In this document: one piece after another, positions 1 through 64,000 of the stretch
Position numbering within the stretch: the first letter of the stretch is position 1
How the letters are laid out: every line of letters begins with the position of its first letter
From: a virus
Length of the DNA: 64,000 bases
Virus record (IMG/VR): IMGVR_UViG_3300018080_000179
Span: 1-64,000 of that record
Reading direction: 5' to 3' (one strand)
Translations under genes and position numbers: made by a program
The notes under the pieces: model-generated
What the model saw: only the letters and a program-made list of their open reading frames with translations
Told to the model about the DNA's origin: nothing
Database searches by the model: none

Positions 1-108
1 GGCCACGAAAAAGAAGGCGGCCACGAAAAAGAAGGCGGCCACGAAAAAGAAGGCGGCCACGAAAAAGAAGGCGGCCACGAAAAAGAAGGCGGCCACGAAA
101 AAGAAGGC
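1..108. repeat. Six perfect 18-bp tandem repeats
   Basis: Six exact copies of the 18-bp unit GGCCACGAAAAAGAAGGC begin at 1, 19, 37, 55, 73 and 91. The array may extend further left, outside the window. In the reading frame that stays open the unit encodes the hexapeptide Ala-Thr-Lys-Lys-Lys-Ala. Because 18 is a multiple of three, copy-number change would alter protein length without breaking the frame. This is seen directly. Confidence 0.97.
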
Positions 109-157
109 CAGGAAGACCACGAAGAAAACCACAAAGAAAAAGAGGACGGTCAAATGA
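2..157 (+). CDS. C-terminal part of a Lys/Ala-rich, histone-H1-like protein (5' truncated by window edge)
   Basis: The frame starting at base 2 reads through the 18-bp repeats as repeated ATKKKA hexapeptides, continues with a basic tail (RKTTKKTTKKKRTVK) and stops at TGA 155-157. The stop overlaps the next ATG (154), an ATGA junction used throughout this genome, which supports real translation. Low-complexity Lys/Ala/Thr repeats of this sort resemble the C-terminal tails of histone H1 and bacterial H1-like proteins, which bind DNA without sequence specificity. That role is inferred here. The N-terminal part, which would identify the protein, is outside the window. The next-but-one gene also carries such a basic tail. 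Confidence 0.75.
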   Translation, partial: ATKKKAATKKKAATKKKAATKKKAATKKKAATKKKARKTTKKTTKKKRTVK

Positions 158-447
158 AGATTCGTTGCTGTATAAACAAGTTTTCGAGGGTTTCGGCGGA
201 AGACAAGAAGGCACTGATAGTCATGTTCCGCAGGAAGAGCCGTGTTTACATCAACAACTTCGAATGGCCGGAGGACCGCGTAAAGGTTTCATTCAACGAG
301 GAGACCAGGAAGATCAATCTGGAGATCGACCTGAATGAAGACGAGTATTTTGGTATTGGCACTGCAGAGGGAATGGCACAGAAAAGGAAACTGATCAATG
401 GCAAGCTCAAAAAAGAAGGTGAAGAAGGCTTCGAAAAAGACAACTAG
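154..447 (+). CDS. Hypothetical protein, 97 aa
   Basis: Small charged protein of 97 residues that I do not recognise. It begins at ATG 154, overlapping the stop of the Lys-rich gene, with a GAGGA-type ribosome site about six bases upstream. The central part alternates basic and acidic segments (FNEETRKINLEIDLNEDEYFGIG), suggesting a small beta-rich fold, and the C terminus is very rich in Lys, Glu and Gly. Its last 50 bases overlap the start of the ParB-like gene in another frame. No membrane segment, signal peptide or cysteine motif is visible. It probably belongs to the same transcript as its neighbours. Confidence 0.75.
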   Translation: MKIRCCINKFSRVSAEDKKALIVMFRRKSRVYINNFEWPEDRVKVSFNEETRKINLEIDLNEDEYFGIGTAEGMAQKRKLINGKLKKEGEEGFEKDN

Positions 448-1195
448 GAAACCAGTTAGAAAGGTCGCCAAAAAGAAGGTGGCCAGCCGCACTTCAGGCA
501 AGGTCATCCCGCTGTGTCGGGTTGCTGATTATCTGGCGCTGGACAAGCTGAAGCTGCACCCCAGAAACCCCAGAACCATCAAGAGGGAGAGGCTGGACGA
601 CCTGAAGCTCTCCATCCGCAGAAAGGGCCTGTACGAGCCTCTTTTGGTCTGGGAGGGCAAGGATATAGTCCTGGCCGGAAATCACCGCCTACGGGCCTGT
701 TTGGAGCTTCTGGAGGAAGGCTACAGCTTCGGTACACCCATGGGAACCGAGATCCCGATAGTCTATGAGAAATGCTCCGAGGACCGGGCCTGGGAGATCC
801 TCCACGAATCCAACAACCATTATGCCGAATGGGTCGAGGACAAGGTGAAGACGGCCCTTCAGGAGGCCAAGGCAAAGGGCCAGGATCTGAAGAGCTTTGG
901 ATATGACGAGGATCAGCTTCAGAGCCTTCTGGCCGAGGCAACGAAGCAGGCAAGCAAGATATCCAAGACAGTCGTGGGAGAGCACGAGCGGTCAAATCCG
1001 ACAAAGAAGGAGGAGACGCGGGTCATGCACTTCCCTGTGTCGGTTCACAGGCGGCTCATGGAGATCCTTCGGGAGATCGCCATTCAGATTGATCCCGAAT
1101 GGGTTGAGGACGATCCCATAGACGATGCCGTGAAGGCACTGGTTGACTTCATATTCAAAAACGGCGTCCCTGATCTGGAGGCCGAGGCCGCCTAG
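398..1195 (+). CDS. ParB-like nuclease-fold protein with H1-like basic N-terminal tail
   Basis: 265 residues. Residues 4-30 are a Lys/Arg tail (KKKVKKASKKTTRKPVRK). From about residue 36 the sequence fits the ParB/Srx N-terminal fold: a HPRNPR-like stretch (54-59), a helix of the LKLSIRRKGLYEPL type, then the hallmark AGNHRLRA (93-100), which in this family forms the nucleotide-binding GxxRxxA box. The rest is helical and acidic. Family members act as DNA-partition CTPases, nucleases or DNA-binding regulators. I see no helix-turn-helix typical of chromosomal ParB and no ParA neighbour, so a partition role is only a hypothesis. It is made interesting by the repeat array 550 bp downstream. The start at 398 lies inside the preceding gene and has AAGGA ten bases upstream. 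Confidence 0.85.
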   Translation: MASSKKKVKKASKKTTRKPVRKVAKKKVASRTSGKVIPLCRVADYLALDKLKLHPRNPRTIKRERLDDLKLSIRRKGLYEPLLVWEGKDIVLAGNHRLRACLELLEEGYSFGTPMGTEIPIVYEKCSEDRAWEILHESNNHYAEWVEDKVKTALQEAKAKGQDLKSFGYDEDQLQSLLAEATKQASKISKTVVGEHERSNPTKKEETRVMHFPVSVHRRLMEILREIAIQIDPEWVEDDPIDDAVKALVDFIFKNGVPDLEAEAA

Positions 1196-1392
1196 CCGGT
1201 CTTCATCAGTTTTTCAGCATAAAGAACTGCCAGGGCAAGCTGAACCAAGCCTGTCAGTTCACCTTCGGAAAGTGTGTTCATTGGAGACTTGAAGAACTTT
1301 TGAAGCTCGCCAGTGGACGTATTCAGCATCACACCGTTTGGAAGCTCCGCGTTCACAGCCTTGTTTGATTTCGGAAAAGGGATAATTTTCAT
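1192..1392 (-). CDS. Small leftward hypothetical protein, 66 aa
   Basis: This is the only gene I can support on the minus strand. The start ATG (complement of 1390-1392) has an excellent ribosome site, GGGAGG, five to six bases upstream, which is why I chose it over an in-frame ATG further upstream. The product starts MKIIPFPKSNKA, has a central segment with Asn/Thr/Gly, and ends in a probable amphipathic helix (GLVQLALAVLYAEKLMKTG). Its stop overlaps the stop of the rightward ParB-like gene by four bases, so the two genes converge. It diverges from the KH-domain gene across a 77-bp gap holding a perfect palindrome. Function unknown; a small regulator is possible but unproven. Confidence 0.65.
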   Translation of the reverse strand: MKIIPFPKSNKAVNAELPNGVMLNTSTGELQKFFKSPMNTLSEGELTGLVQLALAVLYAEKLMKTG

Positions 1393-1415
1393 ATTGCCCT
1401 CCCTTCTAATGTTGT

Positions 1416-1427
1416 AGCATATATGCT
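1416..1427. promoter_or_regulatory. Perfect 12-bp palindrome in divergent intergenic gap
   Basis: AGCATATATGCT is a perfect inverted repeat centred in the 77-bp gap between the leftward 66-aa gene and the rightward KH gene. Its position and symmetry suit a dimeric repressor operator or overlapping divergent promoters, since the TATATG core is AT-rich. I could not match a convincing -35 on either strand. The palindrome is seen; the function is inferred. Confidence 0.4.
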
Positions 1428-1469
1428 GTTTGTGGTGAAGAGGCTGACATTTACCAGCGGAGTGAGCAA

Positions 1470-1745
1470 ATGGATTCGAAGGCAATCAAGGCGCGGCTTC
1501 TGGATGCTGTCGAGAACCAGTGCGGACTATTGGTGGACAGTCTGGAGCGTCTGGAAATAGAAATAAAGGTAACGACGGCTGTGATCGTAATAACCCTCAA
1601 ACCCTTCAGGGCCGAGGAAGACGACGAGAATGACGTAGGAAAGATCATAGGCCGGGGCGGGCGGAACATTGACGCCATGAGAACCCTTCTGGGGGCCTTT
1701 ACAAACCGCTACGGATATCGGGTACATGTGGAAGTTGTTGATTAG
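1470..1745 (+). CDS. KH-domain RNA-binding protein (KhpA-like)
   Basis: 91 residues, about the length of bacterial KhpA. The C-terminal half carries a type II KH signature, GKIIGRGGRNIDAMRTLL (57-74), with the invariant GxxG loop as GRGG (61-64). It is followed by the helix and strand ending in VHVEVV. In bacteria KhpA binds RNA broadly and pairs with KhpB. Here the N-terminal 45 residues (helix, then strands EIKVTTAVIVITLKP) fit the start of the same small fold. The start ATG at 1470 has GGAG seven bases upstream. The gene lies just upstream of the CTGGT repeat array and diverges from a small leftward gene. Phage KH proteins are unusual; binding of phage or host mRNA is inferred from the fold alone. 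Confidence 0.85.
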   Translation: MDSKAIKARLLDAVENQCGLLVDSLERLEIEIKVTTAVIVITLKPFRAEEDDENDVGKIIGRGGRNIDAMRTLLGAFTNRYGYRVHVEVVD

Positions 1746-1748
1746 AAG

Positions 1749-2040
1749 CTGGTAGGAATCTGGTAGGATCCTGGTAAAAATGGATTTCTGGTGGATTTCT
1801 GGTTGAACTTCTTCTGGTGGATTTTCTGTGGATATTCAGGGACTTCTGGTGGATCTTTTTCTGGTGGATTTTTCTGGTTGACTGGTTGGGATCCCAATAG
1901 AAAGCTGGTAATAATTACTTCCACAATATCAGTGGCTTGGCGCAGTAGGATCCTGGTAGAAAGCTGGTAGAAAGCTGGTAGAAAGCTGGTAGAAAGCTGG
2001 TAGAAAGCTGGTAGAAAGCTGGTAGAAAGCTGGTAATAAT
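1749..2040 (+). repeat. CTGGT-core direct-repeat (iteron-like) array
   Basis: At least 18 copies of a CTGGT core, all in one orientation, fill 290 bp of non-coding DNA. Seven are perfect, contiguous 11-bp units CTGGTAGAAAG (starts 1953, 1964, 1975, 1986, 1997, 2008, 2019), closed by CTGGTAATAAT at 2030. Upstream are degenerate copies at 1749, 1760, 1771, 1788, 1799, 1814, 1846, 1861, 1874, 1882 and 1905, some as CTGGTGGAT. The 17-base block AGAAAGCTGGTAATAAT occurs at the end of both halves. A period of 11 bp, about one helical turn, would put bound proteins on one face of DNA. Iteron origin, partition site or regulatory array are all possible. An open frame runs leftward through it but only by translating the repeat. 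Confidence 0.9.
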
Positions 2041-2200
2041 CAGCCGGTTTCGGCAAGGCATGTAATATCAGGCACTTAGCGGGATTTTAATTACCCCCCT
2101 CCATTCTTCAAACAAAACACCCATTTACAAGTTTTCCTCAAGTTTTTCGGCGGATTAGCCGTATAGAGGGTTGTAAGTTATGAAACACGGGAGGGAAACC
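2041..2200. other. Non-coding leader between repeat array and next operon
   Basis: About 160 bp with no supportable gene. It is AT-rich around 2085-2145 and contains TTTACA (2124-2129) resembling a -35 box, but no -10 at proper spacing. TATAGA at 2162-2167 resembles a -10 box without a good -35. A short CGGC/GCCG inverted repeat lies at 2148-2161. A promoter for the genes from 2201 is likely somewhere here, but I cannot place it. Confidence 0.4.
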
Positions 2201-2449
2201 ATGGCTAATATGTATGGACAGTATCAAAAGCACAAGGAGCGTATCATAGACGGCCTGGAAGAGGAGAAGGCCGAGCTTGAGCTTGAATTGGAAGGGCTGG
2301 AGGATGGCGACCCGGAAATAGACAGGCTGATAGCCGAGAAGGCGCGGGTGGAGCGGGAACTGATCGAGGCTGAAAGCTACGGCTACGGGGACTATCAGGC
2401 TGAATATGGGGATTATCTTTACGACCAGATGAAGGACGAAGGTTACTAA
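2201..2449 (+). CDS. Small acidic coiled-coil protein, 82 aa
   Basis: 82 residues starting MANMYGQYQKHKER. I chose ATG 2201 because GGGAGG lies seven bases upstream; an in-frame ATG at 2180 is possible. Residues 15-55 form a strongly predicted coiled coil with heptad Leu/Glu (EEEKAELELELEGLEDG) followed by a second helix. The C terminus is rich in Tyr, Gly and Asp with repeated YG/YGDY motifs. No catalytic or zinc motif is seen. It heads a short run of three genes each with its own GGAGG site, which end at the terminator near 3784. Function unknown. Confidence 0.7.
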   Translation: MANMYGQYQKHKERIIDGLEEEKAELELELEGLEDGDPEIDRLIAEKARVERELIEAESYGYGDYQAEYGDYLYDQMKDEGY

Positions 2450-2467
2450 TAAACAAGGGAGGTCAGG

Positions 2468-2764
2468 ATGGAAATCAAAACCACAACAACGGTCGAGTTG
2501 GAAGTGGAGGTAACGGGAAGCCCGGTGCCTTACTCGCCACCAACATTTGACGACCCAGGCGATGGCGGCTACGCGGAAGACATTTGTGTCTACCTGGTCC
2601 GCAAGGTGAAGGACAAGGACGGCAATGAAACAGAGATCAGAATTGATGTTACCGAGTTTTGCGACACTGATCCGGACAGTGCGCTGAGTGACGATCTGAT
2701 GAATGCGGTCGAAGAGAAATGCGAGAAGGATTACGGGGACGGTTGCGACCCCAGATTACTTTAA
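2468..2764 (+). CDS. Hypothetical acidic protein, 98 aa
   Basis: 98 residues, preceded by GGGAGG and five spacer bases. It starts with a Thr/Val/Glu beta-strand-like run (KTTTTVELEVEVTG). It then has a Pro/Gly/Asp loop and further strands, and its C terminus contains four cysteines, including EEKC and DGCDP. It looks like a small beta-rich domain, possibly stabilised by cysteines. I do not recognise the family. It is co-directional and spaced 19 bp from the coiled-coil gene before it and 14 bp from the gene after it. Confidence 0.7.
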   Translation: MEIKTTTTVELEVEVTGSPVPYSPPTFDDPGDGGYAEDICVYLVRKVKDKDGNETEIRIDVTEFCDTDPDSALSDDLMNAVEEKCEKDYGDGCDPRLL

Positions 2765-2778
2765 AAAAGGAGGTCAGG

Positions 2779-3708
2779 ATGAAACGACGGGGATCATTGG
2801 TATGGTGGGCGGTGGGGGACCGCTTCCAGACTACAAAACAGCGTCTTCAGGAGCTTGGCTTCGAAGACATAACCCCTGCAAACGATTTCAGGACATCGCT
2901 GATCAAGGCGGTCAAGAAGGTCAAGAAGGACATGGGCCTGGACCACGGGCTCACGGGCTTTCCAAAGGCCAACACCCAGCATCACAGGTACCTTGACACA
3001 CCGGAGCGCTGTGAAATCTGCATTTACAAGCCTACCGTGGTTGATGGTGAGCCTTATTATGTCAAACTTTGCAAATGCATCCTGGACAAGGATAGCGGGC
3101 ATTTGGATGTGGATGTGCTGGACATAGCCTTTGCACACCGGGTAGACGCGCTTCGAAATGAATACCGCATCCAGCGCGAGGCCATCGACGCGGTTCAGTT
3201 TCGGCTTCTGGTCAAAAAGCTGATAGTGGGGACCGGACAGATGAGTTGCAATGGAATCTCGATGAGACCGGTTTCGGGCGGTGTTTACTATGTGGACGCA
3301 CGGTTTGACGACAGGTTCAACGCGGTGAGAGAGCTCTTCAGAAACATAGACACGGCGGGTGGTTACTGCAGGCTTGATTCGGTACCCATCTTCAATACCA
3401 CAGAGACGGCGGAGGCGCTCGAGTATGCCACGACCATCGAGATCAAAAACGCCATTACCAAGTTTGAGGAGAAGCTGGCGGCGGAGGTGAAGAAGGGAAT
3501 GTCACCGAAGAGGCTCGCGGGCAGGAAGCGTGAGGCGGAGGGGTTGATAAGCAGGATCAGAACCCACAGCGAGAACCTCACGGCTTCAGCGGAGGCCTTC
3601 AACGCCACGACCGAGAACTATATAAAAGTAATGAACGACCGGATTGTAGCGGCAGCCGGGAAGACGGTTGAGCCCTTTGATCTGGGACAGGCGATAGCCG
3701 ATTTATAG
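2779..3708 (+). CDS. Uncharacterised phage protein, 309 aa
   Basis: 309 residues beginning MKRRGSLVWWAVGDRF. The start at 2779 follows an AAAGGAGG ribosome site, so the longer frame from 2719 is unlikely. The N-terminal half has an early helix, a cysteine pair CEIC followed by KLCKC (about residues 78-100), and alternating strands. The C-terminal third is a long helical region (KRLAGRKREAEGLISRIRTH and onward) likely to be coiled coil. The layout resembles conserved, functionally unassigned proteins found near early genes of large phages, but I cannot assign a family with certainty. It is the last gene before a strong intrinsic terminator. No signal peptide or membrane segment. Confidence 0.75.
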   Translation: MKRRGSLVWWAVGDRFQTTKQRLQELGFEDITPANDFRTSLIKAVKKVKKDMGLDHGLTGFPKANTQHHRYLDTPERCEICIYKPTVVDGEPYYVKLCKCILDKDSGHLDVDVLDIAFAHRVDALRNEYRIQREAIDAVQFRLLVKKLIVGTGQMSCNGISMRPVSGGVYYVDARFDDRFNAVRELFRNIDTAGGYCRLDSVPIFNTTETAEALEYATTIEIKNAITKFEEKLAAEVKKGMSPKRLAGRKREAEGLISRIRTHSENLTASAEAFNATTENYIKVMNDRIVAAAGKTVEPFDLGQAIADL

Positions 3709-3750
3709 AACCCCCCCATTAGGGGCGGTTTGTGTTGATAATTGCCTTGT

Positions 3751-3784
3751 GATACCGCTTGCTTGCAGGCGGTATCTTTTTTTT
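3751..3784 (+). terminator. Intrinsic transcription terminator
   Basis: Perfect 8-bp stem GATACCGC (3751-3758) and GCGGTATC (3769-3776) around a 10-base loop, followed at once by eight T residues (3777-3784). This is a textbook Rho-independent terminator. It lies 43 bp after the stop of the 309-aa gene and closes the first transcription unit. Confidence 0.93.
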
Positions 3785-3847
3785 GGTTGATTTCATCTTG
3801 CCGAAACGCTAAGTCAAGCATCCCTTAACAACCTGGAGAATAAGACA

Positions 3848-4270
3848 ATGGATCTTAACCGAAGCGAAGTGATAGAACGCCTGAAGGGCCTGAATTACAA
3901 GGCACCCGACCAGGCCTTCAATCGCTACATGAAGTTTGATGAGTTCAAGGCTGAAGAGGTGGATGACGACATCCTGATATCGGAGGAGAACCTTTTCAAG
4001 TTTCTGCAGAACCACAGCAAGAAGACGATCACGAAGACAACGTTTTATGCGAACAGGGTGACGATCCCGAAAAACAAGCCGTCAGAGGATGTGAATGACA
4101 ACGAGCGCATAATAAACGGCCTTGAGCCGGAGGTGAGGGCCTTCCTGGTGGACAAGGCAAAAGCCCACCAGACCACCATTTACAAGGTGATAGCCGACTA
4201 CGTAAATACATCGGTGCAGAACAAATTCAGGGAAGCGAGACTGGAAATACTCCTTGACGGTGTTGGCTGA
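3848..4270 (+). CDS. Hypothetical protein with ribbon-helix-helix-like C terminus, 140 aa
   Basis: 140 residues with GGAG ten bases before ATG 3848. The first half is helical (MDLNRSEVIERLKGLNYK, then an acidic segment EEVDDDILISEENLFKFL). The second half, about residues 88-130, contains a strand-helix-turn-helix pattern (EPEVRAFLVDKAKAHQTT, then IYKVIADYVN). This resembles the ribbon-helix-helix or Arc/CopG arrangement used by small DNA-binding regulators. The match is by pattern only, so the regulatory role is tentative. It is the first gene after a terminator and leads the cluster of regulators that includes two HTH proteins. Confidence 0.65.
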   Translation: MDLNRSEVIERLKGLNYKAPDQAFNRYMKFDEFKAEEVDDDILISEENLFKFLQNHSKKTITKTTFYANRVTIPKNKPSEDVNDNERIINGLEPEVRAFLVDKAKAHQTTIYKVIADYVNTSVQNKFREARLEILLDGVG

Positions 4271-4304
4271 TGAAAATCCGGAGGATACATGATACATTTG
4301 ATAC

Positions 4305-4508
4305 ATGGACAAACCACTGGTCAGGGTCAAGAGGTGCTTCAAGCACGGAAGACAGGGTCACGTCCACCTTCCGAAGCTGAATCTGGACGTCTGTCCGCTG
4401 TGTGTACGCATGGGATGGTTTCATCCGATGGTAAGGAAGGAGTACACGCGGCTGATGCGGAAGGAAAGCAAGAGCTTCTTCGCGGACAACTCGCCTGGCA
4501 ACACCTAG
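4305..4508 (+). CDS. Zinc-finger-like small protein, 67 aa (probably truncated by a frameshift)
   Basis: 67 residues starting MDKPLVRVKRCFKHG. Cys/His spacing (C-x2-H, then CPLC about residues 30-33) suggests a small zinc-binding knuckle. The C-terminal part is basic (RKEYTRLMRKESK). Codon choice is typical of this phage, with G/C at third positions, up to about 4500. No good ribosome site lies before ATG 4305; GGAGG sits 20 bases away and four bases before an out-of-frame ATG (4289). Coding character appears to continue downstream of the stop in the minus-one frame up to the XRE gene, so the natural product may be longer (see next feature). Function unknown. Confidence 0.6.
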   Translation: MDKPLVRVKRCFKHGRQGHVHLPKLNLDVCPLCVRMGWFHPMVRKEYTRLMRKESKSFFADNSPGNT

Positions 4509-4621
4509 CCATACATCATCAGGAATGCATACCGGACGCCATCCAGCACGGGGATGAGAGCCTGTGGGACTGTCATCCGGACTGTCCGTTTTACCGTGAC
4601 TTTTCAAGGGAGGAGACATGA
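4509..4621 (+). other. Coding-like tail in the minus-one frame, likely remainder of the 4305 gene
   Basis: The frame ending at TGA 4619-4621 lacks a start codon after 4508. It nevertheless has phage-like codons and a protein-like sequence ending in SLWDCHPDCPFYRDFSREET, with a Cys-x3-Cys pair. Its stop overlaps the ATG of the XRE gene as ATGA, the normal junction here. The simplest reading is that one base is missing around 4490-4515, or that a minus-one frameshift joins it to the 67-aa frame. The joined protein would have about 105 residues and two cysteine clusters. Confidence 0.5.
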
Positions 4622-4905
4622 AGGGCTTTTCAGCAAGGCTTCGAAGGATAGTGAAGGAGTCGGGAATGAAGCAGGGAACCTTCGCCCAACGCATTGGCGT
4701 GAGCGAGGCGGCTGTTTCACAGTTTCTGGCGGGAACCAGATGCCCGAACTCGGACACGGTGGTCAGGATCTGCAGGGCGATGGACATATCGGCTGACTGG
4801 CTTCTGATGGGTGGAGAGCGCCAGAGGAGCGTGGACCGTATAATGATGCAAAAGAAGGCCATAGTGAAATCAGCACGCACAATGATCAGGGAGCTTACGG
4901 CATGA
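4618..4905 (+). CDS. XRE/Cro-CI family transcriptional regulator
   Basis: 95 residues. Residues 5-62 match a lambda-repressor-like HTH: helix 1 FSARLRRIVKESGM, helix 2 KQGTFAQRIGV, recognition helix SEAAVSQFLAGTRCP, then DTVVRICRAMDISADWLLMG, a very typical XRE ending. The short C-terminal tail is basic and lacks a peptidase or oligomerisation domain, so it is a Cro-sized protein. The ribosome site is GGGAGG just before ATG. Start and stop overlap both neighbours by four bases. It probably controls phage promoters; operators might be the palindromes reported in this window, but no evidence links them. Confidence 0.92.
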   Translation: MKGFSARLRRIVKESGMKQGTFAQRIGVSEAAVSQFLAGTRCPNSDTVVRICRAMDISADWLLMGGERQRSVDRIMMQKKAIVKSARTMIRELTA

Positions 4906-5075
4906 CAGAAACGACTGAGGCGGTTTGCCACATCTGCAATTGTTTTGAGCACTGCCTGATAGTCCCGTTCGGGCCGGACCCGACTGACGCCATAAACATC
5001 TGTGATGAATGCATGGATTTCATCCGGGAGGCAGACAAGGGCTCAGTTGCGGCACCGCAACCGGCAAAGCCATGA
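4902..5075 (+). CDS. Zinc-finger-like miniprotein, 57 aa
   Basis: 57 residues, MTETTEAVCHICNCFEHC at the start. Four paired cysteines, CHIC (9-12) and CDEC (34-37), are separated by 21 residues, as in treble-clef or zinc-ribbon modules; extra Cys/His lie between. ATG 4902 overlaps the stop of the XRE gene, so translation is likely coupled. The last codons contain the GTTGCGG-CA-CCGCAAC palindrome and encode SVAAPQPAKP. Small zinc proteins of this kind are common in phages as modulators of host machinery; here the partner is unknown. Confidence 0.75.
   Translation: MTETTEAVCHICNCFEHCLIVPFGPDPTDAINICDECMDFIREADKGSVAAPQPAKP
5046..5061. repeat. 16-bp palindrome, copy 1 (GTTGCGG-CA-CCGCAAC)
   Basis: Perfect inverted repeat with 7-bp arms GTTGCGG and CCGCAAC around CA. 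The extended context CAGTTGCGG..CCGCAACCGGCA recurs at 10939-10954. It is placed within the last codons of the small zinc-finger gene. See the finding on this motif. Confidence 0.9.
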
Positions 5076-5092
5076 GGTACAGGAGGTTCAAA

Positions 5093-5320
5093 ATGGGTAG
5101 ACACAGGAAAAAGGTCCAGGTGGATCTGGAGCAGGCAAAAAGGCTGTACTGGGGGGACAAGCTCTCGCTCACGGACACATCCAGAAGGATGGGGTGCTCG
5201 CCGGAGATCCTGAGAATAAGAATGATTGAAAAAGGCATACCGCTCCGCACGCGGCTTGAGGGCTTCCACCTTCGGTACAAGAAGGACAAGGACGAGGCGA
5301 TGGCCCATGCCGAATGTTGA
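5093..5320 (+). CDS. Small helix-turn-helix DNA-binding protein, 75 aa
   Basis: 75 residues starting MGRHRKKVQVDLEQ; ATG 5093 follows AGGAGG with seven spacer bases, better than upstream in-frame starts. Residues 12-45 follow the homeodomain-like HTH pattern of resolvase or sigma-like proteins: AKRLYWGDKLSLTDTSRRMG, a turn, then CSPEILRIRMIEKGIPLRT. Both ends are basic. It likely binds DNA, perhaps as a regulator. Its end overlaps the next gene region. Family level is uncertain, but the HTH pattern is clear. Confidence 0.75.
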   Translation: MGRHRKKVQVDLEQAKRLYWGDKLSLTDTSRRMGCSPEILRIRMIEKGIPLRTRLEGFHLRYKKDKDEAMAHAEC

Positions 5321-5352
5321 GGATTGTAATGGGAAGCATTGGAGGACAAGGC

Positions 5353-6048
5353 ATGACCGGAACCTTTAAGTCCGCAGATGGAAAGAGGGACATCCCCTGC
5401 CAGTCGGAGGAGATGGTGCGGGCCTTCTGCCTTCGTCATGGGGTCGACATTGAAATGAAGTGCCGGAGGTGCTCCACGACGGTCAAGCACAAGGCCATCG
5501 GTTTCGAGAAGACGAAGGACCATGCGATCATCCATCACGACAAGTGCCCGGACGGGGAGGGAAGTGGAGCCACGTTCATCCCGCTGTCGAAAAAGGAAAG
5601 GGAGAAGTGGAACGACATCTATTGGGGGCTCATTGGAAAGCTCGACGGCTACGACCCCGAATTCAGAACCCCGCCGATAGAGACACACCTGACAGAAGAC
5701 GACTTTCTCTATTTCGGTCCCGACGAGCCCTACGCCGTGATGTACCCAGGGGTGTGCGACATGAAGACACTCCTCGCGGTGGCCAATATCGGCTGGCACG
5801 ACCCGAAGCATCCTGAAGAGGATCCATACACCGAGGCCAGTGCCCGCTATGTCTATGCGAGGGAGAAGCCGGACGGCCAGTGGGATCTGAACATATCACC
5901 ACGGAACGAGGGAGCACGGCTTGTAACCCTGGTCTGGTGGGACGAGTCGGAGATAACGAAGCAGGGCTGGGTGGAGCCGCAGACAACTTCCCCACGTACC
6001 GGAAAAAAGAAAACACCTGATGACAACCCCCACCTGAAATCCGTATAG
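5353..6048 (+). CDS. Uncharacterised protein with zinc-ribbon-like N terminus, 231 aa
   Basis: 231 residues from ATG 5353, which has GGAGG seven bases upstream; another in-frame ATG at 5329 has GAGG at similar spacing and cannot be excluded. The first 60 residues hold a cysteine-rich segment (CRRC near residue 37, more Cys/His nearby, then KCPDG), suggesting a zinc ribbon. A Trp/Tyr-rich middle (KWNDIYWGLIGKLDGYDPEF) and a beta-rich C-terminal part follow, ending in a basic, Pro-rich tail. I do not recognise a catalytic motif. It is the last gene of the regulator cluster before the terminator at 6225-6260. Confidence 0.7.
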   Translation: MTGTFKSADGKRDIPCQSEEMVRAFCLRHGVDIEMKCRRCSTTVKHKAIGFEKTKDHAIIHHDKCPDGEGSGATFIPLSKKEREKWNDIYWGLIGKLDGYDPEFRTPPIETHLTEDDFLYFGPDEPYAVMYPGVCDMKTLLAVANIGWHDPKHPEEDPYTEASARYVYAREKPDGQWDLNISPRNEGARLVTLVWWDESEITKQGWVEPQTTSPRTGKKKTPDDNPHLKSV

Positions 6049-6224
6049 TGAAGACATGAACTACCGGCCCCTTCTTGTTTGGAAGCCACAAGGGACGACC
6101 GGAATCCAAAAACGCGGAGTATCACTTCAAATGCACGCGGGAACATCACACTGAAAGGAGTCGCCATGAGATAAGCTACAGGTGGAATAAAATCTACATC
6201 AGGATTAGTAAAAGTGAAAGCGAA
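6049..6224. other. Gene-free stretch before terminator; holds an SD-ATG-AGA-TAA minimal frame
   Basis: No supportable gene. A 33-codon frame (6057-6158) has only a weak ribosome site. A near-perfect Shine-Dalgarno AAAGGAG (6154-6160) precedes ATG 6166 by five bases, yet the frame is only Met-Arg-stop (6166-6174). It could be a decayed gene start, or a genuine minigene like the lambda bar minigenes. The rest shows a CTTGT/ACAAG inverted repeat near 6073-6091 and nothing else I can name. Confidence 0.45.
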
Positions 6225-6260
6225 GGGCCGGTAACATTCAGACGTGCGACCGGCCCTTTT
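6225..6260 (+). terminator. Intrinsic transcription terminator
   Basis: 8-bp GC-rich stem GGGCCGGT (6225-6232) and ACCGGCCC (6249-6256) with a 16-base loop, followed by TTTT (6257-6260). It closes the regulator cluster and lies just upstream of a candidate promoter. Confidence 0.88.
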
Positions 6261-6295
6261 CAATTGTGAAAAATGGAGAAAAATGGAGAAAGCCA

Positions 6296-6325
6296 TTGTC
6301 GCGGGAACACACGTTCGGATATGCT
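6296..6325 (+). promoter_or_regulatory. Candidate sigma70-like promoter
   Basis: TTGTCG (6296-6301), 18-bp spacer, TATGCT (6320-6325), located directly after the terminator and about 50 bases before the TTG start at 6377. Match to TTGACA/TATAAT is moderate (4 of 6 at each box). Position supports it; sequence alone is weak. A direct repeat of GAAAAATGGAG precedes it. Confidence 0.4.
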
Positions 6326-6376
6326 TGTCCAGGGAAGGGACGTTTTTAAGCTGTAATACAATTCGGGAGGGGTATT

Positions 6377-7096
6377 TTGGCGAAGAAGAGAAAGTACAGG
6401 TTTGTACGCAAGGAGAAGGTGAAGAGTCCCAGGGAGAAGACCCGTGTAAGGAAGGCCACGCCTAGTGCGGCCAAGATAGAGAAGCTTGTGGTTGACTGGA
6501 GCATTGCCAATCCGAGGAACCTGGGGATAGGCCGGTTTCTGAAGGAGCGCGGATATTCAAAAAAGCAGATAGACGACATATTTGTACTTGTCCCAGCCCC
6601 GGACTGGCATGAGCGGGCGCACCACATCAAGGACGGCTACACGCGGGAGATAGTGAAGAGCCAGCTTGATTTCGTGGCTGAACTGAATGATCAGCTAATC
6701 AAGGCTGGGAAGCTGGGGATGGCCAAGGCGCTGGAGATGATGACGAAGCTGGAGGTGGGCACATACCGGGATGAGGCCGGAAAGCTGGTGTTCGGCCAGT
6801 TTAGGCCCTCAGACCTGAAGTCCTGCATGGACTCTCTGACGGCTGCCATGAAGATCATGAGGACATCCCTTGGGCTTCCATCGGATGAGGGGGCCATCCA
6901 TGTGTGGCAGCAGCTTAACCTGAATCCGGCAAACGGGCAGAAGGTGGAGGAGAAGGAAGAGGGGCCTGATCCTGTGGCCGAGCTTGAGAAGACAATAACG
7001 TATGATGAGTTGACCATGATCATCACCCACATGAGGGAGATGAGGCAGAAGGCGATAGAAAGCGGTGATGTAATTGAAATGGAGAAGACGGCATGA
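6377..7096 (+). CDS. Putative DNA-packaging or terminase small-subunit-like protein, 239 aa
   Basis: 239 residues with a TTG start after GGGAGGGG. The N terminus is very basic (KKRKYRFVRKEKVK). It is followed by a helical segment (KIEKLVVDWSIANP, then RFLKERGYSKKQIDDIF) that reads like a DNA-binding HTH, a long helical middle region, and an acidic helical C terminus. A basic HTH N terminus plus helical oligomerisation core fits terminase small subunits. The terminase large subunit, however, is 11 kb away, so the assignment rests on fold pattern only. An alternative is a transcription regulator of the late region. It begins a new transcription unit behind a terminator. Confidence 0.5.
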   Translation: MAKKRKYRFVRKEKVKSPREKTRVRKATPSAAKIEKLVVDWSIANPRNLGIGRFLKERGYSKKQIDDIFVLVPAPDWHERAHHIKDGYTREIVKSQLDFVAELNDQLIKAGKLGMAKALEMMTKLEVGTYRDEAGKLVFGQFRPSDLKSCMDSLTAAMKIMRTSLGLPSDEGAIHVWQQLNLNPANGQKVEEKEEGPDPVAELEKTITYDELTMIITHMREMRQKAIESGDVIEMEKTA

Positions 7097-7542
7097 TATC
7101 CACCACACTTTACAACGCGGACGACCAGAGCAAAAAGGAAGCGAAGAAACTTAAAGGCCCCGTGCTCAACACGGGATCGAAACCAGACAAGACCGGCGAC
7201 ATTATATTGTCGGAGGCTGTGAACTTCCCAGCCGAAGGCGTCCCCGTGACTCGGGAGTTTGGTCCCAAGGGGCCAACCGTTGAAAACACAATGGGGCACG
7301 CGATACTTCATCAGAACAAGGGATACTCTCCTGCAGGCGTTCTGGCACGGGTGGAACTCAATGAGCCAATGGACAGGGAGCTTCTCAAGAAGCTTTATCC
7401 GGCTGTGGGCGGGAAGATTCTCAGAACCCACGGTGACAAGGATGGAAACAGGGTGATAAGAAAAATGGAGATCACCCACCTCGCGCTTTGCGTGAGTCCG
7501 AACGTGGACCCCGACATCAAGCCACTGGAGGTAGTTGAATAA
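7093..7542 (+). CDS. Hypothetical protein, 149 aa
   Basis: 149 residues, overlapping the preceding stop as ATGA. The sequence mixes beta strands and loops (GDIILSEAVNFPAEGVPV, then GHAILHQNKGYSP) and ends with MEITHLALCVSPNVDPD. That last segment superficially resembles the end of prohead protease domains, but the catalytic Ser is not recognisable and a convincing protease is present at 33504. I therefore leave it unassigned. It opens a run of tightly overlapping small genes (7093-9490), probably translated by coupling. Confidence 0.65.
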   Translation: MISTTLYNADDQSKKEAKKLKGPVLNTGSKPDKTGDIILSEAVNFPAEGVPVTREFGPKGPTVENTMGHAILHQNKGYSPAGVLARVELNEPMDRELLKKLYPAVGGKILRTHGDKDGNRVIRKMEITHLALCVSPNVDPDIKPLEVVE

Positions 7543-7832
7543 TGTTTGAAGACTTCTTATCGACTGAAGCGGACAAGATGGACAAGTGGGCGAAGAGCTT
7601 GAGAATCCTGATAGCCAAGGCGAAGGAATATGAAAATCTGAAAACCCTTCTGAACGTGGCGGTAGAGAAATGTGAGACGGACGGCAAGTTCAAGGACACC
7701 CATAGAATTGTATTAACCCTGAAGCCCGGTGTTCACCTTGACACTGAGTCGGCCCTCAAGGCCGCCGATGCGAGGATAGAGGAGGCCGGAAAGAATCCTG
7801 ACCCAAAGGAGGTGTGCGGTGACGGAAAATGA
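7542..7832 (+). CDS. Hypothetical helical protein, 96 aa
   Basis: 96 residues starting MFEDFLSTEADKMDKW. ATG 7542 overlaps the A of the previous stop codon (TAATG). Predicted mostly helical, with two amphipathic helices in the first half and a short beta/loop segment (THRIVLTLKPGVHLD) in the middle. The end (KEVCGDGK) overlaps the GTG start of the next gene, and its AAAGGAGG acts as that gene's ribosome site. No family recognised. Confidence 0.65.
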   Translation: MFEDFLSTEADKMDKWAKSLRILIAKAKEYENLKTLLNVAVEKCETDGKFKDTHRIVLTLKPGVHLDTESALKAADARIEEAGKNPDPKEVCGDGK

Positions 7833-8136
7833 AGCCATTGAGAAATTAAGGAAAATGGACATCAGGCTGGAGGCCGTGAAGCCGGGTGACATCGTGGTGC
7901 TGAAGCACGCGGGAGAACCATGCGAGACCATGCTGGAGCACCTTAAGGTGTTTAGTGATCAGACGGAGGTGCGGTTTCTGCTGATAGGCCGCGACATCGA
8001 CGAAATGATGGTTGTTGAAAAGGTGATGGAGGTGGACACCCGCAAGAGCCTTGATGCCATAAACAAGCGGATAGATGATCAGCAGGACAGGATAAACAGG
8101 CTTGTTGAAACAATAAGGGGGGCGAAGATTTCATAA
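7819..8136 (+). CDS. Hypothetical protein with C-terminal coiled coil, 105 aa
   Basis: 105 residues from a GTG start preceded by AAAGGAGG at six bases. Residues 1-70 look like a small alpha/beta domain (PGDIVVLKHAGEPC; VRFLLIGRDIDEMMVV). Residues 75-102 form a short coiled coil (INKRIDDQQDRINRLVETI). It directly precedes two small membrane proteins and might be a cytoplasmic partner, but that is inference from order only. Function unknown. Confidence 0.65.
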   Translation: MTENEAIEKLRKMDIRLEAVKPGDIVVLKHAGEPCETMLEHLKVFSDQTEVRFLLIGRDIDEMMVVEKVMEVDTRKSLDAINKRIDDQQDRINRLVETIRGAKIS

Positions 8137-8324
8137 TGCTGGACAGAACCGACAAGCTGGCGATCATATTCATTCTGATACTCGCGGTTGCGGTGGGTAC
8201 GGTATCCTGGACGCTGGCAAACATGATTGAAAGGGCCTGTCCCAAGGGCCTGGCGCATTGCGTGGGACAGGCAACGGCAGAAATGGAAAAGGGATTCAAG
8301 GAGGGTCGCGGTGCAAACGATTAG
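8136..8324 (+). CDS. Small single-span membrane protein, 62 aa
   Basis: 62 residues; ATG 8136 overlaps the previous stop (TAATG). A hydrophobic segment at residues 8-28 (LAIIFILILAVAVGTVSW) is a clear transmembrane helix. It is followed by a short cysteine-containing loop (ACPKGLAHCVG) and a charged helix (EMEKGFKEGRG). The two cysteines would lie on one side of the membrane. It could be a holin-class or membrane-modulating protein, but there is no endolysin beside it, so that role is not claimed. Confidence 0.65.
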   Translation: MLDRTDKLAIIFILILAVAVGTVSWTLANMIERACPKGLAHCVGQATAEMEKGFKEGRGAND

Positions 8325-8487
8325 ATTTACTGCAAACTGGATCGTGCTGCTTACCTGCTGGCTGTGGGGAGCGCCCTATGTGGTATTCGTGACCATGCGG
8401 TTTGTCTTCAAGACCCCAGGGTCGGCAGGTGATGCCGTGTACAAGAAGAACATGCTGACAGGCCGCGTATGGTGGTGGGAAGAATGA
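8311..8487 (+). CDS. Small membrane protein, 58 aa
   Basis: 58 residues from GTG 8311, chosen because AAGGAGG lies six bases upstream and the longer in-frame start at 8227 lies within the previous gene. Residues 9-32 are hydrophobic and Trp-rich (WIVLLTCWLWGAPYVVFV), a likely membrane helix. The C-terminal half is basic, then ends WWWEE. It overlaps the preceding membrane gene by 14 bases and the following gene by an ATGA junction. Function unknown; a pair of small membrane proteins in tandem is the notable point. Confidence 0.6.
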   Translation: MQTIRFTANWIVLLTCWLWGAPYVVFVTMRFVFKTPGSAGDAVYKKNMLTGRVWWWEE

Positions 8488-8738
8488 CAGGCCCCGGAAA
8501 AGGACTACAGCCTGAAGGAATCCAGCCCGGAGTATGGAGATATGAAGGAAAGATCCACCCCACAAACAAGTGCTCCACGACCGGTTGCTATCGTGCCGGT
8601 GAGCACAGGTTCCGCAACACCAAGTCCTTCAACGACTTCAAGTGGAAGACGCTGCGGACACATACGTTCTGTCCCCGCTGTGTGGACAGGATGAACAAAT
8701 TTCTAAGGAAACAGATACCGGGCCGCTCTGCTGAGTAA
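8484..8738 (+). CDS. Small zinc-ribbon-like protein, 84 aa
   Basis: 84 residues from ATG 8484, overlapping the preceding stop. Two cysteine pairs, C-x4-C (CSTTGC) and CPRC, are separated by about 27 residues containing His/Arg, compatible with a zinc ribbon. The rest is basic and aromatic (FNDFKWKTLRTHTF). Likely nucleic-acid or protein binding; not assigned. A GC-rich hairpin follows the stop. Confidence 0.65.
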   Translation: MTGPGKGLQPEGIQPGVWRYEGKIHPTNKCSTTGCYRAGEHRFRNTKSFNDFKWKTLRTHTFCPRCVDRMNKFLRKQIPGRSAE

Positions 8739-8740
8739 TA

Positions 8741-8759
8741 CCCCGCCTGATCAGCGGGG
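8741..8759. other. GC-rich hairpin after the 84-aa gene
   Basis: CCCCGC (8741-8746) pairs with GCGGGG (8754-8759) around a 7-base loop. There is no T-tract, so it is not a classic terminator. It may slow RNA decay or attenuate transcription between 8738 and the next gene at 8786. Confidence 0.5.
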
Positions 8760-8785
8760 AGCCCGGATCACAATCGGAGGCAGAC

Positions 8786-8971
8786 ATGAAGGAGCAGAAG
8801 GTAGTGACACGCGGGCACCAGCCCGTATTCCACACAATAGTAGGGAAGACGAAACGTGAGGATTTTGCTATTCAGATCCTTTCGGCCCTTGTAAGATTTC
8901 AGGGTCCGACCGCTTCCTGTGAAACGGCTGTGAAGAAGGCCGACGAGCTTATAAAGGAACTCAACAAGTGA
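8786..8971 (+). CDS. Hypothetical protein, 61 aa
   Basis: 61 residues; GGAGG lies seven bases before ATG 8786. Basic N-terminal strand-like region (KVVTRGHQPVFHTIVGK) followed by two helices (FAIQILSALVRF and ETAVKKADELIKELNK). It resembles compact helical accessory proteins but carries no known motif. Its stop overlaps the GTG start of a 36-residue membrane peptide. Confidence 0.6.
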   Translation: MKEQKVVTRGHQPVFHTIVGKTKREDFAIQILSALVRFQGPTASCETAVKKADELIKELNK

Positions 8972-9078
8972 ATCTGATCCAGATAATAGCGGTGGTCGTC
9001 GTTGTGGCGGTTGTGGTGGCTTTTCTCCTTGGCGTTTACTCCTTTGTCAAAACGCTTGCCAGAGAGGAACTGGACTGA
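8968..9078 (+). CDS. 36-residue membrane peptide
   Basis: GTG 8968 overlaps the previous stop and has AAGGA about nine bases upstream. The 36-residue frame ends at TGA 9076-9078, overlapping the next ATG. Residues 3-26 are almost entirely Val, Ala, Leu and Ile (IIAVVVVVAVVVAFLLGVYS), a single membrane helix. It is followed by a short charged tail (KTLAREELD). Overlaps on both sides and a clean topology support a real micropeptide. Confidence 0.6.
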   Translation: MNLIQIIAVVVVVAVVVAFLLGVYSFVKTLAREELD

Positions 9079-9296
9079 TGACGCATGTCCCTCCCACCTA
9101 CACGGGGATAGTCGTTCTGATCGGCTCCCACCAACTTCCACTTCATCAACGGCTCTTCATCGAATACAGCCGGGACGGTGAGACGAAAAGGATACAGGCT
9201 CCAAAAGGTGCACAGGTGGGACAGCGCTACAAAATGACCTGGCACCGTCATCCGGGCGACTGGCAGCTAATACCGATAGGAGATAAAGAGGGATGA
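9078..9296 (+). CDS. Hypothetical small beta-rich protein, 72 aa
   Basis: 72 residues starting MTHVPPTYTGIVVLIG; start overlaps the stop of the membrane peptide (TGATG) and the end overlaps the next ATG (ATGA). The sequence is mainly beta strands with Pro/Gly turns (RLFIEYSRDGETKRIQAPKG) and ends GDWQLIPIGDKEG, suggestive of a small SH3-like or OB-like barrel. No firm family. Confidence 0.6.
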   Translation: MTHVPPTYTGIVVLIGSHQLPLHQRLFIEYSRDGETKRIQAPKGAQVGQRYKMTWHRHPGDWQLIPIGDKEG

Positions 9297-9490
9297 CGAG
9301 GTTTCTGCAAGGCTTCATGTCGGCCCTGATCGTTGTTGCTATTATTCGCAATGATTTCAAGGGGATCATATTGGGTTCACTTGTGATATTGGTCACATTG
9401 TTTATTGAGGGCTTTTATGAAAAAGACGAAGAAGTGGAAGACGAAGACAAGAAAGATAACACCAAGCATCCAGGAAATCCTCCACGGTGA
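9293..9490 (+). CDS. Small membrane protein with acidic tail, 65 aa
   Basis: 65 residues. Two hydrophobic stretches (FMSALIVVAIIR; GIILGSLVILVTLFIEGFY) could form one long or two short membrane spans, followed by a strongly acidic/basic tail (EKDEEVEDEDKKDNTK). It overlaps the methyltransferase gene start by 74 bases in a different frame. It is the third membrane protein larger than 55 residues in this run. Function unknown. Confidence 0.6.
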   Translation: MTRFLQGFMSALIVVAIIRNDFKGIILGSLVILVTLFIEGFYEKDEEVEDEDKKDNTKHPGNPPR

Positions 9491-10997
9491 CTGTTTTGAA
9501 CAGACCAGAATATTGAAGCCCAACTCGCTGGACGCGCTGATCTGTGATCCTCCGGCAGGGATTTCCATTATTGGAAAGGATTGGGATTCGGATCTGGGTG
9601 GAGCCCACAAATGGATCAAGTGGATGGAAACGCTGTTCATGGAGATCCACCGGGTGCTCAAGCCCGGAGCCCACGGGCTTGTATGGGCGCTTCCACGGAC
9701 TTCACACTGGACGGCCACCGCGCTTGAGAACGCTGGTTTTGAAATAAGGGATGTTGTCAACCATCTCTTTGGCAGTGGATTCCCAAAGTCCCAGAACATG
9801 GCAAAGGCCATAGACAAGCATTTCGGGGTAGAGCCCGAAGTGGTCGCAACCAGAAAGGGCACGAAGCGTCCGGCAAACAAGAAGGACTCGTCAGCCAATA
9901 TTCCCATGAACACAAGTCCGGGCGATGAGAACGGGCAGACCTATGTGAATATAACCAGGCCGGTAACACGACAGGCTGCACGCTGGGACGGCTGGGGGAG
10001 TGGGCTGAAGCCCTCCAGTGAAAACTGGATCCTTGTAAGGAAACCCTTGAGCGGGTCCATAGTGGACAACGTGCTGAAATGGGGTACCGGGGCGCTGAAC
10101 ATAGACGGCTGCCGCATAGGCACTCCCCTTCCAAACACCCCGCCCAAGAGAGGAAAGGGTGGAGGCGACAAGCGTGGCGGCACCGGCATATTCCAAAGGT
10201 TCAGGCCACACCCCGGACGACAGGAACCGAAGGGGCGCTGGCCAGCCAATCTTGTTCTCTCGCATCATCCCGAATGCTACCAGGTCGGATTGAAGGAGGT
10301 GAGGGGCACGAAGGGCTGCGATGAGGTAAAGGGCAAAAAGCCGGTAGCTGATTCCGGACTTCTGAAGGGCAAGGGTGAGCTTGGGTACAGGTCGGGTCAT
10401 GCCGACGAGAACGGCTTTGAAACCGTTGAGGACTGGTGCTGTCATCCCGAATGCCCGGTTCGAATAATGGACGAGCAGAGCGGAACGTCCACATCCACAC
10501 CCATGAAGGGTGGAGGCATTGTAACAAAGAGAAGCACCTGGGCGATAACCCAGAAGGGTGGCAAGGCGATAAGGGCCGGTCACGATCATAACGATTCCGG
10601 TGGGGCGAGCAGGTTCTTTTACTGCGCCAAGCCATCGGTGGCCGAGCGCAATGCTGGCTGTGAAGCGCTGGATGAGAAGGTGGCTGGAGGGTATGAGTTC
10701 AACCAGGACGGCTCGCTCACGGGACATGTTACAATGAGTAGAAATACACATCCCACCGTGAAGCCGATAGCCCTGATGAAGTATCTGATAAAGATGATCA
10801 CCCCACACGGCGGGACAGTGTTTGACCCGTTTGCCGGATCGGGAACCACGCTTCTGGCGGCCCGCGAGCTTGGACTGAATGCCATAGGCATAGAGCGCGA
10901 GGCTGAATATGTCCAGATCATAAAGGCCCGTCTCGGCAGTTGCGGTGCCGCAACCGGCAGGAGGCGGAAGGACAGGGAAGCCGAAAACCCAACTTAA
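9417..10997 (+). CDS. Site-specific DNA methyltransferase (beta class, N4/N6 amino-MTase)
   Basis: 526 residues from ATG 9417 (GAGGG six bases upstream). Motif IV, ICDPPAG (residues 42-48), is near the N terminus. Motif I, FDPFAGSGTTLLA (about 468-480), is near the C terminus and is followed by NAIGIERE. The order IV, recognition region, I defines beta-class DNA amino-methyltransferases. A cysteine cluster CCHPECPVRIMDEQSG lies in the middle, as in many phage members. It would methylate exocyclic amino groups of A or C in phage DNA, protecting it from host restriction or marking it for other purposes. No restriction endonuclease gene is adjacent, so it is probably an orphan. Its last codons contain the second copy of the 16-bp palindrome. 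Confidence 0.9.
   Translation: MKKTKKWKTKTRKITPSIQEILHGDCFEQTRILKPNSLDALICDPPAGISIIGKDWDSDLGGAHKWIKWMETLFMEIHRVLKPGAHGLVWALPRTSHWTATALENAGFEIRDVVNHLFGSGFPKSQNMAKAIDKHFGVEPEVVATRKGTKRPANKKDSSANIPMNTSPGDENGQTYVNITRPVTRQAARWDGWGSGLKPSSENWILVRKPLSGSIVDNVLKWGTGALNIDGCRIGTPLPNTPPKRGKGGGDKRGGTGIFQRFRPHPGRQEPKGRWPANLVLSHHPECYQVGLKEVRGTKGCDEVKGKKPVADSGLLKGKGELGYRSGHADENGFETVEDWCCHPECPVRIMDEQSGTSTSTPMKGGGIVTKRSTWAITQKGGKAIRAGHDHNDSGGASRFFYCAKPSVAERNAGCEALDEKVAGGYEFNQDGSLTGHVTMSRNTHPTVKPIALMKYLIKMITPHGGTVFDPFAGSGTTLLAARELGLNAIGIEREAEYVQIIKARLGSCGAATGRRRKDREAENPT
10939..10954. repeat. 16-bp palindrome, copy 2 (GTTGCGG-TG-CCGCAAC)
   Basis: Perfect inverted repeat identical to copy 1 except for the two central bases, with flanking CA and CGGCA also conserved. 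It is located near the 3' end of the methyltransferase gene, encoding SCGAATG. Confidence 0.9.
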
Positions 10998-10999
10998 TC

Positions 11000-11028
11000 T
11001 TGTGCGAACGCCTTTCGACAAATATACT
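11000..11028 (+). promoter_or_regulatory. Sigma70-like promoter for the surface-protein block
   Basis: TTGTGC (11000-11005), 17-bp spacer, TATACT (11023-11028). The -10 box matches consensus at 5 of 6 positions and spacing is ideal. It lies in the 62-bp gap between the methyltransferase stop and ATG 11060, where a new functional block begins. Confidence 0.55.
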
Positions 11029-11059
11029 GTAATTGAACCAACCTTGGGAGCCTCCTGAA

Positions 11060-11614
11060 ATGAGTCCTACAGTAGAACCCGGCCCCTCTTTGGAAACCAT
11101 CGATGTAGGTGAATACCAGGACAATCCCATTGCCCTGTTCGGGCTGATTTTGGAAAGACTCAGCCATTTTCGGGTCGAGGAGGACTTCGACCCCTCTGTG
11201 GACGGTTACAACGCACCACGGGGCTGTTTGCTGCAGATAGCGGCAAATGGACAGCACTGGCAGAAGACCGGCACGGGCCGCAAGGACTGGTCGCTTCTGG
11301 GGACCGGCGGTACCGTGGTCACGAAGTATCTGGACCTCACCGACACACCAGCCGACTACACGGGACAACAGAAGAAGATTCTGGCCGTAAACGCCACGGC
11401 CAACGGACAGGTCTTCTCACCGGCCACAATAGACGCCAGTGGAAACATCGACACACCGGGCGAGATGTCCATAAAGGTCTATTCACAGAACAGCGAGCCC
11501 GTGCTTGGGGCTGCAAACCGCATGGCGATATGGATTGACACGGACGACAACAACAGAACATATTTGATATTCCGGCGGGGCGTCGGTGATCAGATTTCAG
11601 TCGAACTGGCATAA
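11060..11614 (+). CDS. Putative virion structural protein, 184 aa
   Basis: 184 residues. ATG 11060 has GGGAG nine bases upstream; a TTG at 11033 lacks a ribosome site. Middle region (LLQIAANGQHWQKTGTGRKD) and the C terminus (PGEMSIKVYSQNSEPVL, then NRMAIWIDTDDNNRTYLI) look like beta-structured modules of phage fibres. The C-terminal part in particular resembles the short domain found in tail-fibre proteins that reports on evidence of images or collagen-like folds. The exact family is uncertain. It heads a block of similar surface proteins. Likely located on the virion exterior. Confidence 0.55.
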   Translation: MSPTVEPGPSLETIDVGEYQDNPIALFGLILERLSHFRVEEDFDPSVDGYNAPRGCLLQIAANGQHWQKTGTGRKDWSLLGTGGTVVTKYLDLTDTPADYTGQQKKILAVNATANGQVFSPATIDASGNIDTPGEMSIKVYSQNSEPVLGAANRMAIWIDTDDNNRTYLIFRRGVGDQISVELA

Positions 11615-11627
11615 AGGGGTATTCCTA

Positions 11628-12191
11628 ATGAATTTTGTATTCGCCTTCAAGATCACGCTGCGTCCATGCTGGCCGTGGTCCAAAAAGCATCCCGGCTTCC
11701 TTTCAATCTTCTGGTTTCATTTTCTGATCAAGATAGGCAGATATGTTCAGATCATCAATCCGAAGTTTCAGACGGTCCTTTCGGTTGAGGAGTCCAAGTG
11801 GCGCGAGGCCATGAAGACAGCCGATCCCACAAAGAGGGCCAGCCTTCAGCCGGGTGACAGGCCGCTGCCGAAGGGCTACAGGGAGATGGACCATGTGGAC
11901 GGGCTGTTCAATGTGGACGAGGGGAAGCCTCTCCAGCCGGGGAACACACGCGAGGAGGACAAGGAGCTTGAGGAGAAGGTGAAGGACATGCCTTTTGTTC
12001 ACAGGTTCTTCGGCTCCATGCTGCTGCTTGGAAACACCCCGATCATCCGCAACCTCGATAGAACCATGCATGAAATGGAAATAATGGAGAACGGGCAGGT
12101 CTACATCGACAAGAAGGTTCACAACATCAACCCACACGATCTGCTGCGGCTGAAACTCGAACTGATTAAAAACAGAAAGAAAAGCGACTAA
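11628..12191 (+). CDS. Hypothetical protein with hydrophobic N terminus, 187 aa
   Basis: 187 residues from ATG 11628, with AAAGGGG eight bases upstream. The first 45 residues are rich in Phe, Trp and Ile (CWPWSKKHPGFLSIFWFHFL), which could be a membrane-associated helix pair. The remainder is charged and helical with a long Glu/Lys segment (EEDKELEEKVKDMPF). No motif recognised. It is placed among fibre-like genes but is not itself fibre-like, so it may be an assembly factor. That is speculation from context. Confidence 0.55.
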   Translation: MNFVFAFKITLRPCWPWSKKHPGFLSIFWFHFLIKIGRYVQIINPKFQTVLSVEESKWREAMKTADPTKRASLQPGDRPLPKGYREMDHVDGLFNVDEGKPLQPGNTREEDKELEEKVKDMPFVHRFFGSMLLLGNTPIIRNLDRTMHEMEIMENGQVYIDKKVHNINPHDLLRLKLELIKNRKKSD

Positions 12192-12194
12192 CAG

Positions 12195-12761
12195 ATGCCT
12201 GACTATCGCTCTCCAAACGGGCCTCCGCCCTTCGCCGATGTTACATGTGACGAACTCTTTGAGGTTCTGGTCGACCGGATAGACAAGCCTCACGAGTACA
12301 CCCACATAATAGCCGAACTGATATGCAATGCCCTTGGGTCTGCGGGGACCAACATTGAGTTTGTCGACGGCGTCCCGATGATTCCCGATCCCAACCGTGG
12401 GAAGATCCTGAGCCTTGCACGGCCAATCATCACGGCAGGCGACTTCGGTTTGGGTGTAAAGGACCGGTATCTGTCCATCGAGGACGTTCCAACGGCTGGC
12501 AGACAGGGTGTGCGGCTTCTAAGGCCCTGCACCATAACCGGCTTGTCGGGTCAGTCGCGGTCGACTGGAGACTGGATTCTGGAGATAAGAAAGAACGGGG
12601 CGGCCGTGACGGTCGCATCCCTGAATGTCACTGGAGGGTCCGCCGATGACTCCAACATGGACATCGACATGGACGAAGGTGATATACTTCAGGTAATGGG
12701 CATAGGCACGGGAATACAACATCCGCTGGCAGCCGTGGAGCTTGCGTGGCGGAAGCTTTGA
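12195..12761 (+). CDS. Virion surface protein with C-terminal beta-sandwich module, 188 aa
   Basis: 188 residues. The C-terminal half (about 100-188) reads as a jelly-roll module: TGDWILEIRKNGAAVTVAS, then DIDMDEGDILQVMGIG and a final strand ending in Trp. The same arrangement (RIRKNG, LNLDVNKGDYVQFYLE, TEWAYRY) forms the C terminus of the next gene, 12775-14289. The shared module suggests duplication or exchange and is typical of receptor- or sugar-binding tips. The N-terminal half is helical and may attach it to the virion. No catalytic residues seen. Confidence 0.65.
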   Translation: MPDYRSPNGPPPFADVTCDELFEVLVDRIDKPHEYTHIIAELICNALGSAGTNIEFVDGVPMIPDPNRGKILSLARPIITAGDFGLGVKDRYLSIEDVPTAGRQGVRLLRPCTITGLSGQSRSTGDWILEIRKNGAAVTVASLNVTGGSADDSNMDIDMDEGDILQVMGIGTGIQHPLAAVELAWRKL

Positions 12762-12774
12762 TCAGGAGGGTATC

Positions 12775-14289
12775 ATGGGCTTTTTCAGGGTAACAGAACC
12801 GAACGTGGGACCGGTTGCATTGAATGATCTGGGCATCACCATAGCCCAGGCTGCGGCGGCTGTGGTTCTTTCCGATCAGTTCACGGCGCAGGAGCTTGTC
12901 CGGTCGGCGGATATGGAGGCTGCGATAATCGGCGGAGACCTTACGGTTGAGATCGATTACGGCACAGGCTATCAGTCCGTTGCTGCGGGGGACTATACAA
13001 ACCGCGACTGTCTTGCCGCCTTCCTGAACGTCTATGAGATTACCAATGAAAACAACAACGAGGATCTGGTTGACGGCTCCGAGGTGAATGCGAGCGGTCC
13101 TTCAGGCAATCCCCTCCATATTCATGACGGGCGCTACTACACCGAAACGGAGCTTTCAGGTGCGGGTGGCGCAGGGCTCATTGGTGCCAACACTTCAGGC
13201 TGTCCCATTTCAAGTGCCTCAACCATGCAGGGTTATGCCGACGACCTGTGTGCGGCCATAAACGCTGTAGCCCCTGATCTGGACGATGTCTACGACAACG
13301 ATTCGGACGGCATACTGAATGTCGACGGGACCACGAAGGATCTGGAATTCAGATCCAACGATGCAAACGATGTATCCATTACCCGAAACGACGGATCGAA
13401 CGTTCAGGACTTCCTCCGGGCCGATGTATCTGCCGATGAGCTTCTTTTGGGGGCCCTGGCTGACGCTACAAACCCACAGGTCGACGTACGCGTTTTGAGC
13501 GACCTGTATGTGGATGGAAACATTACGTTTGTCGGGACCATCACGGATACCACTGTAAACGAGGTCAACGTCACAAACGCCAACATCATCCTTCGTGAAG
13601 GTGCGACGACGGGCGCTGACGCTTCCCTTCAGGTGGAGCGGGGTACGACGGGTGCGGACGCGAACCTCAGATGGAATGAAACAGCCGACCGCTGGATGGC
13701 CGGTCTTGAAGGTGCCGACTACACCATAGCCCTTCTTGAAGTGGATGAGACTGTGTCGGGCGTTTGGAACTTCGGCGGCGATGACGACACCGAGCCAAAC
13801 TTCTGGCTGGTTGAGAAAGACCCCACATCCCCTCCAAGCTCCAACCTGGGCGCTGCAGGGCAGATTCCTGTAGCCATGATGGAGGACGGCATCATAGCCG
13901 TTTACGACAAGTCCAACTCCAGAAACAAGTGGCTGTCCACACAGCGCGAGCACATCGTGGTAACCGGCAGAAACACCGCCACAAACAAAAACGAGTATCT
14001 GTGGTCAAGTCGGGTCAACCTCATGCAGTCCGGCATACGGATGAAGAGGGATGCCACCCTGGTTGCGGCCTCTGCCCAGCTAGGCGCTTCGGGAACCTGC
14101 AACTTCCGGATAAGGAAGAACGGTGTGGCCACAAACCTTGCCACACTTGCGGTAACGGCGGCCACAGGCAATGAAGACAACACGCTCAACCTGGATGTGA
14201 ACAAGGGTGATTATGTCCAGTTCTACCTTGAAGCCGGTGCAAACATAGACACCCCGATCCTTCAAACGGAATGGGCCTACAGGTATTGA
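12775..14289 (+). CDS. Modular fibre or surface-appendage protein, 504 aa
   Basis: 504 residues from ATG 12775 (AGGAGGG five bases upstream). Three parts are visible. First comes an N-terminal anchor (residues 1-60, with LNDLGIT and DQFTAQEL) shared with the product of 14877-15869. A long repetitive beta-rich centre follows, with phage-fibre motifs (LHIHDGRYYTETEL near 125; ANIILREGATTG near 280). Last is a C-terminal jelly-roll module shared with the preceding gene. HIHDGRYYTETE and NANIILR segments are characteristic of tail-fibre and appendage proteins. I infer a trimeric virion appendage, separate from the main fibre encoded near 60676. Confidence 0.75.
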   Translation: MGFFRVTEPNVGPVALNDLGITIAQAAAAVVLSDQFTAQELVRSADMEAAIIGGDLTVEIDYGTGYQSVAAGDYTNRDCLAAFLNVYEITNENNNEDLVDGSEVNASGPSGNPLHIHDGRYYTETELSGAGGAGLIGANTSGCPISSASTMQGYADDLCAAINAVAPDLDDVYDNDSDGILNVDGTTKDLEFRSNDANDVSITRNDGSNVQDFLRADVSADELLLGALADATNPQVDVRVLSDLYVDGNITFVGTITDTTVNEVNVTNANIILREGATTGADASLQVERGTTGADANLRWNETADRWMAGLEGADYTIALLEVDETVSGVWNFGGDDDTEPNFWLVEKDPTSPPSSNLGAAGQIPVAMMEDGIIAVYDKSNSRNKWLSTQREHIVVTGRNTATNKNEYLWSSRVNLMQSGIRMKRDATLVAASAQLGASGTCNFRIRKNGVATNLATLAVTAATGNEDNTLNLDVNKGDYVQFYLEAGANIDTPILQTEWAYRY

Positions 14290-14380
14290 TTTCGTATAAC
14301 CGGGTGGGAGAATACTGTCGGACGTTTCGAGCCAGCGTTCTGAAATAACTGGCTCACCAATCGTACTGGAGGTTATTGGA

Positions 14381-14746
14381 ATGGAAGCGGTAGCAAATAC
14401 TGATCAGCCGGTCACAGACATCACGGTGGACACGGCACTGAAGCTCACGAGGACAGAGTGGACAATCTACTGGAAGACGAAGTATGAGGGTGCGGTTCAG
14501 CGCATAGCGAGTGCGAAGATACTGGCGGGCAAGGTTCACGCGGAGATGCTGGCCCTGAAGCAGGAGCACGAGAAGACCGAGAAGCTGCTGAAGGAGAGGG
14601 CGCAGGAAATCGAAGGACTGAAGCTGGAGAATGCGACCCTTTCGGAACAGAACGCAATCCTGACCGGCAGGTCCAAATCGAAGGCCTCCACAAAGGTTAC
14701 GGTGGCGAAGAAGAAAAAGAAGAAGGCGGTGCGGAAGAGGAAATGA
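14381..14746 (+). CDS. Coiled-coil protein with poly-Lys tail, 121 aa
   Basis: 121 residues; GGAGG lies nine bases before ATG 14381. Residues 40-95 are a long coiled coil (LALKQEHEKTEKLLKERAQE). The last 20 residues are almost all Lys/Arg (AKKKKKKAVRKRK), an H1-like basic tail seen in three other products here. The arrangement suggests an oligomeric protein that touches nucleic acid or acidic surfaces. It overlaps the next small gene by four bases. Confidence 0.65.
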   Translation: MEAVANTDQPVTDITVDTALKLTRTEWTIYWKTKYEGAVQRIASAKILAGKVHAEMLALKQEHEKTEKLLKERAQEIEGLKLENATLSEQNAILTGRSKSKASTKVTVAKKKKKKAVRKRK

Positions 14747-14877
14747 TGGGAGCGCTGGAAATCATGTTTGACCGTCTTCAGGAGCGCATAAAGAAGGCTT
14801 CACGGGAGGAGCTGGAATACATGGAGAAGAGGCTGTTTGCCCTTCTTGAACTCGTTAGAAAGAGGCTTGGAAAGTAA
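14743..14877 (+). CDS. Small helical protein, 44 aa
   Basis: 44 residues: an amphipathic, strongly charged helix or helix pair (MFDRLQERIKKASREELE; KRLFALLELVRKRLGK). ATG 14743 overlaps the preceding stop (ATGA) and has AGAGGA just upstream. The stop overlaps the next ATG (TAATG). Too short for family assignment, but the overlaps on both sides argue for translation. Confidence 0.6.
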   Translation: MMGALEIMFDRLQERIKKASREELEYMEKRLFALLELVRKRLGK

Positions 14878-15869
14878 TGGGTCTTTTCGTTGACACTACC
14901 GGGTCGAATGTGGACATCCAGGAGCTTGGGATTACGCTTGTCCATCCGATCACCGATTACGATCTGAGTGGCAAGTTTTCTCCAGACGATCTGCGGGACG
15001 CGGGCTCCCTCACGGCGGCCATACTCGCGGGTGATTTGAACTGGAAAAAGACCAGCGGTGGAACCATAGAGCCCAACGCCGAATATGATGCGGACATAGT
15101 GGACATTGACAATGAGAACCTGGGGCCGGGGAAGCAGGACGACCGTTCCGTCACCTTCAAGGATCTGGGACACTCGCATGAGTGGGGTGACTTTCCATCG
15201 AGGGTCGTTTTCAGCCAGTCCCCCCACATCAACGGTGTGCTGTGGTGGCTTGGCTGGTATCTTGAAACCGACACGGCACAGGCGGTCACCAGTGCTGTAC
15301 CCTACACCTCTGTTGAAAAGTTTTATCACAGCCATCTGGTAATGGATGTGGGCGGGGCCAACGGCCTTCCGTTTACGGTCAGGGTTACCGGAATGAGCGT
15401 CGACGAAACAACGGGCAACACAACGGCTGGCGACACCGAAGACATTTCCGTTACTGCAAACGGTTATTACCAGACCAGCAAGACATGGATCGACGAGCCG
15501 GAGTTGAGCATTGTTGAAGCGTCCAAGGAGTTTGAGGCCAACATTTACCGGACAAGCTATTGGGATCAGGGAAACACCGATTTCAATGTATTTGGAATGA
15601 GGCTGGAGTTTCAGCCGGATTCGCAGAACTGGGAGATTGATGTAAAGCTTTCCAAGCTGAACAATGACGGCTCCCTGACCCTGATAGACCAGAATACTTA
15701 TGCCTTTAACGATGCGGTTCTCAGGGCGGACAAGGACAAGCCCGGAGGCCACAAGCGGCTTGATTATGATATCGATGTACTTGGGTCCGAACACGAGGGG
15801 CTTATTCTGGAGGTGAACCAGACGGGCATGAAGCACATATTTTATGAATTGAAGCTGGGAGGGGCGTAA
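14877..15869 (+). CDS. Modular virion surface protein sharing N-terminal anchor, 330 aa
   Basis: 330 residues. The N terminus (MGLFVDTTGSNVDIQELGIT, then LSGKFSPDDL and LTAAILAGDL) aligns with the N terminus of the 504-aa product (LNDLGIT, LSDQFTAQEL, MEAAIIGGDL), indicating a common anchoring domain. The remaining two thirds are a different beta-rich domain (DLGHSHEWGDFPSRVVFSQS; FEANIYRTSYWDQGNTDFN). Different heads on the same anchor are typical of exchangeable phage appendages. It overlaps the genes on both sides, so the block is probably one operon. Confidence 0.65.
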   Translation: MGLFVDTTGSNVDIQELGITLVHPITDYDLSGKFSPDDLRDAGSLTAAILAGDLNWKKTSGGTIEPNAEYDADIVDIDNENLGPGKQDDRSVTFKDLGHSHEWGDFPSRVVFSQSPHINGVLWWLGWYLETDTAQAVTSAVPYTSVEKFYHSHLVMDVGGANGLPFTVRVTGMSVDETTGNTTAGDTEDISVTANGYYQTSKTWIDEPELSIVEASKEFEANIYRTSYWDQGNTDFNVFGMRLEFQPDSQNWEIDVKLSKLNNDGSLTLIDQNTYAFNDAVLRADKDKPGGHKRLDYDIDVLGSEHEGLILEVNQTGMKHIFYELKLGGA

Positions 15870-16228
15870 TGCACAAGTATTCTAAATACAATTACGTTTC
15901 ATCCGGGGAGAAGCGCACCAACAGCACAGAGTACGAGGCGCTTGACGGATTCCCCTACCCTGGAAAGACCGAAGAGGCCATCCCTGTTTCATTCCGCATG
16001 CGGGCGATGATTCAGGAAGGGGCCGCTAATGCGTCCATTAGAATATTCGATGTGGACAATGGCGAGGTGATCTGTGAGAAGACGGATGTAAGCCTGAATG
16101 AATACGGGATGATCGATCTGGGAGCGATAGACAACCTGCCCGACGAAGAGGCCTATTTCGAGGTTCAGGCAAAGTCCGGAACATCCGGCAAGTATGTTTA
16201 TGTGACGAATGTCGTCTATGCCCTGTAG
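15869..16228 (+). CDS. Hypothetical beta-rich virion protein, 119 aa
   Basis: 119 residues; start overlaps the previous stop (TAATG). The sequence alternates strands and loops (PVSFRMRAMIQEGAANASIR, YFEVQAKSGTSGKYVYV), consistent with a single immunoglobulin-like or jelly-roll domain. No signal peptide. It lies between two larger surface proteins and probably belongs to the same structure. Family not recognised. Confidence 0.55.
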   Translation: MHKYSKYNYVSSGEKRTNSTEYEALDGFPYPGKTEEAIPVSFRMRAMIQEGAANASIRIFDVDNGEVICEKTDVSLNEYGMIDLGAIDNLPDEEAYFEVQAKSGTSGKYVYVTNVVYAL

Positions 16229-16237
16229 GAGAACGGG

Positions 16238-17125
16238 ATGATAGTTTACAAGTACCGCGTCTGGTGTGAGACTGAAGAGGCTTACAAGTATGTCTGGAGC
16301 CCAACCGTCCCAACCGTCTGTCCCGACAATTCCGGACACTCCATAACCACATCCGGTCCACGTCAGCCGGTCGTGGTCAACATGGCGGGTGGAGAGGCCG
16401 AAACCACGGACGGCAAGCATTACGTTCACGACACCTGCCGACCGCTTGGAACCTACACCTACTTCACCTCACGCGACGATGACCACACTGACCCGCATGC
16501 GGTTGGTGGATCAGATGAAAACACCATTGACCTGAAGTGGGACCATCCCGCGTCGGAGGGGAACAATCCTGAAGTGGTTTATCTGGATTTCAACACCATA
16601 AACAATGAAACCCATGTCAGGCAGGGCGATATAATGTGGAAGGACGCGCAGCTTGGCGACAACCTTTCCTTCAGCATAGTACCGAAGACAACCAGCTATT
16701 CGGCGGACACAAACACCAACTTCGACCTATACGGCGGATACCTCATTATCCCGGCAGCCGGGGACGGGACGATATCCGTTGCAAACGAGGACATGGTGCT
16801 GGTGCAGAATGTCCCGAATGAATACGGAAACCTTGCAGCGGGCTACTGGGACGCGGACTGGAATACGACCACCAAGCAGTTTGAGAACATTGTGGCCAAC
16901 CCATACGGGACCGGCGAATACAACATGTTTGGACTCGAGGTGAAGCTCCACTGCTTCATGCAGCGGAGACAGCTTCTGGGATCGGGCCGGAAGGACTGCA
17001 TGACAAACGACATAGCCCGCCTTGGCCACCACATGAGAATGAAGATCGAGGCCAGGACAGCCGGTACCGACCATGCCTGGTCGGGCAATGGCACGCTCAT
17101 GATGTACAGGAAGAAGACGACTTGA
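16238..17125 (+). CDS. Phage structural protein with YRVWC/CP N-terminal motif, 295 aa
   Basis: 295 residues beginning MIVYKYRVWCETEEAYKYVW, then PTVCPDNSGHSI. This N-terminal pattern (aromatic strand, a Cys, then CP and a HxI) recurs in many otherwise different phage appendage proteins, where it precedes exchangeable domains. The bulk is beta-rich with Asp/Gly/Asn loops (HDTCRPLGTYTYFTSRDDD; DLYGGYLIIPAAGDGTI). It is preceded by GGAG and is the last of the surface-protein block. Placement outside the main tail operon is unusual. I infer a virion decoration or appendage. Confidence 0.6.
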   Translation: MIVYKYRVWCETEEAYKYVWSPTVPTVCPDNSGHSITTSGPRQPVVVNMAGGEAETTDGKHYVHDTCRPLGTYTYFTSRDDDHTDPHAVGGSDENTIDLKWDHPASEGNNPEVVYLDFNTINNETHVRQGDIMWKDAQLGDNLSFSIVPKTTSYSADTNTNFDLYGGYLIIPAAGDGTISVANEDMVLVQNVPNEYGNLAAGYWDADWNTTTKQFENIVANPYGTGEYNMFGLEVKLHCFMQRRQLLGSGRKDCMTNDIARLGHHMRMKIEARTAGTDHAWSGNGTLMMYRKKTT

Positions 17126-17157
17126 ACCATCCGTTGAAAATCATAAAGGAGGCCGAA

Positions 17158-17292
17158 GTGGTACAACTGCCACCAAGGGGAACAAAAACCGAAGAGTTGA
17201 AGTGCAAAAAGTGTGGCAAGACGCCGAAGGAGTGCAAGCCCAAGGATTGCACCGACGCTGAATGCCCCTACAAGCAGGAGGCTGGGGAATGA
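17158..17292 (+). CDS. Cysteine-rich zinc-knuckle miniprotein, 44 aa
   Basis: 44 residues from GTG 17158, which has AAAGGAGG five bases upstream; an in-frame TTG at 17122 is an alternative. Five cysteines in a short span (LKCKKCGKTPKECKPKDC, then AEC) with many lysines indicate a metal-binding knuckle. The stop overlaps the next ATG. It sits just before the hydrolase and terminase genes; role unknown. Confidence 0.6.
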   Translation: MVQLPPRGTKTEELKCKKCGKTPKECKPKDCTDAECPYKQEAGE

Positions 17293-17927
17293 TATCCCGA
17301 CTCGGTGGAAGACTTCTCTACTGGATCCTCCGGTCAAGCACCGGCAGGGACATGCTTTCGATAATAAACAGGGTGGGAATCAAGGGCCACCTTCTGGACG
17401 GCAATGCCCATGAGATAGCCGAATGCTACACCGTACCCGGTGACATTATTCTGGTCCGGGCCGAGTTTGAAGGTACGACCGCGCTTCAGGCTTCCGACTA
17501 TACACACCTCGCCATACGCGGCTCACAGAAGCTCATGCCAATTGGCCCGCAATACAGGGAGAGCATGGTTTCGACCATAGTCCATTCCACGGGTCTGCCC
17601 GGTGTCCATACCGCCAACATCAAAGAGCTCTTCGTGGGGATCAGCGCCATAGCCGGTTTGAGGCTCCCGTGGGGATGGGAAGACCGCGAGAGGGTCTGGA
17701 AGAGGGCCTGTTACTATGAGGCCGAGGGTATTGGCTATGACTGGGAATTCTCCAGCACCAAGGAGGACATGTATTGCTCCGAGCTTGGTCTTCACTGTAT
17801 AAACGACATAAGGCCCGATTACCTGAATCTGCGCGACAGGTATGGGGAGCTTACCATAACCCCTGACGACTTCAGGAAGGCGGTGGAGGCAGGGAAGTTC
17901 AAACTTCTGTTTGAAGAAAAAGCGTAA
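17289..17927 (+). CDS. Permuted papain-fold (YiiX/NlpC-P60-like) hydrolase, 212 aa
   Basis: 212 residues from ATG 17289 (GGAGG seven bases upstream). The order of catalytic landmarks is that of circularly permuted NlpC/P60 enzymes: PGDIILVR (50-57), then DYTHLAIRG with the catalytic His (H73), and later MYCSELG with the probable nucleophile Cys (C163). A hydrophobic N-terminal stretch is present but no clear signal peptide. Family members cleave amide or thioester bonds in cell-wall peptides, lipids or proteins. Here it could open peptidoglycan during entry or lysis, or process a virion protein. It directly precedes the terminase gene by 12 bp, an unusual partner. Confidence 0.7.
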   Translation: MISRLGGRLLYWILRSSTGRDMLSIINRVGIKGHLLDGNAHEIAECYTVPGDIILVRAEFEGTTALQASDYTHLAIRGSQKLMPIGPQYRESMVSTIVHSTGLPGVHTANIKELFVGISAIAGLRLPWGWEDRERVWKRACYYEAEGIGYDWEFSSTKEDMYCSELGLHCINDIRPDYLNLRDRYGELTITPDDFRKAVEAGKFKLLFEEKA

Positions 17928-17939
17928 ACTGGAATTCAC

Positions 17940-19388
17940 ATGCCCATACCCGGATTGAAACTGAAATTGACCGAGTCGCAGCTTGACGACCTTTTCAAGA
18001 AGCATGACCTCGCCTACTTTGCAGAAAAAATCCTCAACATGGAAATCGTCGAGCACCATCAGTCGTGGGCCAAGGCGGTATCCGAAAACAACAAGATCAA
18101 CATTCTAAGCTCACGCGATTCGGGCAAGAGCTTCTTCTTTTCATTCGCCTATGTGATCTGGCGGCTTTACTACAACTGGATTCCCCCGCTGCCGTCCGAA
18201 GACTTCAAGTCGCTGCCCAGAAGCTCCCTGGGCTACATCTTCTCCTCGTCGGAGAAGAAGGCTATCGAATTTCTGGACCTTGTGAAGATTGAAATAGAGT
18301 CAAACCCGAAGCTTCGCTTTCTGCTTCCGGCAAAGCGTGATAGCTGGTCGAAAACGGAGATCAGGTGCTCCAACGGTGCGGTTGTGAGGGCCAGGGGCTG
18401 GGGAGCGGCTGTAAGGGGTGGTCACCCGGTATGGATGGTTTGCGACGACGTTCTGTCCGACGAGAACATCTATTCCGAAGTCACCCGGATGAAATCAATA
18501 GACTATTTCTATTCAGCCATAACCCCGATGGTAATCCCCGGCGGCCAGCTAATCGTCGTCGGGACACCCTTCCACGCATCGGACCTTTACGGTGATATCT
18601 GGATCAACCCCGAATACTACTGCTCTAGGCATCCGGCCATAAAGGAGGACGGCAAGGCCCTGTGGCCGACCCGTTATTCGCTGGAGATGTTGAGAAAGAG
18701 GGAGGTGGAGGTTGGCTCCATACGCTTCGCACGGGAATACCTTGTCCAGCCTGTGTCCGAGGGCTCTTCGCTGTTTCCGGAGAGAATCCTGAAGGAGAAC
18801 TACGACACCGAGTTGTCGCTGGTTACCGACATGACCGATTCCATGCACAATGAATACACCGTCTACACCGGGGTCGACCTTGCCCTGTCGGCGGCTGTGG
18901 GTGCGGACTATACCGTGATAATGACGGTTGGCGTCGATCAGTACAAGAATATCCGTATATTGGACATGAGGCGCTTCAAGGGCAGATCCATGACCGAGCA
19001 GCTTCACGAGATAGAGGATGTTTACCACAACTACAGGCCGACCCGGATCTACATCGAGGACAACCAGTTTCAAAAGGTGTTCAGGGACGAGCTTGTGGCC
19101 AACACGGACCTTCCGGTCGAGGGGTACACAACCACCGCCCGCAACAAGAATTCGCTTGAGAAGGGCATTCCCAGCCTCCAGGTGCGGTTTGAGAACCGGA
19201 AGTGGATCATCCCCAGAAAGACCGAAAGGGATAGAAGGCTGATGGATATTCTGATCAACGAGCTAAAGTGCTTCACATGGCAGAATGGAAAGCTGCAGGG
19301 TGTGGGCTCGCATGACGATTGTGTCATGGCACTGTGGATCGCATACGAGGCCTGCCAGTCGTCGGGCTTCAGTTTCAGTTTTGGGTGA
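17940..19388 (+). CDS. terL: Terminase large subunit (packaging ATPase and nuclease)
   Basis: 482 residues. Walker A is SSRDSGKS (57-64), Walker B is WMVCDD (about 165-170), and the coupling motif is GGQLIVVGTPFHASD. The C-terminal RNase H-like nuclease has its acidic residues in YTGVDLALS, IYIEDNQFQ and SHDDCVMAL. Length and order are normal for TerL. It cuts concatemeric DNA and pumps it through the portal encoded at 25454. It starts 12 bp after the hydrolase stop. The small subunit is not adjacent; the 239-aa product at 6377 is one candidate. Confidence 0.97.
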   Translation: MPIPGLKLKLTESQLDDLFKKHDLAYFAEKILNMEIVEHHQSWAKAVSENNKINILSSRDSGKSFFFSFAYVIWRLYYNWIPPLPSEDFKSLPRSSLGYIFSSSEKKAIEFLDLVKIEIESNPKLRFLLPAKRDSWSKTEIRCSNGAVVRARGWGAAVRGGHPVWMVCDDVLSDENIYSEVTRMKSIDYFYSAITPMVIPGGQLIVVGTPFHASDLYGDIWINPEYYCSRHPAIKEDGKALWPTRYSLEMLRKREVEVGSIRFAREYLVQPVSEGSSLFPERILKENYDTELSLVTDMTDSMHNEYTVYTGVDLALSAAVGADYTVIMTVGVDQYKNIRILDMRRFKGRSMTEQLHEIEDVYHNYRPTRIYIEDNQFQKVFRDELVANTDLPVEGYTTTARNKNSLEKGIPSLQVRFENRKWIIPRKTERDRRLMDILINELKCFTWQNGKLQGVGSHDDCVMALWIAYEACQSSGFSFSFG

Positions 19389-19392
19389 TCAG

Positions 19393-19812
19393 ATGGCGGG
19401 GATGAAGGTTATGGGGGACATGGTTGTCACGCATCCGAGAGCCAAAACCACCCTTGGCCACATGGGAGGCCTTCCAAGCATGGCTGATGCGACCTATGAA
19501 GCAAAAGAGGAGCCCTTGGCAACACCAACCAGACTTACCAACGAAGCGTCCAAAGCCATTGCCCTGCAGGGCCTTCAGGACCATGCTGCGAAGCTGATGC
19601 GGTATGTGAAGGACAACATCGACTACAGGATTCAGGAGAAGCTGTCCTTCATCGATTCGTCGGCTCTCCGAGAGCTCTTCACACTGTGCGCGGCATACCA
19701 GATAGACAACGTGCTTTCGCAAAAGGATATAGACGACTTTCTCACGAGCCAGCGGGATGAATTCATGGAGGCTGGTTCAACTTTTCTGGAAGGTTTGGAA
19801 GAAATCAAGTAG
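19393..19812 (+). CDS. Hypothetical helical protein after terminase, 139 aa
   Basis: 139 residues from ATG 19393, four bases after the terminase stop; an exact start is uncertain because Shine-Dalgarno complementarity is weak. The N-terminal 45 residues are Gly/Met/Pro-rich and look disordered. The rest is helical (AIALQGLQDHAAKLMRYV; RIQEKLSFIDSSALREL) and ends in an acidic helix. It may be a packaging accessory, by position only. Confidence 0.55.
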   Translation: MAGMKVMGDMVVTHPRAKTTLGHMGGLPSMADATYEAKEEPLATPTRLTNEASKAIALQGLQDHAAKLMRYVKDNIDYRIQEKLSFIDSSALRELFTLCAAYQIDNVLSQKDIDDFLTSQRDEFMEAGSTFLEGLEEIK

Positions 19813-19824
19813 ATTGGAGTTGAG

Positions 19825-20142
19825 ATGCATTCCGGGGTCGTGGACTTCTTTGACCTTAACAAGGGTTGGGGTTTCATTTCGGTTTCAGGTGGGCAGAAAG
19901 ATGTCTTTGTTCACTTTTCACATATCGCTGGACAGAGCACGGGACGCAGGGATCTGCACCCTGGGGACCGGGTGGGCTTTGAGATCGCAGAAACGAACGA
20001 TGGACTACAGGCAAGAAATGTCAGAGTATTAAGTTCCGTTTTGAATAGGAGAACAGGGCATGCGCTTTTATCGGAAAGGAAGCATAACATTATCAGAAGA
20101 CGATGCAACGACCCCCAAGCAGATCAGGTTCGAGGACCGTGA
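19825..20142 (+). CDS. Cold-shock domain protein with extra C-terminal tail, 105 aa
   Basis: Residues 1-69 form a complete cold-shock domain. RNP-1 is KGWGFI (13-18) and RNP-2 is VFVHFS (27-32). LHPGDRVGFEI and a final strand ARNVRVL follow. Family members bind single-stranded RNA or DNA and act as RNA chaperones. After the domain comes a 36-residue basic tail rich in Arg and His. The tail overlaps the next gene by 83 bases, and bacterial Csp proteins lack it. Placed between terminase and virion genes, so it is probably expressed late. The window also encodes a KH protein, giving two small RNA binders. Confidence 0.92.
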   Translation: MHSGVVDFFDLNKGWGFISVSGGQKDVFVHFSHIAGQSTGRRDLHPGDRVGFEIAETNDGLQARNVRVLSSVLNRRTGHALLSERKHNIIRRRCNDPQADQVRGP

Positions 20143-20428
20143 GCATGAGACCGCCGAGACGACAATCATTCAGGAAGGCGGCGGCCATACGCAGGTCATA
20201 GAGAAGAATGTGACCGACTTCAACATTCCCCTCGGGAAGGTCGCCCAGGGAAAATGGTTTTACTTCTTCTGCGATCAGCCTTTTCGGATTAAAATAAACA
20301 ATGGGGCCGACCTGGTCATGGCGGCTGACAAGGTGAACGAGATGTGGGTGGACTTCACCTCGCTGAAGGTGACCAACCCATCCGGCACGGACGACATGCG
20401 ACTCACATGGGCTATTGGCGGTGCATGA
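20060..20428 (+). CDS. Probable virion structural protein, 122 aa
   Basis: 122 residues from ATG 20060, with AGGAG 11 bases upstream, overlapping the 3' tail of the cold-shock gene by 83 bases. The sequence is beta-rich (GKWFYFFCDQPFRIKINNGA; MWVDFTSLKVTNPSGTDDMR), resembling small decoration-type proteins found next to head genes. No catalytic motif. Its codon use is normal for the phage, so the downstream half of the overlap is likely the constrained frame. Function not assigned. Confidence 0.6.
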   Translation: MRFYRKGSITLSEDDATTPKQIRFEDREHETAETTIIQEGGGHTQVIEKNVTDFNIPLGKVAQGKWFYFFCDQPFRIKINNGADLVMAADKVNEMWVDFTSLKVTNPSGTDDMRLTWAIGGA

Positions 20429-20444
20429 TATAGGGGTACTGGTA

Positions 20445-21314
20445 ATGAAGGACATGCGGGAATTCTCTGAACTCCTTGATGAGACTATAGAGAAGGGTCG
20501 CGCAGCCGAAGAGCGCGACCGGCAAAGGATAAGGGACAGGCGCACCGAGCTTCGGAAGGCGCTGTCCGACCATCCACACCATCCGATAACCGTTGGCCCT
20601 GATTCGGGTTTTTATTCACCCTACCGTCACACCTCCTTTGGCTGGATGCCCCACGACCCGGAACACTGGCGGGAGCAGGGCATTGGAAGCAGGAAGACTT
20701 CATCCTCGGAAGAGTGCCAGTTTGTGCATGACGGCTACCGCGAGGTGCGCCAGTACCTTTCCGGCGTCATGAAGTCGGTAATAGCCGAAACGGTTGAGAA
20801 GGCCAGGAAGGTGGGCACGGTACCGAACGGCACCATCCACGACTACAAGGGCCACAAGTATGAGAAGAAGGGACCGGGCGACTGGCGTCTGGTTCATGAG
20901 GGCAAGGCCTCCGATCACCCGATTGAGCAGCATCACACCGCCAGAAGGCAGAAGGTGCAGGATACCCTGAAGGACCGCAAGAACGGTCTTGCACAGGAGC
21001 CCAGCTTCGATGACCGGGCAAGGGCGGCCAATGAGAAGGCCCGTGAGATCCAGCAGCGTGAGACTGAGGTTCAGGCGCGTGGACTGGAGGCCCGCGAGGC
21101 GGATCTGGAAAGGCGGGAGAATGCGCTTGCACAAACTAAGGAAGATGGTTCAGCGGATGCTCCGGGCAGTGATGTCGGCCCCGAAGAAGGGCGCGAGTCT
21201 GATGCTGGTACCGGCCAGAAAAATGAAGGCGGTGGTTCTAAGCCTGAAGATAAGGTTCTGAAACCCGGCTCCGACGACGGCGGGGATGACAAGAAGCCGA
21301 AGGAGAAGAAATGA
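20445..21314 (+). CDS. Probable internal or head-associated protein with HKY-type motif and coiled coil, 289 aa
   Basis: 289 residues from ATG 20445 (GGGG eight bases upstream). Central segment YKGHKYEKKGPGDWRLVHEG (about residues 128-147) is a version of the basic/aromatic HKY module found again in the three large proteins at 21311, 27434 and 31093. Residues 190-235 form an Arg/Glu-rich coiled coil (ANEKAREIQQRETEVQ). The C terminus is a disordered Gly/Asp/Lys tail. The stop overlaps the start of the 1185-aa gene. I infer a virion-interior or assembly protein from its place beside portal and MuF genes and its shared module; no enzymatic motif seen. Confidence 0.6.
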   Translation: MKDMREFSELLDETIEKGRAAEERDRQRIRDRRTELRKALSDHPHHPITVGPDSGFYSPYRHTSFGWMPHDPEHWREQGIGSRKTSSSEECQFVHDGYREVRQYLSGVMKSVIAETVEKARKVGTVPNGTIHDYKGHKYEKKGPGDWRLVHEGKASDHPIEQHHTARRQKVQDTLKDRKNGLAQEPSFDDRARAANEKAREIQQRETEVQARGLEAREADLERRENALAQTKEDGSADAPGSDVGPEEGRESDAGTGQKNEGGGSKPEDKVLKPGSDDGGDDKKPKEKK

Positions 21315-24300
21315 AGCACGTGATGGATCTGGCCAAGTCGCGGCCCCACAAGTACATCAAGCGGGTCAGGCGTGGGAACAAGTGGGTTTATACCTATCAT
21401 GAAGGTGGCCGCAAGAAATCCTTGTCCGACGAGCATTTCAAAAAGATAAAGAAGCTGGCCGAGATGGGGCATGAGACATCAAAGGCCTTGATGGATGGAA
21501 TCAAGACCGGGACCGCTCCAAGCGGTACCACGAGCAATCCAATTAGAAGCAGGAAGCGGTGGGCTTCCAAACTAAGGCGTGAGGGCTGGTTTGGGGCAGT
21601 TGTTAAAAACAGTGAGGGCAAGCATTTCAGGGTTGTTGCCATAGGCAAGCGGCAGAAGGAAGCGATGTCTCCTGTTCATGAGGTCTTCCACGTTGTAAAG
21701 GATTCGGCGGAAGGCTTCATAGTCCGCCAGCGCAATGAAGACCGAATGTTTCTGGCCCATGACAAGAATTATGAAATAGTCTCCACCGGGATCAAGCTGT
21801 CCAAGAGGCAGCAGGATGACCTGAAGAAGCTGCATGAGGCTGGCTGGATTCGCGGTCTGCCCGAGGCGGATTATAATGGAAAGGGATACTATGGGGACGG
21901 CGCGGATGCGGTTGTAACCATGGATTATGATGCTCCGAAGAATGGCACGCTGTTTCGCATGCGCGATGGCGAGGAAGATGATGACTGGCCTGAGTTTGTA
22001 GGTCGCAGGGACGTCGAAAAAAGAGCAAAGAGATGGCTTCGTGAGAAGGGCTTTGGCAGGAAGGTTGAGGTTTACGCAGAGGACCATGAGAAGGGGATGT
22101 TTTCAATAAACATCGTTATCAAGAAATCGGAGGAGGAAATAATGGGTACCGTTGATGGCGCACTGGACGAGGTGATCAAGGGTCGCGGGCCGGACAGAAA
22201 ACCCCGCAAGAGAAGGTTCAAGATCGGCCATCAGGTGAAGGATAGCGGAACATCCCCCCATGGAGCAAAGGGTGTTGGAGTGGTCGTGGGAACCGGACAG
22301 TTCAGCCATGACGTACATTTCCCGGATGAGAACGAAACCCTTGAGTTCCATGACGGTGAATTGAAGGGTTCGGCCAAGGTGCACGACGATAAGAAGGTTG
22401 GGGATATCCTGAAGCGTCATGCCCAGGTGAGGCCGTCGAAATACAAGTCCGTTGATGGTGCTCTCGACGATTTGATGAAGGCTGGAGGCGAAGGCTCAAG
22501 AGGCGGAGTGGTAATAGGACATTATGAGTCTGGTGCGCCAATGTATCAAAAGGGTTCTGGCGTTCTTGGCGCGACCCGGTCTGGCAAGGAAATAAAGGTT
22601 GGTATGAGCCGTCAGCGGGGGAAGGTGCATAGGGATGGTGGTTCAACAAGTGCCCAGGCAACCGCAGGTTGGACAAAGGAAGACCATCACGACGCTGCTG
22701 CTCATTACTGGAAGAAGCATTTGGAGGCAAAAGATCCTGAAAAAAAACAAAAGTATGCTGTAGATCATAGTCACCATGATGTTCAGGCTATGAATATGGG
22801 TGGTGGCAAGCTTCGTGAGCATTATGATGACGCAGTAAAAAGAATGCGGAGAGGTGAGCATCCGTTTGCTGATGCTGATGAGAAAAGGTTGCTTGGCAAG
22901 TCCGTCGATTCGGCCCTCGATGATCTGATAAAGGCCGGACCAACCGGACCCGGCTCCAGGGGTGGCAAGGTTGTGAGAACCAAGACCGGCAAGATCCGGT
23001 ATGAGAGTCACCAGAAGGTGCTGAATGCGGCTCACGGCATGGAGGGTTCCCACGGAGCTTATAACCATGCTGCACGCGGTGAAGCCAGGGGGACTTCAAA
23101 GGTAACGCCAAACGACAAGAAGCTGATCGACAAGCTCCATGAGCACGGTGTGGAGGATCATCAGAAGGTGGCCTTTTACGATTCCAAGATGGGCCGCCAT
23201 GCGATGGATTCCCTTCACAATGGTCAGGAGCAGCACGTTGACAGCAGCATAAAGCGGTTCAAGAAGGAATATGCCGACCACGACGAGGAGTGGAAGACCA
23301 AGGCAAAGATCAACTGGGACAAGGCTCACGATACAAAGTCCACCGGGCCGGAGAGGGGGATGATGGATGAGAAGCATTATCCCCACCTGATGGACGACTA
23401 TGAGCTTAAGGGCCATCCCAGATTCGACAAGGAGGATTTCAGCAACCTCCGCAACAAGGGATATTCCCATGATGAGATAAGAAACATTTGGGACAAGGAC
23501 CGGGAGCGTGGAGCTTCCAAACCAGGAGGTGCTTCAGTGAAATCTGTAGACGGCGCATTGGATGATTTAATCAAGGGTGGACCTGGGAGTGGCATAAGGA
23601 AGTCCGACGACGAGGGCGGCTTTCATCCTGAAGAGGCGCGAGAGCCCTCAGAGGCCCAGGAAAAGACACCAGAGCAGGAAGCCGAAGACGAGGTCAAGAA
23701 CGAAGAAGCCAGAAGCAAGTCGGTTCTAGGCGACCTTGCAGACGATTTGAGGAAGGGTCGTGGTCCCGACAAGAAACCGAGAAAGAGGCGTGGTGGCATA
23801 TACAAATACAAGGACGCAAAGGTAAAGGTGGTGGAGCAGGCTCGTGGCTTTACCGACCCAAAGCAGCGGGAGCAAATGTGGGTTCGCCTGGTCGGCGGCA
23901 AACATGAGAACTACGAGCATGGTGACGAATTCACAGTTCATCCAAAACATTTGGAAGAGACAAGCAAATCCAATAAGGGGGAAGCAATGTTTAGAACCGA
24001 GATGCCACAGAATCTTATCAAGAGTGTTGGCGAAGACACTACAACAGCCGAAACCATAAAGAAGGGCATACCGGGACAGAGCCGTTCCTCCCGCGACCTT
24101 CTTTACACGCAGGACGATTTCAAAAAGGGTTGCAAGGAGAAAATGTATCCTGAAAAGAAAAAGAAGAAGGAAGAGCCGGAGGCTGAGAAATCCCTGAGTG
24201 AAGAGGTCGTTGACATATTCAAGGACTGTGACGCAGCATACGCGGAAGGCGACCTGCACAAGGCTTACATGGGCTTTGAGAAGCTGGCCGGAAAGCTGGA

Positions 24301-24868
24301 AGGAAAGGTCGAAGACCCGAAGGCGGTCGCGGCAGCGGTAGGCAGAAAGAAGTACGGGGACGCTGCATTTCAGGCGGCAGCTGCATCGGGCAGAAAAATG
24401 GCCTCCGACACGGGCGAGGACAACGATTTACAGAAGGGTGGTCCGGGAAGCGGCAGACATAAGATCGGCCACAAGGTCAAGGTGACTGATTCGCCTCACA
24501 ACAGGAAGCATGGCAACTGTCCGCATGTCGGCAAGCAGGGGACGGTGTCTTCTGTGTCGGGTGACGATGTAACGGTTATGATGGATGGCGGAGAAGGCAA
24601 AAGGGTGGGGATGGGTACGGAGCATTCTACGGTGACTGTAAAGCATGGCGATTTGGCAGGTGTGAGCAAGTCCTTTGGCTCCGAGAATCTGAAAAACACC
24701 CATGGCGAGCAGTTTCATTCGGACGCAGACCGCCAGGTGGTCGAGTATCTCACTACAATCGACAAGGTGAGCATCCACGACGAATCCCACAATCAATCGC
24801 CGAACAAGGTTGATCCAAACAGGCCCCTGCACACGCAGGAGCAGACATTCATGCACTACACCTGGTAG
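21311..24868 (+). CDS. Giant mosaic protein with reiterated amphipathic helices, 1185 aa
   Basis: 1185 residues. It opens MKHVMDLAKSRPHKYIKRVR, a full HKY module followed by a helix pair (LAEMGHETSKALMDG). Five copies of a short helix then separate diverse domains: VDGALDEVIKGRG (281), VDGALDDLMKAGG (381), VDSALDDLIKAGP (532), VDGALDDLIKGGP (746), VLGDLADDLRKGRG (805). The linkers that follow are Gly/Ser/Arg-rich (GPGSG, GRGPDRKPRKRR). At least two segments look like related SH3-type barrels (FKIGHQVK near 303; HKIGHKVK near 1050), each ending in a HDGEL/KHGDL strand. Others are His/Asp-rich helical pieces. Position between terminase and portal suggests an internal, possibly protease-processed cargo protein. 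Function is unknown and the architecture is the main novelty. Confidence 0.75.
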   Translation: MKHVMDLAKSRPHKYIKRVRRGNKWVYTYHEGGRKKSLSDEHFKKIKKLAEMGHETSKALMDGIKTGTAPSGTTSNPIRSRKRWASKLRREGWFGAVVKNSEGKHFRVVAIGKRQKEAMSPVHEVFHVVKDSAEGFIVRQRNEDRMFLAHDKNYEIVSTGIKLSKRQQDDLKKLHEAGWIRGLPEADYNGKGYYGDGADAVVTMDYDAPKNGTLFRMRDGEEDDDWPEFVGRRDVEKRAKRWLREKGFGRKVEVYAEDHEKGMFSINIVIKKSEEEIMGTVDGALDEVIKGRGPDRKPRKRRFKIGHQVKDSGTSPHGAKGVGVVVGTGQFSHDVHFPDENETLEFHDGELKGSAKVHDDKKVGDILKRHAQVRPSKYKSVDGALDDLMKAGGEGSRGGVVIGHYESGAPMYQKGSGVLGATRSGKEIKVGMSRQRGKVHRDGGSTSAQATAGWTKEDHHDAAAHYWKKHLEAKDPEKKQKYAVDHSHHDVQAMNMGGGKLREHYDDAVKRMRRGEHPFADADEKRLLGKSVDSALDDLIKAGPTGPGSRGGKVVRTKTGKIRYESHQKVLNAAHGMEGSHGAYNHAARGEARGTSKVTPNDKKLIDKLHEHGVEDHQKVAFYDSKMGRHAMDSLHNGQEQHVDSSIKRFKKEYADHDEEWKTKAKINWDKAHDTKSTGPERGMMDEKHYPHLMDDYELKGHPRFDKEDFSNLRNKGYSHDEIRNIWDKDRERGASKPGGASVKSVDGALDDLIKGGPGSGIRKSDDEGGFHPEEAREPSEAQEKTPEQEAEDEVKNEEARSKSVLGDLADDLRKGRGPDKKPRKRRGGIYKYKDAKVKVVEQARGFTDPKQREQMWVRLVGGKHENYEHGDEFTVHPKHLEETSKSNKGEAMFRTEMPQNLIKSVGEDTTTAETIKKGIPGQSRSSRDLLYTQDDFKKGCKEKMYPEKKKKKEEPEAEKSLSEEVVDIFKDCDAAYAEGDLHKAYMGFEKLAGKLEGKVEDPKAVAAAVGRKKYGDAAFQAAAASGRKMASDTGEDNDLQKGGPGSGRHKIGHKVKVTDSPHNRKHGNCPHVGKQGTVSSVSGDDVTVMMDGGEGKRVGMGTEHSTVTVKHGDLAGVSKSFGSENLKNTHGEQFHSDADRQVVEYLTTIDKVSIHDESHNQSPNKVDPNRPLHTQEQTFMHYTW

Positions 24869-24876
24869 GAGGTATC

Positions 24877-25452
24877 ATGTCGGACGTGCTTCAGGATCTG
24901 GCCGACCAGATCACCAAGTCCGGGTCGCAGCAGCCGGTAACCCAAAGGCAGCAGCCCAGGCCACAGCCGCAGACGAACCTTGGCACCTTTGTAAAGGCGG
25001 CCGGTCCCGGTGGAGTCATTTTTGATTTCAGCCAGGCGAGAGGCAATCCACTGGCTGACAGGTTTGCGGCCCTTCTGAATTACCATTCGGATCCACAGCA
25101 GGTCCAGATTGCAAAAGACCAGCACGCTGCCTATCAGAAGGCGCTGGGGAACTTTGTGGACCTTGGCGAGTCCAGATTCAATCAGAGCAGTGGCCAGGGC
25201 AGCTTTGAAGGCGTCCACAAGGCGTGGAATCAGCAGCTTTCGGGCTCGACCGATGCAACGATTAAGAAGCTCTATGAAGAGGGCAAGCTCGTCGTCGACG
25301 ATCCAACCTCCATAGAGAAGGGTGGAGCCGGGATGCCCCAGTTTGGAGACGCCAAGATCAATATTGGTAATGAAACGGTTCATGCCACATCTGAAACGGA
25401 CCAGGCCGTTATGGAAATGATGAAGGGTGGCATGCTAGACGAAGAGGAATGA
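24877..25452 (+). CDS. Hypothetical protein, portal-adjacent, 191 aa
   Basis: 191 residues; AGGAGG lies five bases before ATG 24877. The N-terminal MSDVLQDLADQITKSG resembles the reiterated helix of the preceding 1185-aa protein (VLGDLADDLRKG). It is followed by a Gln/Pro-rich linker. The rest is helical and glycine-containing (LADRFAALLNYHSDPQQVQI), ending in an acidic tail. The shared N-terminal helix may be a common sorting or binding tag. It ends one base before the portal gene. Confidence 0.6.
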   Translation: MSDVLQDLADQITKSGSQQPVTQRQQPRPQPQTNLGTFVKAAGPGGVIFDFSQARGNPLADRFAALLNYHSDPQQVQIAKDQHAAYQKALGNFVDLGESRFNQSSGQGSFEGVHKAWNQQLSGSTDATIKKLYEEGKLVVDDPTSIEKGGAGMPQFGDAKINIGNETVHATSETDQAVMEMMKGGMLDEEE

Positions 25453-25453
25453 T

Positions 25454-27214
25454 ATGGGCGCAGTACGGGATTTCCTATCCAAATCTGTAGAGTTCATCGG
25501 CGAGGAGATAGTGCCTATCGCCGGGGACTTGAGAAAGGCTGGGCTTCTGGGTTCCAATGGTACCTATGAGCCCAAGGCTTCACTGATAGATCCGTTCAGT
25601 TACAACCTCACGGTTTTCGGCTACAAGGAGAAGTATTCATTTATTGACTATGCCAAGGCACGGCAGATCAGCTACTCGGACCCGGTCCTTTCGGCAATCA
25701 TCCAGACCAGAACCAACCAGGTGGGCGCGTTTGCGGTACCACAGGACGACCGCTACAAGGTCGGCTTCAAGATATCCCAGCGGGACAAGAAGAAGAAAAT
25801 GAACGGGGCGGCGAAGAAGAAGGCCGAGGAGCTTGCAAAATTCATTATGAACTGCGGCTTCCCGGAGCAGATGGAAGAGACGCCGGACACGAAGAAGCGC
25901 GATAATTTCGAGATGTTTCTCAGGAAGATCACACGCGACTCCCTGACATTCGATCAGGTGAATTTTGAAGTGGTCCCAAGGGCCAATGGAATGCCCGCAC
26001 AGTTCATAGCGGTGGACGCGGGCACCATGAGGATACTTCCGGACAGGCGGGATGTGGCGGCCACCTATGGCGGAATGCATGGAAACAACTACGGGTTCTC
26101 TCCGCAGAATGCGAATGCCCTGATGCCCGCGATGATGCTCCAGCCCCTCAACCCGGATCAGACGAATGTGAACCAGACACGGGTTCCACGGTACACCCAG
26201 CTTATAAACGGCACGCCAAGGGCCACGTTTGACGAATGGGAGATGGCGTTTGGAGTGAGAAACCCGCGAACGGACATTCTGTCCAACGGGTACGGCTTCT
26301 CCGAGATAGAGATGCTTCTCACGGCCATTACCGCACACCTGAATGCCGACACCTACAACCGCAAGTTTTTCTCACAGGGAAGCTCGCAGAAGGGGATTCT
26401 GGCATTTGAAGGAAACGTGCCTCCGGATCAGCTTGAGGCATTCAGACGCCAGTACCATCAGCAGGTCACGGGTGTTCAAAACGCATGGAAGACCCCGATC
26501 ATAGCCACGGGCAACAAGGACACCAAGCTGAACTGGCAGTCCATGCACTCCACGAACAAGGAGATGGAGTGGGGGAAGTACACCGAGTATCTGGTCAAAA
26601 CGATATGCGGCGTCTATCAGATCGACCCCATAGAGATAGGCTTCGACATAGCCCGCAATTCATCGGGGCAGGGCGGCTCCAGCGGCCTGGGCGGAATGGG
26701 TCAGCAGGTCGAGCGTTTGAAGTTTTCGAAGGACAAGGGTCTTGACCCGCTTCTTCGCTTCATCGCTAACATGATAAACGACTACATTATCTGGCGGCTC
26801 GCGCCGGATTTCGAGTTTGAGTTCGTCGGCCTTAACGCATCCAGTGAAAAGGAACAGGTGGAACTGGACAAGGAGAAGGTGGCCACATTCATGACGGTGG
26901 ACGAGCTTCGTGCCGAGCATGACCTTCCTGCCGCAAAGAAGCCCGATGACGTTGAGTCGGTCGGCGACATGATTCTGAGCCCCACATACGTTCAGGCCTT
27001 CCAGGCGCTTGCAATGGGTGGCGGTGAAGAGGAGGGTGGAATGCCCGGAGAAGACGGCGAGCAGGGGCCGGGTGCTCCCATGGGTGAGGAGGACGAGCCT
27101 TCCTATGAGAACATGAGCGACAAGGAGCTTGAGGCCGAACTGGCAAAGCTTCAGGGCACCGCAACCGGCAAGTCGATGGAAGCCAAATTCAAGACACTGG
27201 AGCTTATACTTTAG
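25454..27214 (+). CDS. Portal protein
   Basis: 586 residues. The core matches tailed-phage portals: an early helix with YSDPVLSAIIQTRTNQVGAF, a wing region FLRKITRDSLTFDQVNFEVV, a DAGTMRILPD strand, then the stem/clip region ILSNGYGFSEIEMLLTAI and YNRKFFSQGSSQKGIL. The C-terminal part is acidic and Gly-rich. Twelve copies normally form the ring at one capsid vertex through which DNA is packaged and ejected, and to which neck proteins dock. Typical place downstream of terminase and upstream of MuF and protease genes. The 3' end contains a half-copy of the palindromic motif (GGCACCGCAACCGGCAA at 27155). Confidence 0.93.
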   Translation: MGAVRDFLSKSVEFIGEEIVPIAGDLRKAGLLGSNGTYEPKASLIDPFSYNLTVFGYKEKYSFIDYAKARQISYSDPVLSAIIQTRTNQVGAFAVPQDDRYKVGFKISQRDKKKKMNGAAKKKAEELAKFIMNCGFPEQMEETPDTKKRDNFEMFLRKITRDSLTFDQVNFEVVPRANGMPAQFIAVDAGTMRILPDRRDVAATYGGMHGNNYGFSPQNANALMPAMMLQPLNPDQTNVNQTRVPRYTQLINGTPRATFDEWEMAFGVRNPRTDILSNGYGFSEIEMLLTAITAHLNADTYNRKFFSQGSSQKGILAFEGNVPPDQLEAFRRQYHQQVTGVQNAWKTPIIATGNKDTKLNWQSMHSTNKEMEWGKYTEYLVKTICGVYQIDPIEIGFDIARNSSGQGGSSGLGGMGQQVERLKFSKDKGLDPLLRFIANMINDYIIWRLAPDFEFEFVGLNASSEKEQVELDKEKVATFMTVDELRAEHDLPAAKKPDDVESVGDMILSPTYVQAFQALAMGGGEEEGGMPGEDGEQGPGAPMGEEDEPSYENMSDKELEAELAKLQGTATGKSMEAKFKTLELIL

Positions 27215-27215
27215 A

Positions 27216-27437
27216 ATGGACGTTGTTATCAAATCGACGCAGGAGGAGTTTGAGAGCAAGCGGCCGGAACTGATCCACAAGATCGCCGGAGGCATGTTTG
27301 ACATAAGCCTTGAGAAGTCGATGAAGAAGCGACCGGCCATCCTGAAGATACAGGACGAGATGCTGGACTATTGGGACCGGGAGTTTCAGAAGATGATCCG
27401 GGGACTGAAGAAGGAAATCGAAGAGGTGTTGGGATGA
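27216..27437 (+). CDS. Small helical protein after portal, 73 aa
   Basis: 73 residues from ATG 27216, one base after the portal stop. A GGAG lies 13 bases upstream, so translation may depend on coupling. Mostly helical and charged (IKSTQEEFESKRPELIHK; FQKMIRGLKKEIEEVLG). The stop overlaps the ATG of the Nudix-fusion gene. Function unknown. Confidence 0.65.
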   Translation: MDVVIKSTQEEFESKRPELIHKIAGGMFDISLEKSMKKRPAILKIQDEMLDYWDREFQKMIRGLKKEIEEVLG

Positions 27438-29962
27438 GAGTTGCGGTACCGCAATCGGAGAAGGCAGTCGCCTCAGTGGGTGTGTTCGACGGCGACAAGC
27501 TTCTGATGGGCCGGAGGAGGGATTCCAACAAGTACACGCTCCCCGGCGGACACTTCGAACCAGGTGAATACGCCCTTGAGGCAGGAATCAGGGAGCTTCA
27601 GGAAGAGGCTGGTATAGAGGTTGCCTCGCTTATCCCCCTCGGAATGAAACCCGTCAGGACGCCCGAGGGGGTTCTGGACATTCATGCCTTTGAATATCAC
27701 TGCGACAAGACCCCCACCGTGAAATACGACCCCGACGAGGAAGTGAAGAAGTGGGAGTGGATAGACGTTTCAAACGGACTGCCGGAGGATGTTTTGAACA
27801 ATCTTCATTCCAAAAAGAACGTGGTGCTGCAGCTTCTGGGACTCCAGAAATCCTTTGGGCTCTACATCACCGAGCCGGAATACTTCATAACCGACATTCT
27901 CAAGGCCCGTCCCCACAAGTATATGCGGAAGTACAAGAAGGGCGACAAGTGGATCTATATCTACCATCAGGGTGACGAGCCCGGAAAGCGCCTCACCCCT
28001 GCACAGGTGGAGACCTTCCAGAAGTTGAAGGAAACGGGCCACGAGTCCTCCAAGCGCCTTCTTGACGGGGCTGAAGAGCACAAGGCTGAAAACATAAGGC
28101 GGCTGGCTGAGCTTCATGAGACAGGGCATCCGGCGGCCACCGAATGGCTGAGAAGACATGCCCTTCTCGATATTGTTGAGCAGGGGCAGCTTGAACACGT
28201 AATAGACCCGGAGCGGGCCAACGATCCGTTTCTCAGGGATTTGACCGATGACCAGAAGGCACGGGTGACCCATGAGATCGAGGTGGCCCTTCGGGACAGC
28301 ATATTCGGGTATCTGGACGGCCACCGGTCCACACCCTTCTATACAAACCTTCAGCGGGACGGTGTGAACATCGCCAGCATAATGGAGGAGGTGGAGGTTG
28401 AGGATTCCCTGTCTGATATCATATCCGCGCTGGACGAGGCTTTGAATCAGGTGGATGCAGCCCACCGTGGACTAAGCCCGCAAAACGCCAGAGCCCGTGA
28501 TGCCGGGGGGTATGGAAACCTTGGCTTCAACACGGCCATGAATCGCCTCGTGGGCGCGTCTGCGCTCCCGGAGGAGGCGGAAGCCCTCCTTACCCGAACA
28601 GAGGCCACCAGAGGCCGGATTTCCATCGACACAGCCAAATTAAAGCGGGCCAAGCAGGAGCAGGAGCGCAGGCAGCGGGAGGAGGCTGAAAGGCTCCGCA
28701 GGGAGCATGGCGAGATAGTCGAGAAGCATGGTGAGTCGGCCAGGAAGATGATGTCCTATTACGGGGCCAGCCTGTCGGAGGCGGAGCAGGTAAAGCTGAT
28801 GAAGGGCATCGACAAGTTTTTCGGCAAGGACTTCAAGTTTGATTCAATGGTGGAGGCCTTTCAGGGACACCCCGATGTTGAGATCAGGATAGAGCGGTCC
28901 ATGATGGACGGCCTGATCGGGTATGGGGCCGGAGCCGGACAGAGAAGCATCAGCCTTCGGTTCACCTTCAAGGAGCGGTCCTCCGGGCGGAAGATAACGG
29001 CTGCCACAAGGCACATGAGCAAGTCGTCAAACGGGGCCATAGTGTGGCACAACGAGGTTTTGAACAGGGCCAAAAACAACGACCTTGCCAAATACCCCAA
29101 AATGGCCACAGGGCTTTATGGTGGCGTGGAGCGGTTCCTCAAGCAGGTAACCGCCAACTATTCACCAGCGGCCAAGAAGGACACCCTGATAGAAATAGGC
29201 GGGTGCGCCAACAGCGGCTTTGGAAACGGCTACAAGGGTGCCCTGGTCTGGACCAAGCACTTCTTCGACTTTCCTCCTGCAAATAAAGACCGGTATCTTG
29301 GCAGTTGGAAGGACACCTGGAAGCGAAGCATCGACAAATATGCCAGGGCCCTCGGGACACCGGCATCAGAAGTTGCTGAATTAAAAAGGAAAATAGACTC
29401 GGCAGAATATCCATATCAGTTCACCAAGACCGGTTTTGTTCTTACAAGGGAACAGGCAGAAAAGGTTTTGAGGGCTGATCGCAAAAATCTTGACTTCGAC
29501 TTCAACCAGCTTCTAAAGAAGAGGTCCAAGGGCGGCACCGCCACTCCGTATATTGACATTGGTGAATTGATAATGATTCACAGCAAGACGTCGTGGGGGG
29601 ATGCCAAAAACTACATAAACAGGACCACAGGGCGTGCGGGGCACTTGAACGAACAGCGTACAAAGATGTACAACAGGCAGCAGCAGGTTGCGGCGGAGAA
29701 AAGGTTCCTGACGGGAACGGGAACGTCACGGCCAAGAACCCCCACCGCCACAACAAGAACCTCCACTGGAAACAGGGGAGCGGACGCAATGCGTGCCTGG
29801 GCACCCGGTGGGAGCCGCCGAAGGATAGCCATAACGGAACCCCGGCTGGCTGAAATAAGAACCTGGACTTCAAACGAGATTCGGGATTTTGTACGAAGGG
29901 CTCCGATCACGGATGCCGCACGGGCACGGATCAGGGCGATATTGGGAGGCAGGAATGCTTGA
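27434..29962 (+). CDS. Nudix hydrolase fused to a large virion-type protein, 842 aa
   Basis: 842 residues from ATG 27434, overlapping the previous stop. Residues 8-140 are a Nudix domain with a complete Nudix box: G39-x5-E45-x7-R53-E54-L55-x-E57-E58-x-G60-I61. The box contains all the residues that bind metal and pyrophosphate. Residues 150-215 are a HKY module (ILKARPHKYMRKYKKGDKW) with two related helical repeats (LKETGHESSKRLLDG; LHETGHPAATEWL). The remaining 600 residues include a Glu/Arg coiled coil (near 410) and an unassigned alpha/beta region (IEIGGCANSGFGNGYKGALV). Nudix enzymes hydrolyse nucleoside diphosphates linked to other groups (dNTPs, NADH, ADP-ribose, RNA caps). The fusion to a head-associated protein suggests an enzyme packaged in the virion. 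Confidence 0.82.
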   Translation: MRVAVPQSEKAVASVGVFDGDKLLMGRRRDSNKYTLPGGHFEPGEYALEAGIRELQEEAGIEVASLIPLGMKPVRTPEGVLDIHAFEYHCDKTPTVKYDPDEEVKKWEWIDVSNGLPEDVLNNLHSKKNVVLQLLGLQKSFGLYITEPEYFITDILKARPHKYMRKYKKGDKWIYIYHQGDEPGKRLTPAQVETFQKLKETGHESSKRLLDGAEEHKAENIRRLAELHETGHPAATEWLRRHALLDIVEQGQLEHVIDPERANDPFLRDLTDDQKARVTHEIEVALRDSIFGYLDGHRSTPFYTNLQRDGVNIASIMEEVEVEDSLSDIISALDEALNQVDAAHRGLSPQNARARDAGGYGNLGFNTAMNRLVGASALPEEAEALLTRTEATRGRISIDTAKLKRAKQEQERRQREEAERLRREHGEIVEKHGESARKMMSYYGASLSEAEQVKLMKGIDKFFGKDFKFDSMVEAFQGHPDVEIRIERSMMDGLIGYGAGAGQRSISLRFTFKERSSGRKITAATRHMSKSSNGAIVWHNEVLNRAKNNDLAKYPKMATGLYGGVERFLKQVTANYSPAAKKDTLIEIGGCANSGFGNGYKGALVWTKHFFDFPPANKDRYLGSWKDTWKRSIDKYARALGTPASEVAELKRKIDSAEYPYQFTKTGFVLTREQAEKVLRADRKNLDFDFNQLLKKRSKGGTATPYIDIGELIMIHSKTSWGDAKNYINRTTGRAGHLNEQRTKMYNRQQQVAAEKRFLTGTGTSRPRTPTATTRTSTGNRGADAMRAWAPGGSRRRIAITEPRLAEIRTWTSNEIRDFVRRAPITDAARARIRAILGGRNA
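27440..27455. repeat. 16-bp palindrome, copy 3 (GTTGCGG-TA-CCGCAAT)
   Basis: Inverted repeat with six of seven arm bases paired (the outer G/T differs). It overlaps the first codons of the Nudix-fusion gene (RVAVPQ). Copies 1 and 2 lie at gene ends; this one lies at a gene junction. Confidence 0.8.
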
Positions 29963-30164
29963 AGAAATTGATGCTGGCGTGGAGCATGACTTTGTGAATC
30001 TGGTTGAGCAGAATTACTCACAGGGCATGTTTGAACGGAATGCGAAGATCATGCTTGGCGAGAACTGGAAGGAAGACGGCGGGGAGATAATAGATTCCTA
30101 TGCTCCCGAACTCATGGACACCTTTAAGAAGTACCTGAATGACGATAACCAAACGACAGCTTGA
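29955..30164 (+). CDS. Small acidic helical protein, 69 aa
   Basis: 69 residues; GGGAGG lies about six bases before ATG 29955, eight bases inside the end of the Nudix-fusion gene. Helical and acidic (MLEEIDAGVEHDFVNLVEQ; YAPELMDTFKKYLNDDN). Its 3' end overlaps the MuF gene by 26 bases. Possibly a small head-assembly factor by context; no motif. Confidence 0.65.
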   Translation: MLEEIDAGVEHDFVNLVEQNYSQGMFERNAKIMLGENWKEDGGEIIDSYAPELMDTFKKYLNDDNQTTA

Positions 30165-31089
30165 GGATATACTTCGAAGAATCAACGAACGGTTCATGGG
30201 CTTTTCACACGAGGCGCTTGGACCGAGAGCTCTTACCAACGACGAGATGGAGACACTGAGGAGGGCCGGGGTGCTGAAGGCGGGGACAAGAAACATGGTT
30301 GCTGATCCGGCAGCCTTCGGTCGTTTGACCGCCATGCTTCCCTTGAGCGCGACTGCCCGGATAACCTACGAGGATCTGAAGCGCATGGTTCGTGAGGGCG
30401 CGGTGGCACAGACCGGCGTGGAGACAGCCGCCATTGAATATGCCCAGGAGCATGCTGGAGAATACATCCGGGGCCTTCGTGACTCGATGGTTCGGGACGC
30501 ACGGGCCGGAAGGTCAAGGGCTGCAATATCTGCCCAGCGTGCGGTTCAGGAAGGTGTGAAGACGGCCATAGCAAAGCGGCAGACCGTCAGTGAATTGAAG
30601 ACAGCCCTTTTTGATGCCCTTGACGACAGGGGCCGCGACTGGCACAGGGTCGCACAGACTGAAATCAACAACGCCATCCAGCACGGGGTCTACAGGCGAA
30701 TCCGCGAGGTGTCCGACGCGGATGAAGACCAGAGGGTCTACAAGCGTCCGGCTCCTGATGCGTGTCCATGGTGCAAAAAGCTGTATCTGGAAGAGGATGG
30801 GGTTACCCCCAGAATATTCAAGATGCGTGAACTGGCGGACAGCAACTTCGGTCGCAAGGCACGCAACTGGCTTCCCACGATAGGGAGTGTCCACCCCTTC
30901 TGCCGGTGCCAGCTTTCGGTCGTTCCGAAGGATTACGGCTTCAAGAAGTTCCCGGTTGCGAAGGAGGCCTTTGAGTTTGATTCGCAGAAATTCAAAACAG
31001 GTGAATTGATACCTGATGAAATATTTGACCGTCTTGGTAGTCTGAAGAACAAGACGCGGCAGGAAGCAATTCTCAGCTATGAGGGATAA
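30139..31089 (+). CDS. MuF/SPP1-gp7-like head morphogenesis protein
   Basis: 316 residues. A helical N-terminal half is followed by the MuF signature: RVAQTEINNAIQHGVYRRI (about 174-192), CPWC (207-210), a loop, then HPFCRCQL (253-260), where the Cys/His set probably binds zinc. Family proteins (Mu gpF, SPP1 gp7) bind the portal, are present in a few copies in the head and may exit with DNA. The order portal then MuF matches many phages. The start ATG lies within the preceding small gene. Unlike longer MuF fusions, this one has no toxin domain after the core. Confidence 0.88.
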   Translation: MTITKRQLEDILRRINERFMGFSHEALGPRALTNDEMETLRRAGVLKAGTRNMVADPAAFGRLTAMLPLSATARITYEDLKRMVREGAVAQTGVETAAIEYAQEHAGEYIRGLRDSMVRDARAGRSRAAISAQRAVQEGVKTAIAKRQTVSELKTALFDALDDRGRDWHRVAQTEINNAIQHGVYRRIREVSDADEDQRVYKRPAPDACPWCKKLYLEEDGVTPRIFKMRELADSNFGRKARNWLPTIGSVHPFCRCQLSVVPKDYGFKKFPVAKEAFEFDSQKFKTGELIPDEIFDRLGSLKNKTRQEAILSYEG

Positions 31090-31092
31090 GTC

Positions 31093-33222
31093 ATGCGTGG
31101 ACACAAATACATCAAGCGAACGGGTGGGCCTGGCAATTACAAGTATTGGTACAAACTGCCGGACGGCTCCATGTCTGCAGGGTCGGAGGCGGATCAGAAG
31201 CGTGGAAAGGTGGAGCATGTAAAGCGTCTGCTTGCGGGCAAGCGGGATGGTGTTCACAACATGACCCATGCTGAAATAGCGCAGCAAACCGGTCACCCAA
31301 GGCAGAGGGTCACGAGCGCTGCCTCCAATATGCAGACCCGTGGGGGCCATGACTTTGACTCCCATCACAAGCTGGAGGCGACACACGATGATGTCGATTC
31401 CGGAACCTACATAAGAAAAATCACAACCAAGCATGGTCCTGCAGCGGCAGACCATGGAACGGTTGCTGAATCCAGAAGGGCTAGAGACAGGGCACGAAGC
31501 GCCCCTGCTGAAGCGGCGGCTCGTGGCCGCAGGTCGGCAGCAGGAGAAACTCTGACTCCATCTGTAAAGGAGGAGTTGAGAACAGCCCTTGGTGGGATAA
31601 CTGAAGAGCAGTTGCTGGATGAAATACGAAGGGTCCGGGAAAGGGGTGGCTACAGTCTTAGAGAGGCCATCCCTGTTATCAGAAGAAATGCTGGTGGCAT
31701 ACAGGCCAGGCGGAATCGTGAGTCCAGGGCCGCAGCACGAAGGGCTCCTGCTGAAGCAGCGGCCACACCCAGAACCCCACAGGTTGCAGAAGGTGCTGCC
31801 GGTGCGACTCCCTTGGGAATGGCAAGGATATCCCCTGAAGAGGCGAGGCGTGAGGCACAGCAGGCCGGAAGCGCCAGAGAAACAAAGGCACAGAAACAGG
31901 CTCGGCTGATAGCCGAACTGAAGGAAAGCGGAATCGACCTTTCTGATTCTCCAGAGGGTCCGGCAGCGGTTCGTGAGGCGGCTGAACGTGTAGGCACGAC
32001 TCCAGCCCCGGCAGCGGCTCCCCCAGCGGAAGAGGGTGCGGCGGCCCGTGATCTTTCCGAAGCCGATCCCGCGCTTGCAGAAGCGGAGACAGCGGTTCAG
32101 GCCGCCGTTGATGCACAGCGCAATGGAGAGAACCCTTACCTGAAAAGGTCGAAGGAAATATACGAGCGGATCAAGGGTGAACTGAAGCCGGAACGCGCCA
32201 AGGCAATCAAGCACATGTTGGCAGCTTATGAGACCAGGTTGCGCGGGGGTGCCATAAATGAGGCGGGCTGGAAGGCCCAGTATAATGCGATAAGAACGGA
32301 GATGGGCGGAACAAGCAGTGGCCTTCCTCCATGGTCTGGTGCAAAGAAGCATTTTGAATCTGGTACCTTCCACACCATGGATGAGGTGATAAACAACCCA
32401 CCGATCAATCTTGAAGTGGAGAGAATGAAACGCGGCTATGCTGCGAAGCAGTTTCACAGACTAAAGCCATTCTTGAAGGACGCGTGGGCGCAGGCAAATC
32501 CCAGTGCCCCTCCGCCCATGCCCACCTTCGGCGATCTGAAAAGCTGGAGCGAGGTTCCAGGTGGCAAGACGCCATACGCACAGTCGGTAAACCCAAGGGG
32601 CCGCACAGCCCTTCCAGACGAGGTACACAAGGCTGTAGTCAAGGGTGCGGACGGCAAACCGAAACTTCCTCCACCCTGGATGCCGATCCACCTGATGCCA
32701 GCGTGGAACTATGTGGTGGCCAAGACAGGCGGGGCCGGTTCTGCTTATGGCGGACAGCGTCCACAGGTCGATCCTTCGGGCAAGCTGTCCACAACGGCAC
32801 AGGCGAGATACCAGGAAGGGATCGCCCTTTCGACCCTGAGAAAATATGTGGTAATGCGGGGAGGCCCGGATCAGCTTATTGACATCCCGTCTTCGAAGCT
32901 CGCGGGTTCGCAACTGTCACACGCACAGATTTTCAAGGCGGACAACCTGTCGGATGCTCAATTGAAGAACATCCTGAAGACCAAGGTCATCGACCCTGTT
33001 TCCTTCATTGGATTTCTCAAGAAGGAGTTGAAGATCAAGAAGTCATTTTCCCTGGTCGTGAGCAAGTCCGAGACCTATACACCGGGGGAGACTTTGGGTT
33101 ATAATGGGGACATCAGGAAGAGCTCTCCAACCCAGCCCGGTATCGTTATTGATCTGAAGAAAGCTGAAAAGATAAGAAAAATCAAAGGAATACTCCATGA
33201 TCGTAAAGTGTCCCAACTGTAG
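31093..33222 (+). CDS. Large Ala-rich mosaic protein with N-terminal HKY module, 709 aa
   Basis: 709 residues beginning MRGHKYIKRTGGPGNYKYWY, the fourth HKY module in this cluster. Residues 50-85 look like a short HTH (MTHAEIAQQTGHPRQRV). Residues 120-340 are a low-complexity Ala/Arg/Pro/Glu region with helical blocks (LRTALGGITEEQLLDEIR). The C-terminal 350 residues are a folded alpha/beta region (KTGGAGSAYGGQRPQVDP; ALSTLRKYVVMRGGPDQLID) that I cannot classify, ending in a basic segment. It follows the MuF gene by three bases and overlaps the Com-like gene by 26. Probably virion-internal, by shared module and location. Confidence 0.65.
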   Translation: MRGHKYIKRTGGPGNYKYWYKLPDGSMSAGSEADQKRGKVEHVKRLLAGKRDGVHNMTHAEIAQQTGHPRQRVTSAASNMQTRGGHDFDSHHKLEATHDDVDSGTYIRKITTKHGPAAADHGTVAESRRARDRARSAPAEAAARGRRSAAGETLTPSVKEELRTALGGITEEQLLDEIRRVRERGGYSLREAIPVIRRNAGGIQARRNRESRAAARRAPAEAAATPRTPQVAEGAAGATPLGMARISPEEARREAQQAGSARETKAQKQARLIAELKESGIDLSDSPEGPAAVREAAERVGTTPAPAAAPPAEEGAAARDLSEADPALAEAETAVQAAVDAQRNGENPYLKRSKEIYERIKGELKPERAKAIKHMLAAYETRLRGGAINEAGWKAQYNAIRTEMGGTSSGLPPWSGAKKHFESGTFHTMDEVINNPPINLEVERMKRGYAAKQFHRLKPFLKDAWAQANPSAPPPMPTFGDLKSWSEVPGGKTPYAQSVNPRGRTALPDEVHKAVVKGADGKPKLPPPWMPIHLMPAWNYVVAKTGGAGSAYGGQRPQVDPSGKLSTTAQARYQEGIALSTLRKYVVMRGGPDQLIDIPSSKLAGSQLSHAQIFKADNLSDAQLKNILKTKVIDPVSFIGFLKKELKIKKSFSLVVSKSETYTPGETLGYNGDIRKSSPTQPGIVIDLKKAEKIRKIKGILHDRKVSQL

Positions 33223-33397
33223 GGATAATCTGGTGAAGAGCACCGACACTGAAGTCAAGATGCGGGTGGCTTTGGTTAAATGGAACAAGGACGGGGTCTT
33301 TGCGGTCTGCAAAGCCTGCAAGACCGACGTCGAGATAAGCCCGGACGTCTTGAAGTCGATCAATACCAAATTCACCTTTGAAACCAAAAAAGGGTAG
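33197..33397 (+). CDS. Com-like zinc-ribbon protein, 66 aa
   Basis: 66 residues from ATG 33197. Two CxxC pairs, CPNC (5-8) and CKAC (38-41), with 29 residues between, as in Mu Com and related small zinc ribbons. Com of phage Mu is an RNA-binding activator of mom translation; many phages carry Com-like proteins next to head genes without a known target. No mom-like gene is visible here. The product may bind RNA or a virion component. A stable hairpin follows at 33456. Confidence 0.75.
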   Translation: MIVKCPNCRDNLVKSTDTEVKMRVALVKWNKDGVFAVCKACKTDVEISPDVLKSINTKFTFETKKG

Positions 33398-33455
33398 ACG
33401 CAGAAGAGATCCGAATATAGACTTTATACAGGTGAGCAACAGAGACTCGGAATGA

Positions 33456-33492
33456 GGGAGTAGTTGCGGTGACGCGATTATTCCCTTTTCTT
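33456..33492 (+). terminator. Hairpin with GTGA tetraloop followed by T-rich tail
   Basis: GGGAGTAGTTGCG (33456-33468) pairs with CGCGATTATTCCC (33473-33485) over 13 positions, including four G-T pairs, around the GNRA-type loop GTGA. TTTTCTT follows. It lies in the 106-bp gap before the protease gene. It reads as a weak terminator or attenuator separating the internal-protein genes from the capsid operon. Confidence 0.6.
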
Positions 33493-33503
33493 ATGGGGAC
33501 TCC

Positions 33504-34316
33504 ATGAACGATTTTTTCATTTCCAAGAGTGATTTTCGTATATGGCTGCCGGATGTGGAATTTGACTTTGAGAAGGCAGACAAGGACGAAGGCCACGACT
33601 CCCGAAAAATCATAGGCACCATGAACACCTCCACCAAGGATCGCCAGGCAGAGAATGTCATGGCAAAGGGGCTCGACTTCAACCCCTTCCTTCAGCATGG
33701 ACACTTCAATGACAATCATGACCAGTCCACATCGGCGGTCGTTGGGTACCCCGAACGGGTATACTATTCGGATCAGATCCAAACCAAAAAGGGTGTGACC
33801 GAGGGCTGGCTTACCGAGGGATGGATCGTCAAGGGGACCAAAAGGGCTGACGGCATCTGGGAACTGGCGAAGGCGCTGGCAAAAACCCCGGATCGCAGGT
33901 TGGGCTTCTCCATCGAGGGCAAGGTTCTCAGAAGGTCCAACAAGGTGATCGAGAAGGCGCTGATCAAAAACGTGGCCATCACCAACTGCCCGGTAAACAC
34001 CGACTGCACCTGGGACGTTTTCAAGAAGAGTTTTTACAGCGAGGAGATGGCCATCAAGTCGCTGTCTGCTGGCTACGCAACATCCCCCGCCACACAATCC
34101 GGCGGCGGAGCCCTTCGGACAGAAGACCTTGACCAGGAAGACGACAAGAAGCCTGGAAGGAAGGGCAAGGGTCTGAAGATCATACTGCGCTCAATGGGTC
34201 TTGACCCTGACAATATTCAAAAGGCCTACGATTGGGTGAAGGAAAGTCGTCCCGACTTCACTGATGAAGCGGCGGCGGAAGTGGTTAGGTGGATCATTTC
34301 AAGCAAAGGAGAATAA
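33504..34316 (+). CDS. Prohead maturation serine protease
   Basis: 270 residues. The protease core (about 33-175) has the catalytic His in FNDNHDQS (H72) and the nucleophile Ser in RLGFSIEGKV (S136), in the order typical of HK97-type prohead proteases. IKNVAITNCPVNTD is the usual following strand. It cleaves scaffold and capsid N termini during maturation, and possibly the nearby mosaic proteins. Residues 187-210 (LSAGYATSPATQSGGGALR) closely resemble residues 32-55 of the capsid protein, a hint of a shared cleavage or binding signal. The C-terminal 60 residues are a separate helical domain (LKIILRSMGLDPDNIQKAYD). Confidence 0.88.
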   Translation: MNDFFISKSDFRIWLPDVEFDFEKADKDEGHDSRKIIGTMNTSTKDRQAENVMAKGLDFNPFLQHGHFNDNHDQSTSAVVGYPERVYYSDQIQTKKGVTEGWLTEGWIVKGTKRADGIWELAKALAKTPDRRLGFSIEGKVLRRSNKVIEKALIKNVAITNCPVNTDCTWDVFKKSFYSEEMAIKSLSAGYATSPATQSGGGALRTEDLDQEDDKKPGRKGKGLKIILRSMGLDPDNIQKAYDWVKESRPDFTDEAAAEVVRWIISSKGE

Positions 34317-34319
34317 GCG

Positions 34320-34547
34320 ATGTCAGAAGCACAGGAAATCGGACGCCTGCCCGCAGAGGAAGTCGGACAGGACCACATCCTTGATGACCCTACAAAGGGT
34401 TTTCAGGCTGTGTTGACGAAACAGGACGAGATCATTGATCTTCTCAAGGCTTTGACTGCCAAGCTGGACGCAGACGGCGGTGTGAGTGACACGGACTTCG
34501 CGTCCCTTCTCACCGACGACCTGAACAAACTTGGCTTTAGTTTATAA
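34320..34547 (+). CDS. Small acidic helical protein, 75 aa
   Basis: 75 residues; AAAGGAG lies eight bases before ATG 34320. Acidic throughout, with a coiled-coil-like middle (LTKQDEIIDLLKALTAKLD) and an acidic end. Location between protease and scaffold candidate suggests an assembly role, for example a scaffold partner, but no motif proves it. Confidence 0.65.
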   Translation: MSEAQEIGRLPAEEVGQDHILDDPTKGFQAVLTKQDEIIDLLKALTAKLDADGGVSDTDFASLLTDDLNKLGFSL

Positions 34548-34560
34548 AGGGAGGTTTCTC

Positions 34561-35367
34561 ATGCAAGTAACAAAGGAAGATGTGACCAACGCCCTTTCCT
34601 CTCTGGGAAACGTCCCTGCAGCAGGTGGCGAAGGCACAGACGTCAGCAAGAGTGGAGATGGTTCGCCAACTTCAACTCCCGGCGTGTCAACCAATGGTGA
34701 CCTCAATTCTGCCAACGGCGCGGCGACTGGTGGCGGAGACGACGGTTCCCTCGGAGCACCCGGATCGGACATGAGCGACAAGGCAGGAAAGGGAAAGGTG
34801 AAGCCAGAGGCCAACAAGTCAACTCCACCCCCGGAATTCCAGCAGGGTCTTCCATCGGAAGTTGAAACCAAGGTCGAGGTTTCCGAATTCCTGAAAAGTC
34901 TTGTCGATCACACGGCTACTCAAATCAACGGTCTGCGTGACTTCGTCGTGAAGTCGGATGCGGCGTTTGAGGCGAGGACAGAGGACATCCTTGACTCCTT
35001 CGCGGGGCTTGAGAAGTCCATGGCCAACATCGGTGTTGTTCTCAAGGCTGTATGCGAGCGCATCGGCATCATAGAGAACCAGCCCCAGATGGCCAAGTCC
35101 CAAACGGCTGAAGGCCAACCGGCTGGCCAGCCTGTCCAGAGAACGTTTGAGGCTCCTCAGGGAGACACAGCCGCTGCTCCGCAGGGTGCTTTCTACAAGA
35201 GTCTTGAAGGAAAGTCTCCGGACGAAGTCAGGAAGTCGATCTCCAATTCAATGATTGAATTGGTCAAGAAGGGCGAACTTGAAGACACCGATGTCATCAA
35301 CTTCGACACATACAACTACGTATCAGCGGAAGCGGACACCAAGCTCCGTGCCATGCTGAACAACTAG
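34561..35367 (+). CDS. Candidate scaffold protein, 268 aa
   Basis: 268 residues from ATG 34561 (AAGGGAGG six bases upstream). N-terminal 110 residues are low-complexity Gly/Ser/Asp/Pro. A central coiled coil follows (VSEFLKSLVDHTATQINGLR, DILDSFAGLEKSMANIG), then a Gln/Ala linker and a C-terminal helical domain (FYKSLEGKSPDEVRKSI). Disordered plus helical composition, and position between protease and capsid gene, are typical of capsid scaffolds. These guide assembly and are then degraded. Direct sequence similarity is not recognisable, so the assignment is contextual. Confidence 0.65.
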   Translation: MQVTKEDVTNALSSLGNVPAAGGEGTDVSKSGDGSPTSTPGVSTNGDLNSANGAATGGGDDGSLGAPGSDMSDKAGKGKVKPEANKSTPPPEFQQGLPSEVETKVEVSEFLKSLVDHTATQINGLRDFVVKSDAAFEARTEDILDSFAGLEKSMANIGVVLKAVCERIGIIENQPQMAKSQTAEGQPAGQPVQRTFEAPQGDTAAAPQGAFYKSLEGKSPDEVRKSISNSMIELVKKGELEDTDVINFDTYNYVSAEADTKLRAMLNN

Positions 35368-35379
35368 GAGGAATGAACC

Positions 35380-36846
35380 ATGTATCCAGTACTGGACACA
35401 AAGCAGTTTGAGAACCATGGGGATGGTTTCGGTTCATCCAATCCCCAGGTTGTCAGCGAACTCAACAAAGCCCTCACAGCGGGCTACGCAAGCGATCCGG
35501 CAAGCCAGTCGGATGGCGGGGCACTTCGTGTTGAGGCCCTCGACGCAACACTCAAAATTGTATCCTTCATGCAGAAGAATATCGTTTTCTACAACGACAT
35601 TCCCAAGTCGAAGGCGTACAACACCGTGGAAGAATACAACATGCTTTCCAAGTATGGTGGACGCGGTGGTTTCTTCATCAACGAAGGCGGCCTTCCCAGA
35701 ACGGACGACAGTTCGTATCAAAGGAAGGTACAGTACGTGAAGTTCATGGGGACAACCCGTGAAATCACGCACCCCATGCTTCTCGTCAAGCCCGCGCACG
35801 GAAACGTGGTCGCGCTTGAAACCAAAAACGGCACCATGTGGATGCTGGAGCGTCTGGAAGACAACCTCTTCCACGGAGATGCTTCGGTCATCAGCCAGTC
35901 GTTCAACGGCCTCCGCAAGCAGGCAATTGACGGCTATTCCGATCCCGACACGGCAGGCGACGGCAAGCCCGACGTCTCGCTTGAGCACATCATCGACCTC
36001 CGCGACAAGCCCCTCACCGAGGGAGTTTTTGCAGAGGCCTCCCGTGTGCTTCTGTCAAACTACATGTTCCCCACTGCCTGTTATCTCAACCATGAGAACC
36101 ACAGGGACTACAACGTGGGATTCTTCTCCAAGGGTCGCTACGGGATACCAGTGGGCAAGGAAATGGAAACAGGGTTCGACAGCCGCAGGGTCAAAACCTC
36201 CGGCGGAACCATCCAGCTTCGCCCGGACGTATTCCTGAGAACCGATCAGGTTGCTCCTGCTGCGGCAGACAACCCCTCGGCACCTACGGCTCCGGCCACG
36301 GTGACCGTCACGGTTCAGGCCAAGTCCACTTCAAGGGGATTCCTCCCGGCTGAATTCGCCACCTACGCCTACGAGGTGACGGCCATTTCCAGAAATGGTG
36401 AATCAGCAGCCACTGCCGGAAACGTCAGTGCGGTTGTTGCAGCCGCTGGGGCCAGTGATGAAGTCAAGCTCGTCATCGCACGCGGTGCGGTTTCAGGCAA
36501 CGACCTCACACAGGGCTACAAGATCTACCGGACACGCATCTCGGACGGTGCGGCTGGTACCAAGTATCTTGTCGCTGAGATTCCAAGCTCGGGCGCTTCG
36601 ACAGACTTCCTCGACGGCAACGAGACTCTTCCGGGTCTTGGAACTGCCTATCTTGGACAGTATGACGAAACGGTCCTTACGCTTCGTGAACTGAGCCCAA
36701 TGCTCAAATTCCCTCTTGCAACCGTGGCTTCAAGCATCCGCTGGATGCAGCTTGTATACAATACGCCCATTGTATTCAGGCCAAGGGGAATTGTGATCAT
36801 CAAGAACATCGGTCGCCTTTCGGTTCCAAATCTGATTGGCCCGTAG
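35380..36846 (+). CDS. Major capsid protein with inserted Ig-like domain
   Basis: 488 residues. Residues 30-60 (NKALTAGYASDPASQSDG, then GALRVEALDATLK) precede a HK97-fold core (FFINEGGLPRTDDSSYQRKV; RLEDNLFHGDASVIS). Near residues 295-420 lies an inserted beta-sandwich resembling Ig-like/fibronectin domains (VTVTVQAKSTSRGF; QGYKIYRTRISDGAAGT). The chain then returns to the capsid fold (SIRWMQLVYNTPIVFRPRG). Surface Ig-like insertions in capsid proteins are known and thought to bind surfaces or stabilise shells. The N-terminal region is probably removed by the protease. Gene order protease, scaffold, capsid supports the call. A hairpin follows the stop. Confidence 0.9.
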   Translation: MYPVLDTKQFENHGDGFGSSNPQVVSELNKALTAGYASDPASQSDGGALRVEALDATLKIVSFMQKNIVFYNDIPKSKAYNTVEEYNMLSKYGGRGGFFINEGGLPRTDDSSYQRKVQYVKFMGTTREITHPMLLVKPAHGNVVALETKNGTMWMLERLEDNLFHGDASVISQSFNGLRKQAIDGYSDPDTAGDGKPDVSLEHIIDLRDKPLTEGVFAEASRVLLSNYMFPTACYLNHENHRDYNVGFFSKGRYGIPVGKEMETGFDSRRVKTSGGTIQLRPDVFLRTDQVAPAAADNPSAPTAPATVTVTVQAKSTSRGFLPAEFATYAYEVTAISRNGESAATAGNVSAVVAAAGASDEVKLVIARGAVSGNDLTQGYKIYRTRISDGAAGTKYLVAEIPSSGASTDFLDGNETLPGLGTAYLGQYDETVLTLRELSPMLKFPLATVASSIRWMQLVYNTPIVFRPRGIVIIKNIGRLSVPNLIGP

Positions 36847-36854
36847 GATGACGC

Positions 36855-36896
36855 TGTAAGAAATTCGGGAGGGGCGTGCGAGCGCCCCTTCTTACA
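36855..36896 (+). terminator. Two-part hairpin downstream of the capsid gene
   Basis: Inner stem GGGGCG (36871-36876) and CGCCCC (36883-36888), outer stem TGTAAGAA (36855-36862) and TTCTTACA (36889-36896), with an 8-base bulge on the 5' side. TTCTT directly after the inner stem resembles a short U-tract. It probably stabilises or attenuates the abundant capsid transcript. Confidence 0.65.
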
Positions 36897-36911
36897 ATCC
36901 TGGAGTATGTG

Positions 36912-37127
36912 ATGAGATTACAAAATGAAATGATGGCAGGACAGAAGCTCGGCACGGACAAGGGTGTTGTCGAAGTCAGCAAGGAAGGCTTTGTTGAAGT
37001 TGAAGACAAGGCTGTCGCGTCGGCTCTCAAGGCTTCAGGCTTCAAGCTCGTTGGCAAGCCCAAGCCAGCACCGCAGCAGGCCCAGCAGTCGGGAAAGAAG
37101 GACGGCAAGCAACCAGGCAAAAAGTAA
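36912..37127 (+). CDS. Small protein with Lys/Gln-rich tail, 71 aa
   Basis: 71 residues from ATG 36912 (TGGAG seven bases upstream). First 45 residues could form a small alpha/beta unit (LGTDKGVVEVSKEGFVEVED; SALKASGFKLVG), followed by a Pro/Gln/Lys tail (QQAQQSGKKDGKQPGKK). Small proteins with such tails are common after capsid genes. Not assigned. Confidence 0.65.
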   Translation: MRLQNEMMAGQKLGTDKGVVEVSKEGFVEVEDKAVASALKASGFKLVGKPKPAPQQAQQSGKKDGKQPGKK

Positions 37128-37138
37128 GGATGTAGATT

Positions 37139-37537
37139 ATGGTACAGGAATTGAGTCCTACAGATCATATGACGACGGAAGAGATGCTTCGAAAGGAGCA
37201 TTCATCTGCATCCAGAGCGAGAAAGGTTATCAACGCCCCGGTTGCCTTTGCGACCCACGGCGCTGCCGACAGATCCATTGATCCGATCAATGCGACCGTG
37301 ACGGCCGCCTCTGCTGAAATGGACATGGATAGAAACAAGGTCTATCGGCTGGTTTCATCTGTGGACATGCATTTCAGGATGAGCAAGGGCACATCTGCTG
37401 CCGTGACAACCGACATATTTCTCGCCGCCGGACAACCTATCGTTATTCAGTCGGGTGAAATATGGGACAAGGTGAGTGTGATAAAGGCGGCATCGGCGAC
37501 AGCGGACGGATTGGCGCAGATAACGGAGATGGTCTGA
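37139..37537 (+). CDS. Putative head decoration or completion protein, 132 aa
   Basis: 132 residues; AAGGA lies about eight bases before ATG 37139. The N-terminal 45 residues look flexible. The rest is beta-rich with Ser/Ala/Thr (NATVTAASAEMDMDRNKVYR; GTSAAVTTDIFLAAGQPIVI). The fold and position directly after the capsid gene fit a capsid decoration or head completion protein, but there is no motif proof. Its stop overlaps a CTG codon in another frame that may start the next gene. Confidence 0.6.
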   Translation: MVQELSPTDHMTTEEMLRKEHSSASRARKVINAPVAFATHGAADRSIDPINATVTAASAEMDMDRNKVYRLVSSVDMHFRMSKGTSAAVTTDIFLAAGQPIVIQSGEIWDKVSVIKAASATADGLAQITEMV

Positions 37538-37764
37538 AAAGAAACCCGTATGTAACGGTCAACTATCTCTTTGCTACTTACCTGCAGACTGAAGAAGCCG
37601 GACGCCACAAGATAAGGAAAGTCGAGAAAATAAAGCCGGGACGGGCTAAGTTTTTTTTCGACATAACCGAAAAGGAAGCTGAAGAACTAAAGTTCAAGTT
37701 CCACAACAGCTCCTGCTCGGAGTTTGAACGGTTGAGGAAAGTAACCATTGACCTATCTTATTAG
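37534..37764 (+). CDS. Small basic head-region protein with probable CTG start, 76 aa
   Basis: The frame ending at 37764 encodes a plausible folded protein (NPYVTVNYLFATYLQTEE; GRAKFFFDITEKEAEELKFK). It has no ATG, GTG or TTG after the end of the previous gene. The only upstream ATG (37462) would add a Gly-rich segment that looks like a shadow of the preceding gene. CTG 37534 overlaps the preceding stop as CTGA, mirroring the ATGA junctions here, and has GGAG five bases upstream. I therefore propose a CTG start. Function unknown. Confidence 0.5.
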   Translation: MKRNPYVTVNYLFATYLQTEEAGRHKIRKVEKIKPGRAKFFFDITEKEAEELKFKFHNSSCSEFERLRKVTIDLSY

Positions 37765-37773
37765 GGCGGGAAA

Positions 37774-38562
37774 ATGTCAAATGACGGCACCGCATACAAC
37801 ATCCGGCCTCGATCAACAGACCAGTTGGTCTCCGCACAATTTGTAAGAGAAAACTTCCTGTTTGGCGTAAACCTGAAGGACGATGACGGCAATGAGATGC
37901 CGGATTCTCTTATCAACCTGTACATCAAGTCGGCCACGCGGTTCATCCAAAGAAAACTCGGTGGGGTCTTGCTGTTCCCAACAGCAGTTGAAAACGAGGC
38001 CCATGACTACTACTTCACGGACTACACGCAGTTCGGCCACGTAAAGCTGCACCATTATCCGGTCAAGAAGGTTACCCGCTACAGTGTTCAGTTCCCGCTG
38101 ACAAGCGAGGTGATCAGCTTTGATCCGGCATGGTTTGTAACCGATTCGGTCGGTGCACAGGTCAACCTTATTCCAAGGCAGGGAACACTGTCTTCCATTC
38201 TGATGGGACAGGGTGGACAGTTTATACCCATTCTCCATACGGCCCGCGATTATCTCCCCTATGTGATCTTTGTGGATTACGAATGCGGGTTTGATCAGAA
38301 CGAAGTGGACGAGGACATTCTGGAAATCATAGGCATGAAGGCGGCCATGGGGCCGTTGAACATAGCCGGTGACCTTATTGCCGGGGCTGGCATTGCAAGC
38401 AAGTCCATAGGCATAGACGGTCTTTCACAGTCCATAGGGACCACATCCAGCGCAACCAACTCCGGCTACGGAGCGCGGATACTCCAGTATCAGAAGCATA
38501 TTGATTCGATGATATCGGACATCAGAAACAACCTGACCGGGATTCAAATGGTGGTCGCGTAA
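37774..38562 (+). CDS. Head-tail connector (adaptor) protein, 262 aa
   Basis: 262 residues. Helical N terminus (DSLINLYIKSATRFIQRKLG) followed by a beta domain (YYFTDYTQFGHVKLHHYPVK) and a C-terminal helical region. The pattern of N-terminal helices followed by a PVKKVTRYSV strand is typical of gp6/gp15-type adaptors that bind the portal ring and continue the channel to the neck. Gene order, first neck gene after head genes, supports this. The start has GGGCGGG upstream. The stop overlaps the next ATG. Confidence 0.7.
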   Translation: MSNDGTAYNIRPRSTDQLVSAQFVRENFLFGVNLKDDDGNEMPDSLINLYIKSATRFIQRKLGGVLLFPTAVENEAHDYYFTDYTQFGHVKLHHYPVKKVTRYSVQFPLTSEVISFDPAWFVTDSVGAQVNLIPRQGTLSSILMGQGGQFIPILHTARDYLPYVIFVDYECGFDQNEVDEDILEIIGMKAAMGPLNIAGDLIAGAGIASKSIGIDGLSQSIGTTSSATNSGYGARILQYQKHIDSMISDIRNNLTGIQMVVA

Positions 38563-39317
38563 TGGCAAAGAACACTTATCCAAAACCTACCAGAAAACCC
38601 GGACGGGTGAGCCTGGTAATCGACGAATTCAACAACCTGATAGAAGATCAGGGGATCATGGTTCGCGTCACTCCATCGGTGATCTGTCCAAGGCGGACGG
38701 GTGAGGTGGAGGACAACATGAATATAAACCACGACCTGAACTGCCCCATTTGTCATGGCAGAAGCGTGGTAGACCTTGACCATCTGGCGCAGGACGACTG
38801 GGCCTTTATTCAGGGCATCACACTGGACAAGACATTTACCGAGTCATCCCGGTACGACATGAAGGATGCCTTCATGACCTTCCGGTCCCCGCTTCGGGTA
38901 AGCTACTGGTATAAAATCGAAATCATCGACTTCGGTTCACAGTTCAACGAGTTGATTCACAAGAACGGGAAGGAGACACGGGACAGGATAAGGTACCCGG
39001 CCCTTGACCCTGAAGACGGCAATATATTTGCACTGATAGATGGCGCGGGTGACACCTATGAGCTTGGCACGGACTACGATATCAACGGCCAGTACATAGA
39101 GTGGAAGACGGCACGGATGCCTCCAGAAGACAGGCTTTTCTCATTTCTTTATCCGGTGCTTCCCACGTTCCGTGTTTTGGATCTGCCACACGAGAACCGC
39201 TACTATTACGACAGCGACAAGAATCCTGTGAAGGTGCCGGAGCAACTGCCACAGCAGGCTCACATCCGGTGGGACTTCATGGCTGTGGGGAGTGGAAGTG
39301 ATATCGCTCAAGTCTAA
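38562..39317 (+). CDS. Neck protein with CxxC, 251 aa
   Basis: 251 residues; start overlaps the previous stop (TAATG). Cysteines at ICPRR and LNCPICHG (about residues 42-66) suggest a zinc site. The remainder is beta-rich (DDWAFIQGITLDKTF; YELGTDYDINGQYIEW). By order it lies between the adaptor and the HK97-gp10-like protein, the usual place of head-closure or stopper proteins. Family match is not certain. Confidence 0.6.
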   Translation: MAKNTYPKPTRKPGRVSLVIDEFNNLIEDQGIMVRVTPSVICPRRTGEVEDNMNINHDLNCPICHGRSVVDLDHLAQDDWAFIQGITLDKTFTESSRYDMKDAFMTFRSPLRVSYWYKIEIIDFGSQFNELIHKNGKETRDRIRYPALDPEDGNIFALIDGAGDTYELGTDYDINGQYIEWKTARMPPEDRLFSFLYPVLPTFRVLDLPHENRYYYDSDKNPVKVPEQLPQQAHIRWDFMAVGSGSDIAQV

Positions 39318-40089
39318 AATTGAAAACATGGGCTACAACGCCGACCTGATATCAGCGTCGGTGACGGAGTCGTTCAGGACGGCAGTGGCCGGACTTGCGA
39401 ACGCTGCCCATGCTGAATGGATAAGACTTGCACAGGAGCGCCTTAGAACCTCCGCAGACATTTACATCAACGGCCTCCAGCAGTCGGACAGTTTTACCAC
39501 GCGCTATGAGCGCACCGAACCCTACTACGACATTACCCTTGTTGGCCGCATGGCGAACAACATCGAATACGGCATGGACCCGTTTGACATGAAGGCGATC
39601 AGACCGGGCTGGCTTGGCGGAAGCAAGGCCAGGGTGAACAAGAAGGGTCAGTCCTATGTGGTCATTCCCTTCAGGCATTCCACAGGCCCAAGCAGGCGGT
39701 TCGCCTATTCAGGCAGGGCTGCAGCCATGGGTCTTCAGAACAAGCTGAAAAGAACGGTCAGGGAATATGGCCTGAACAAGATGATTCGCGGGGCGCGGGG
39801 GAATGTGATTCCCGGTCCTGTAAAGCGGGTTCCGAAGCGGGCACCCATACACGAGTACCTTCGGGGGATCACCAGGGTCCAGCAGGTCGCAAGAGGCACC
39901 ACATCCAGAGGCCTTCAGCGCGGGTCTTCCCAGCTAATCACCTGGCGGGTCATGAGCGAGGCTTCAAGTCCGGAGTCATGGCAGCATCCGGGGATTGAAG
40001 CAAAGAATCTTCTGGAGGAGGTCAAGCAGTGGGTGGACAGGGAAATGGAAAGGGTTGTTGACACGGTTATGGCGGGGGTTACGGTTTAA
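39298..40089 (+). CDS. Neck or tail-completion protein (HK97-gp10-like region), 263 aa
   Basis: 263 residues; GTG 39298 is preferred because GGGGAG lies five bases upstream (GTG 39292 is an alternative). An early helix (ISASVTESFRTAVAGLANAA) is followed by strands. The central segment ARVNKKGQSYVVIPFRH, a basic strand followed by PSRRFAYS, resembles HK97 gp10-like proteins. In tailed phages these finish the head-tail interface. A C-terminal helix ends the chain. It overlaps the preceding gene by 20 bases. Role inferred from order and pattern. Confidence 0.6.
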   Translation: MISLKSKIENMGYNADLISASVTESFRTAVAGLANAAHAEWIRLAQERLRTSADIYINGLQQSDSFTTRYERTEPYYDITLVGRMANNIEYGMDPFDMKAIRPGWLGGSKARVNKKGQSYVVIPFRHSTGPSRRFAYSGRAAAMGLQNKLKRTVREYGLNKMIRGARGNVIPGPVKRVPKRAPIHEYLRGITRVQQVARGTTSRGLQRGSSQLITWRVMSEASSPESWQHPGIEAKNLLEEVKQWVDREMERVVDTVMAGVTV

Positions 40090-40805
40090 TGCAGGACAGG
40101 TACCCAAAAGATCCGGTTGAGAGCACTTGTCGTTTTGGCTTTCTGCCAATCGACATGATTCTCGAAATCGTGCTTGAGGCCGGGATGGACTGGTTCCGTG
40201 CAACACCGGAGGCTCAGAATCTTGTCTATGGCCAGCTTGACCGGCCGCTTCTGGCCACACGGTATGGTGCAAACAAGATTCAGGAGATCGGCGACTATAT
40301 TAGAAACACCAAGATAAAGGTGATTCAGGGCTTCCCACTGGCGGCAGAAACTTCACCCATATTCTCCCTCAACCTTGCCAGCGCAATTGAGTTTGACCAG
40401 CACGCCGGTCTGGATAATTTTGCCGGAGAACTCGACACGCTTGACAGCCAGGAAAATGTAGTCGGGAGAAGTGAAATAGGATATTCTGCTATTAAGGAAG
40501 ACATCCTGATCGGAGTACATGCAGCAGGGTCGCCGGACAAGGTTAAATATATGTATCTTCTGGCCCTTTACCTGCTCGGAGCATATCACGATCAGCTAGA
40601 GGAAGAGGGAATGTTCAACATGACTTTCAGGGCTACGGATCTTTCGAGGTTGAACGAGTACCTTCCGGCCAACATGTTTTCAAGATTCATTACCGCATCT
40701 TTTGAAACCTTCGCCCGCGTCAACAAGGGTGAGGTTCCGATTGCGACTGAAATCATCACGGATGTCGAAATGGAGGTCAGTGCAGACCTTCCGACTGGAG
40801 GATAA
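40089..40805 (+). CDS. Putative tail terminator or neck protein, 238 aa
   Basis: 238 residues; ATG overlaps the previous stop (TAATG). Mixed alpha/beta with a central stretch (LDNFAGELDTLDSQENVVGR; KVKYMYLLALYLLGAYHDQL) and an acidic end. Its place right before the sheath and tube genes is that of tail terminators (gp15/gpU types), which cap the tail tube and bind the neck. No signature motif, so the assignment is contextual. Confidence 0.55.
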   Translation: MQDRYPKDPVESTCRFGFLPIDMILEIVLEAGMDWFRATPEAQNLVYGQLDRPLLATRYGANKIQEIGDYIRNTKIKVIQGFPLAAETSPIFSLNLASAIEFDQHAGLDNFAGELDTLDSQENVVGRSEIGYSAIKEDILIGVHAAGSPDKVKYMYLLALYLLGAYHDQLEEEGMFNMTFRATDLSRLNEYLPANMFSRFITASFETFARVNKGEVPIATEIITDVEMEVSADLPTGG

Positions 40806-40806
40806 A

Positions 40807-41133
40807 ATGTCAGAAGAAAAGAAGTTTTCAAAGAAAAAGACGGTAAAGAAGAAGGTGGCAAAGAAGGCCAAGGCACCTACCAAGGCTTTCAGTGTTGAAA
40901 AGAAGATCGATGAGATTCGGAAGTCAAAGCTTCCGAAAGCCGTCAAGGCCAGGTACATCGAGGAGGTCGCGGGACCGGTGGAACCGGCAGGCCCGAAGAT
41001 TCTTTTCAGCGTTTACGCCAGGAAGAAGGGAATAAGAAAAAGCATGCACGCCGGGATGCTTGCCTTTCCGAAGGCAAAGGGTGTCCGCATGGCTACGGTT
41101 CAGGAGTGGGACGCAATTTTCAAGGGTTTCTAA
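40807..41133 (+). CDS. Small basic protein with H1-like N-terminal tail, 108 aa
   Basis: 108 residues from ATG 40807 (GGAGG five bases upstream). Residues 4-28 are nearly all Lys/Ala (KKFSKKKTVKKKVAKKAKAP), like the tails of the ParB-like and repeat proteins at the window start. The rest is a small alpha/beta domain (KLPKAVKARYIEEVAGPVEP; ILFSVYARKKGIRKSMHAG). It lies just before the tail sheath gene. Function unknown; a basic tail inside the tail operon is unexpected. Confidence 0.65.
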   Translation: MSEEKKFSKKKTVKKKVAKKAKAPTKAFSVEKKIDEIRKSKLPKAVKARYIEEVAGPVEPAGPKILFSVYARKKGIRKSMHAGMLAFPKAKGVRMATVQEWDAIFKGF

Positions 41134-41148
41134 AGGGAGGAATAGACG

Positions 41149-43287
41149 ATGTCTATAAAACGCACATTTAATGGTGCGACCGTCAGCAAGCCAGGGGCTT
41201 ACTCGGCGGTCAAGGTCCAGAACCTCACAGGGTACCCGCTTCAGCCAACCGGGACTGTAGGTCTCATAGGTGAGGCGGTCGGCGGGGAGCCAAGGGTTCT
41301 TGACATTCTGGAGGGGCCACAGATTCAGGCCGCAAAGGAAAGGTACAAGAGTGGGACCATCGCTGACGGCCTGGGACTTGTTGCGGAGCCTTCAAAGGAT
41401 CCGAGGGTTCCGAACGGAGCCAGCAAGGTCGTCATCTACAAGCCAAACAACTCCACACGGTCTGCCTATTCGCTCGCCAGCACCATTTCGGGCGATCTGG
41501 TCGACCTGCTTTCGGAGAACTGGGGAGCCGACGAGAACAACCTGAACGTGGTTGTCTCCGAGGGTCAGACCGAAGGCGCAGATGCGAAGCTGCTCGGCAC
41601 CATTGACGGCCCGTTCACGGTCGCCAACGGCCAGACGCTGATCATCGACATTTTTGGAACAACCTATACCTTCACCAACACTCTCGTAGGTTCACAGACC
41701 GCAGCAGCCATGCAGGCGGAACTGGACACCGTGGGAAGATGGGCACCATCCAAGCCGACAATTGCCTCGGTGAATGGGAACAAGGTTGACCTCACCATTG
41801 ACACGGGAGCAATCAGTGGTTCCAAGGAGGACTACGGCTACCTTTCAGTGGACGCCACATCAACCATTGACACCATCCTGGGCATCACCGGGACTGTTCG
41901 CGGCCTCAAGGGATCGAGATTCCTTACGTTTGTCAAGGGAAGCGAAGAAGAGGATGCGCTTCAGGAGCTTGGCGGCCCGGATGTGATGAGCATCAAGTAT
42001 GTTGGTGCAGCCACTTCCTGCAAGTTGAAAATCGAGGACTCCGGTGGAGACAGAAAGCTCACTACGGACTGCCTTGGTGTTGCAGCGGACAACCTTGACA
42101 TTACCCTGGGCGAGACGCTTGACGGCGAGCTTCGACCCAAGATTACCGTCAAGGAGCTTGTGGACGTCATCAACGGAAATGCGAAGTATGAGGCATCGAC
42201 CACGTACTCCAATCCGGATGTGAACGCCATTGATCTTGACTACTACACCGACTTCCAGATTGAAGCGGTTGCTGGAATCCTGAAGCGGGACATTCAGGAT
42301 CTTGTCAACTTCCTTAACACCCAGAGCGATCTGGTTGTTGCCGAAAGGAAGTCCAACGTAATCGGAACGGTTGCGCTGGTTGCAAGCCCTGCCTTCTTCA
42401 CGGGCGGCACGGACGGCACATCAACCAACTCCGACTGGGGCGACGGCTTTGATGCCTTCAGGCTCGAAAGGATCAACACGGTTGTTCCACTGATTTCGGC
42501 TGACAAGGGGTCGTTGTCGGTTGACTCCATCAACGCCCTTTGCACATCCCATGTGATCGCCATGACCTCGACGGCAGGAAGATCTGAAAGGAATGCCTAC
42601 TGTTCGAAGCTGGGGACCAAGGATGAATACAAGGCGGCAGCGCTGTCAATTTCAAGTGGCCTTGTCTCGCTCACGGGACAGGACATTCAGGTCTACAGCT
42701 ACAGCAACGCGCAGCTTCAGTACATGGACCCATGGGCATACGCATGCGTCTGTGCCGGAATGCAGGCCGGTTCTCCGGTCGGTGAGCCGATCACCCACAA
42801 GCTGCTGAATATCAACGGCCTTCGTGTTCGTGATGGATCATGGGATCCAAAGATCGACTACGCGGAGATGATTGATGCGGGCTGTACCTTTGCAGAGCCG
42901 CTTGATCAGGGTGGCTACAGAACCGTTGTGGGCAATACCACTTACGGAAAGGACGCGAGCTTCGTCTGGAACAGGAGTTCCGTTATCGAGGCTGGCTACT
43001 ATGTGGCCTACGACCTTCGGTTCAACCTGGAGGCGGAGTACACGGGAACAAAGGCAAGAACTGCAACGGCGACCAATATCGCCGGTTCCGTAAGGACCAG
43101 AATGGAGGTTTACCTCAACGCTGAGATTATCGTCGGAGACGATCTCAACGCTGGCAAGGGATACAAGAACCTCCGGGTTACATTCTCGTCCGGGACAGCG
43201 GCGATCAATGTGGTTGTTACTCCGGTACAGGGTATCGACTTCATTCTGCCAACCATTTACCTGGCAGACATCCAGCAAAGTGCGTAA
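41149..43287 (+). CDS. Contractile tail sheath protein
   Basis: 712 residues; GGAGG precedes ATG 41149. The N terminus TVSKPGAYSAVKVQ and the following GTVGLIGEAVGGEP are typical sheath motifs. The long middle contains inserted domains. The C-terminal domain includes RDGSWDPKIDYAEMIDAG, YVAYDLRF and the final RTRMEVYLNAEIIVGDD segment. The handshake-forming ends of sheath proteins lie at the N and C termini. The protein encloses the tube and contracts at infection, which establishes a myovirus. It is larger than minimal sheaths (about 390 to 660 residues), fitting extra surface domains. Confidence 0.92.
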   Translation: MSIKRTFNGATVSKPGAYSAVKVQNLTGYPLQPTGTVGLIGEAVGGEPRVLDILEGPQIQAAKERYKSGTIADGLGLVAEPSKDPRVPNGASKVVIYKPNNSTRSAYSLASTISGDLVDLLSENWGADENNLNVVVSEGQTEGADAKLLGTIDGPFTVANGQTLIIDIFGTTYTFTNTLVGSQTAAAMQAELDTVGRWAPSKPTIASVNGNKVDLTIDTGAISGSKEDYGYLSVDATSTIDTILGITGTVRGLKGSRFLTFVKGSEEEDALQELGGPDVMSIKYVGAATSCKLKIEDSGGDRKLTTDCLGVAADNLDITLGETLDGELRPKITVKELVDVINGNAKYEASTTYSNPDVNAIDLDYYTDFQIEAVAGILKRDIQDLVNFLNTQSDLVVAERKSNVIGTVALVASPAFFTGGTDGTSTNSDWGDGFDAFRLERINTVVPLISADKGSLSVDSINALCTSHVIAMTSTAGRSERNAYCSKLGTKDEYKAAALSISSGLVSLTGQDIQVYSYSNAQLQYMDPWAYACVCAGMQAGSPVGEPITHKLLNINGLRVRDGSWDPKIDYAEMIDAGCTFAEPLDQGGYRTVVGNTTYGKDASFVWNRSSVIEAGYYVAYDLRFNLEAEYTGTKARTATATNIAGSVRTRMEVYLNAEIIVGDDLNAGKGYKNLRVTFSSGTAAINVVVTPVQGIDFILPTIYLADIQQSA

Positions 43288-43313
43288 TTCCTAAGAGGAA
43301 GGGAGTATAAGCC

Positions 43314-43739
43314 ATGACTACAGTAATGACAGGCTCACGGGCGCAGTTCTCGATTGGAGCGAGAAAGATAGCCTTTGCCTCAAATGTTTCCTTCAATGAA
43401 AACATCCAGTATGAACCAATCAACGTGTTGGACAAGCTGGAGGTGGAGGAGCACGCAGAGGTAGGCTACACTGTCGATCTCCAGTGTCAGAACTTTCGTG
43501 TCCCGGACAGTTCAGTCAAGCAGCTTGGTATCATGTCAAAGCTGAAGCAGATCCTCACGCAGGGCGAGCTTCAGGCACAGGTTGTTGACAAGAATACCGA
43601 AGCATCACTCCTTCTCATGACCGGAGTAAAACTCCAGGCGCGTCAGACCACGGTCGACGCACGCGGTGTCATGACGGAGACATGGTCGTTTGTCGGAAGG
43701 CAGTCGCAGGACGAGTCTGAAGACGATACGGCTACTTGA
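43314..43739 (+). CDS. Tail tube protein
   Basis: 141 residues, a usual size for myovirus tubes. Begins MTTVMTGSRAQFSIGARKIA, with beta strands (VSFNENIQYEPINVLDKLEV; EVGYTVDLQCQNFRV) and a C-terminal strand ending in TETWSFVGRQ. Hexamers stack into the inner tube within the sheath. Position immediately after the sheath gene is diagnostic. A GGAAGGGAG site precedes ATG 43314. Confidence 0.9.
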   Translation: MTTVMTGSRAQFSIGARKIAFASNVSFNENIQYEPINVLDKLEVEEHAEVGYTVDLQCQNFRVPDSSVKQLGIMSKLKQILTQGELQAQVVDKNTEASLLLMTGVKLQARQTTVDARGVMTETWSFVGRQSQDESEDDTAT

Positions 43740-43754
43740 TCTTTCATCGAAGTA

Positions 43755-43802
43755 AACCTTATCCGGAAGGTTGATGCCGGAAGGGACGTGCGATTCGTCC
43801 TT
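43755..43802. other. Two small hairpins between tube and chaperone genes
   Basis: AACCTT (43755-43760) pairs with AAGGTT (43767-43772), and AAGGGACG (43781-43788) pairs with CGTCCTT (43796-43802) with one bulged G. They occupy the 92-bp gap after the highly expressed tube gene and may attenuate or process the transcript so that chaperones are made in lower amount. Confidence 0.5.
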
Positions 43803-43831
43803 ACATTAATTTCAAGTGTAAGAGGTAAAAA

Positions 43832-44338
43832 ATGAACAACAAGAAAAGCGCCCTTCCAAATATGGATTTTACATTCAAGATCCAGATGGAAGGAGCCGAG
43901 ACAGGTGTCAACTGGGTTGGAGACTTTGTTTACCGCAGACCTTCACTCGGTGCCAGAAGCCGGATCGCCGCCCTCAGAAACCAGCTCAACGGAAGCGTCG
44001 AAGTCATGGACGACCCGGAAGTTGAGGACTTCAATCACGCCATATCTCATCTCAGACACACACTGACAGACTTCCCCCAATGGTGGTTTGACGCTGCCTA
44101 TGGGATGGAACTGCATGATGGAAATGTTGTGAGTGAGGTTTACAACAAGTGCATGGACTTTGAAAAGCGCTGGAGGCTCAAGGTCCATGGGGGAAGTCAC
44201 AAGGACGTAGAGGTCGGCAATGACAATCCAATCGAATCAGCAGGGAACGAGAGTACGATTAAGGAACCAGCCGTTAATCCCACGAATGCGGTTCCACAAT
44301 CTTCCGGAGATGCTGGAAGGCAAGCTGCTCAACAATGA
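43832..44338 (+). CDS. Tail assembly chaperone, upstream part, 168 aa
   Basis: 168 residues. N-terminal domain with strands (FTFKIQMEGAETGVNWVGDF) and helices (ARSRIAALRNQLNG; HAISHLRHTLTDFPQWWFD), typical of gpG-type or gp14-type tail chaperones that bind the tape measure. The C-terminal 40 residues are low-complexity. The next frame overlaps by 119 bases, the usual layout for chaperone pairs made by frameshifting. Confidence 0.8.
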   Translation: MNNKKSALPNMDFTFKIQMEGAETGVNWVGDFVYRRPSLGARSRIAALRNQLNGSVEVMDDPEVEDFNHAISHLRHTLTDFPQWWFDAAYGMELHDGNVVSEVYNKCMDFEKRWRLKVHGGSHKDVEVGNDNPIESAGNESTIKEPAVNPTNAVPQSSGDAGRQAAQQ

Positions 44339-44789
44339 CAATCTGCACAGGATTGCCATTTCAAACATACAGGACCAGGAATACCGTCTTAAGAGGTGGT
44401 GGCGGAAAAAATGGAAGCGCCCCGAAAAAGAACTCGACGACATGACCATAGAGGAGGTCTTCCTCGAAAACCTGGAGGACTACTATGAAGCGGACGAACG
44501 GCGCATTGAGGAATTCCATTCTTCTCTTCAGGCGGAAGACGAGGAGGAGTGGGACGGGGAGTTCAGTGAAGAGGCGGAGAAGAGGCTTGAGGAGGAGCGC
44601 CGTCGTGTCTTCGGTGACAAGGACGACGTCCTTGAGAAATATGTAACTGAAAGTGACAAGTATCTTACGGATGAAGAAATCGCACGGATGATGGATAATG
44701 TTGGCAAGGATCTACCAGGATCGAGAAAGAAGAAGAAAGAGGCCCCGGTGATGGGTGACGATGAGTTTGAGGACATTTTTGGAGACTAG
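44220..44789 (+). CDS. Tail assembly chaperone, downstream part, 189 aa
   Basis: 189 residues, highly charged; segments KRWWRKKWKRPEKELDDMTI and EVFLENLEDYYEADERR match the downstream domain of tape-measure chaperones in large myophages. ATG 44220 has AGAGG six bases upstream, so it can be translated alone. It may also be reached from the upstream frame by a plus-one (or minus-two) shift between 44211 and 44338, because the downstream frame is closed by TAG at 44208. The acidic C terminus lies just before the tape measure gene. Confidence 0.75.
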   Translation: MTIQSNQQGTRVRLRNQPLIPRMRFHNLPEMLEGKLLNNDNLHRIAISNIQDQEYRLKRWWRKKWKRPEKELDDMTIEEVFLENLEDYYEADERRIEEFHSSLQAEDEEEWDGEFSEEAEKRLEEERRRVFGDKDDVLEKYVTESDKYLTDEEIARMMDNVGKDLPGSRKKKKEAPVMGDDEFEDIFGD

Positions 44790-44791
44790 GA

Positions 44792-47470
44792 ATGCCAACT
44801 ACCACAAAGCAGGCCCGCCTTACCCTCGGCATGGACATCAAGCCGCTTCAGGACGCCACAAAGGAGATGAAGCGGAGCCTTGAGGATCTCGGCAAGGTTC
44901 AACTGGACAAGAATATCAAGAAGGCCTTTCGGAAGGAGTTGCTTCGGGAGGCCGAGGGCCAGATAAGACTCTACAAGTCCCACCTGAAGGATACCCGTGA
45001 AGAACTGGTCAAGATAACCGCTGCCGGTGACAAGGCGTGGGATGTTACCCGCGTCCGCCAGTATGTCGAGCGTGTGCGCCAGCTTGAGGAGGGCCTCAGG
45101 GGCGTCAGGCGCGAGGCGAACAGTCTTCGTGGCGGCCCAGGCACAGGGGCCGGAATAGGCGGTGGAGGCGGAGGCGGAGGCGGAGGCGGCAGAGGAGCCG
45201 GTTCAGGGGCCATGGATGAATTCGTCGGTGGAGGCCTCGCACGCGGCCTCACAGGCGGCCCGGTCGGGAGGGTGTTGGGAGCCGTGGGAATCGGTTTCGG
45301 CGTTCAGGCGGCCATTTCGCGGGCCACAGAGCAAGCTAGAATGGGGATGGAGGTAAGAGCCCTCACTGGCGGTGATCTGGTCAACGATTCAAGCCGCTGG
45401 GGCTTCACGAGAATGGAGAGAAGGCAGCGGGCCATGCAGGTAGCCCGTGCCGCCGGGGGCGATATCAGGGGCGCGGAGCTTAACGAGAGGGTCAACCTTG
45501 GCGAGATGCTTCAGCGGGCGTTCGGGCTTTCGGGTGAGCAGTTTGGCGGCATGATGGGCGCGGCCCGTCGTGGCGGAATTCAGGACCAGAGGGGCTTTAC
45601 AACCCAGGTTGTAGACCAGGGCTTTCAGGCGGGGCTTCGCGGGTCCGGGATGATCGAATACCTTACGGCCATGACATCCCACATGGAGTCCATTTCCAAC
45701 GAGACAGACATAGACAAGAATTCAATGAAGATGACGGCGGCCATGGCGAGAATGCCCTTCTTCGCCAGCAAGCCGGAGAGGATATTCGCGGCCATTCAGG
45801 GTTTTCAGCAGGCCTTCAAGGATCGCGACCCCTATCAGGACTTCCTTTCATACCGTTCACTGGAGGAGGCTTCGGGTGGACGGCTGGGACCGGCCGGAAT
45901 TGAACTGAGAAGACAGATTCCCCTCATGGGTGGCGGACTTCCAAAGGGCATAACCGCAGACAGAATGAGGGAGGCAGGACTTGGGGAGCTTCTCCCAGCC
46001 TTCCAGACCACGGGTCAGGCAGCGGTGGAGGCCCGGATAAGACAGGCCATGCGGGACACGAAGGGAATGGGTGGACAGGCACGCGGGCTGGCCTTTCAGC
46101 AGGCGACCGGGCTCTCTCCCATGCAGATGCTTCCAATAATGATCCGGGCGATGGAGGCCGAACAGGAGGGCACGCTGGATCAGTTCTCCCTCACACAGGG
46201 CGAGGTGAAGCGTGTCAAGAAGGCCGGAATGACACCAACCGACAAGGCCGAGGCAAACGCCAAGTCGTTTGAGGCGCAGATAATCAATTTTGGAAAGCGG
46301 GTCGATGACATAAAGAACAAGATCGCTGACGGCATATCCGGCGGGATGTTGAAGATGGTTGACGCTGTGGATAACTTCGCCAATGCGACCGGCATGTTCA
46401 GATCCGATGTGGAGAAGCTGGCTGGCATTATTGGTGCGGGCGGGCTTGCCTCTGTTTTGATGAGGGGTGGATTCGGTGGACGCGGTGGAACCGGTGCCGG
46501 GGCCGGTGGAGGTGTGATAGCCGGAGCCGGAGGCGCGGGAGCCCTGCTGCTGGGCGGCGTGTCTGCCGCCTTTATCGGTCACCAGATCGGCAAGGGAATG
46601 CGGGCGGAGCTTAACGAGTGGACTGGTGGAGAATGGGACCGGGCGCTTGATAGTTTCTGGATGACGCTGCTGGACAAGATGGGTGTGTTCACGGACAAGA
46701 CCCAGCGGGTTCTCAACGCCATGCCAGCCGAGGACACAAAGAGGTACGTTGAATTTGCACGCTCCCAGAACAGGACACTTTCTGCCGACCAGCTTGCGAA
46801 GGTGTGGCAGACAGAGCGCTCCATGCAGAGGAAGCGGGAGAGAAGGGCCGGACCCGGTATGGGTTCTCTGGCTGAAGAATATGTCGAGCCAACGATGGAG
46901 GAGGTTTTCGAGGAGGCCTTCCCTGAAGAGTCCGAGGACATGGCTGAAGGCGGTCTTGTCCAGTATTACCGGCGGGGAGGCAAGAGCCGCAAGAAGTCGG
47001 CGCATCAGTCCATGGCTGCCTCTGTGTATTCGGCTTTTGGATTCCGCAAGAGAAAGCCAAAGCCCAAGCCGAAAAAGAAGAAGGAGAAGAAGAGGACGGC
47101 GAGCGGCTTTACCATGCGGGAGTCACTTCGAAGGGCCGGTCAGAGGGCTGTAAGGCGCAAGGCCATGGGTGGCCCCATTGGAACGGACACGGTTCCGGCA
47201 TGGCTGACCCCCGGCGAGTTTGTGGTCAATGCAAGGGACACGGCCAGAAACATGCCAGCACTGGTCTACGCCAATGCGGGAGGGGCGATAGAGCCTGCCG
47301 GTGGAGACGGATATGAAATGCCGGACATGAATTTCAGCGGGCTTGAGATGGCTACACAGGCCAACACATCAGCCCTCAGACAGCTTACAAACATTCTCAT
47401 GTCGGGTGGCGGAATGGCTGCCCCGATGATGTCGTTTCCAAGAGGAAGCAATGATATTTACGGAGGATAG
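44792..47470 (+). CDS. Tail tape measure protein
   Basis: 892 residues. N-terminal helical region, a poly-Gly run from GGCGGA codon repeats (45158-45190), then long helical parts and hydrophobic Gly/Ala segments (GGVIAGAGGAGALLLGGVSA). The C-terminal hallmark MGGPIGTDTVPAWLTPGEF, followed by VVNARDTARNMP, is diagnostic of tape measure proteins. They span the tube lumen and set tail length. At about 0.15 nm per residue, a tail near 130 nm would be predicted. It lies directly after the chaperones as expected. Confidence 0.92.
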   Translation: MPTTTKQARLTLGMDIKPLQDATKEMKRSLEDLGKVQLDKNIKKAFRKELLREAEGQIRLYKSHLKDTREELVKITAAGDKAWDVTRVRQYVERVRQLEEGLRGVRREANSLRGGPGTGAGIGGGGGGGGGGGRGAGSGAMDEFVGGGLARGLTGGPVGRVLGAVGIGFGVQAAISRATEQARMGMEVRALTGGDLVNDSSRWGFTRMERRQRAMQVARAAGGDIRGAELNERVNLGEMLQRAFGLSGEQFGGMMGAARRGGIQDQRGFTTQVVDQGFQAGLRGSGMIEYLTAMTSHMESISNETDIDKNSMKMTAAMARMPFFASKPERIFAAIQGFQQAFKDRDPYQDFLSYRSLEEASGGRLGPAGIELRRQIPLMGGGLPKGITADRMREAGLGELLPAFQTTGQAAVEARIRQAMRDTKGMGGQARGLAFQQATGLSPMQMLPIMIRAMEAEQEGTLDQFSLTQGEVKRVKKAGMTPTDKAEANAKSFEAQIINFGKRVDDIKNKIADGISGGMLKMVDAVDNFANATGMFRSDVEKLAGIIGAGGLASVLMRGGFGGRGGTGAGAGGGVIAGAGGAGALLLGGVSAAFIGHQIGKGMRAELNEWTGGEWDRALDSFWMTLLDKMGVFTDKTQRVLNAMPAEDTKRYVEFARSQNRTLSADQLAKVWQTERSMQRKRERRAGPGMGSLAEEYVEPTMEEVFEEAFPEESEDMAEGGLVQYYRRGGKSRKKSAHQSMAASVYSAFGFRKRKPKPKPKKKKEKKRTASGFTMRESLRRAGQRAVRRKAMGGPIGTDTVPAWLTPGEFVVNARDTARNMPALVYANAGGAIEPAGGDGYEMPDMNFSGLEMATQANTSALRQLTNILMSGGGMAAPMMSFPRGSNDIYGG

Positions 47471-47472
47471 AA

Positions 47473-49248
47473 GTGTCGTTTGACTTTGGCTACGAGGGAA
47501 TGGATACGGCTCCGCCTTCCAGAAGACGGCTTGGCACGACCAACTCGTTTGCCAGGGTTCTCTACTGGCACTACAACCGGCAGAACTTCAAGAACCCAAC
47601 ACAGACAAAGGCTCTTGGTGCGGAATCGGACAGTGTGGTTCTGAATGTGAAGTCCGGGGTTCTTGAGAAGGAAATCGTGGAACTCAGGACATCCAAAAGC
47701 ATCCGTCAGGCTTCGGGGACTTTTGACATCACGCTTCTCCCGACAGTGAACTGGAAGCAGAAGCTGGCTCCGGGGGACTGGGTTGTAGTCTACCTGTTCA
47801 AGACTGCGGCCGAAGCCGGTGCGTTTGATCCAAACAACCCGTCCAACAAGAACATCATCATGCTTGGGAACATAGACCGCGTGGCCCGCAGCAAGCAGCG
47901 TGATGAGCAGACGGACAAGATAACGGTTCGCTACAACGTGTCCGGCAGGGATTTTGGAAAGGTCTTTGATGAAACCAATGTCTGGTTCGACCCATATACC
48001 CCACAGGGGTTTCTTCTTAAGAAGTTTGATGGACTCCTTGTGACGCAGGGGCTTGGGTTCAAGGGCAATCCCTCGGAGCTTTGCAACTCGTTTCTGGACA
48101 TCTTCATCGGCCCCAATGGTGCCGACCTGTCGAAGACCGGACTTGGAAGGACCAGAACCGACTCGCTGGAGCAGTGGAGAATTCCCCAGGAAATGAAGTC
48201 CCTGTTCGCGGACCCGCTCTCGGCGTCCGGTTTCAACGAGTTGAAGTATCCCAGGCCGGAAGGCCCGGATGTTCCTGAACCGGAGGTGGGGTTCATCGGG
48301 ACAGGCCCCAATGAGTTTTCATCGTCATGGCTGGATGAAATACTTGTCAGGAAAATAGAAAGCGATCTTCCAGGCTACAGATTCAGAAGCCAGCTTGTTC
48401 CTGGATCATCGGGTGGGATCTGGGGACCGATAAAGGAGAATTCAAACAAGCTGACCAATGATGTTTTTCTGGACATGACGCGAACCTCCGCCGGACATGC
48501 CCAGCCATCCATAACCCTGCGTCCAAGGCCCTGCTCCATCTTCTTCGAAGACCCGACCGGCAAGTTGAACGGCAAGACGAATACACTTCAGGACCTGGCC
48601 TATGACGAAGCGATCAAAATGGATCCTGCCAACATCAAGTTTGAGAACCTCGGCAAGGATGGACAGACCCGCTTCAACATGATCTGGCTGGACCCTGTCC
48701 AGTCCAAGAAGAAGGAAATCAACTCCTACGCCCACATGGCAAATTCAAAACCACTGACACAGGCGGAGTCAGTAAGGCGGCATGGGCTGAAGCGGCTCCA
48801 TCAGCAGCTTCACTTCGTTTATGCACAGGGCGGTACCCAGTCCGATCTGGATGTAAACATCAACCTGTTCAAGTCGTTTGCCCATCTCGTTTATGACCTT
48901 CATGCCTACAATCACCTCTACGACACGGGCTCGATGACCACGGTTGGCGAGGGCAAGGCGGAGCTTGGCAAGGTTTTGAAGGTACCCACGGACGGGGAGT
49001 TTTCAAGTCCGAGGATTTACTACGTGGAAGGTTATCAGCACCACTGGACGTTTCCAGGACAGTGGGAGACCGAGTGGAGCCTTACGATGGGACAGTTTGA
49101 CCATCTGGGGGCACCATTCATTGATCTGATAGATGAAGACGATGGAACCTTTGATGATGAAACGGCGAATACGTCGCTGGTCAAGACGAATGTAACCAGG
49201 CCATCAGGACCGGGCAGGCAGTCCGAGAAGAAGTGGTGGCGCTTCTAA
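47473..49248 (+). CDS. Baseplate hub protein (gp27/gpD-like)
   Basis: 591 residues from GTG 47473, with GGAGG seven bases upstream. Typical hub features: an N-terminal strand region with ALGAESDSVVLNVKSGV, IRQASGTFDITLLPTVN and WKQKLAPGDWVVVYLF, as in the first tube-like domain. YNVSGRDFGKVFDE follows, and later a second tube-like segment. The hub caps the tail tube and holds the spike. It directly precedes the spike gene. Length is larger than in T4 gp27, with added C-terminal helices. Confidence 0.82.
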   Translation: MSFDFGYEGMDTAPPSRRRLGTTNSFARVLYWHYNRQNFKNPTQTKALGAESDSVVLNVKSGVLEKEIVELRTSKSIRQASGTFDITLLPTVNWKQKLAPGDWVVVYLFKTAAEAGAFDPNNPSNKNIIMLGNIDRVARSKQRDEQTDKITVRYNVSGRDFGKVFDETNVWFDPYTPQGFLLKKFDGLLVTQGLGFKGNPSELCNSFLDIFIGPNGADLSKTGLGRTRTDSLEQWRIPQEMKSLFADPLSASGFNELKYPRPEGPDVPEPEVGFIGTGPNEFSSSWLDEILVRKIESDLPGYRFRSQLVPGSSGGIWGPIKENSNKLTNDVFLDMTRTSAGHAQPSITLRPRPCSIFFEDPTGKLNGKTNTLQDLAYDEAIKMDPANIKFENLGKDGQTRFNMIWLDPVQSKKKEINSYAHMANSKPLTQAESVRRHGLKRLHQQLHFVYAQGGTQSDLDVNINLFKSFAHLVYDLHAYNHLYDTGSMTTVGEGKAELGKVLKVPTDGEFSSPRIYYVEGYQHHWTFPGQWETEWSLTMGQFDHLGAPFIDLIDEDDGTFDDETANTSLVKTNVTRPSGPGRQSEKKWWRF

Positions 49249-49257
49249 GGGTGATCG

Positions 49258-50385
49258 GTGGGGACAAGATACACAAGAGACGGTGGGGTTGTACCCTCGC
49301 ACGTTCCGGGCAGGCCGCCGGAGCTTGTTGAAAACGAGCACGAGGAGAAGTACGGGCTCTACAAGGGCTATATCAAGAAGGTTGTCTACAAGGATGATTC
49401 CGAGAACATATCCGGCGAGCTTGAATATGTCGTCAACGTCAAGGGGCAGGACTATTTCGGTGTGCAGGACTGCTCGGCGGCTGGTGGAATCTTTGCAAAC
49501 CACACGCGGATCAGGAAGGGTGTGGAGGCCATAAAGCCAGAGGATGTGGCCCTTGCAAAGGGCGACAGGGACAAGGTTCCCAATGACAAGAAGGACGGGG
49601 AGTTTGTTCGTGTCCTGATGCTGGAGGGTGATTCAAACTTCCCGATCATAATAGGGTCGGCCCGCCACACGCTTGCCAACGAGAATCCCGACTGGCATGA
49701 GCCCACGACTGACGAGGGAATCCATGAGCGGTATGAGTTTCAGGGTCTTGAGTTTCTGATCGACAAGGAGTCCAACTTCTCCATCACACATGTCGGCAGA
49801 AAGAACCTTGTGGGCGGCCTTGCTCCGGTTGTTGAGAATCCAAAGGCCATAACGCCCAACAAGTCAAAAATAGAATTCAAGGGGAACGGTGACTTCTTTC
49901 TGGACCTGAACGATTCACTCCTGCGGCTTTCGATGCTGAAGGAAACGGCCAAGGTGCTCTGGGAGATGGGACAGGGTTTGAACGTCGCCTATGACGGAAT
50001 TGCCGACAAGGCTCTTCTTCAGACTGCTTTTGGGGATTCGTTTTCGATAAGCGCAACGGACGGGATACAGGGATCGACCCCTGCGGCCGGTGGCACGAAG
50101 CTGTCGTTGAAAAATGGCATCGCCGAGATGGAAGGGTCCGGTGGCAAGGTAAAGCTGGGAACGAACAAGGTTGGGATAGGCTCGTCTGCGGGTGAGCTTG
50201 TGGATATCTGCATAAAGATCATAGACGAGATTGTGAAGGTGATAAACGGTCAGACGGCAGAAACCCACAACGGGAACCTTGGTTATCCTACAGGGCCACC
50301 GATCAACGCCGGGATCTATCCGAACATTCTCACGGCCCTGGGGACACTGAAGGCAACACTTACGCTTTTAAAGGGTGGCATCTGA
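49258..50385 (+). CDS. Baseplate central spike protein with OB fold
   Basis: 375 residues from GTG 49258. About residues 40-135 read as an OB-fold of gp5/gpV spikes (GELEYVVNVKGQDYFGVQDC; EFVRVLMLEGDSNFPIIIGS). The remainder has repeated short beta strands with Gly/Asp turns (FSISATDGIQGSTPAAGG; GTKLSLKNGIAEMEGSGG) that suggest a beta-helical tip. No lysozyme domain is seen, unlike T4 gp5. A C-terminal helical segment is present. It would pierce the outer membrane; position after the hub supports this. Confidence 0.78.
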   Translation: MGTRYTRDGGVVPSHVPGRPPELVENEHEEKYGLYKGYIKKVVYKDDSENISGELEYVVNVKGQDYFGVQDCSAAGGIFANHTRIRKGVEAIKPEDVALAKGDRDKVPNDKKDGEFVRVLMLEGDSNFPIIIGSARHTLANENPDWHEPTTDEGIHERYEFQGLEFLIDKESNFSITHVGRKNLVGGLAPVVENPKAITPNKSKIEFKGNGDFFLDLNDSLLRLSMLKETAKVLWEMGQGLNVAYDGIADKALLQTAFGDSFSISATDGIQGSTPAAGGTKLSLKNGIAEMEGSGGKVKLGTNKVGIGSSAGELVDICIKIIDEIVKVINGQTAETHNGNLGYPTGPPINAGIYPNILTALGTLKATLTLLKGGI

Positions 50386-51026
50386 TGACGATGGTTATCG
50401 CAGCATTTGCAGAGGCGCTCAAGAACGGGCTGGGGTTCGATGCCGAACCAACCAGTTCCGAGACGACCGGCCTTGCCGATGCCATCATAACGGAGTTTGG
50501 GATTGCCACGGTGTCCAATGCTCCGGGAACCGTCAACGGGGTTGCTCCATCTTCAGGTGGCCCGCTAATATCCGGCCTTGCCAGCGGGGGAACGATCCTT
50601 GGAATGACCGGGGCCAGTCTTGCCGGAAACATGAAGACCAAGATGAACAAGCCGTCCATAACCGCAGAGCTTCAAGGCATGGCGGACGCGATGGTCAATC
50701 ATTTCCTTACCGGGACAGTGGCGTTTGCATCTGGCCTGATAGTCGGGGTTTGTTCGAACACGCTGGTCAGTCCGGGTCCACTTGTGGGATCGGGTTCCGG
50801 TGGGTTAATATCGGGATATGATGGAACCGTGCTTGCAAACCTCATGGCGACAAGCATGGGCAAGCCGGGAACAACACCTGAGTTGATCAGCTTCTGCAAC
50901 AACATGGTGACCTACATAATGTCCAACGCAAGCGTCACCTATGGACCGGCGACCATCTCGGGAACATGCTCCGCAGGGGGTGGTCCGATTGCGGCCGGTA
51001 CGGGCGCGGGAGGTACGATAGCCTAA
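50385..51026 (+). CDS. Baseplate-region protein with three tandem repeats, 213 aa
   Basis: 213 residues; ATG overlaps the previous stop. Three units of about 45-70 residues repeat: residues 29-96 (LADAIITEFGI, GTVNGVAPSSGGPLISG), 98-167 (MADAMVNHFLT, GLIVGVCSNTLV, GPLVGSGSGG) and 168-213 (FCNNMVTYIMS, ATISGTCSAGGGPIAAG). Each has a helix, a beta hairpin and a Gly-rich loop ending in GG-T/L-I. Such threefold repetition could mimic a trimer within one chain. It lies between spike and wedge genes. Function unknown, presumably baseplate or tail tip. Confidence 0.7.
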   Translation: MTMVIAAFAEALKNGLGFDAEPTSSETTGLADAIITEFGIATVSNAPGTVNGVAPSSGGPLISGLASGGTILGMTGASLAGNMKTKMNKPSITAELQGMADAMVNHFLTGTVAFASGLIVGVCSNTLVSPGPLVGSGSGGLISGYDGTVLANLMATSMGKPGTTPELISFCNNMVTYIMSNASVTYGPATISGTCSAGGGPIAAGTGAGGTIA

Positions 51027-53059
51027 TGGGTTTAGCTGATATCAAGAATGACGTAGTAGGCACCATAGACAATGTCGGTGCCCTTTTCGGTTTTGGTTCC
51101 CACCCATATCCAGACAAGGACAGCAGCGTCAAGCTGCCTCTGGTGACAAACGTCAAGGTTGATGAAAACGACCAGGCGTGGAGGAAGTCGCTGGGGTATG
51201 GGTTCAAGGTCGTCCGTGTAAACAAGAACGGGAAGATCAAGGACGCCGAGGGCTGGACCGATTTCATCCTTCAGATAAACCCGCAGGAACTGACGCAGGA
51301 CGAGGTTTTTGCCATTGAGGTCACCCCCACCTTTTCTGGTGTTTTGGTTGAGCATCAGGGCATTACAATCAAGGACATAACCATATCCGGTACCACCGGC
51401 CTGTCTCCGAAGAGGCGGGGACCGGCGGGGGCTTATCCACAGTCAGGTGCTCCAGCATTCGGCACCGCTGGCCGATCCGGCTACTATGAATTTCAGGAGC
51501 TTCGGTCCTACTTCAGGGTCTATGTGGAGCAGAAAAGAAACGACCCACAGGCGGATCAGGGCGAGCTTCGGATGATATGGCAGAACTTCAAGGACCATGA
51601 GGATCTGTTTGTGGTCCCGCAGAAGTTCACGATGACCCGGTCGGCATCCAAGGCCCATCTTTACGACTATACAATAAACATGAAGGCCATTGGTATTGCC
51701 GAGATGGAAGAGACCGGCAGTTGGTATGACCTTACAAACATTGATAATTTCATAGAAGATATTAACGACGCCTTAATAGCGGGAACAAAGATATTGGAAG
51801 GCGGACTTTCTTTTCTTGAAAGGATCGAGCGGGATATTAGAAACACGATAATCGAGCCGGTGAGAGAGGTGGCTCAGTTCACCCAGGACTGGCGGGCATC
51901 GGGCGGTCGCTACATGGCCCTGCGGGAGAGGGCTGAAACGCTTAGTCTTGCCAATATAAAGGAGCTTTTTGAAAACACGGTGCGCGTCAGTGAAAACGTC
52001 AACGACTTCATTGGTCGGGATATGGACGCCTACAACGCGGCCAAGGGGAGAATCCCCACGCTGCCCGGATCCGAAGACAGGACGACTGCGGATGAGGAGC
52101 TTGAGATTGTCAACTCCCTCAAGAAGATAGGCAAGGCCTTGTGGCTCATGCAGGTGGACAACAAGATGTTTGAACCGTCCACCGATGACTTCAGCGACCA
52201 GGTGGAGGAGACCTACAACGAGGCCAAGTATGTAGAGCAGAAACGGGCCAACCAGAAGGAACTGGAATCAAAAAGGGCTGAAGAGGACTCCCTCCGCGTC
52301 ACCGGAGACATCGTTGCAGCCAATGCACTCGCGGAAGAGATTGAGGAGCTTGAGCAGACAGAAACCCAGAAGCTCTCGGAGAGCTCTGCCAAGCTGGCTC
52401 TTTTGAAAACCAAGACGGCCAGAATTGTAAAGATAGATGACGGTGACAATATCCAGATACTTGCGGGTCGCCACCTTGATTCTGTGGACAGATACAAGGA
52501 ACTGATAATATTAAACGGCCTGAATCCTCCCTATGTGGATACCACGCCCATTGAGGACGACCCTGTAAGGGTGGCTGGAGTACTGAGGCCGGGTGACCAG
52601 ATTTACATCCCACAAAGCGGCTTGCCTTCAGACCTTCGCGGGGCGGCCAAAAACAGGGACTATCCCATAACGGAGGGTCTTTCGGAGGCTCAGAAAAACT
52701 TTGGGGTGGACATTCAGCTTACCGACGAATTCGACCTTGCGGTTTCAAACACACAGGATCTCAAGCTCATAGCCGGTTCGGACAATGTGGGTCAGGCCAT
52801 CGTGGTCAAGCTGCTGCTAGATGTGGGTGCCCTGAAGCGTCACCCTGAGATTGGAACCGACCTTCAGATCGGAAGGAAGACCACCGTTGCACAGAGGACT
52901 GTGGGTCAAATTAGGTCTACTCTTTTCGCGGATTCGAGAATAGAATCTATCATATATGTAAGCGTCAGGCAGGAAGGCAATGCCACCATTCCTGAACTGT
53001 CGTTGAGGCTCAAGGGAATTGATCAGCCGGTGGCTTTTCCGGTACCGCTGGTAGCATAA
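51026..53059 (+). CDS. Baseplate protein with LysM-like and gp25-type wedge domains, 677 aa
   Basis: 677 residues from ATG 51026, overlapping the previous stop. The N-terminal third resembles tail-tube-initiator or XkdM-type proteins (GYGFKVVRVNKNGKIKDAEG, INPQELTQDEV). A long helical middle includes a Glu-rich coiled coil. Around residues 465-530 lies a LysM-like segment (KTARIVKIDDGDNIQIL; LRPGDQIYIPQSG). The C-terminal 115 residues match gp25/GPW wedge domains: DEFDLAVSNTQDLKLIAG, SDNVGQAIVVKLLLD, GALKRHPEIGTDLQIG. Gp25 is normally a separate, small baseplate protein, so this is a fusion. It links hub region and wedges. Confidence 0.8.
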   Translation: MGLADIKNDVVGTIDNVGALFGFGSHPYPDKDSSVKLPLVTNVKVDENDQAWRKSLGYGFKVVRVNKNGKIKDAEGWTDFILQINPQELTQDEVFAIEVTPTFSGVLVEHQGITIKDITISGTTGLSPKRRGPAGAYPQSGAPAFGTAGRSGYYEFQELRSYFRVYVEQKRNDPQADQGELRMIWQNFKDHEDLFVVPQKFTMTRSASKAHLYDYTINMKAIGIAEMEETGSWYDLTNIDNFIEDINDALIAGTKILEGGLSFLERIERDIRNTIIEPVREVAQFTQDWRASGGRYMALRERAETLSLANIKELFENTVRVSENVNDFIGRDMDAYNAAKGRIPTLPGSEDRTTADEELEIVNSLKKIGKALWLMQVDNKMFEPSTDDFSDQVEETYNEAKYVEQKRANQKELESKRAEEDSLRVTGDIVAANALAEEIEELEQTETQKLSESSAKLALLKTKTARIVKIDDGDNIQILAGRHLDSVDRYKELIILNGLNPPYVDTTPIEDDPVRVAGVLRPGDQIYIPQSGLPSDLRGAAKNRDYPITEGLSEAQKNFGVDIQLTDEFDLAVSNTQDLKLIAGSDNVGQAIVVKLLLDVGALKRHPEIGTDLQIGRKTTVAQRTVGQIRSTLFADSRIESIIYVSVRQEGNATIPELSLRLKGIDQPVAFPVPLVA

Positions 53060-53071
53060 GGGATACTGATA

Positions 53072-56000
53072 ATGGCCATATTTGCACCGAGAACCTATCC
53101 TGAAATCATTGGAGACATGCTTGCCCGACTGATATCCGCCACAGCGCTTACGGATGTGAACTGGGGCTCGGTCTGGACTTCCATGCTTGAAGCGGCGGCA
53201 CAGGAGGATGACGAGCAGTATTTCCAGATGCTTCAGATCATTCGGGGTTTTTCACTGGATACCACAACGGGTGTGGATCTTGAAAACCGTGCTGCAGAAT
53301 ACGGACTGGAAAGGGAGCCTGCAAGCAAGGCCACAACATCCGTGACCCTTGGCGATGAGGCGGTTACGAAGGTCAACACGGGGGTCTACAGTGGTCTCGC
53401 GGGCGCTGCTGCCGGGGACACAACCATCAACGGCGACTCGGCCACAAACTTCCCTACAAGCGGTTCCATCATTATAGGCCGTGGAACGCCGAATGTGGAG
53501 ACCATTGCCTACGGCACCATCACGGTGTTTGCAAACTATGTCCGGTTCAACCTGTCTGCCGGTCTGTCGAAGGACCATGGCACGGATGAGACGATAGTTC
53601 TTTCACAGGCGGGGAACCGTTTGTTTTCGGCTGGGACCGTGGTTACGGTACCGGCTTCCGATCAGCTTCAGCAGGTTTCGTTCACACTTGACGAAGACGC
53701 GACAATCCTTGACGGCGAAGAGGAGCAGACGGGAGTGGCCGTTACAGCGGTCGAGGCCGGTACAAGCTCCAACGTGCCCGTGGGTGCCATATCCACGTTT
53801 GATGCAAAGCCGTTCCCAACGGCCACGGTGAGAAACCCGGCGCGGGTTACCAACGGCCTTGACGAGGAGTCGGATCAGGATCTGCGCGACAGGATAAAGG
53901 ACCACATCCAGTCTCTCTCACGCGGGACCGGACAGGCCATCATTACCGGCGTCCTTGGTCTGGTTTCCGAATCAGACAACAAGAGGGTTGTTTCGGTGTC
54001 GCTTCGACCCAATACCGTACCGGCGGAAGTGGTCAAGTTGTTTGTGGATGACGGCACCGGGTGGATTCCCACGTATTCGCGGGTCGGCGAAGAGGAGCTT
54101 GTGGCCAGCGCGACAGGCGGTGAGAAGTATTTGGATGTTTCAAACTTCCCTCTGGTCAAGGCGTTTGTGGAGACGCAGAGCGAAGAGCCCTACAATATTC
54201 TGAACAACCAAACACTGATAGTGGAGGTTGGCGGCGAGCAGGAGGTTGTTACCTTCGTCGATTCGGACTTTGAGGTTCCCGGCGCAGCGACGGCCTATGA
54301 GGTGCTGGCCAAGATAAACACGGTGGCTGTCAATTTCGAGGCCCGTGTTTCTTCGGGTGGAACGAAAACCAGAATATTCTCCAGATTCAACACGGGAGAA
54401 GAAATACAGGTGACCGGTGGAACGGCGAATTCATCCCTCGCCTTCCAGACGGACGTCAAGTACACGAGCAAGGTTTACCTTGAACGCAACAACGCAATAT
54501 CGTTGTTGTCAAAGGATGGAAGGACCGCAGCAATAGAGTCCGGCTCCACGGCAGACTACGACTTCAGCGGGGGCAGGGTGCATCTGGCCCTTGTCGCGGA
54601 CGGCAAGGTGAACAACATAATCAAGGCATGGTTTGACCCGTCCGATTTTGTCATTCCTTCGTCGGTTGACGTTCTTGAGGTGACTGATCTGATAAATGCC
54701 AGGGTTCCGGCGATGCACTGCGAGCCGTCTTCGGGCAATACCCGGATCAACCTGTCGTCCGAGACGCTTCGGAGTGCGGAATCGAAAATCAGGATTGTGG
54801 ATACATTTACAAGCGTCTTCAACGAGGAGACCGGGGTGCTGATAGACCGGACCACCGAATTCGGCAGCACCGGTTCGAATGCGACCATGTTTGGGGCCAA
54901 TCTGGACTACGTCTACCTTGGACATGACGAGGTGCCGTTTGATTCGGTCTATGTGAAGATGGCTACACCGGCTTCAGCCGACATTCTTCCGGTTTTTGAA
55001 TACTGGAATGGAGCGTCGTGGGTGGATCTGGGGGTCCGGGATGAAACGCTTGGTTTCACACAGGACGGCCATGTTCTGTTCTTCGCACCATTTGATTGGG
55101 CCAAGACACTGGTTTCCGGAACCAATGCCTACTGGATAAGGGTACAGCGCACAGAGGCCACGGTACCCACTCCACCGATAGAGTCGGTTGTAAAGGTCTG
55201 CGGGGCCAACGAGATATTCTCATTCAGCGAGGAAGAGGCCGAAGGTGCGGACAATGACTACCGGATAAACAGGTTCATGGGACAGATAGAGCTTACCGGA
55301 ACGCTTCAGGCGGGCGACCGCGTGACCATCGGCTCGAGCAACACCCGTGCTTACATTGCAAGCAGTCCGGCGACATGGTCGGGCTTGGTTGGGACTACAT
55401 TCTCCCTTTATGTGGATGGGGTGCTTCAGAGCTACATGTTCCAGGCCGGTGATTTTGTAGATCCACTGGCCGCATCGTCGGCAGAGGTTATCGCGGCCCT
55501 TGCGGGTATCAAGGGTGTGACGATGTCGACCACATCCGACGACAGGATCAAGATTGCTGCGAACAGGATGACGGATGGAACCATTCAGGCGGTGGCCGGT
55601 GGAGCCAACACCATCCTTGCATTCCCCACGGATCTTGTTACATCCCTTGTGAGTCATCAGCCAGCCCTTGAGTCGGATCAGGAGGACTTCACATTTGCAC
55701 AGGATGACTTCATTATCGTGGTCGTTGATGACAACCTGGCCGACAACTTTGAGGTGCCGTGCTACAAGGCCTCCAGCCTTACGGCTGTAACAAGCCCTGC
55801 CATAGTTTTTGACACGACACTCAATACCGTGTTCCCTCTGGACAGTGACCTCACCGATTTCTATCTTCTGATGACCAGCGGGGCGCAGAGCGGGCAGAAG
55901 GTTGCGGTAACAGCCTACACCGCAGCGACGGGCCGTCTTGACATTGCTGCCCTTCCAGGGGCACCGGCTCCCACGGACACCTATCAGCTTATTCCGAAAA

Positions 56001-56587
56001 CAGCCGATCATGTGGTCAGCCTGTGGAACAACAAGCAGGTGACGCTTGTGTCCACCAAGGCCGAGGTGAAGCTTTCCGATGGAGGCAGAAGGGTCCAGCT
56101 TGCCAGTCTTCAGCTTGGCGAAGACGCCTCCATATCCGTTACCGGCGGGTCTGGAAACACGCAGCTTAACTTCGCTCTCCAGGAGAATGGTGTAGATGCC
56201 TACCGCTACTTTACCGGGCTCGCACAGGAGGTTCAGTGGACGGTTGACGGCAAGGAGGACGACCTTGACAACTATCAGGGCATCCGTGCTGCGGGTGTTC
56301 AGGTCGAGGTGATAGAGCCTGTGACGGTGCCGGTGAGGCTTGAGATAGATGTGACCACATCCGAAGGGACAACCCTTCAGACAATCACAAACAGCATCAA
56401 GTCGGCGGTTTCCAACTATGTGAACAACCTGGCCGTGAAGGACGATGTAATCCTTTCGGCTGTCGTGTGCTCGGTTCGCGGGGTGACGGGGGTGGCCGAT
56501 GCCAAGGTGACCTCGCCGGATGACAATATTCCGATTGCGGACAACTCCCTGGCCCGGATCACTGAAGACGACATTATAGTGGGATGA
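53072..56587 (+). CDS. Baseplate J-like wedge protein, 1171 aa
   Basis: 1171 residues. The start (PRTYPEIIGDMLARLISATA) and the following LDTTTGVDLENRAAEYGLER, then a strand series ending NPARVTNGLDEESDQDLRDR and IKDHIQSLSRGTGQAI, are typical of gpJ/gp6 baseplate proteins. The C terminus again is J-like (GVQVEVIEPVTVPVRLEI; VKDDVILSAVVCSVRGVTG). Between them lies a beta-rich insertion of about 700 residues, making it more than twice the size of P2 gpJ. The wedges surround the hub and trigger sheath contraction. Confidence 0.9.
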   Translation: MAIFAPRTYPEIIGDMLARLISATALTDVNWGSVWTSMLEAAAQEDDEQYFQMLQIIRGFSLDTTTGVDLENRAAEYGLEREPASKATTSVTLGDEAVTKVNTGVYSGLAGAAAGDTTINGDSATNFPTSGSIIIGRGTPNVETIAYGTITVFANYVRFNLSAGLSKDHGTDETIVLSQAGNRLFSAGTVVTVPASDQLQQVSFTLDEDATILDGEEEQTGVAVTAVEAGTSSNVPVGAISTFDAKPFPTATVRNPARVTNGLDEESDQDLRDRIKDHIQSLSRGTGQAIITGVLGLVSESDNKRVVSVSLRPNTVPAEVVKLFVDDGTGWIPTYSRVGEEELVASATGGEKYLDVSNFPLVKAFVETQSEEPYNILNNQTLIVEVGGEQEVVTFVDSDFEVPGAATAYEVLAKINTVAVNFEARVSSGGTKTRIFSRFNTGEEIQVTGGTANSSLAFQTDVKYTSKVYLERNNAISLLSKDGRTAAIESGSTADYDFSGGRVHLALVADGKVNNIIKAWFDPSDFVIPSSVDVLEVTDLINARVPAMHCEPSSGNTRINLSSETLRSAESKIRIVDTFTSVFNEETGVLIDRTTEFGSTGSNATMFGANLDYVYLGHDEVPFDSVYVKMATPASADILPVFEYWNGASWVDLGVRDETLGFTQDGHVLFFAPFDWAKTLVSGTNAYWIRVQRTEATVPTPPIESVVKVCGANEIFSFSEEEAEGADNDYRINRFMGQIELTGTLQAGDRVTIGSSNTRAYIASSPATWSGLVGTTFSLYVDGVLQSYMFQAGDFVDPLAASSAEVIAALAGIKGVTMSTTSDDRIKIAANRMTDGTIQAVAGGANTILAFPTDLVTSLVSHQPALESDQEDFTFAQDDFIIVVVDDNLADNFEVPCYKASSLTAVTSPAIVFDTTLNTVFPLDSDLTDFYLLMTSGAQSGQKVAVTAYTAATGRLDIAALPGAPAPTDTYQLIPKTADHVVSLWNNKQVTLVSTKAEVKLSDGGRRVQLASLQLGEDASISVTGGSGNTQLNFALQENGVDAYRYFTGLAQEVQWTVDGKEDDLDNYQGIRAAGVQVEVIEPVTVPVRLEIDVTTSEGTTLQTITNSIKSAVSNYVNNLAVKDDVILSAVVCSVRGVTGVADAKVTSPDDNIPIADNSLARITEDDIIVG

Positions 56588-56588
56588 C

Positions 56589-57716
56589 ATGGTAACAAAA
56601 CTTGAAAAAATGCAGAGGTTCGTTCCGGCCCTGTACAAGCCTTCGGTCAACGTGAATATCCGGGGCCTTTTGTATGCGTGGGCTGGTGAGGATGATGCGC
56701 TCGTTCAGGCGGTCCAGGACGCCAAGGAGCAGATATACGTCCTGACGGCCCAGCTTCGCTTTCTGGACGCCCTTGGGGCCAATGTGGGGGTATTCAGGCC
56801 TACCGTTTTTAACCTCACTGACACGCTGTTCAGGCGGCTCATACCGGCTTTGAGTTTCTACCCCAAGCAGGTGATTCCCACCATCAAGACGGTTCTCGAC
56901 ATCTTCTACGAAGAGAACAACCCGAAGGTGAAGGTTCACGAGATAAACGAAAACCAGATAGAAATCCAGATACCATCCTCCATCCCGGCCCTCAGACGGG
57001 GACTTCGCGGGGCGCAGCATTTTCACAGCTATTCGGGCACCATCGTGTCGGTGGACAATGTCCTGAAGGAGATTGTGATAGACCTCGAGGACGATACCAA
57101 GGTTTTGAAGGTGGATGAGGTGCAGGACGGCCTTCTGGGGACACCGGATGCCGGGGACATAATCCTGTCCAATACGGCTGGGACCACGGGCGTCACCCTT
57201 CAGTTTGGGGCGGCGAGCGACCTGTCGGCCTTTGTGCCCACGGCAAGGTTCATGATGACAAACCCCAGATATCCGGGGTCATACATTCCGGACCCGTCAG
57301 CCACATTCACCCTTACAAAGAATCGTGGAAGGCTGGGACAGGTCATTACATCGGGGGATCTTGTTCCTAACCTCACAATGCAGGACGCATCAAACATTCC
57401 CGACGCACCCGGAAGGCTGTGCTTCAACTTCGGAAAGCCCACCGAGGAGTCGCTTGTGAGGTATCTTGGGCGACCCAACAACACCACGCTGCTGCTTGAT
57501 CCGGCCTACATGTTTATCAACGACCATGCCGTTGGCGAATGGGTCAACATGGTTGTAGTTCCATATCAGAAGCCGAACAAGAACGGGACGGACTATTCGG
57601 TGTATCTCGTTGGCATTGAGGCGGCGAGGCTTCTGGCGCAGCAGATAGTGGAATCACTTGTGGCGTCAGGTGTGGTGGTAAACTGGACAATCATTGGTCC
57701 GCAAATATCTTGTTAG
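56589..57716 (+). CDS. Baseplate/tail protein I-like, 375 aa
   Basis: 375 residues starting one base after the J-like stop. N-terminal helices (MQRFVPALYKPSVNVNIRGL; LRFLDALGANVGVFRP) and the following HEINENQIEIQIPSSIPA are consistent with gpI or gp7-type baseplate proteins that follow J in myophages. The C-terminal half is beta-rich (VDNVLKEIVIDLEDDTKVL). It probably ties the wedge to the fibre network. Similarity is by position and general features. Confidence 0.65.
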   Translation: MVTKLEKMQRFVPALYKPSVNVNIRGLLYAWAGEDDALVQAVQDAKEQIYVLTAQLRFLDALGANVGVFRPTVFNLTDTLFRRLIPALSFYPKQVIPTIKTVLDIFYEENNPKVKVHEINENQIEIQIPSSIPALRRGLRGAQHFHSYSGTIVSVDNVLKEIVIDLEDDTKVLKVDEVQDGLLGTPDAGDIILSNTAGTTGVTLQFGAASDLSAFVPTARFMMTNPRYPGSYIPDPSATFTLTKNRGRLGQVITSGDLVPNLTMQDASNIPDAPGRLCFNFGKPTEESLVRYLGRPNNTTLLLDPAYMFINDHAVGEWVNMVVVPYQKPNKNGTDYSVYLVGIEAARLLAQQIVESLVASGVVVNWTIIGPQISC

Positions 57717-57725
57717 AGGGATGAA

Positions 57726-60020
57726 ATGAAGAAAAGCCAAAGGTTCGTAGCAGACCAGCGTTTTGATCTTCCGCAGTACAACTCGATGATCAATTTCATG
57801 GCGCAGGAGTTCCATTCTTACAACGAGTCCTTCATATCTGCAGACAACAAGGTCATTGCGAACTGGGTTGTCCAGGATAACGGCGGCCTCCAGATAAAGC
57901 TGAACAAGGGTTCGGATTCGGTGCTTGTCAACTCGGAGCGTGACGGGCGGGAGTCCCTTGTAGTGAGGTGCACATCGTGTGACGACCTGACGCTGGATCT
58001 TGAAAACAACTCTGTAAACTATGTCGAGGTCGAGCTTTATTCCAACACGACTGGCGATGATTCGGTGGCAGTCTGGGATCCTACGGCAAACAGCGGTGAG
58101 GGCGAGGAGTTTATCCAGAATGTGGACACGGTGAACCTGTGGGCCACGCACAGGCTGGTAAGCAACACCATCGCCTTCTCGGTCGGGCAGACAAACAGGA
58201 TTCCACTGGCCGAGGTAACCACTTCGGGCGGGTCGATCACAAACATACAGGACGCCCGCGACATGCTGTTTCATCTGGAGATCGACTGGAATTTCGGCTC
58301 CCCCAGAACGGACCTTGGAGTAAGGACGCTCAAGGATGATCTGGACGCGATAAAGACCAGTATAAAGGAAATGAAAGAGCTCTCGTCGTTTGGAGACGCC
58401 GAGTGGTATCAGGACACGGGTGTAGGCACCCTCTCCCTTCTGGAGCGCATAAACTACATCCTGGTCGACGGCGGCCAGATCAAGTGGGACATGCCGAAGG
58501 CCGCCGAAGGCAGCATGATAGCCCACCATGCGTCCCCGGTCGAAGGCATCAAGGATGGTGACACCTTCACCATAAGCGACGGGGTCACGCCCATCACCTT
58601 TGAATTCGACACCGACGCATCTTCTCCGCCCAACCCGGTAACCATCGGTTCGGGTGCCACTGCTGCGGCAGTCAAGGCGGCCATGATAGCTGCAATCAAT
58701 GCGGCGGCATTTGACATCACAGCCTCTCCGGGGCCGGACAACAAGATCAGTCTTGTCAACGACAACACCGGCTCCGCTGGAAACGTGGCGATAAGTGAGA
58801 ATCTGGCCAACAACAACGTCACCCTTGCTCCACAGGGAATGATCGACGGCTTCACGAACACAGAGCTTACCTGGACGGACGCCCTCAAGATCATCGCTCC
58901 TGGAAGGGCCTATTCGTTCACGGTTTCGGCACAGACGGTCAGCAACCTTGCGGACGGCGAGGTTGTCTATGTAACGCTTCCGGATGTTGGAACGGCACCC
59001 GGTGGACCGCTGGCGGTGAGCAAGGCGGCCTCTTCGGCCTACCTTCTGAATGCGGCCAATACCAGAGGCTACATTCTGGCCTACAGGTCGGGCACGAAGG
59101 TCTATTTCGGAAACGGCTGGCAGTCGATGGAACTGGAGAGTGGAGAGGAAAGCCAGCTTGGTGACGGCATCCCAACCGAATGGATCACGGCCATGGGGCT
59201 GGTTGATGAATATGACTCCACGCCACCCTATACCTCAAGCCACTGGATAACCCCTGGTGCTTCATTCACACAAACCATTTCAGAGCTTGATGCAATAGTA
59301 GACATGATCCACGCGGTCACCATGGGGCCACGGTATGAGGAGTATGTGGTTTCGGACGGTGGTGCCGGTTTTCAGATCGGTTCCAAGGTCAAGCTGCCTC
59401 CAGCCTACGGGGTGGGCGGTAACTATACCTATCAGACCGGGATCAGACAGCTTGACATGTTCGTGGACGGCAGGAAGTGGACGTTCGGTGTGGGCGAGGA
59501 TGTTCTGGAGGATCCAAACATCGGTGCCGGTATCGGCGACCAGGTAGAGCTCTTGCGTGCGGTTCCAAACGGCAAGCGCATCACATTCAAGATAACATCC
59601 GGTGGCGGACAGGACGGCAAGGTTGCGGTAAGGCCTGGAAAGCGGGTCAAGAACGGTTCCGGTGCCCTTATTCCTGCAAACAAGGTCTGCGCCTGGGCGG
59701 ATGACGGGACCATAGTTCTGGCGGACGCAAACGTGGTCACCCTCTCGGATTTTGCCGGTATTACGGTGGAGCCCATTGCGGACGGGACGTTTGGAGAGGT
59801 GGCCAAGATTGGAAACATAGCGGGGATATGCTCCGGCCTGGGTGCGACGGTTGGCGACAAGGTCTGGATGGACGGGGCGGTTCCGGGGGGTGTGACGCTC
59901 ACGAAGCCCACGGGTGGTGGCGACACGGCAATCATGCTTGGATATGCAGAGCCGCCTGACGGTGTGGCCTCTCCGAATGCAGACGACCTCTGGCTTAATC
60001 CTGAAATCGCGGTTCTGTAG
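57726..60020 (+). CDS. Baseplate-associated fibre or tailspike-connector protein, 764 aa
   Basis: 764 residues; AGAGGG lies four to five bases before ATG 57726. N-terminal domain (MKKSQRFVADQRFDLPQYNS; MINFMAQEFHSYNESF) looks like a baseplate-attachment domain. Beta-rich repeats follow (VVRCTSCDDLTLDLENN; GDTFTISDGVTPITFEF), with TVSNLADGEVVYVTLPD near residue 405. The C terminus contains AGICSGLGATVGDKVWM, a turn-rich module typical of phage surface proteins. Probably connects fibre to baseplate or acts as an adhesin. The exact family is unknown. Confidence 0.65.
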   Translation: MKKSQRFVADQRFDLPQYNSMINFMAQEFHSYNESFISADNKVIANWVVQDNGGLQIKLNKGSDSVLVNSERDGRESLVVRCTSCDDLTLDLENNSVNYVEVELYSNTTGDDSVAVWDPTANSGEGEEFIQNVDTVNLWATHRLVSNTIAFSVGQTNRIPLAEVTTSGGSITNIQDARDMLFHLEIDWNFGSPRTDLGVRTLKDDLDAIKTSIKEMKELSSFGDAEWYQDTGVGTLSLLERINYILVDGGQIKWDMPKAAEGSMIAHHASPVEGIKDGDTFTISDGVTPITFEFDTDASSPPNPVTIGSGATAAAVKAAMIAAINAAAFDITASPGPDNKISLVNDNTGSAGNVAISENLANNNVTLAPQGMIDGFTNTELTWTDALKIIAPGRAYSFTVSAQTVSNLADGEVVYVTLPDVGTAPGGPLAVSKAASSAYLLNAANTRGYILAYRSGTKVYFGNGWQSMELESGEESQLGDGIPTEWITAMGLVDEYDSTPPYTSSHWITPGASFTQTISELDAIVDMIHAVTMGPRYEEYVVSDGGAGFQIGSKVKLPPAYGVGGNYTYQTGIRQLDMFVDGRKWTFGVGEDVLEDPNIGAGIGDQVELLRAVPNGKRITFKITSGGGQDGKVAVRPGKRVKNGSGALIPANKVCAWADDGTIVLADANVVTLSDFAGITVEPIADGTFGEVAKIGNIAGICSGLGATVGDKVWMDGAVPGGVTLTKPTGGGDTAIMLGYAEPPDGVASPNADDLWLNPEIAVL

Positions 60021-60028
60021 GGGATACA

Positions 60029-60418
60029 ATGGCACACGAAGCTCCACAGCGAAGATACCAGTATACCGGCACGGGGAATATCGTGTCGGGCGCTGCTGTT
60101 ACGAAGGCGGGGGTAGGACTTATCAAATACGCCGACAAGTCTGCGGCGGACAGGTTCCTTGGAGTATCCCTTCAGTTGCTTGCTCAAAATCAACATGGCG
60201 ATGTGAAGACATCAGGGCGCGTGCCGGGTGATGTGTTTTCGGTTGTTAACTTTGTAGAAAATGTCATTCCGGCAGATAATTCAAGGATATGGCTTGGACT
60301 GAACGGACAGTTTACAGTTTCACCTCCTGCTGACCTTTCGGGGCACCAGCAGCAGGTTGTGGGTTTATGGGATGATGGCGATCTTCTTCTTCAACCTCAT
60401 TTTCTGGGTATTGCTTAA
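60029..60418 (+). CDS. Small beta-rich virion protein, 129 aa
   Basis: 129 residues; GGGGATAC precedes ATG 60029. Begins MAHEAPQRRYQYTGTGNIVS, with strands and turns throughout (FLGVSLQLLAQNQHGDVKTS; FSVVNFVENVIPADNSRIW). The fold resembles DUF2190-like capsid/tail decoration proteins, but the match is uncertain. It lies between two fibre-related genes, so it may cap or decorate the fibre. Confidence 0.6.
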   Translation: MAHEAPQRRYQYTGTGNIVSGAAVTKAGVGLIKYADKSAADRFLGVSLQLLAQNQHGDVKTSGRVPGDVFSVVNFVENVIPADNSRIWLGLNGQFTVSPPADLSGHQQQVVGLWDDGDLLLQPHFLGIA

Positions 60419-60439
60419 AAAAAAACGGGGGATTCACTA

Positions 60440-60652
60440 ATGTCTTCAGAAAATGAACCGAAAAAGACTGGGTGTGTGAGCTTTGTCGACGATGAAGTGC
60501 AATTCACAGATCCAGACGTACAAGCAGACTTTTTAACACGGTGTAAAGCTCTGCAGAAGTACGCCAAGGCCCGGAAGAAGGAGTTTGAGGAACTCCTGGA
60601 GGGCAAGGCGGAAGTATCCATAATTCTGCGGGTGCTTCCAAAGAAGTCCTAA
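60440..60652 (+). CDS. Small helical protein, 70 aa
   Basis: 70 residues; ACGGGGGA lies about nine bases before ATG 60440. Begins acidic (MSSENEPKKTGCVSFVDDEV) and then a charged helix (KALQKYAKARKKEFEELLEG). No motif. It could be a fibre assembly chaperone, which are often small and helical beside fibre genes, but nothing in the sequence proves this. Confidence 0.6.
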   Translation: MSSENEPKKTGCVSFVDDEVQFTDPDVQADFLTRCKALQKYAKARKKEFEELLEGKAEVSIILRVLPKKS

Positions 60653-60675
60653 ACCCCATTTGGAGGAATTGAGAG

Positions 60676-62673
60676 ATGGGCGATATTTCCAAACTGCGGG
60701 GTGTGATAGACAGCATCCCACAAACAATCGACCTGACAGCATCCGGCAATGTGCTGAAAGTCGAAAACTTCAAGATCACAGATTCCGGCGTTACCGCTTC
60801 CAAACCCCTGAAGCTCGACGCGGACAAGAAATTCACATCAGGGGACATCGACCTCACAACTGAAGTAACGGGCACCCTGCCTGTGGGCAATGGTGGTACC
60901 GGTTCCGCTTCCGCGATGAACAACAACAGGTTCATCATATCCAGTGGTGGCGCAATTGTAGAGCAGTCTGCGCTGACAGGGTCGAGAGCCGTACAGACAG
61001 ATTCAAACGGTCTGCCTGAAGCATCGACTGTAACCAGCACAGAACTTGGTTATGTCAGTGGCGTAACCTCTGGAATCCAAACACAATTGAATGCCCTTTC
61101 AACGGGCTATTCAAGACGTCAGGCGGTCATTGAAATCGTAGCAGACAACACTGCAGATCCAGCGGCACGCGAGACCCACGGAAACAGGTACATTCTGGCC
61201 GTTGACGGCGGCTCACCCCACGCGGGATGGGACGGCGCATCGGCTGGTGACATTGTCGAATTTGTCACCGATACATGGGTCGCGGTATCGCCTCTTGAAG
61301 GCTACGTGGCCTATTCGGATTCGGACAACAAGGACGCGCTGTATGTGGACGATGGCACCCCCGCATGGGAACTTCGTCCGGTTGCGGTCACGGACCACGT
61401 TGACCTTGCAAACAAGGGAACATACACCCACACCGAACTCGACTCCCATCTGGACGACGCCACGAAGCACTTTCTGCTTCTTGACGAAGACGACATGGCG
61501 TCCGATGACGACAGCAAGGCTCCCAGCCAGCAGTCAACAAAGAAATATGTCGATGACTCGGTTGGCGCGTTGACTCACGACGGCTTTGCAGACTTTGTTG
61601 CAAACGAGCACCTTCCCGGCATCGACGAAGACGACATGACTTCGGACAGTGCCAGCCATGTGCCCACGCAGCAGTCGGTCAAGGCCTATGTCGATGCACA
61701 GGTTGGCGGATCTTCTCCGGACAATCTGAGCTATGCCAGCGTTGCTGGTGAGGCATTCGCTGCGAACACATCGTTTGCAGTCCGCGAGATGATCGGTGCA
61801 AACGGCCCGTCAAGCATCTATGACGAGGATCTCAATTCAAGCCCTGGCAACATCAGCGATGACCAGACAAGGGCAGGCTCTCCCTTCAGTGATGCCACTG
61901 GTGGAACACTGGGAACCGTAAAGGCGTGGCTCGAAAGGCAGTCCAGCGCAACAACCAACAACCTCATCATGGACATTTATGATGACAACTCTGGAGAACC
62001 CGGAAGCGTTATCGCCAACGGTTCTTCCAATGCTGTTGCTGTAAACACCCTTGCAATTGGAACAGGCAACGGAGCTGCAGCGACAGAGATTGAATTTACG
62101 TGGTCAACACCACCGACGATTGCGGCAAGCACCACCTATCATTGCGTCCTTCGCGGCGATGGGAGCTTTGGAGGCGGACAGGTTTTCGTATTCACATCAG
62201 ATTCCACTCCAAACGTAAGGGACTGGTCAACTGACGGTGGCACCAACTGGTCAAGCTTCAGTGGCTACATGTCCTTTGAGATCATCCTCGCTGGCGAAGA
62301 GAAGGGCAAGGTATACAAGGCCAGCTCGGATGAAGAAAACGAGCCGGGAGAATACCGGGTTGTCGGTCTGGTTCAGGTGGGAGGCACCCCGCTTGCAGAA
62401 GGCGACGCCTGCACGGTTCTCAGATTCAACAAGGCCAAGGCCCTTGGATCTTCGGACAGCGTGATCGGCTCCAGTTCTTCGGATGACGGCGCTTTCCTCT
62501 ACCTGAACAAGGCAGGGGCCATCGGTCTCGATCCTTCCACGGGAATCACAGCGGGCGAGAAGTACGCAATTGTGATCCTTGGGAAGCTGAACGAGTACAA
62601 TGCGACAGCGGCCAACGAGGAGATCATGGTGGACGCCGGATTCGGCGGCTTCATGGGATTTGACCTGGGATAA
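60676..62673 (+). CDS. Tail fibre protein, 665 aa
   Basis: 665 residues; GGAGG lies 10 bases before ATG 60676. Diagnostic fibre motifs: VTGTLPVGNGGTGSASAM (about 66-83), LNALSTGYSRRQA, and two related segments DEDDMASDDDSKAPSQQSTK and DEDDMTSDSASHVPTQQSVK followed by KYVDD/AYVDA. PVGNGGTG with QQSxKxYVD is typical of triple-stranded shafts of T4- and T5-like fibres. The C-terminal 300 residues are a beta-sandwich head (DIYDDNSGEPGSVIANGSSN; TWSTPPTIAASTTYHCVLRG), likely the receptor-binding part. Confidence 0.88.
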   Translation: MGDISKLRGVIDSIPQTIDLTASGNVLKVENFKITDSGVTASKPLKLDADKKFTSGDIDLTTEVTGTLPVGNGGTGSASAMNNNRFIISSGGAIVEQSALTGSRAVQTDSNGLPEASTVTSTELGYVSGVTSGIQTQLNALSTGYSRRQAVIEIVADNTADPAARETHGNRYILAVDGGSPHAGWDGASAGDIVEFVTDTWVAVSPLEGYVAYSDSDNKDALYVDDGTPAWELRPVAVTDHVDLANKGTYTHTELDSHLDDATKHFLLLDEDDMASDDDSKAPSQQSTKKYVDDSVGALTHDGFADFVANEHLPGIDEDDMTSDSASHVPTQQSVKAYVDAQVGGSSPDNLSYASVAGEAFAANTSFAVREMIGANGPSSIYDEDLNSSPGNISDDQTRAGSPFSDATGGTLGTVKAWLERQSSATTNNLIMDIYDDNSGEPGSVIANGSSNAVAVNTLAIGTGNGAAATEIEFTWSTPPTIAASTTYHCVLRGDGSFGGGQVFVFTSDSTPNVRDWSTDGGTNWSSFSGYMSFEIILAGEEKGKVYKASSDEENEPGEYRVVGLVQVGGTPLAEGDACTVLRFNKAKALGSSDSVIGSSSSDDGAFLYLNKAGAIGLDPSTGITAGEKYAIVILGKLNEYNATAANEEIMVDAGFGGFMGFDLG

Positions 62674-62687
62674 GTTAACCTTCAACT

Positions 62688-62710
62688 GTGGAGGGGCCTG
62701 ACCCCTCCAC
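62688..62710 (+). terminator. Perfect 9-bp hairpin after tail fibre gene
   Basis: GTGGAGGGG (62688-62696) pairs perfectly with CCCCTCCAC (62702-62710) around the 5-base loop CCTGA. No T-run follows, so termination strength is uncertain. It is 15 bases after the fibre stop and 17 before the next ATG. Confidence 0.55.
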
Positions 62711-62726
62711 ACTACAGGGACCGCCA

Positions 62727-63278
62727 ATGGGGAGACAGATCAAGTTTGTAAACGGAGCACCCACCACGGTTGAGATTCCGGACAGTGACGATCCTGGAAT
62801 AAACTGGAATGCACCGGATGGAAATGCCCCGGTTGAGATTCAGGAGTACAACGAAAACATATTCCTGTTCAGCCCGGATGTTCAGGACAACCAGTTTCTC
62901 TACGCATACGTCAAGGTGCCGGAGAGGTATGTGGAGGGGAACCAGATCAAGATGTATGGCGGGGTCTACACGCCTTCTTCTCCGGGCAGCAACATCCTGA
63001 TGAAAACCCGGACCTATCTTTACAGGCCGGAGACGGATGTTATGGATTCAGTCACCAACTTCCACAACTCGACAAACACTGAAATAACGAATGAAACCAG
63101 AAAGTTCCACAATTTAGAATTCGACCTCACCGACTCGAACGGGAAGATAAACTCAATTTCAGTTAGTGCCGGTGATGTTTTGAAGATAAGATTGAACAGA
63201 CAAGCCAGTACGGAGACATCTTCGGACACGGCGGATACGCGGTTCATGCCGAACATGTGTGAATTGTCATTTGGATAA
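62727..63278 (+). CDS. Fibre-region beta-sandwich protein, 183 aa
   Basis: 183 residues from ATG 62727 (AGGGA eight bases upstream; an earlier in-frame GTG at 62688 falls inside the hairpin). Beta-rich throughout (NAPVEIQEYNENIFLFSPDV; YAYVKVPERYVEGNQIKMYG). The C-terminal half (INSISVSAGDVLKIRLNR) resembles the jelly-roll modules seen at 12195 and 12775, where a GD-x-L strand is conserved. Probably a sugar-binding or decorating protein associated with the fibre. Confidence 0.6.
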   Translation: MGRQIKFVNGAPTTVEIPDSDDPGINWNAPDGNAPVEIQEYNENIFLFSPDVQDNQFLYAYVKVPERYVEGNQIKMYGGVYTPSSPGSNILMKTRTYLYRPETDVMDSVTNFHNSTNTEITNETRKFHNLEFDLTDSNGKINSISVSAGDVLKIRLNRQASTETSSDTADTRFMPNMCELSFG

Positions 63279-63290
63279 GTGGAGAGTGGA

Positions 63291-64000
63291 ATGTTTAGAC
63301 TTCTGGTCCTTCTGGCACTGTTGTCAACAGTGGCCGACGCAAGATTCAAATACACGAAGCAGACGCACCTTCCAAAAATAAACCTTCTGGACAATCCTGG
63401 ATGGGAGAACCACAAGACCGGGTGGACGAAGAGTGGCGGAGTCTACACCCTTGAAACATCCACGCATCTGATGGGCGGGGCATCGGGTCAGTGGAACCCC
63501 TCGGCCACCAGTCAGACATTCACCAGTGATGCCGCCGTGCTTCCCAAGGGGATGTACGGACGCGACTGCGAGCTTTCCTTCATATACTCCTGGGACAGCG
63601 GGACTGCTGGAGAGATTCAGTTTTATGTATGGGACGGAACCAACGCCCTGCATGAAAAGGTGGACCTTGTCCCAACATCCTCACCGCTTCCGGAACCGGC
63701 CAGGGTCGCGTTCACATGCCCGTCATCTGGTTCAATTTATGCCAGGTTGGAATCGACTGCCGACGCGGACGAGATAACGCTGGACGACTTCTGGCTTGGA
63801 AGCAACCTGAACAATTTTGACTATCTCACGGCAGAGCGCGTGGGAACCAAGCGGTGGGCAGCGACATCGGGGTGCGCCTGGACAAAGAACGCAGACAACT
63901 GGGACGAGTACGCTGCCGACGTACAATGCGACGACAACACAAGAACATTCACAGGGCAGGCGATAGCAGACGCAACGATTGACGGGCAGAAGCCAAAGAT
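63291..64000 (+). CDS. Secreted or fibre-associated protein with signal peptide (3' end outside window)
   Basis: The frame from ATG 63291 stays open to the window edge (236 codons). GGAGAGTGGA lies upstream. The N terminus MFRLLVLLALLSTVADA is a classic Sec signal peptide: positive start, hydrophobic core, and a cleavage site near ADA-RF. Mature residues contain INLLDNPGWENHKTGWTKSG, a start typical of carbohydrate-binding beta-sandwich modules, then FYVWDGTNALHEKVDL and ITLDDFWLGSN. A Cys-containing segment follows. A signal peptide on a phage late protein is unusual. It may be exported, or the leader may be retained in a fibre tip. Confidence 0.7.
   Translation, partial: MFRLLVLLALLSTVADARFKYTKQTHLPKINLLDNPGWENHKTGWTKSGGVYTLETSTHLMGGASGQWNPSATSQTFTSDAAVLPKGMYGRDCELSFIYSWDSGTAGEIQFYVWDGTNALHEKVDLVPTSSPLPEPARVAFTCPSSGSIYARLESTADADEITLDDFWLGSNLNNFDYLTAERVGTKRWAATSGCAWTKNADNWDEYAADVQCDDNTRTFTGQAIADATIDGQKPK

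Follow-up and report, generated by a model that had tools for sequence, protein, structure and literature searches.

We analyzed a window of 64,000 nucleotides, taken from a virus record of 65,121 bases, in which a 1185-residue open reading frame (ORF) runs without interruption between the genes for terminase and portal, overlapping the upstream ORF's stop by four bases (ATGA). The portal is 39-41% identical to portals of SPO1-like Bacillus phages, and the prohead protease is 34.5% identical to gp84 of Listeria phage A511. Portal, protease, scaffold, and head protein follow one another in the SPO1 order, with extra genes in the window between portal and protease. Judged by these similarities, the window carries a SPO1-type (Herelleviridae-like) myovirus head cluster, and the neighboring head genes, the portal identity, and the shared gene order place the 1185-residue ORF within its head region (Table 1). 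The NUDIX fusion listed there is likely a second polyprotein of the same cluster.

Table 1. Features of the head cluster in window coordinates; modules and cuts within the long ORF are predictions, and an arrow (here and in the text) marks a cut position.
Feature	Position	Strand	Basis
Terminase	17940-19388		
Polyprotein candidate, 1185 aa	21311..24868	+	Uninterrupted ORF, site enrichment
N-terminal peptide MKHVMDLAK, predicted site K9↓S10	21311..21337	+	Motif match
Module 1, HKYIKR...KWVYTYHEG, residues 10-70	21338..21520	+	Common to window ORF 27371-29962 and 18 relatives' loci
Helix 1, TVDGALDEVIK, predicted cut K290↓G291	22148..22180	+	Motif, helix identity
Module 2, residues 291-379, basic start, then SH3-like candidate	22181..22447	+	Follows site
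Helix 2, SVDGALDDLMK, K379↓S and K390↓A on either side	22448..22480	+	Motif
Module 3, residues 391-530, GEGSRGG-VIGHYESGAPMY module	22481..22900	+	74 viral loci; tblastn 64 loci
Helix 3, SVDSALDDLIK, K530↓S and K541↓A on either side	22901..22933	+	Motif
Module 4, residues 542-744, GPGSRGG start	22934..23542	+	Residues 542-666 58% identical to L046/L127 stretch
Helix 4, SVDGALDDLIK, K744↓S and K755↓G on either side	23543..23575	+	Motif
Peptide KSVDGALDDLIKAGP, predicted cuts K744, K755			
Module 5, residues 756-803, short, acidic, GGPGSG start	23576..23719	+	Sits between two helices
Helix 5, SVLGDLADDLRK (divergent), K803↓S and K815↓G on either side	23720..23755	+	Motif
Module 6, residues 816-904, basic start, SH3-like candidate	23756..24022	+	Follows site
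Module 7, residues 905-1042, contains AYMGF...AAAVGRKKYG, ends NDLQK1042↓G	24023..24436	+	Homologues in 7 loci; site
Module 8, residues 1043-1120, GGPGSGRHKIGHKVKV, SH3/KOW-like candidate	24437..24670	+	Four-strand model
Module 9, residues 1121-1185, K1120↓SFGSENLKNTHGEQFHSDAD	24671..24865	+	Homologues in 13 loci
Next product, starts MSDVLQDLADQITK↓SG	24877..25452	+	Domain is long-ORF C-terminal part in L011, L016, L019, L021
Portal, predicted N-terminal cut K28↓A29 (DLRK↓AG)	25454..27214	+	Pfam PF04860
NUDIX hydrolase fused after TDILK↓A to HKYMRK module	27371..29962	+	
Prohead protease, own C-terminal site AIK↓SLSAGY	33504..34316	+	phrog_1028, E 7e-52
Scaffold candidate, site-rich	34531..35367	+	phrog_15087, E 4e-4 (weak)
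Major head protein, predicted maturation cut ELNK30↓A31	35380..36846	+	phrog_752, E 2e-84
Tail sheath	41149-43287		

Four near-identical 11-residue peptides, at residues 280-290, 380-390, 531-541, and 745-755, recur along the chain, each with 8 to 11 of its 11 residues identical to SVDGALDDLIK, and a divergent fifth copy occupies residues 804-815. When 11-residue windows sharing at least 7/11 identities were grouped, five fell into the largest family in the ORF, compared to one or two in 60 shuffles, and the helical moments of the repeats lie within the top ~1% of shuffles. The five amphipathic helices reported in the first-pass annotation are thus all present where it had placed them, as is the similar helix that it had seen at the start of the next product. 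Codons differ between the copies even at identical residues (for example, 10 identical residues share only 3-5 identical codons), which shows that selection acts on the peptide and that the repeat does not stem from a fresh DNA duplication.

A scan of the ORF against Pfam and PHROG returned zero matches, and hence no known polyvalent effector domain, and whole-ORF searches of IMG/VR and phage records found no full-length homologue. Searches for homologues of Module 2 (residues 291-379) and Module 6 (residues 816-904) found none, and degenerate DNA patterns for the helix matched only the known contig or nothing. AlphaFold drew helices at the repeat positions, in a model of the whole ORF (mean pLDDT only 42.9) too poor to reveal domains; a helical part of Module 4, residues 600-670, reached a pLDDT of ~88. 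For residues 1043-1120 a four-strand model was obtained (pLDDT 54) whose PDB matches include several SH3/KOW/Tudor-like barrels, none of them significant (E >= 0.7). SH3-type barrels, of which at least two had been proposed from the sequence, are a candidate reading of residues 291-379, 816-904, and 1043-1120.

The meaning of the repeat becomes clearer at its C-terminal end, when this is compared with the maturation site of the major head protein. The T4 prohead protease site is of the Glu type. In the SPO1-type lineage, the maturation protease cuts the major head protein after Lys. The mature peptide of A511 Cps annotated in GenBank starts at S24, after DALK23, and the mature chain of the 812-type capsid protein in PDB entries 9row, 9rox, and 9roz has 439 residues, compared to 463 in the precursor (5lii); since this is the precursor minus its first 24 residues, the cut lies at DVVK24↓SFQTGY. 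Aligned with these two cuts, the window head protein reads ELNK30↓ALTAGY, and K↓A or K↓S stands at the aligned place in 29/29 head proteins from contigs that have the GSRGG module (see below), often as [DE]-L/I-x-K↓A. The pattern [DE]-hydrophobic-x-K-[SAG] occurs once each in A511 Cps and in the 812 head protein, and both occurrences are the real cut, while the SPO1 gp6.1 site, ALNK↓A, departs from the motif at P4. Near residue 28 of the portal, all 16 portals listed have [DE]L.K↓AG or DLYK/DLMK↓AG. The window head protein also has a second site-like sequence, NDIPK↓SKAYN, which is kept in relatives; it probably lies inside the folded domain and is presumably protected there.

In the 1185-residue chain the helices end in DEVIK↓G, DDLMK↓A, DDLIK↓A, DDLIK↓G, and DDLRK↓G, the same P4-P1' motif, [DE]-L-x-K↓[A/G], as at the maturation site of the lineage's major head protein. 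Directly before four of the five helices stands K↓S, so that a double cut would give peptides of 11 to 12 residues: K379↓SVDGALDDLMK390↓, K530↓SVDSALDDLIK541↓, K744↓SVDGALDDLIK755↓, and K803↓SVLGDLADDLRK815↓. Modules without a helix in front also start after a site (MDLAK9↓SRPHKY and NDLQK1042↓GGPGSGRHK). Module starts thus follow K9, K290, K390, K541, K755, K815, and K1042, and such a site stands right before every recognizable module of the chain. Gly at P1', found at four of these module starts, is absent from the proven sites.

Site counts separate the head genes from the rest of the window. By a five-residue motif, [DE]-hydrophobic-x-K-[SAG], that was fixed after the helices had been seen but whose core derives from head protein sites, the ORF has 10 sites, compared to 1.38 expected by shuffling (P <= 0.001), a ~7-fold enrichment; with the helices masked, five sites are left, compared to 1.26 expected (P = 0.007). 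The head genes of the window together have 25 sites against 4.5 expected, and its other genes 7 against 6.1. The same enrichment is seen in 14 related long ORFs that lie between the terminase and portal genes (39 against 8.1), in the window scaffold candidate (4 against 0.27), and in the scaffolds of relatives (22 against 3.2). It is missing from terminases (0 against 0.9), from portals beyond residue 40 (3 against 7.0), and from window tail genes (2 against 4.2). Control motifs in head genes with R or E at P1, with a charged P1', or in reversed order were flat, and one with N/Q at P1 was mildly raised (9 against 4.2). No significant exclusion of sites from annotated domains was seen (3/34 inside, compared to 4.6 expected).

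The companion pattern K-S-hydrophobic occurs 8 times in the ORF, compared to 1.62 expected, and the dipeptide KS taken alone is weak (13 against 8.7, P = 0.08), the signal being held by the longer motifs. K-S-hydrophobic is 8-fold enriched in scaffolds (SPO1 scaffold, 9 against 0.68), and the window scaffold candidate has 4 against 0.43. Since it is also mildly raised in terminase (8 against 2.4) and in portal bodies (24 against 10.2), we regard it as the weaker and less specific marker. The density of sites and the K-S-hydrophobic pattern that the chain shares with scaffolds, together with excised peptides that would resemble VKSLDGVLSKH of the SPO1 scaffold, could mean that the chain is part of the assembly core, to be fragmented and discarded as the head matures instead of being delivered. 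We consider this improbable, because the sites lie at module borders and would leave modules of ~50-250 residues and because the enzyme domains that relatives carry in such chains (NUDIX, Zeta, and helicases) make sense only if they are retained.

The same modules and the same site rule are found in other phages, the records being metagenomic fragments. The HKYIRK module, which opens the 1185-residue chain, occurs in relatives in long ORFs downstream of the portal, with at most three copies per chain, and in 19 of its 22 copies, window and relatives together, it is preceded by [DE]-hydrophobic-x-K-[SAG] at a varying spacing. The module GEGSRGG...IGHTxSGKPIY (residues 391-530 of the chain) was found at 74 viral loci. 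Among GSRGG-module copies with enough upstream sequence, 89/94 have K[SAG] within the ten residues upstream, compared to 33-50% in two stretches further upstream, a count that may be mildly biased because the query alignment included the helix, although the patterns used for scanning were confined to its GSRGG and IGHT parts. In these upstream residues D/E is favored at P4 and L at P3, as in the head protein site. The SPO1-type protease was present in 30/40 contigs with the GSRGG module and the SPO1-type head protein in 29/40, the remainder being mostly short fragments, compared to only ~1.2% of records in a phage collection. An independent frame of 1257 residues (L043) contains five GSRGG modules, two of them behind the same helix (EKSLSGILDDLIKGEGEGSRGG and KKSVSVLDDLVKAVTGEGSRGG), whereas L063 encodes its modules as stand-alone ORFs that lack the Lys, in agreement with a site that is needed only in chains. 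Consensus modules matched nothing in 50,697 phage records, and a module profile found no relative in 84,980 prokaryote genomes, so the modules appear confined to uncultivated viruses.

A cultivated phage of the lineage, Chryseobacterium phage MA9V-3, which has the SPO1-type portal and protease, carries an ORF starting MSDDLIK↓AK, and its protease ORF has 8 sites, compared to 0.74 expected. The long ORFs of relatives contain NUDIX, Zeta toxin, SNF2 and strawberry-notch helicase, ddrB-ParB, and LPD1 domains, and their modules differ among phages in order, copy number, and distribution. Such shuffling is what one would expect if the repeats were recombination hinges with no role in the protein. 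This is very unlikely, since the amino acids are conserved despite synonymous codon divergence, conservation falls on the residues of the capsid maturation site, and tail genes lack the signal.

Other features of these loci and of the phage records were seen in passing. One relative's terminase ORF (L008:2919-4784) has an intein-like insertion between DHGK and SHFFSF that starts with CLAPETRILMSNGTCKPI and ends with VHN. Sigma-factor-like ORFs with a zinc-ribbon-like C terminus lie between terminase and long ORF in four relatives (L011:137-841, L017:6206-6883, L019:808-1614, and L022:4905-5696), and DNA methyltransferase-like ORFs lie near the terminase, upstream of the portal, in two (L007:7182-8306 and L022:3110-4276). 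Protease or head protein frames of L117, L121, L122, L133, and L152 contain one in-frame TAA or TAG, which could be recoding, a gene boundary, or a sequence error. In Thermus phage Lalka8 (L038:6517-8687), a CRISPR repeat region and a TnpB-family transposase are annotated beside the major capsid protein gene.

We consider it likely that the 1185-residue ORF encodes a ‘polyvalent protein’, a polyprotein whose cargo modules are packaged in the head and that is cut by the prohead protease. The chain would be made whole and then taken into the prohead, where the protease would cut it at [D/E]-L-x-K↓[A/G/S] and K↓S-hydrophobic sites and free the modules as separate proteins with flexible Gly-rich N termini; before cutting, the helix would hold each module in the scaffold core as a tag. 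The steps of this scheme differ in strength. That the chain is cut is highly probable from the match of its sites to the maturation motif, and the earlier proposal of a polyprotein with helix-marked protease sites is in this respect well supported by sequence comparison, since the helix ends carry that motif and the modules follow the sites. Because K↓S precedes four of the helices and a cut site ends each, these four would be excised as small peptides. That the freed pieces are injected into the host is somewhat favored by the position of the gene and by the polyvalent-protein domains of relatives.

The chances that the helix is a targeting tag, holding modules in the scaffold core, seem about even. 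Conservation that spans the whole helix, and not only the residues next to the cut, points to such a second role, and the similar helices at the N termini of neighboring head genes, such as MKSFDDALNDLIK↓AG in L004, agree with a tag that is removed after use. A position weight matrix for the helix found weak look-alikes in the scaffold C terminus (KS-QIxxALxDLVKKG), a likeness that is only suggestive, with scores of 8.5-9 near the noise level. The same observations would be expected if the helix were only a binding tag for scaffold, capsid, or portal, repeated for avidity in a multivalent internal head or core protein that stays whole, its likeness to the cut site being a shared binding determinant. 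The L004 helix, which lies at the very N terminus (MKSFDDALNDLIKAG), would also fit, as a K↓S cut there would remove only two residues. However, this would leave two things unexplained: that what is retained in HKYIRK modules, at the portal N terminus, and in other phages' GSRGG modules is chiefly DLxK↓[AGS] rather than the helix, and that sites are so dense in scaffolds, which one expects to be cleared. We therefore judge an uncut chain unlikely, though less so than the two alternatives above.

It is conceivable, with chances slightly below even, that uncultivated SPO1-type phages as a group pack their internal cargo in the form of such polyproteins, with one helix per cargo domain serving as both tag and cut site and being excised in the prohead by the capsid-maturation protease, so that modules could be freely added or swapped by gene fusion. 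Polyvalent proteins are widespread. From the rule [D/E]-L-x-K↓[A/G/S], precise cuts can be predicted for the cargo chains of a phage as well as for its capsid protein, portal, and scaffold, which makes the separation of the domains and their entry into the head directly testable. The rule also offers a way to find internal head cargo of uncultivated phages from sequence alone, and the helix peptide, as in MKSVDGALDDLIKAG, is possibly a transferable packaging tag.

The first-pass annotation had held that no described system has this layout, which is true only in part. Multidomain, head-packaged polyvalent proteins, thought to be injected and compared with viral polyproteins, are already described (PMC5512222), as are internal proteins cleaved by prohead proteases; what stands is the capsid-maturation site for each module, since our literature search found no description of a polyvalent chain with such a site before every module. 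As polyvalent proteins do, the window chain joins several dissimilar domains and is encoded among virion genes; like those of phages and conjugative elements in the available text of PMC5512222, it is a long, mosaic, shuffled chain beside portal and terminase. That text assigns release to peptidase domains within the chain, whereas here no peptidase was recognized in the chain and the sites match the capsid-maturation protease of the phage. The effector domains of the class (LPD1, ddrB-ParB, SNF2, strawberry-notch, NUDIX, and Zeta) are seen only in relatives, the window chain having no Pfam domain.

DarA and DarB of phage P1 are packaged in the head, some of these proteins being proteolytically processed and DarB having a capsid localization signal, and the available portions of the two accounts describe no repeated internal tag, unlike the window chain (PMC9024508, PMC5512222). 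In phage SPN3US, the gp245 protease removes N-terminal propeptides from many head proteins, including the portal, at one motif with a preference for serine at P1' (PMC10052503). That motif is AXE↓ and the propeptides are single and N-terminal, in contrast to the chain of modules separated by sites found here. Comparable in proposed role to the window helix is the capsid targeting sequence of T4, a conserved short peptide through which different internal proteins reach the precursor core (PMC3012670). However, T4 uses one tag per protein, whereas in the window the peptide recurs within one chain and ends in K↓[A/G].
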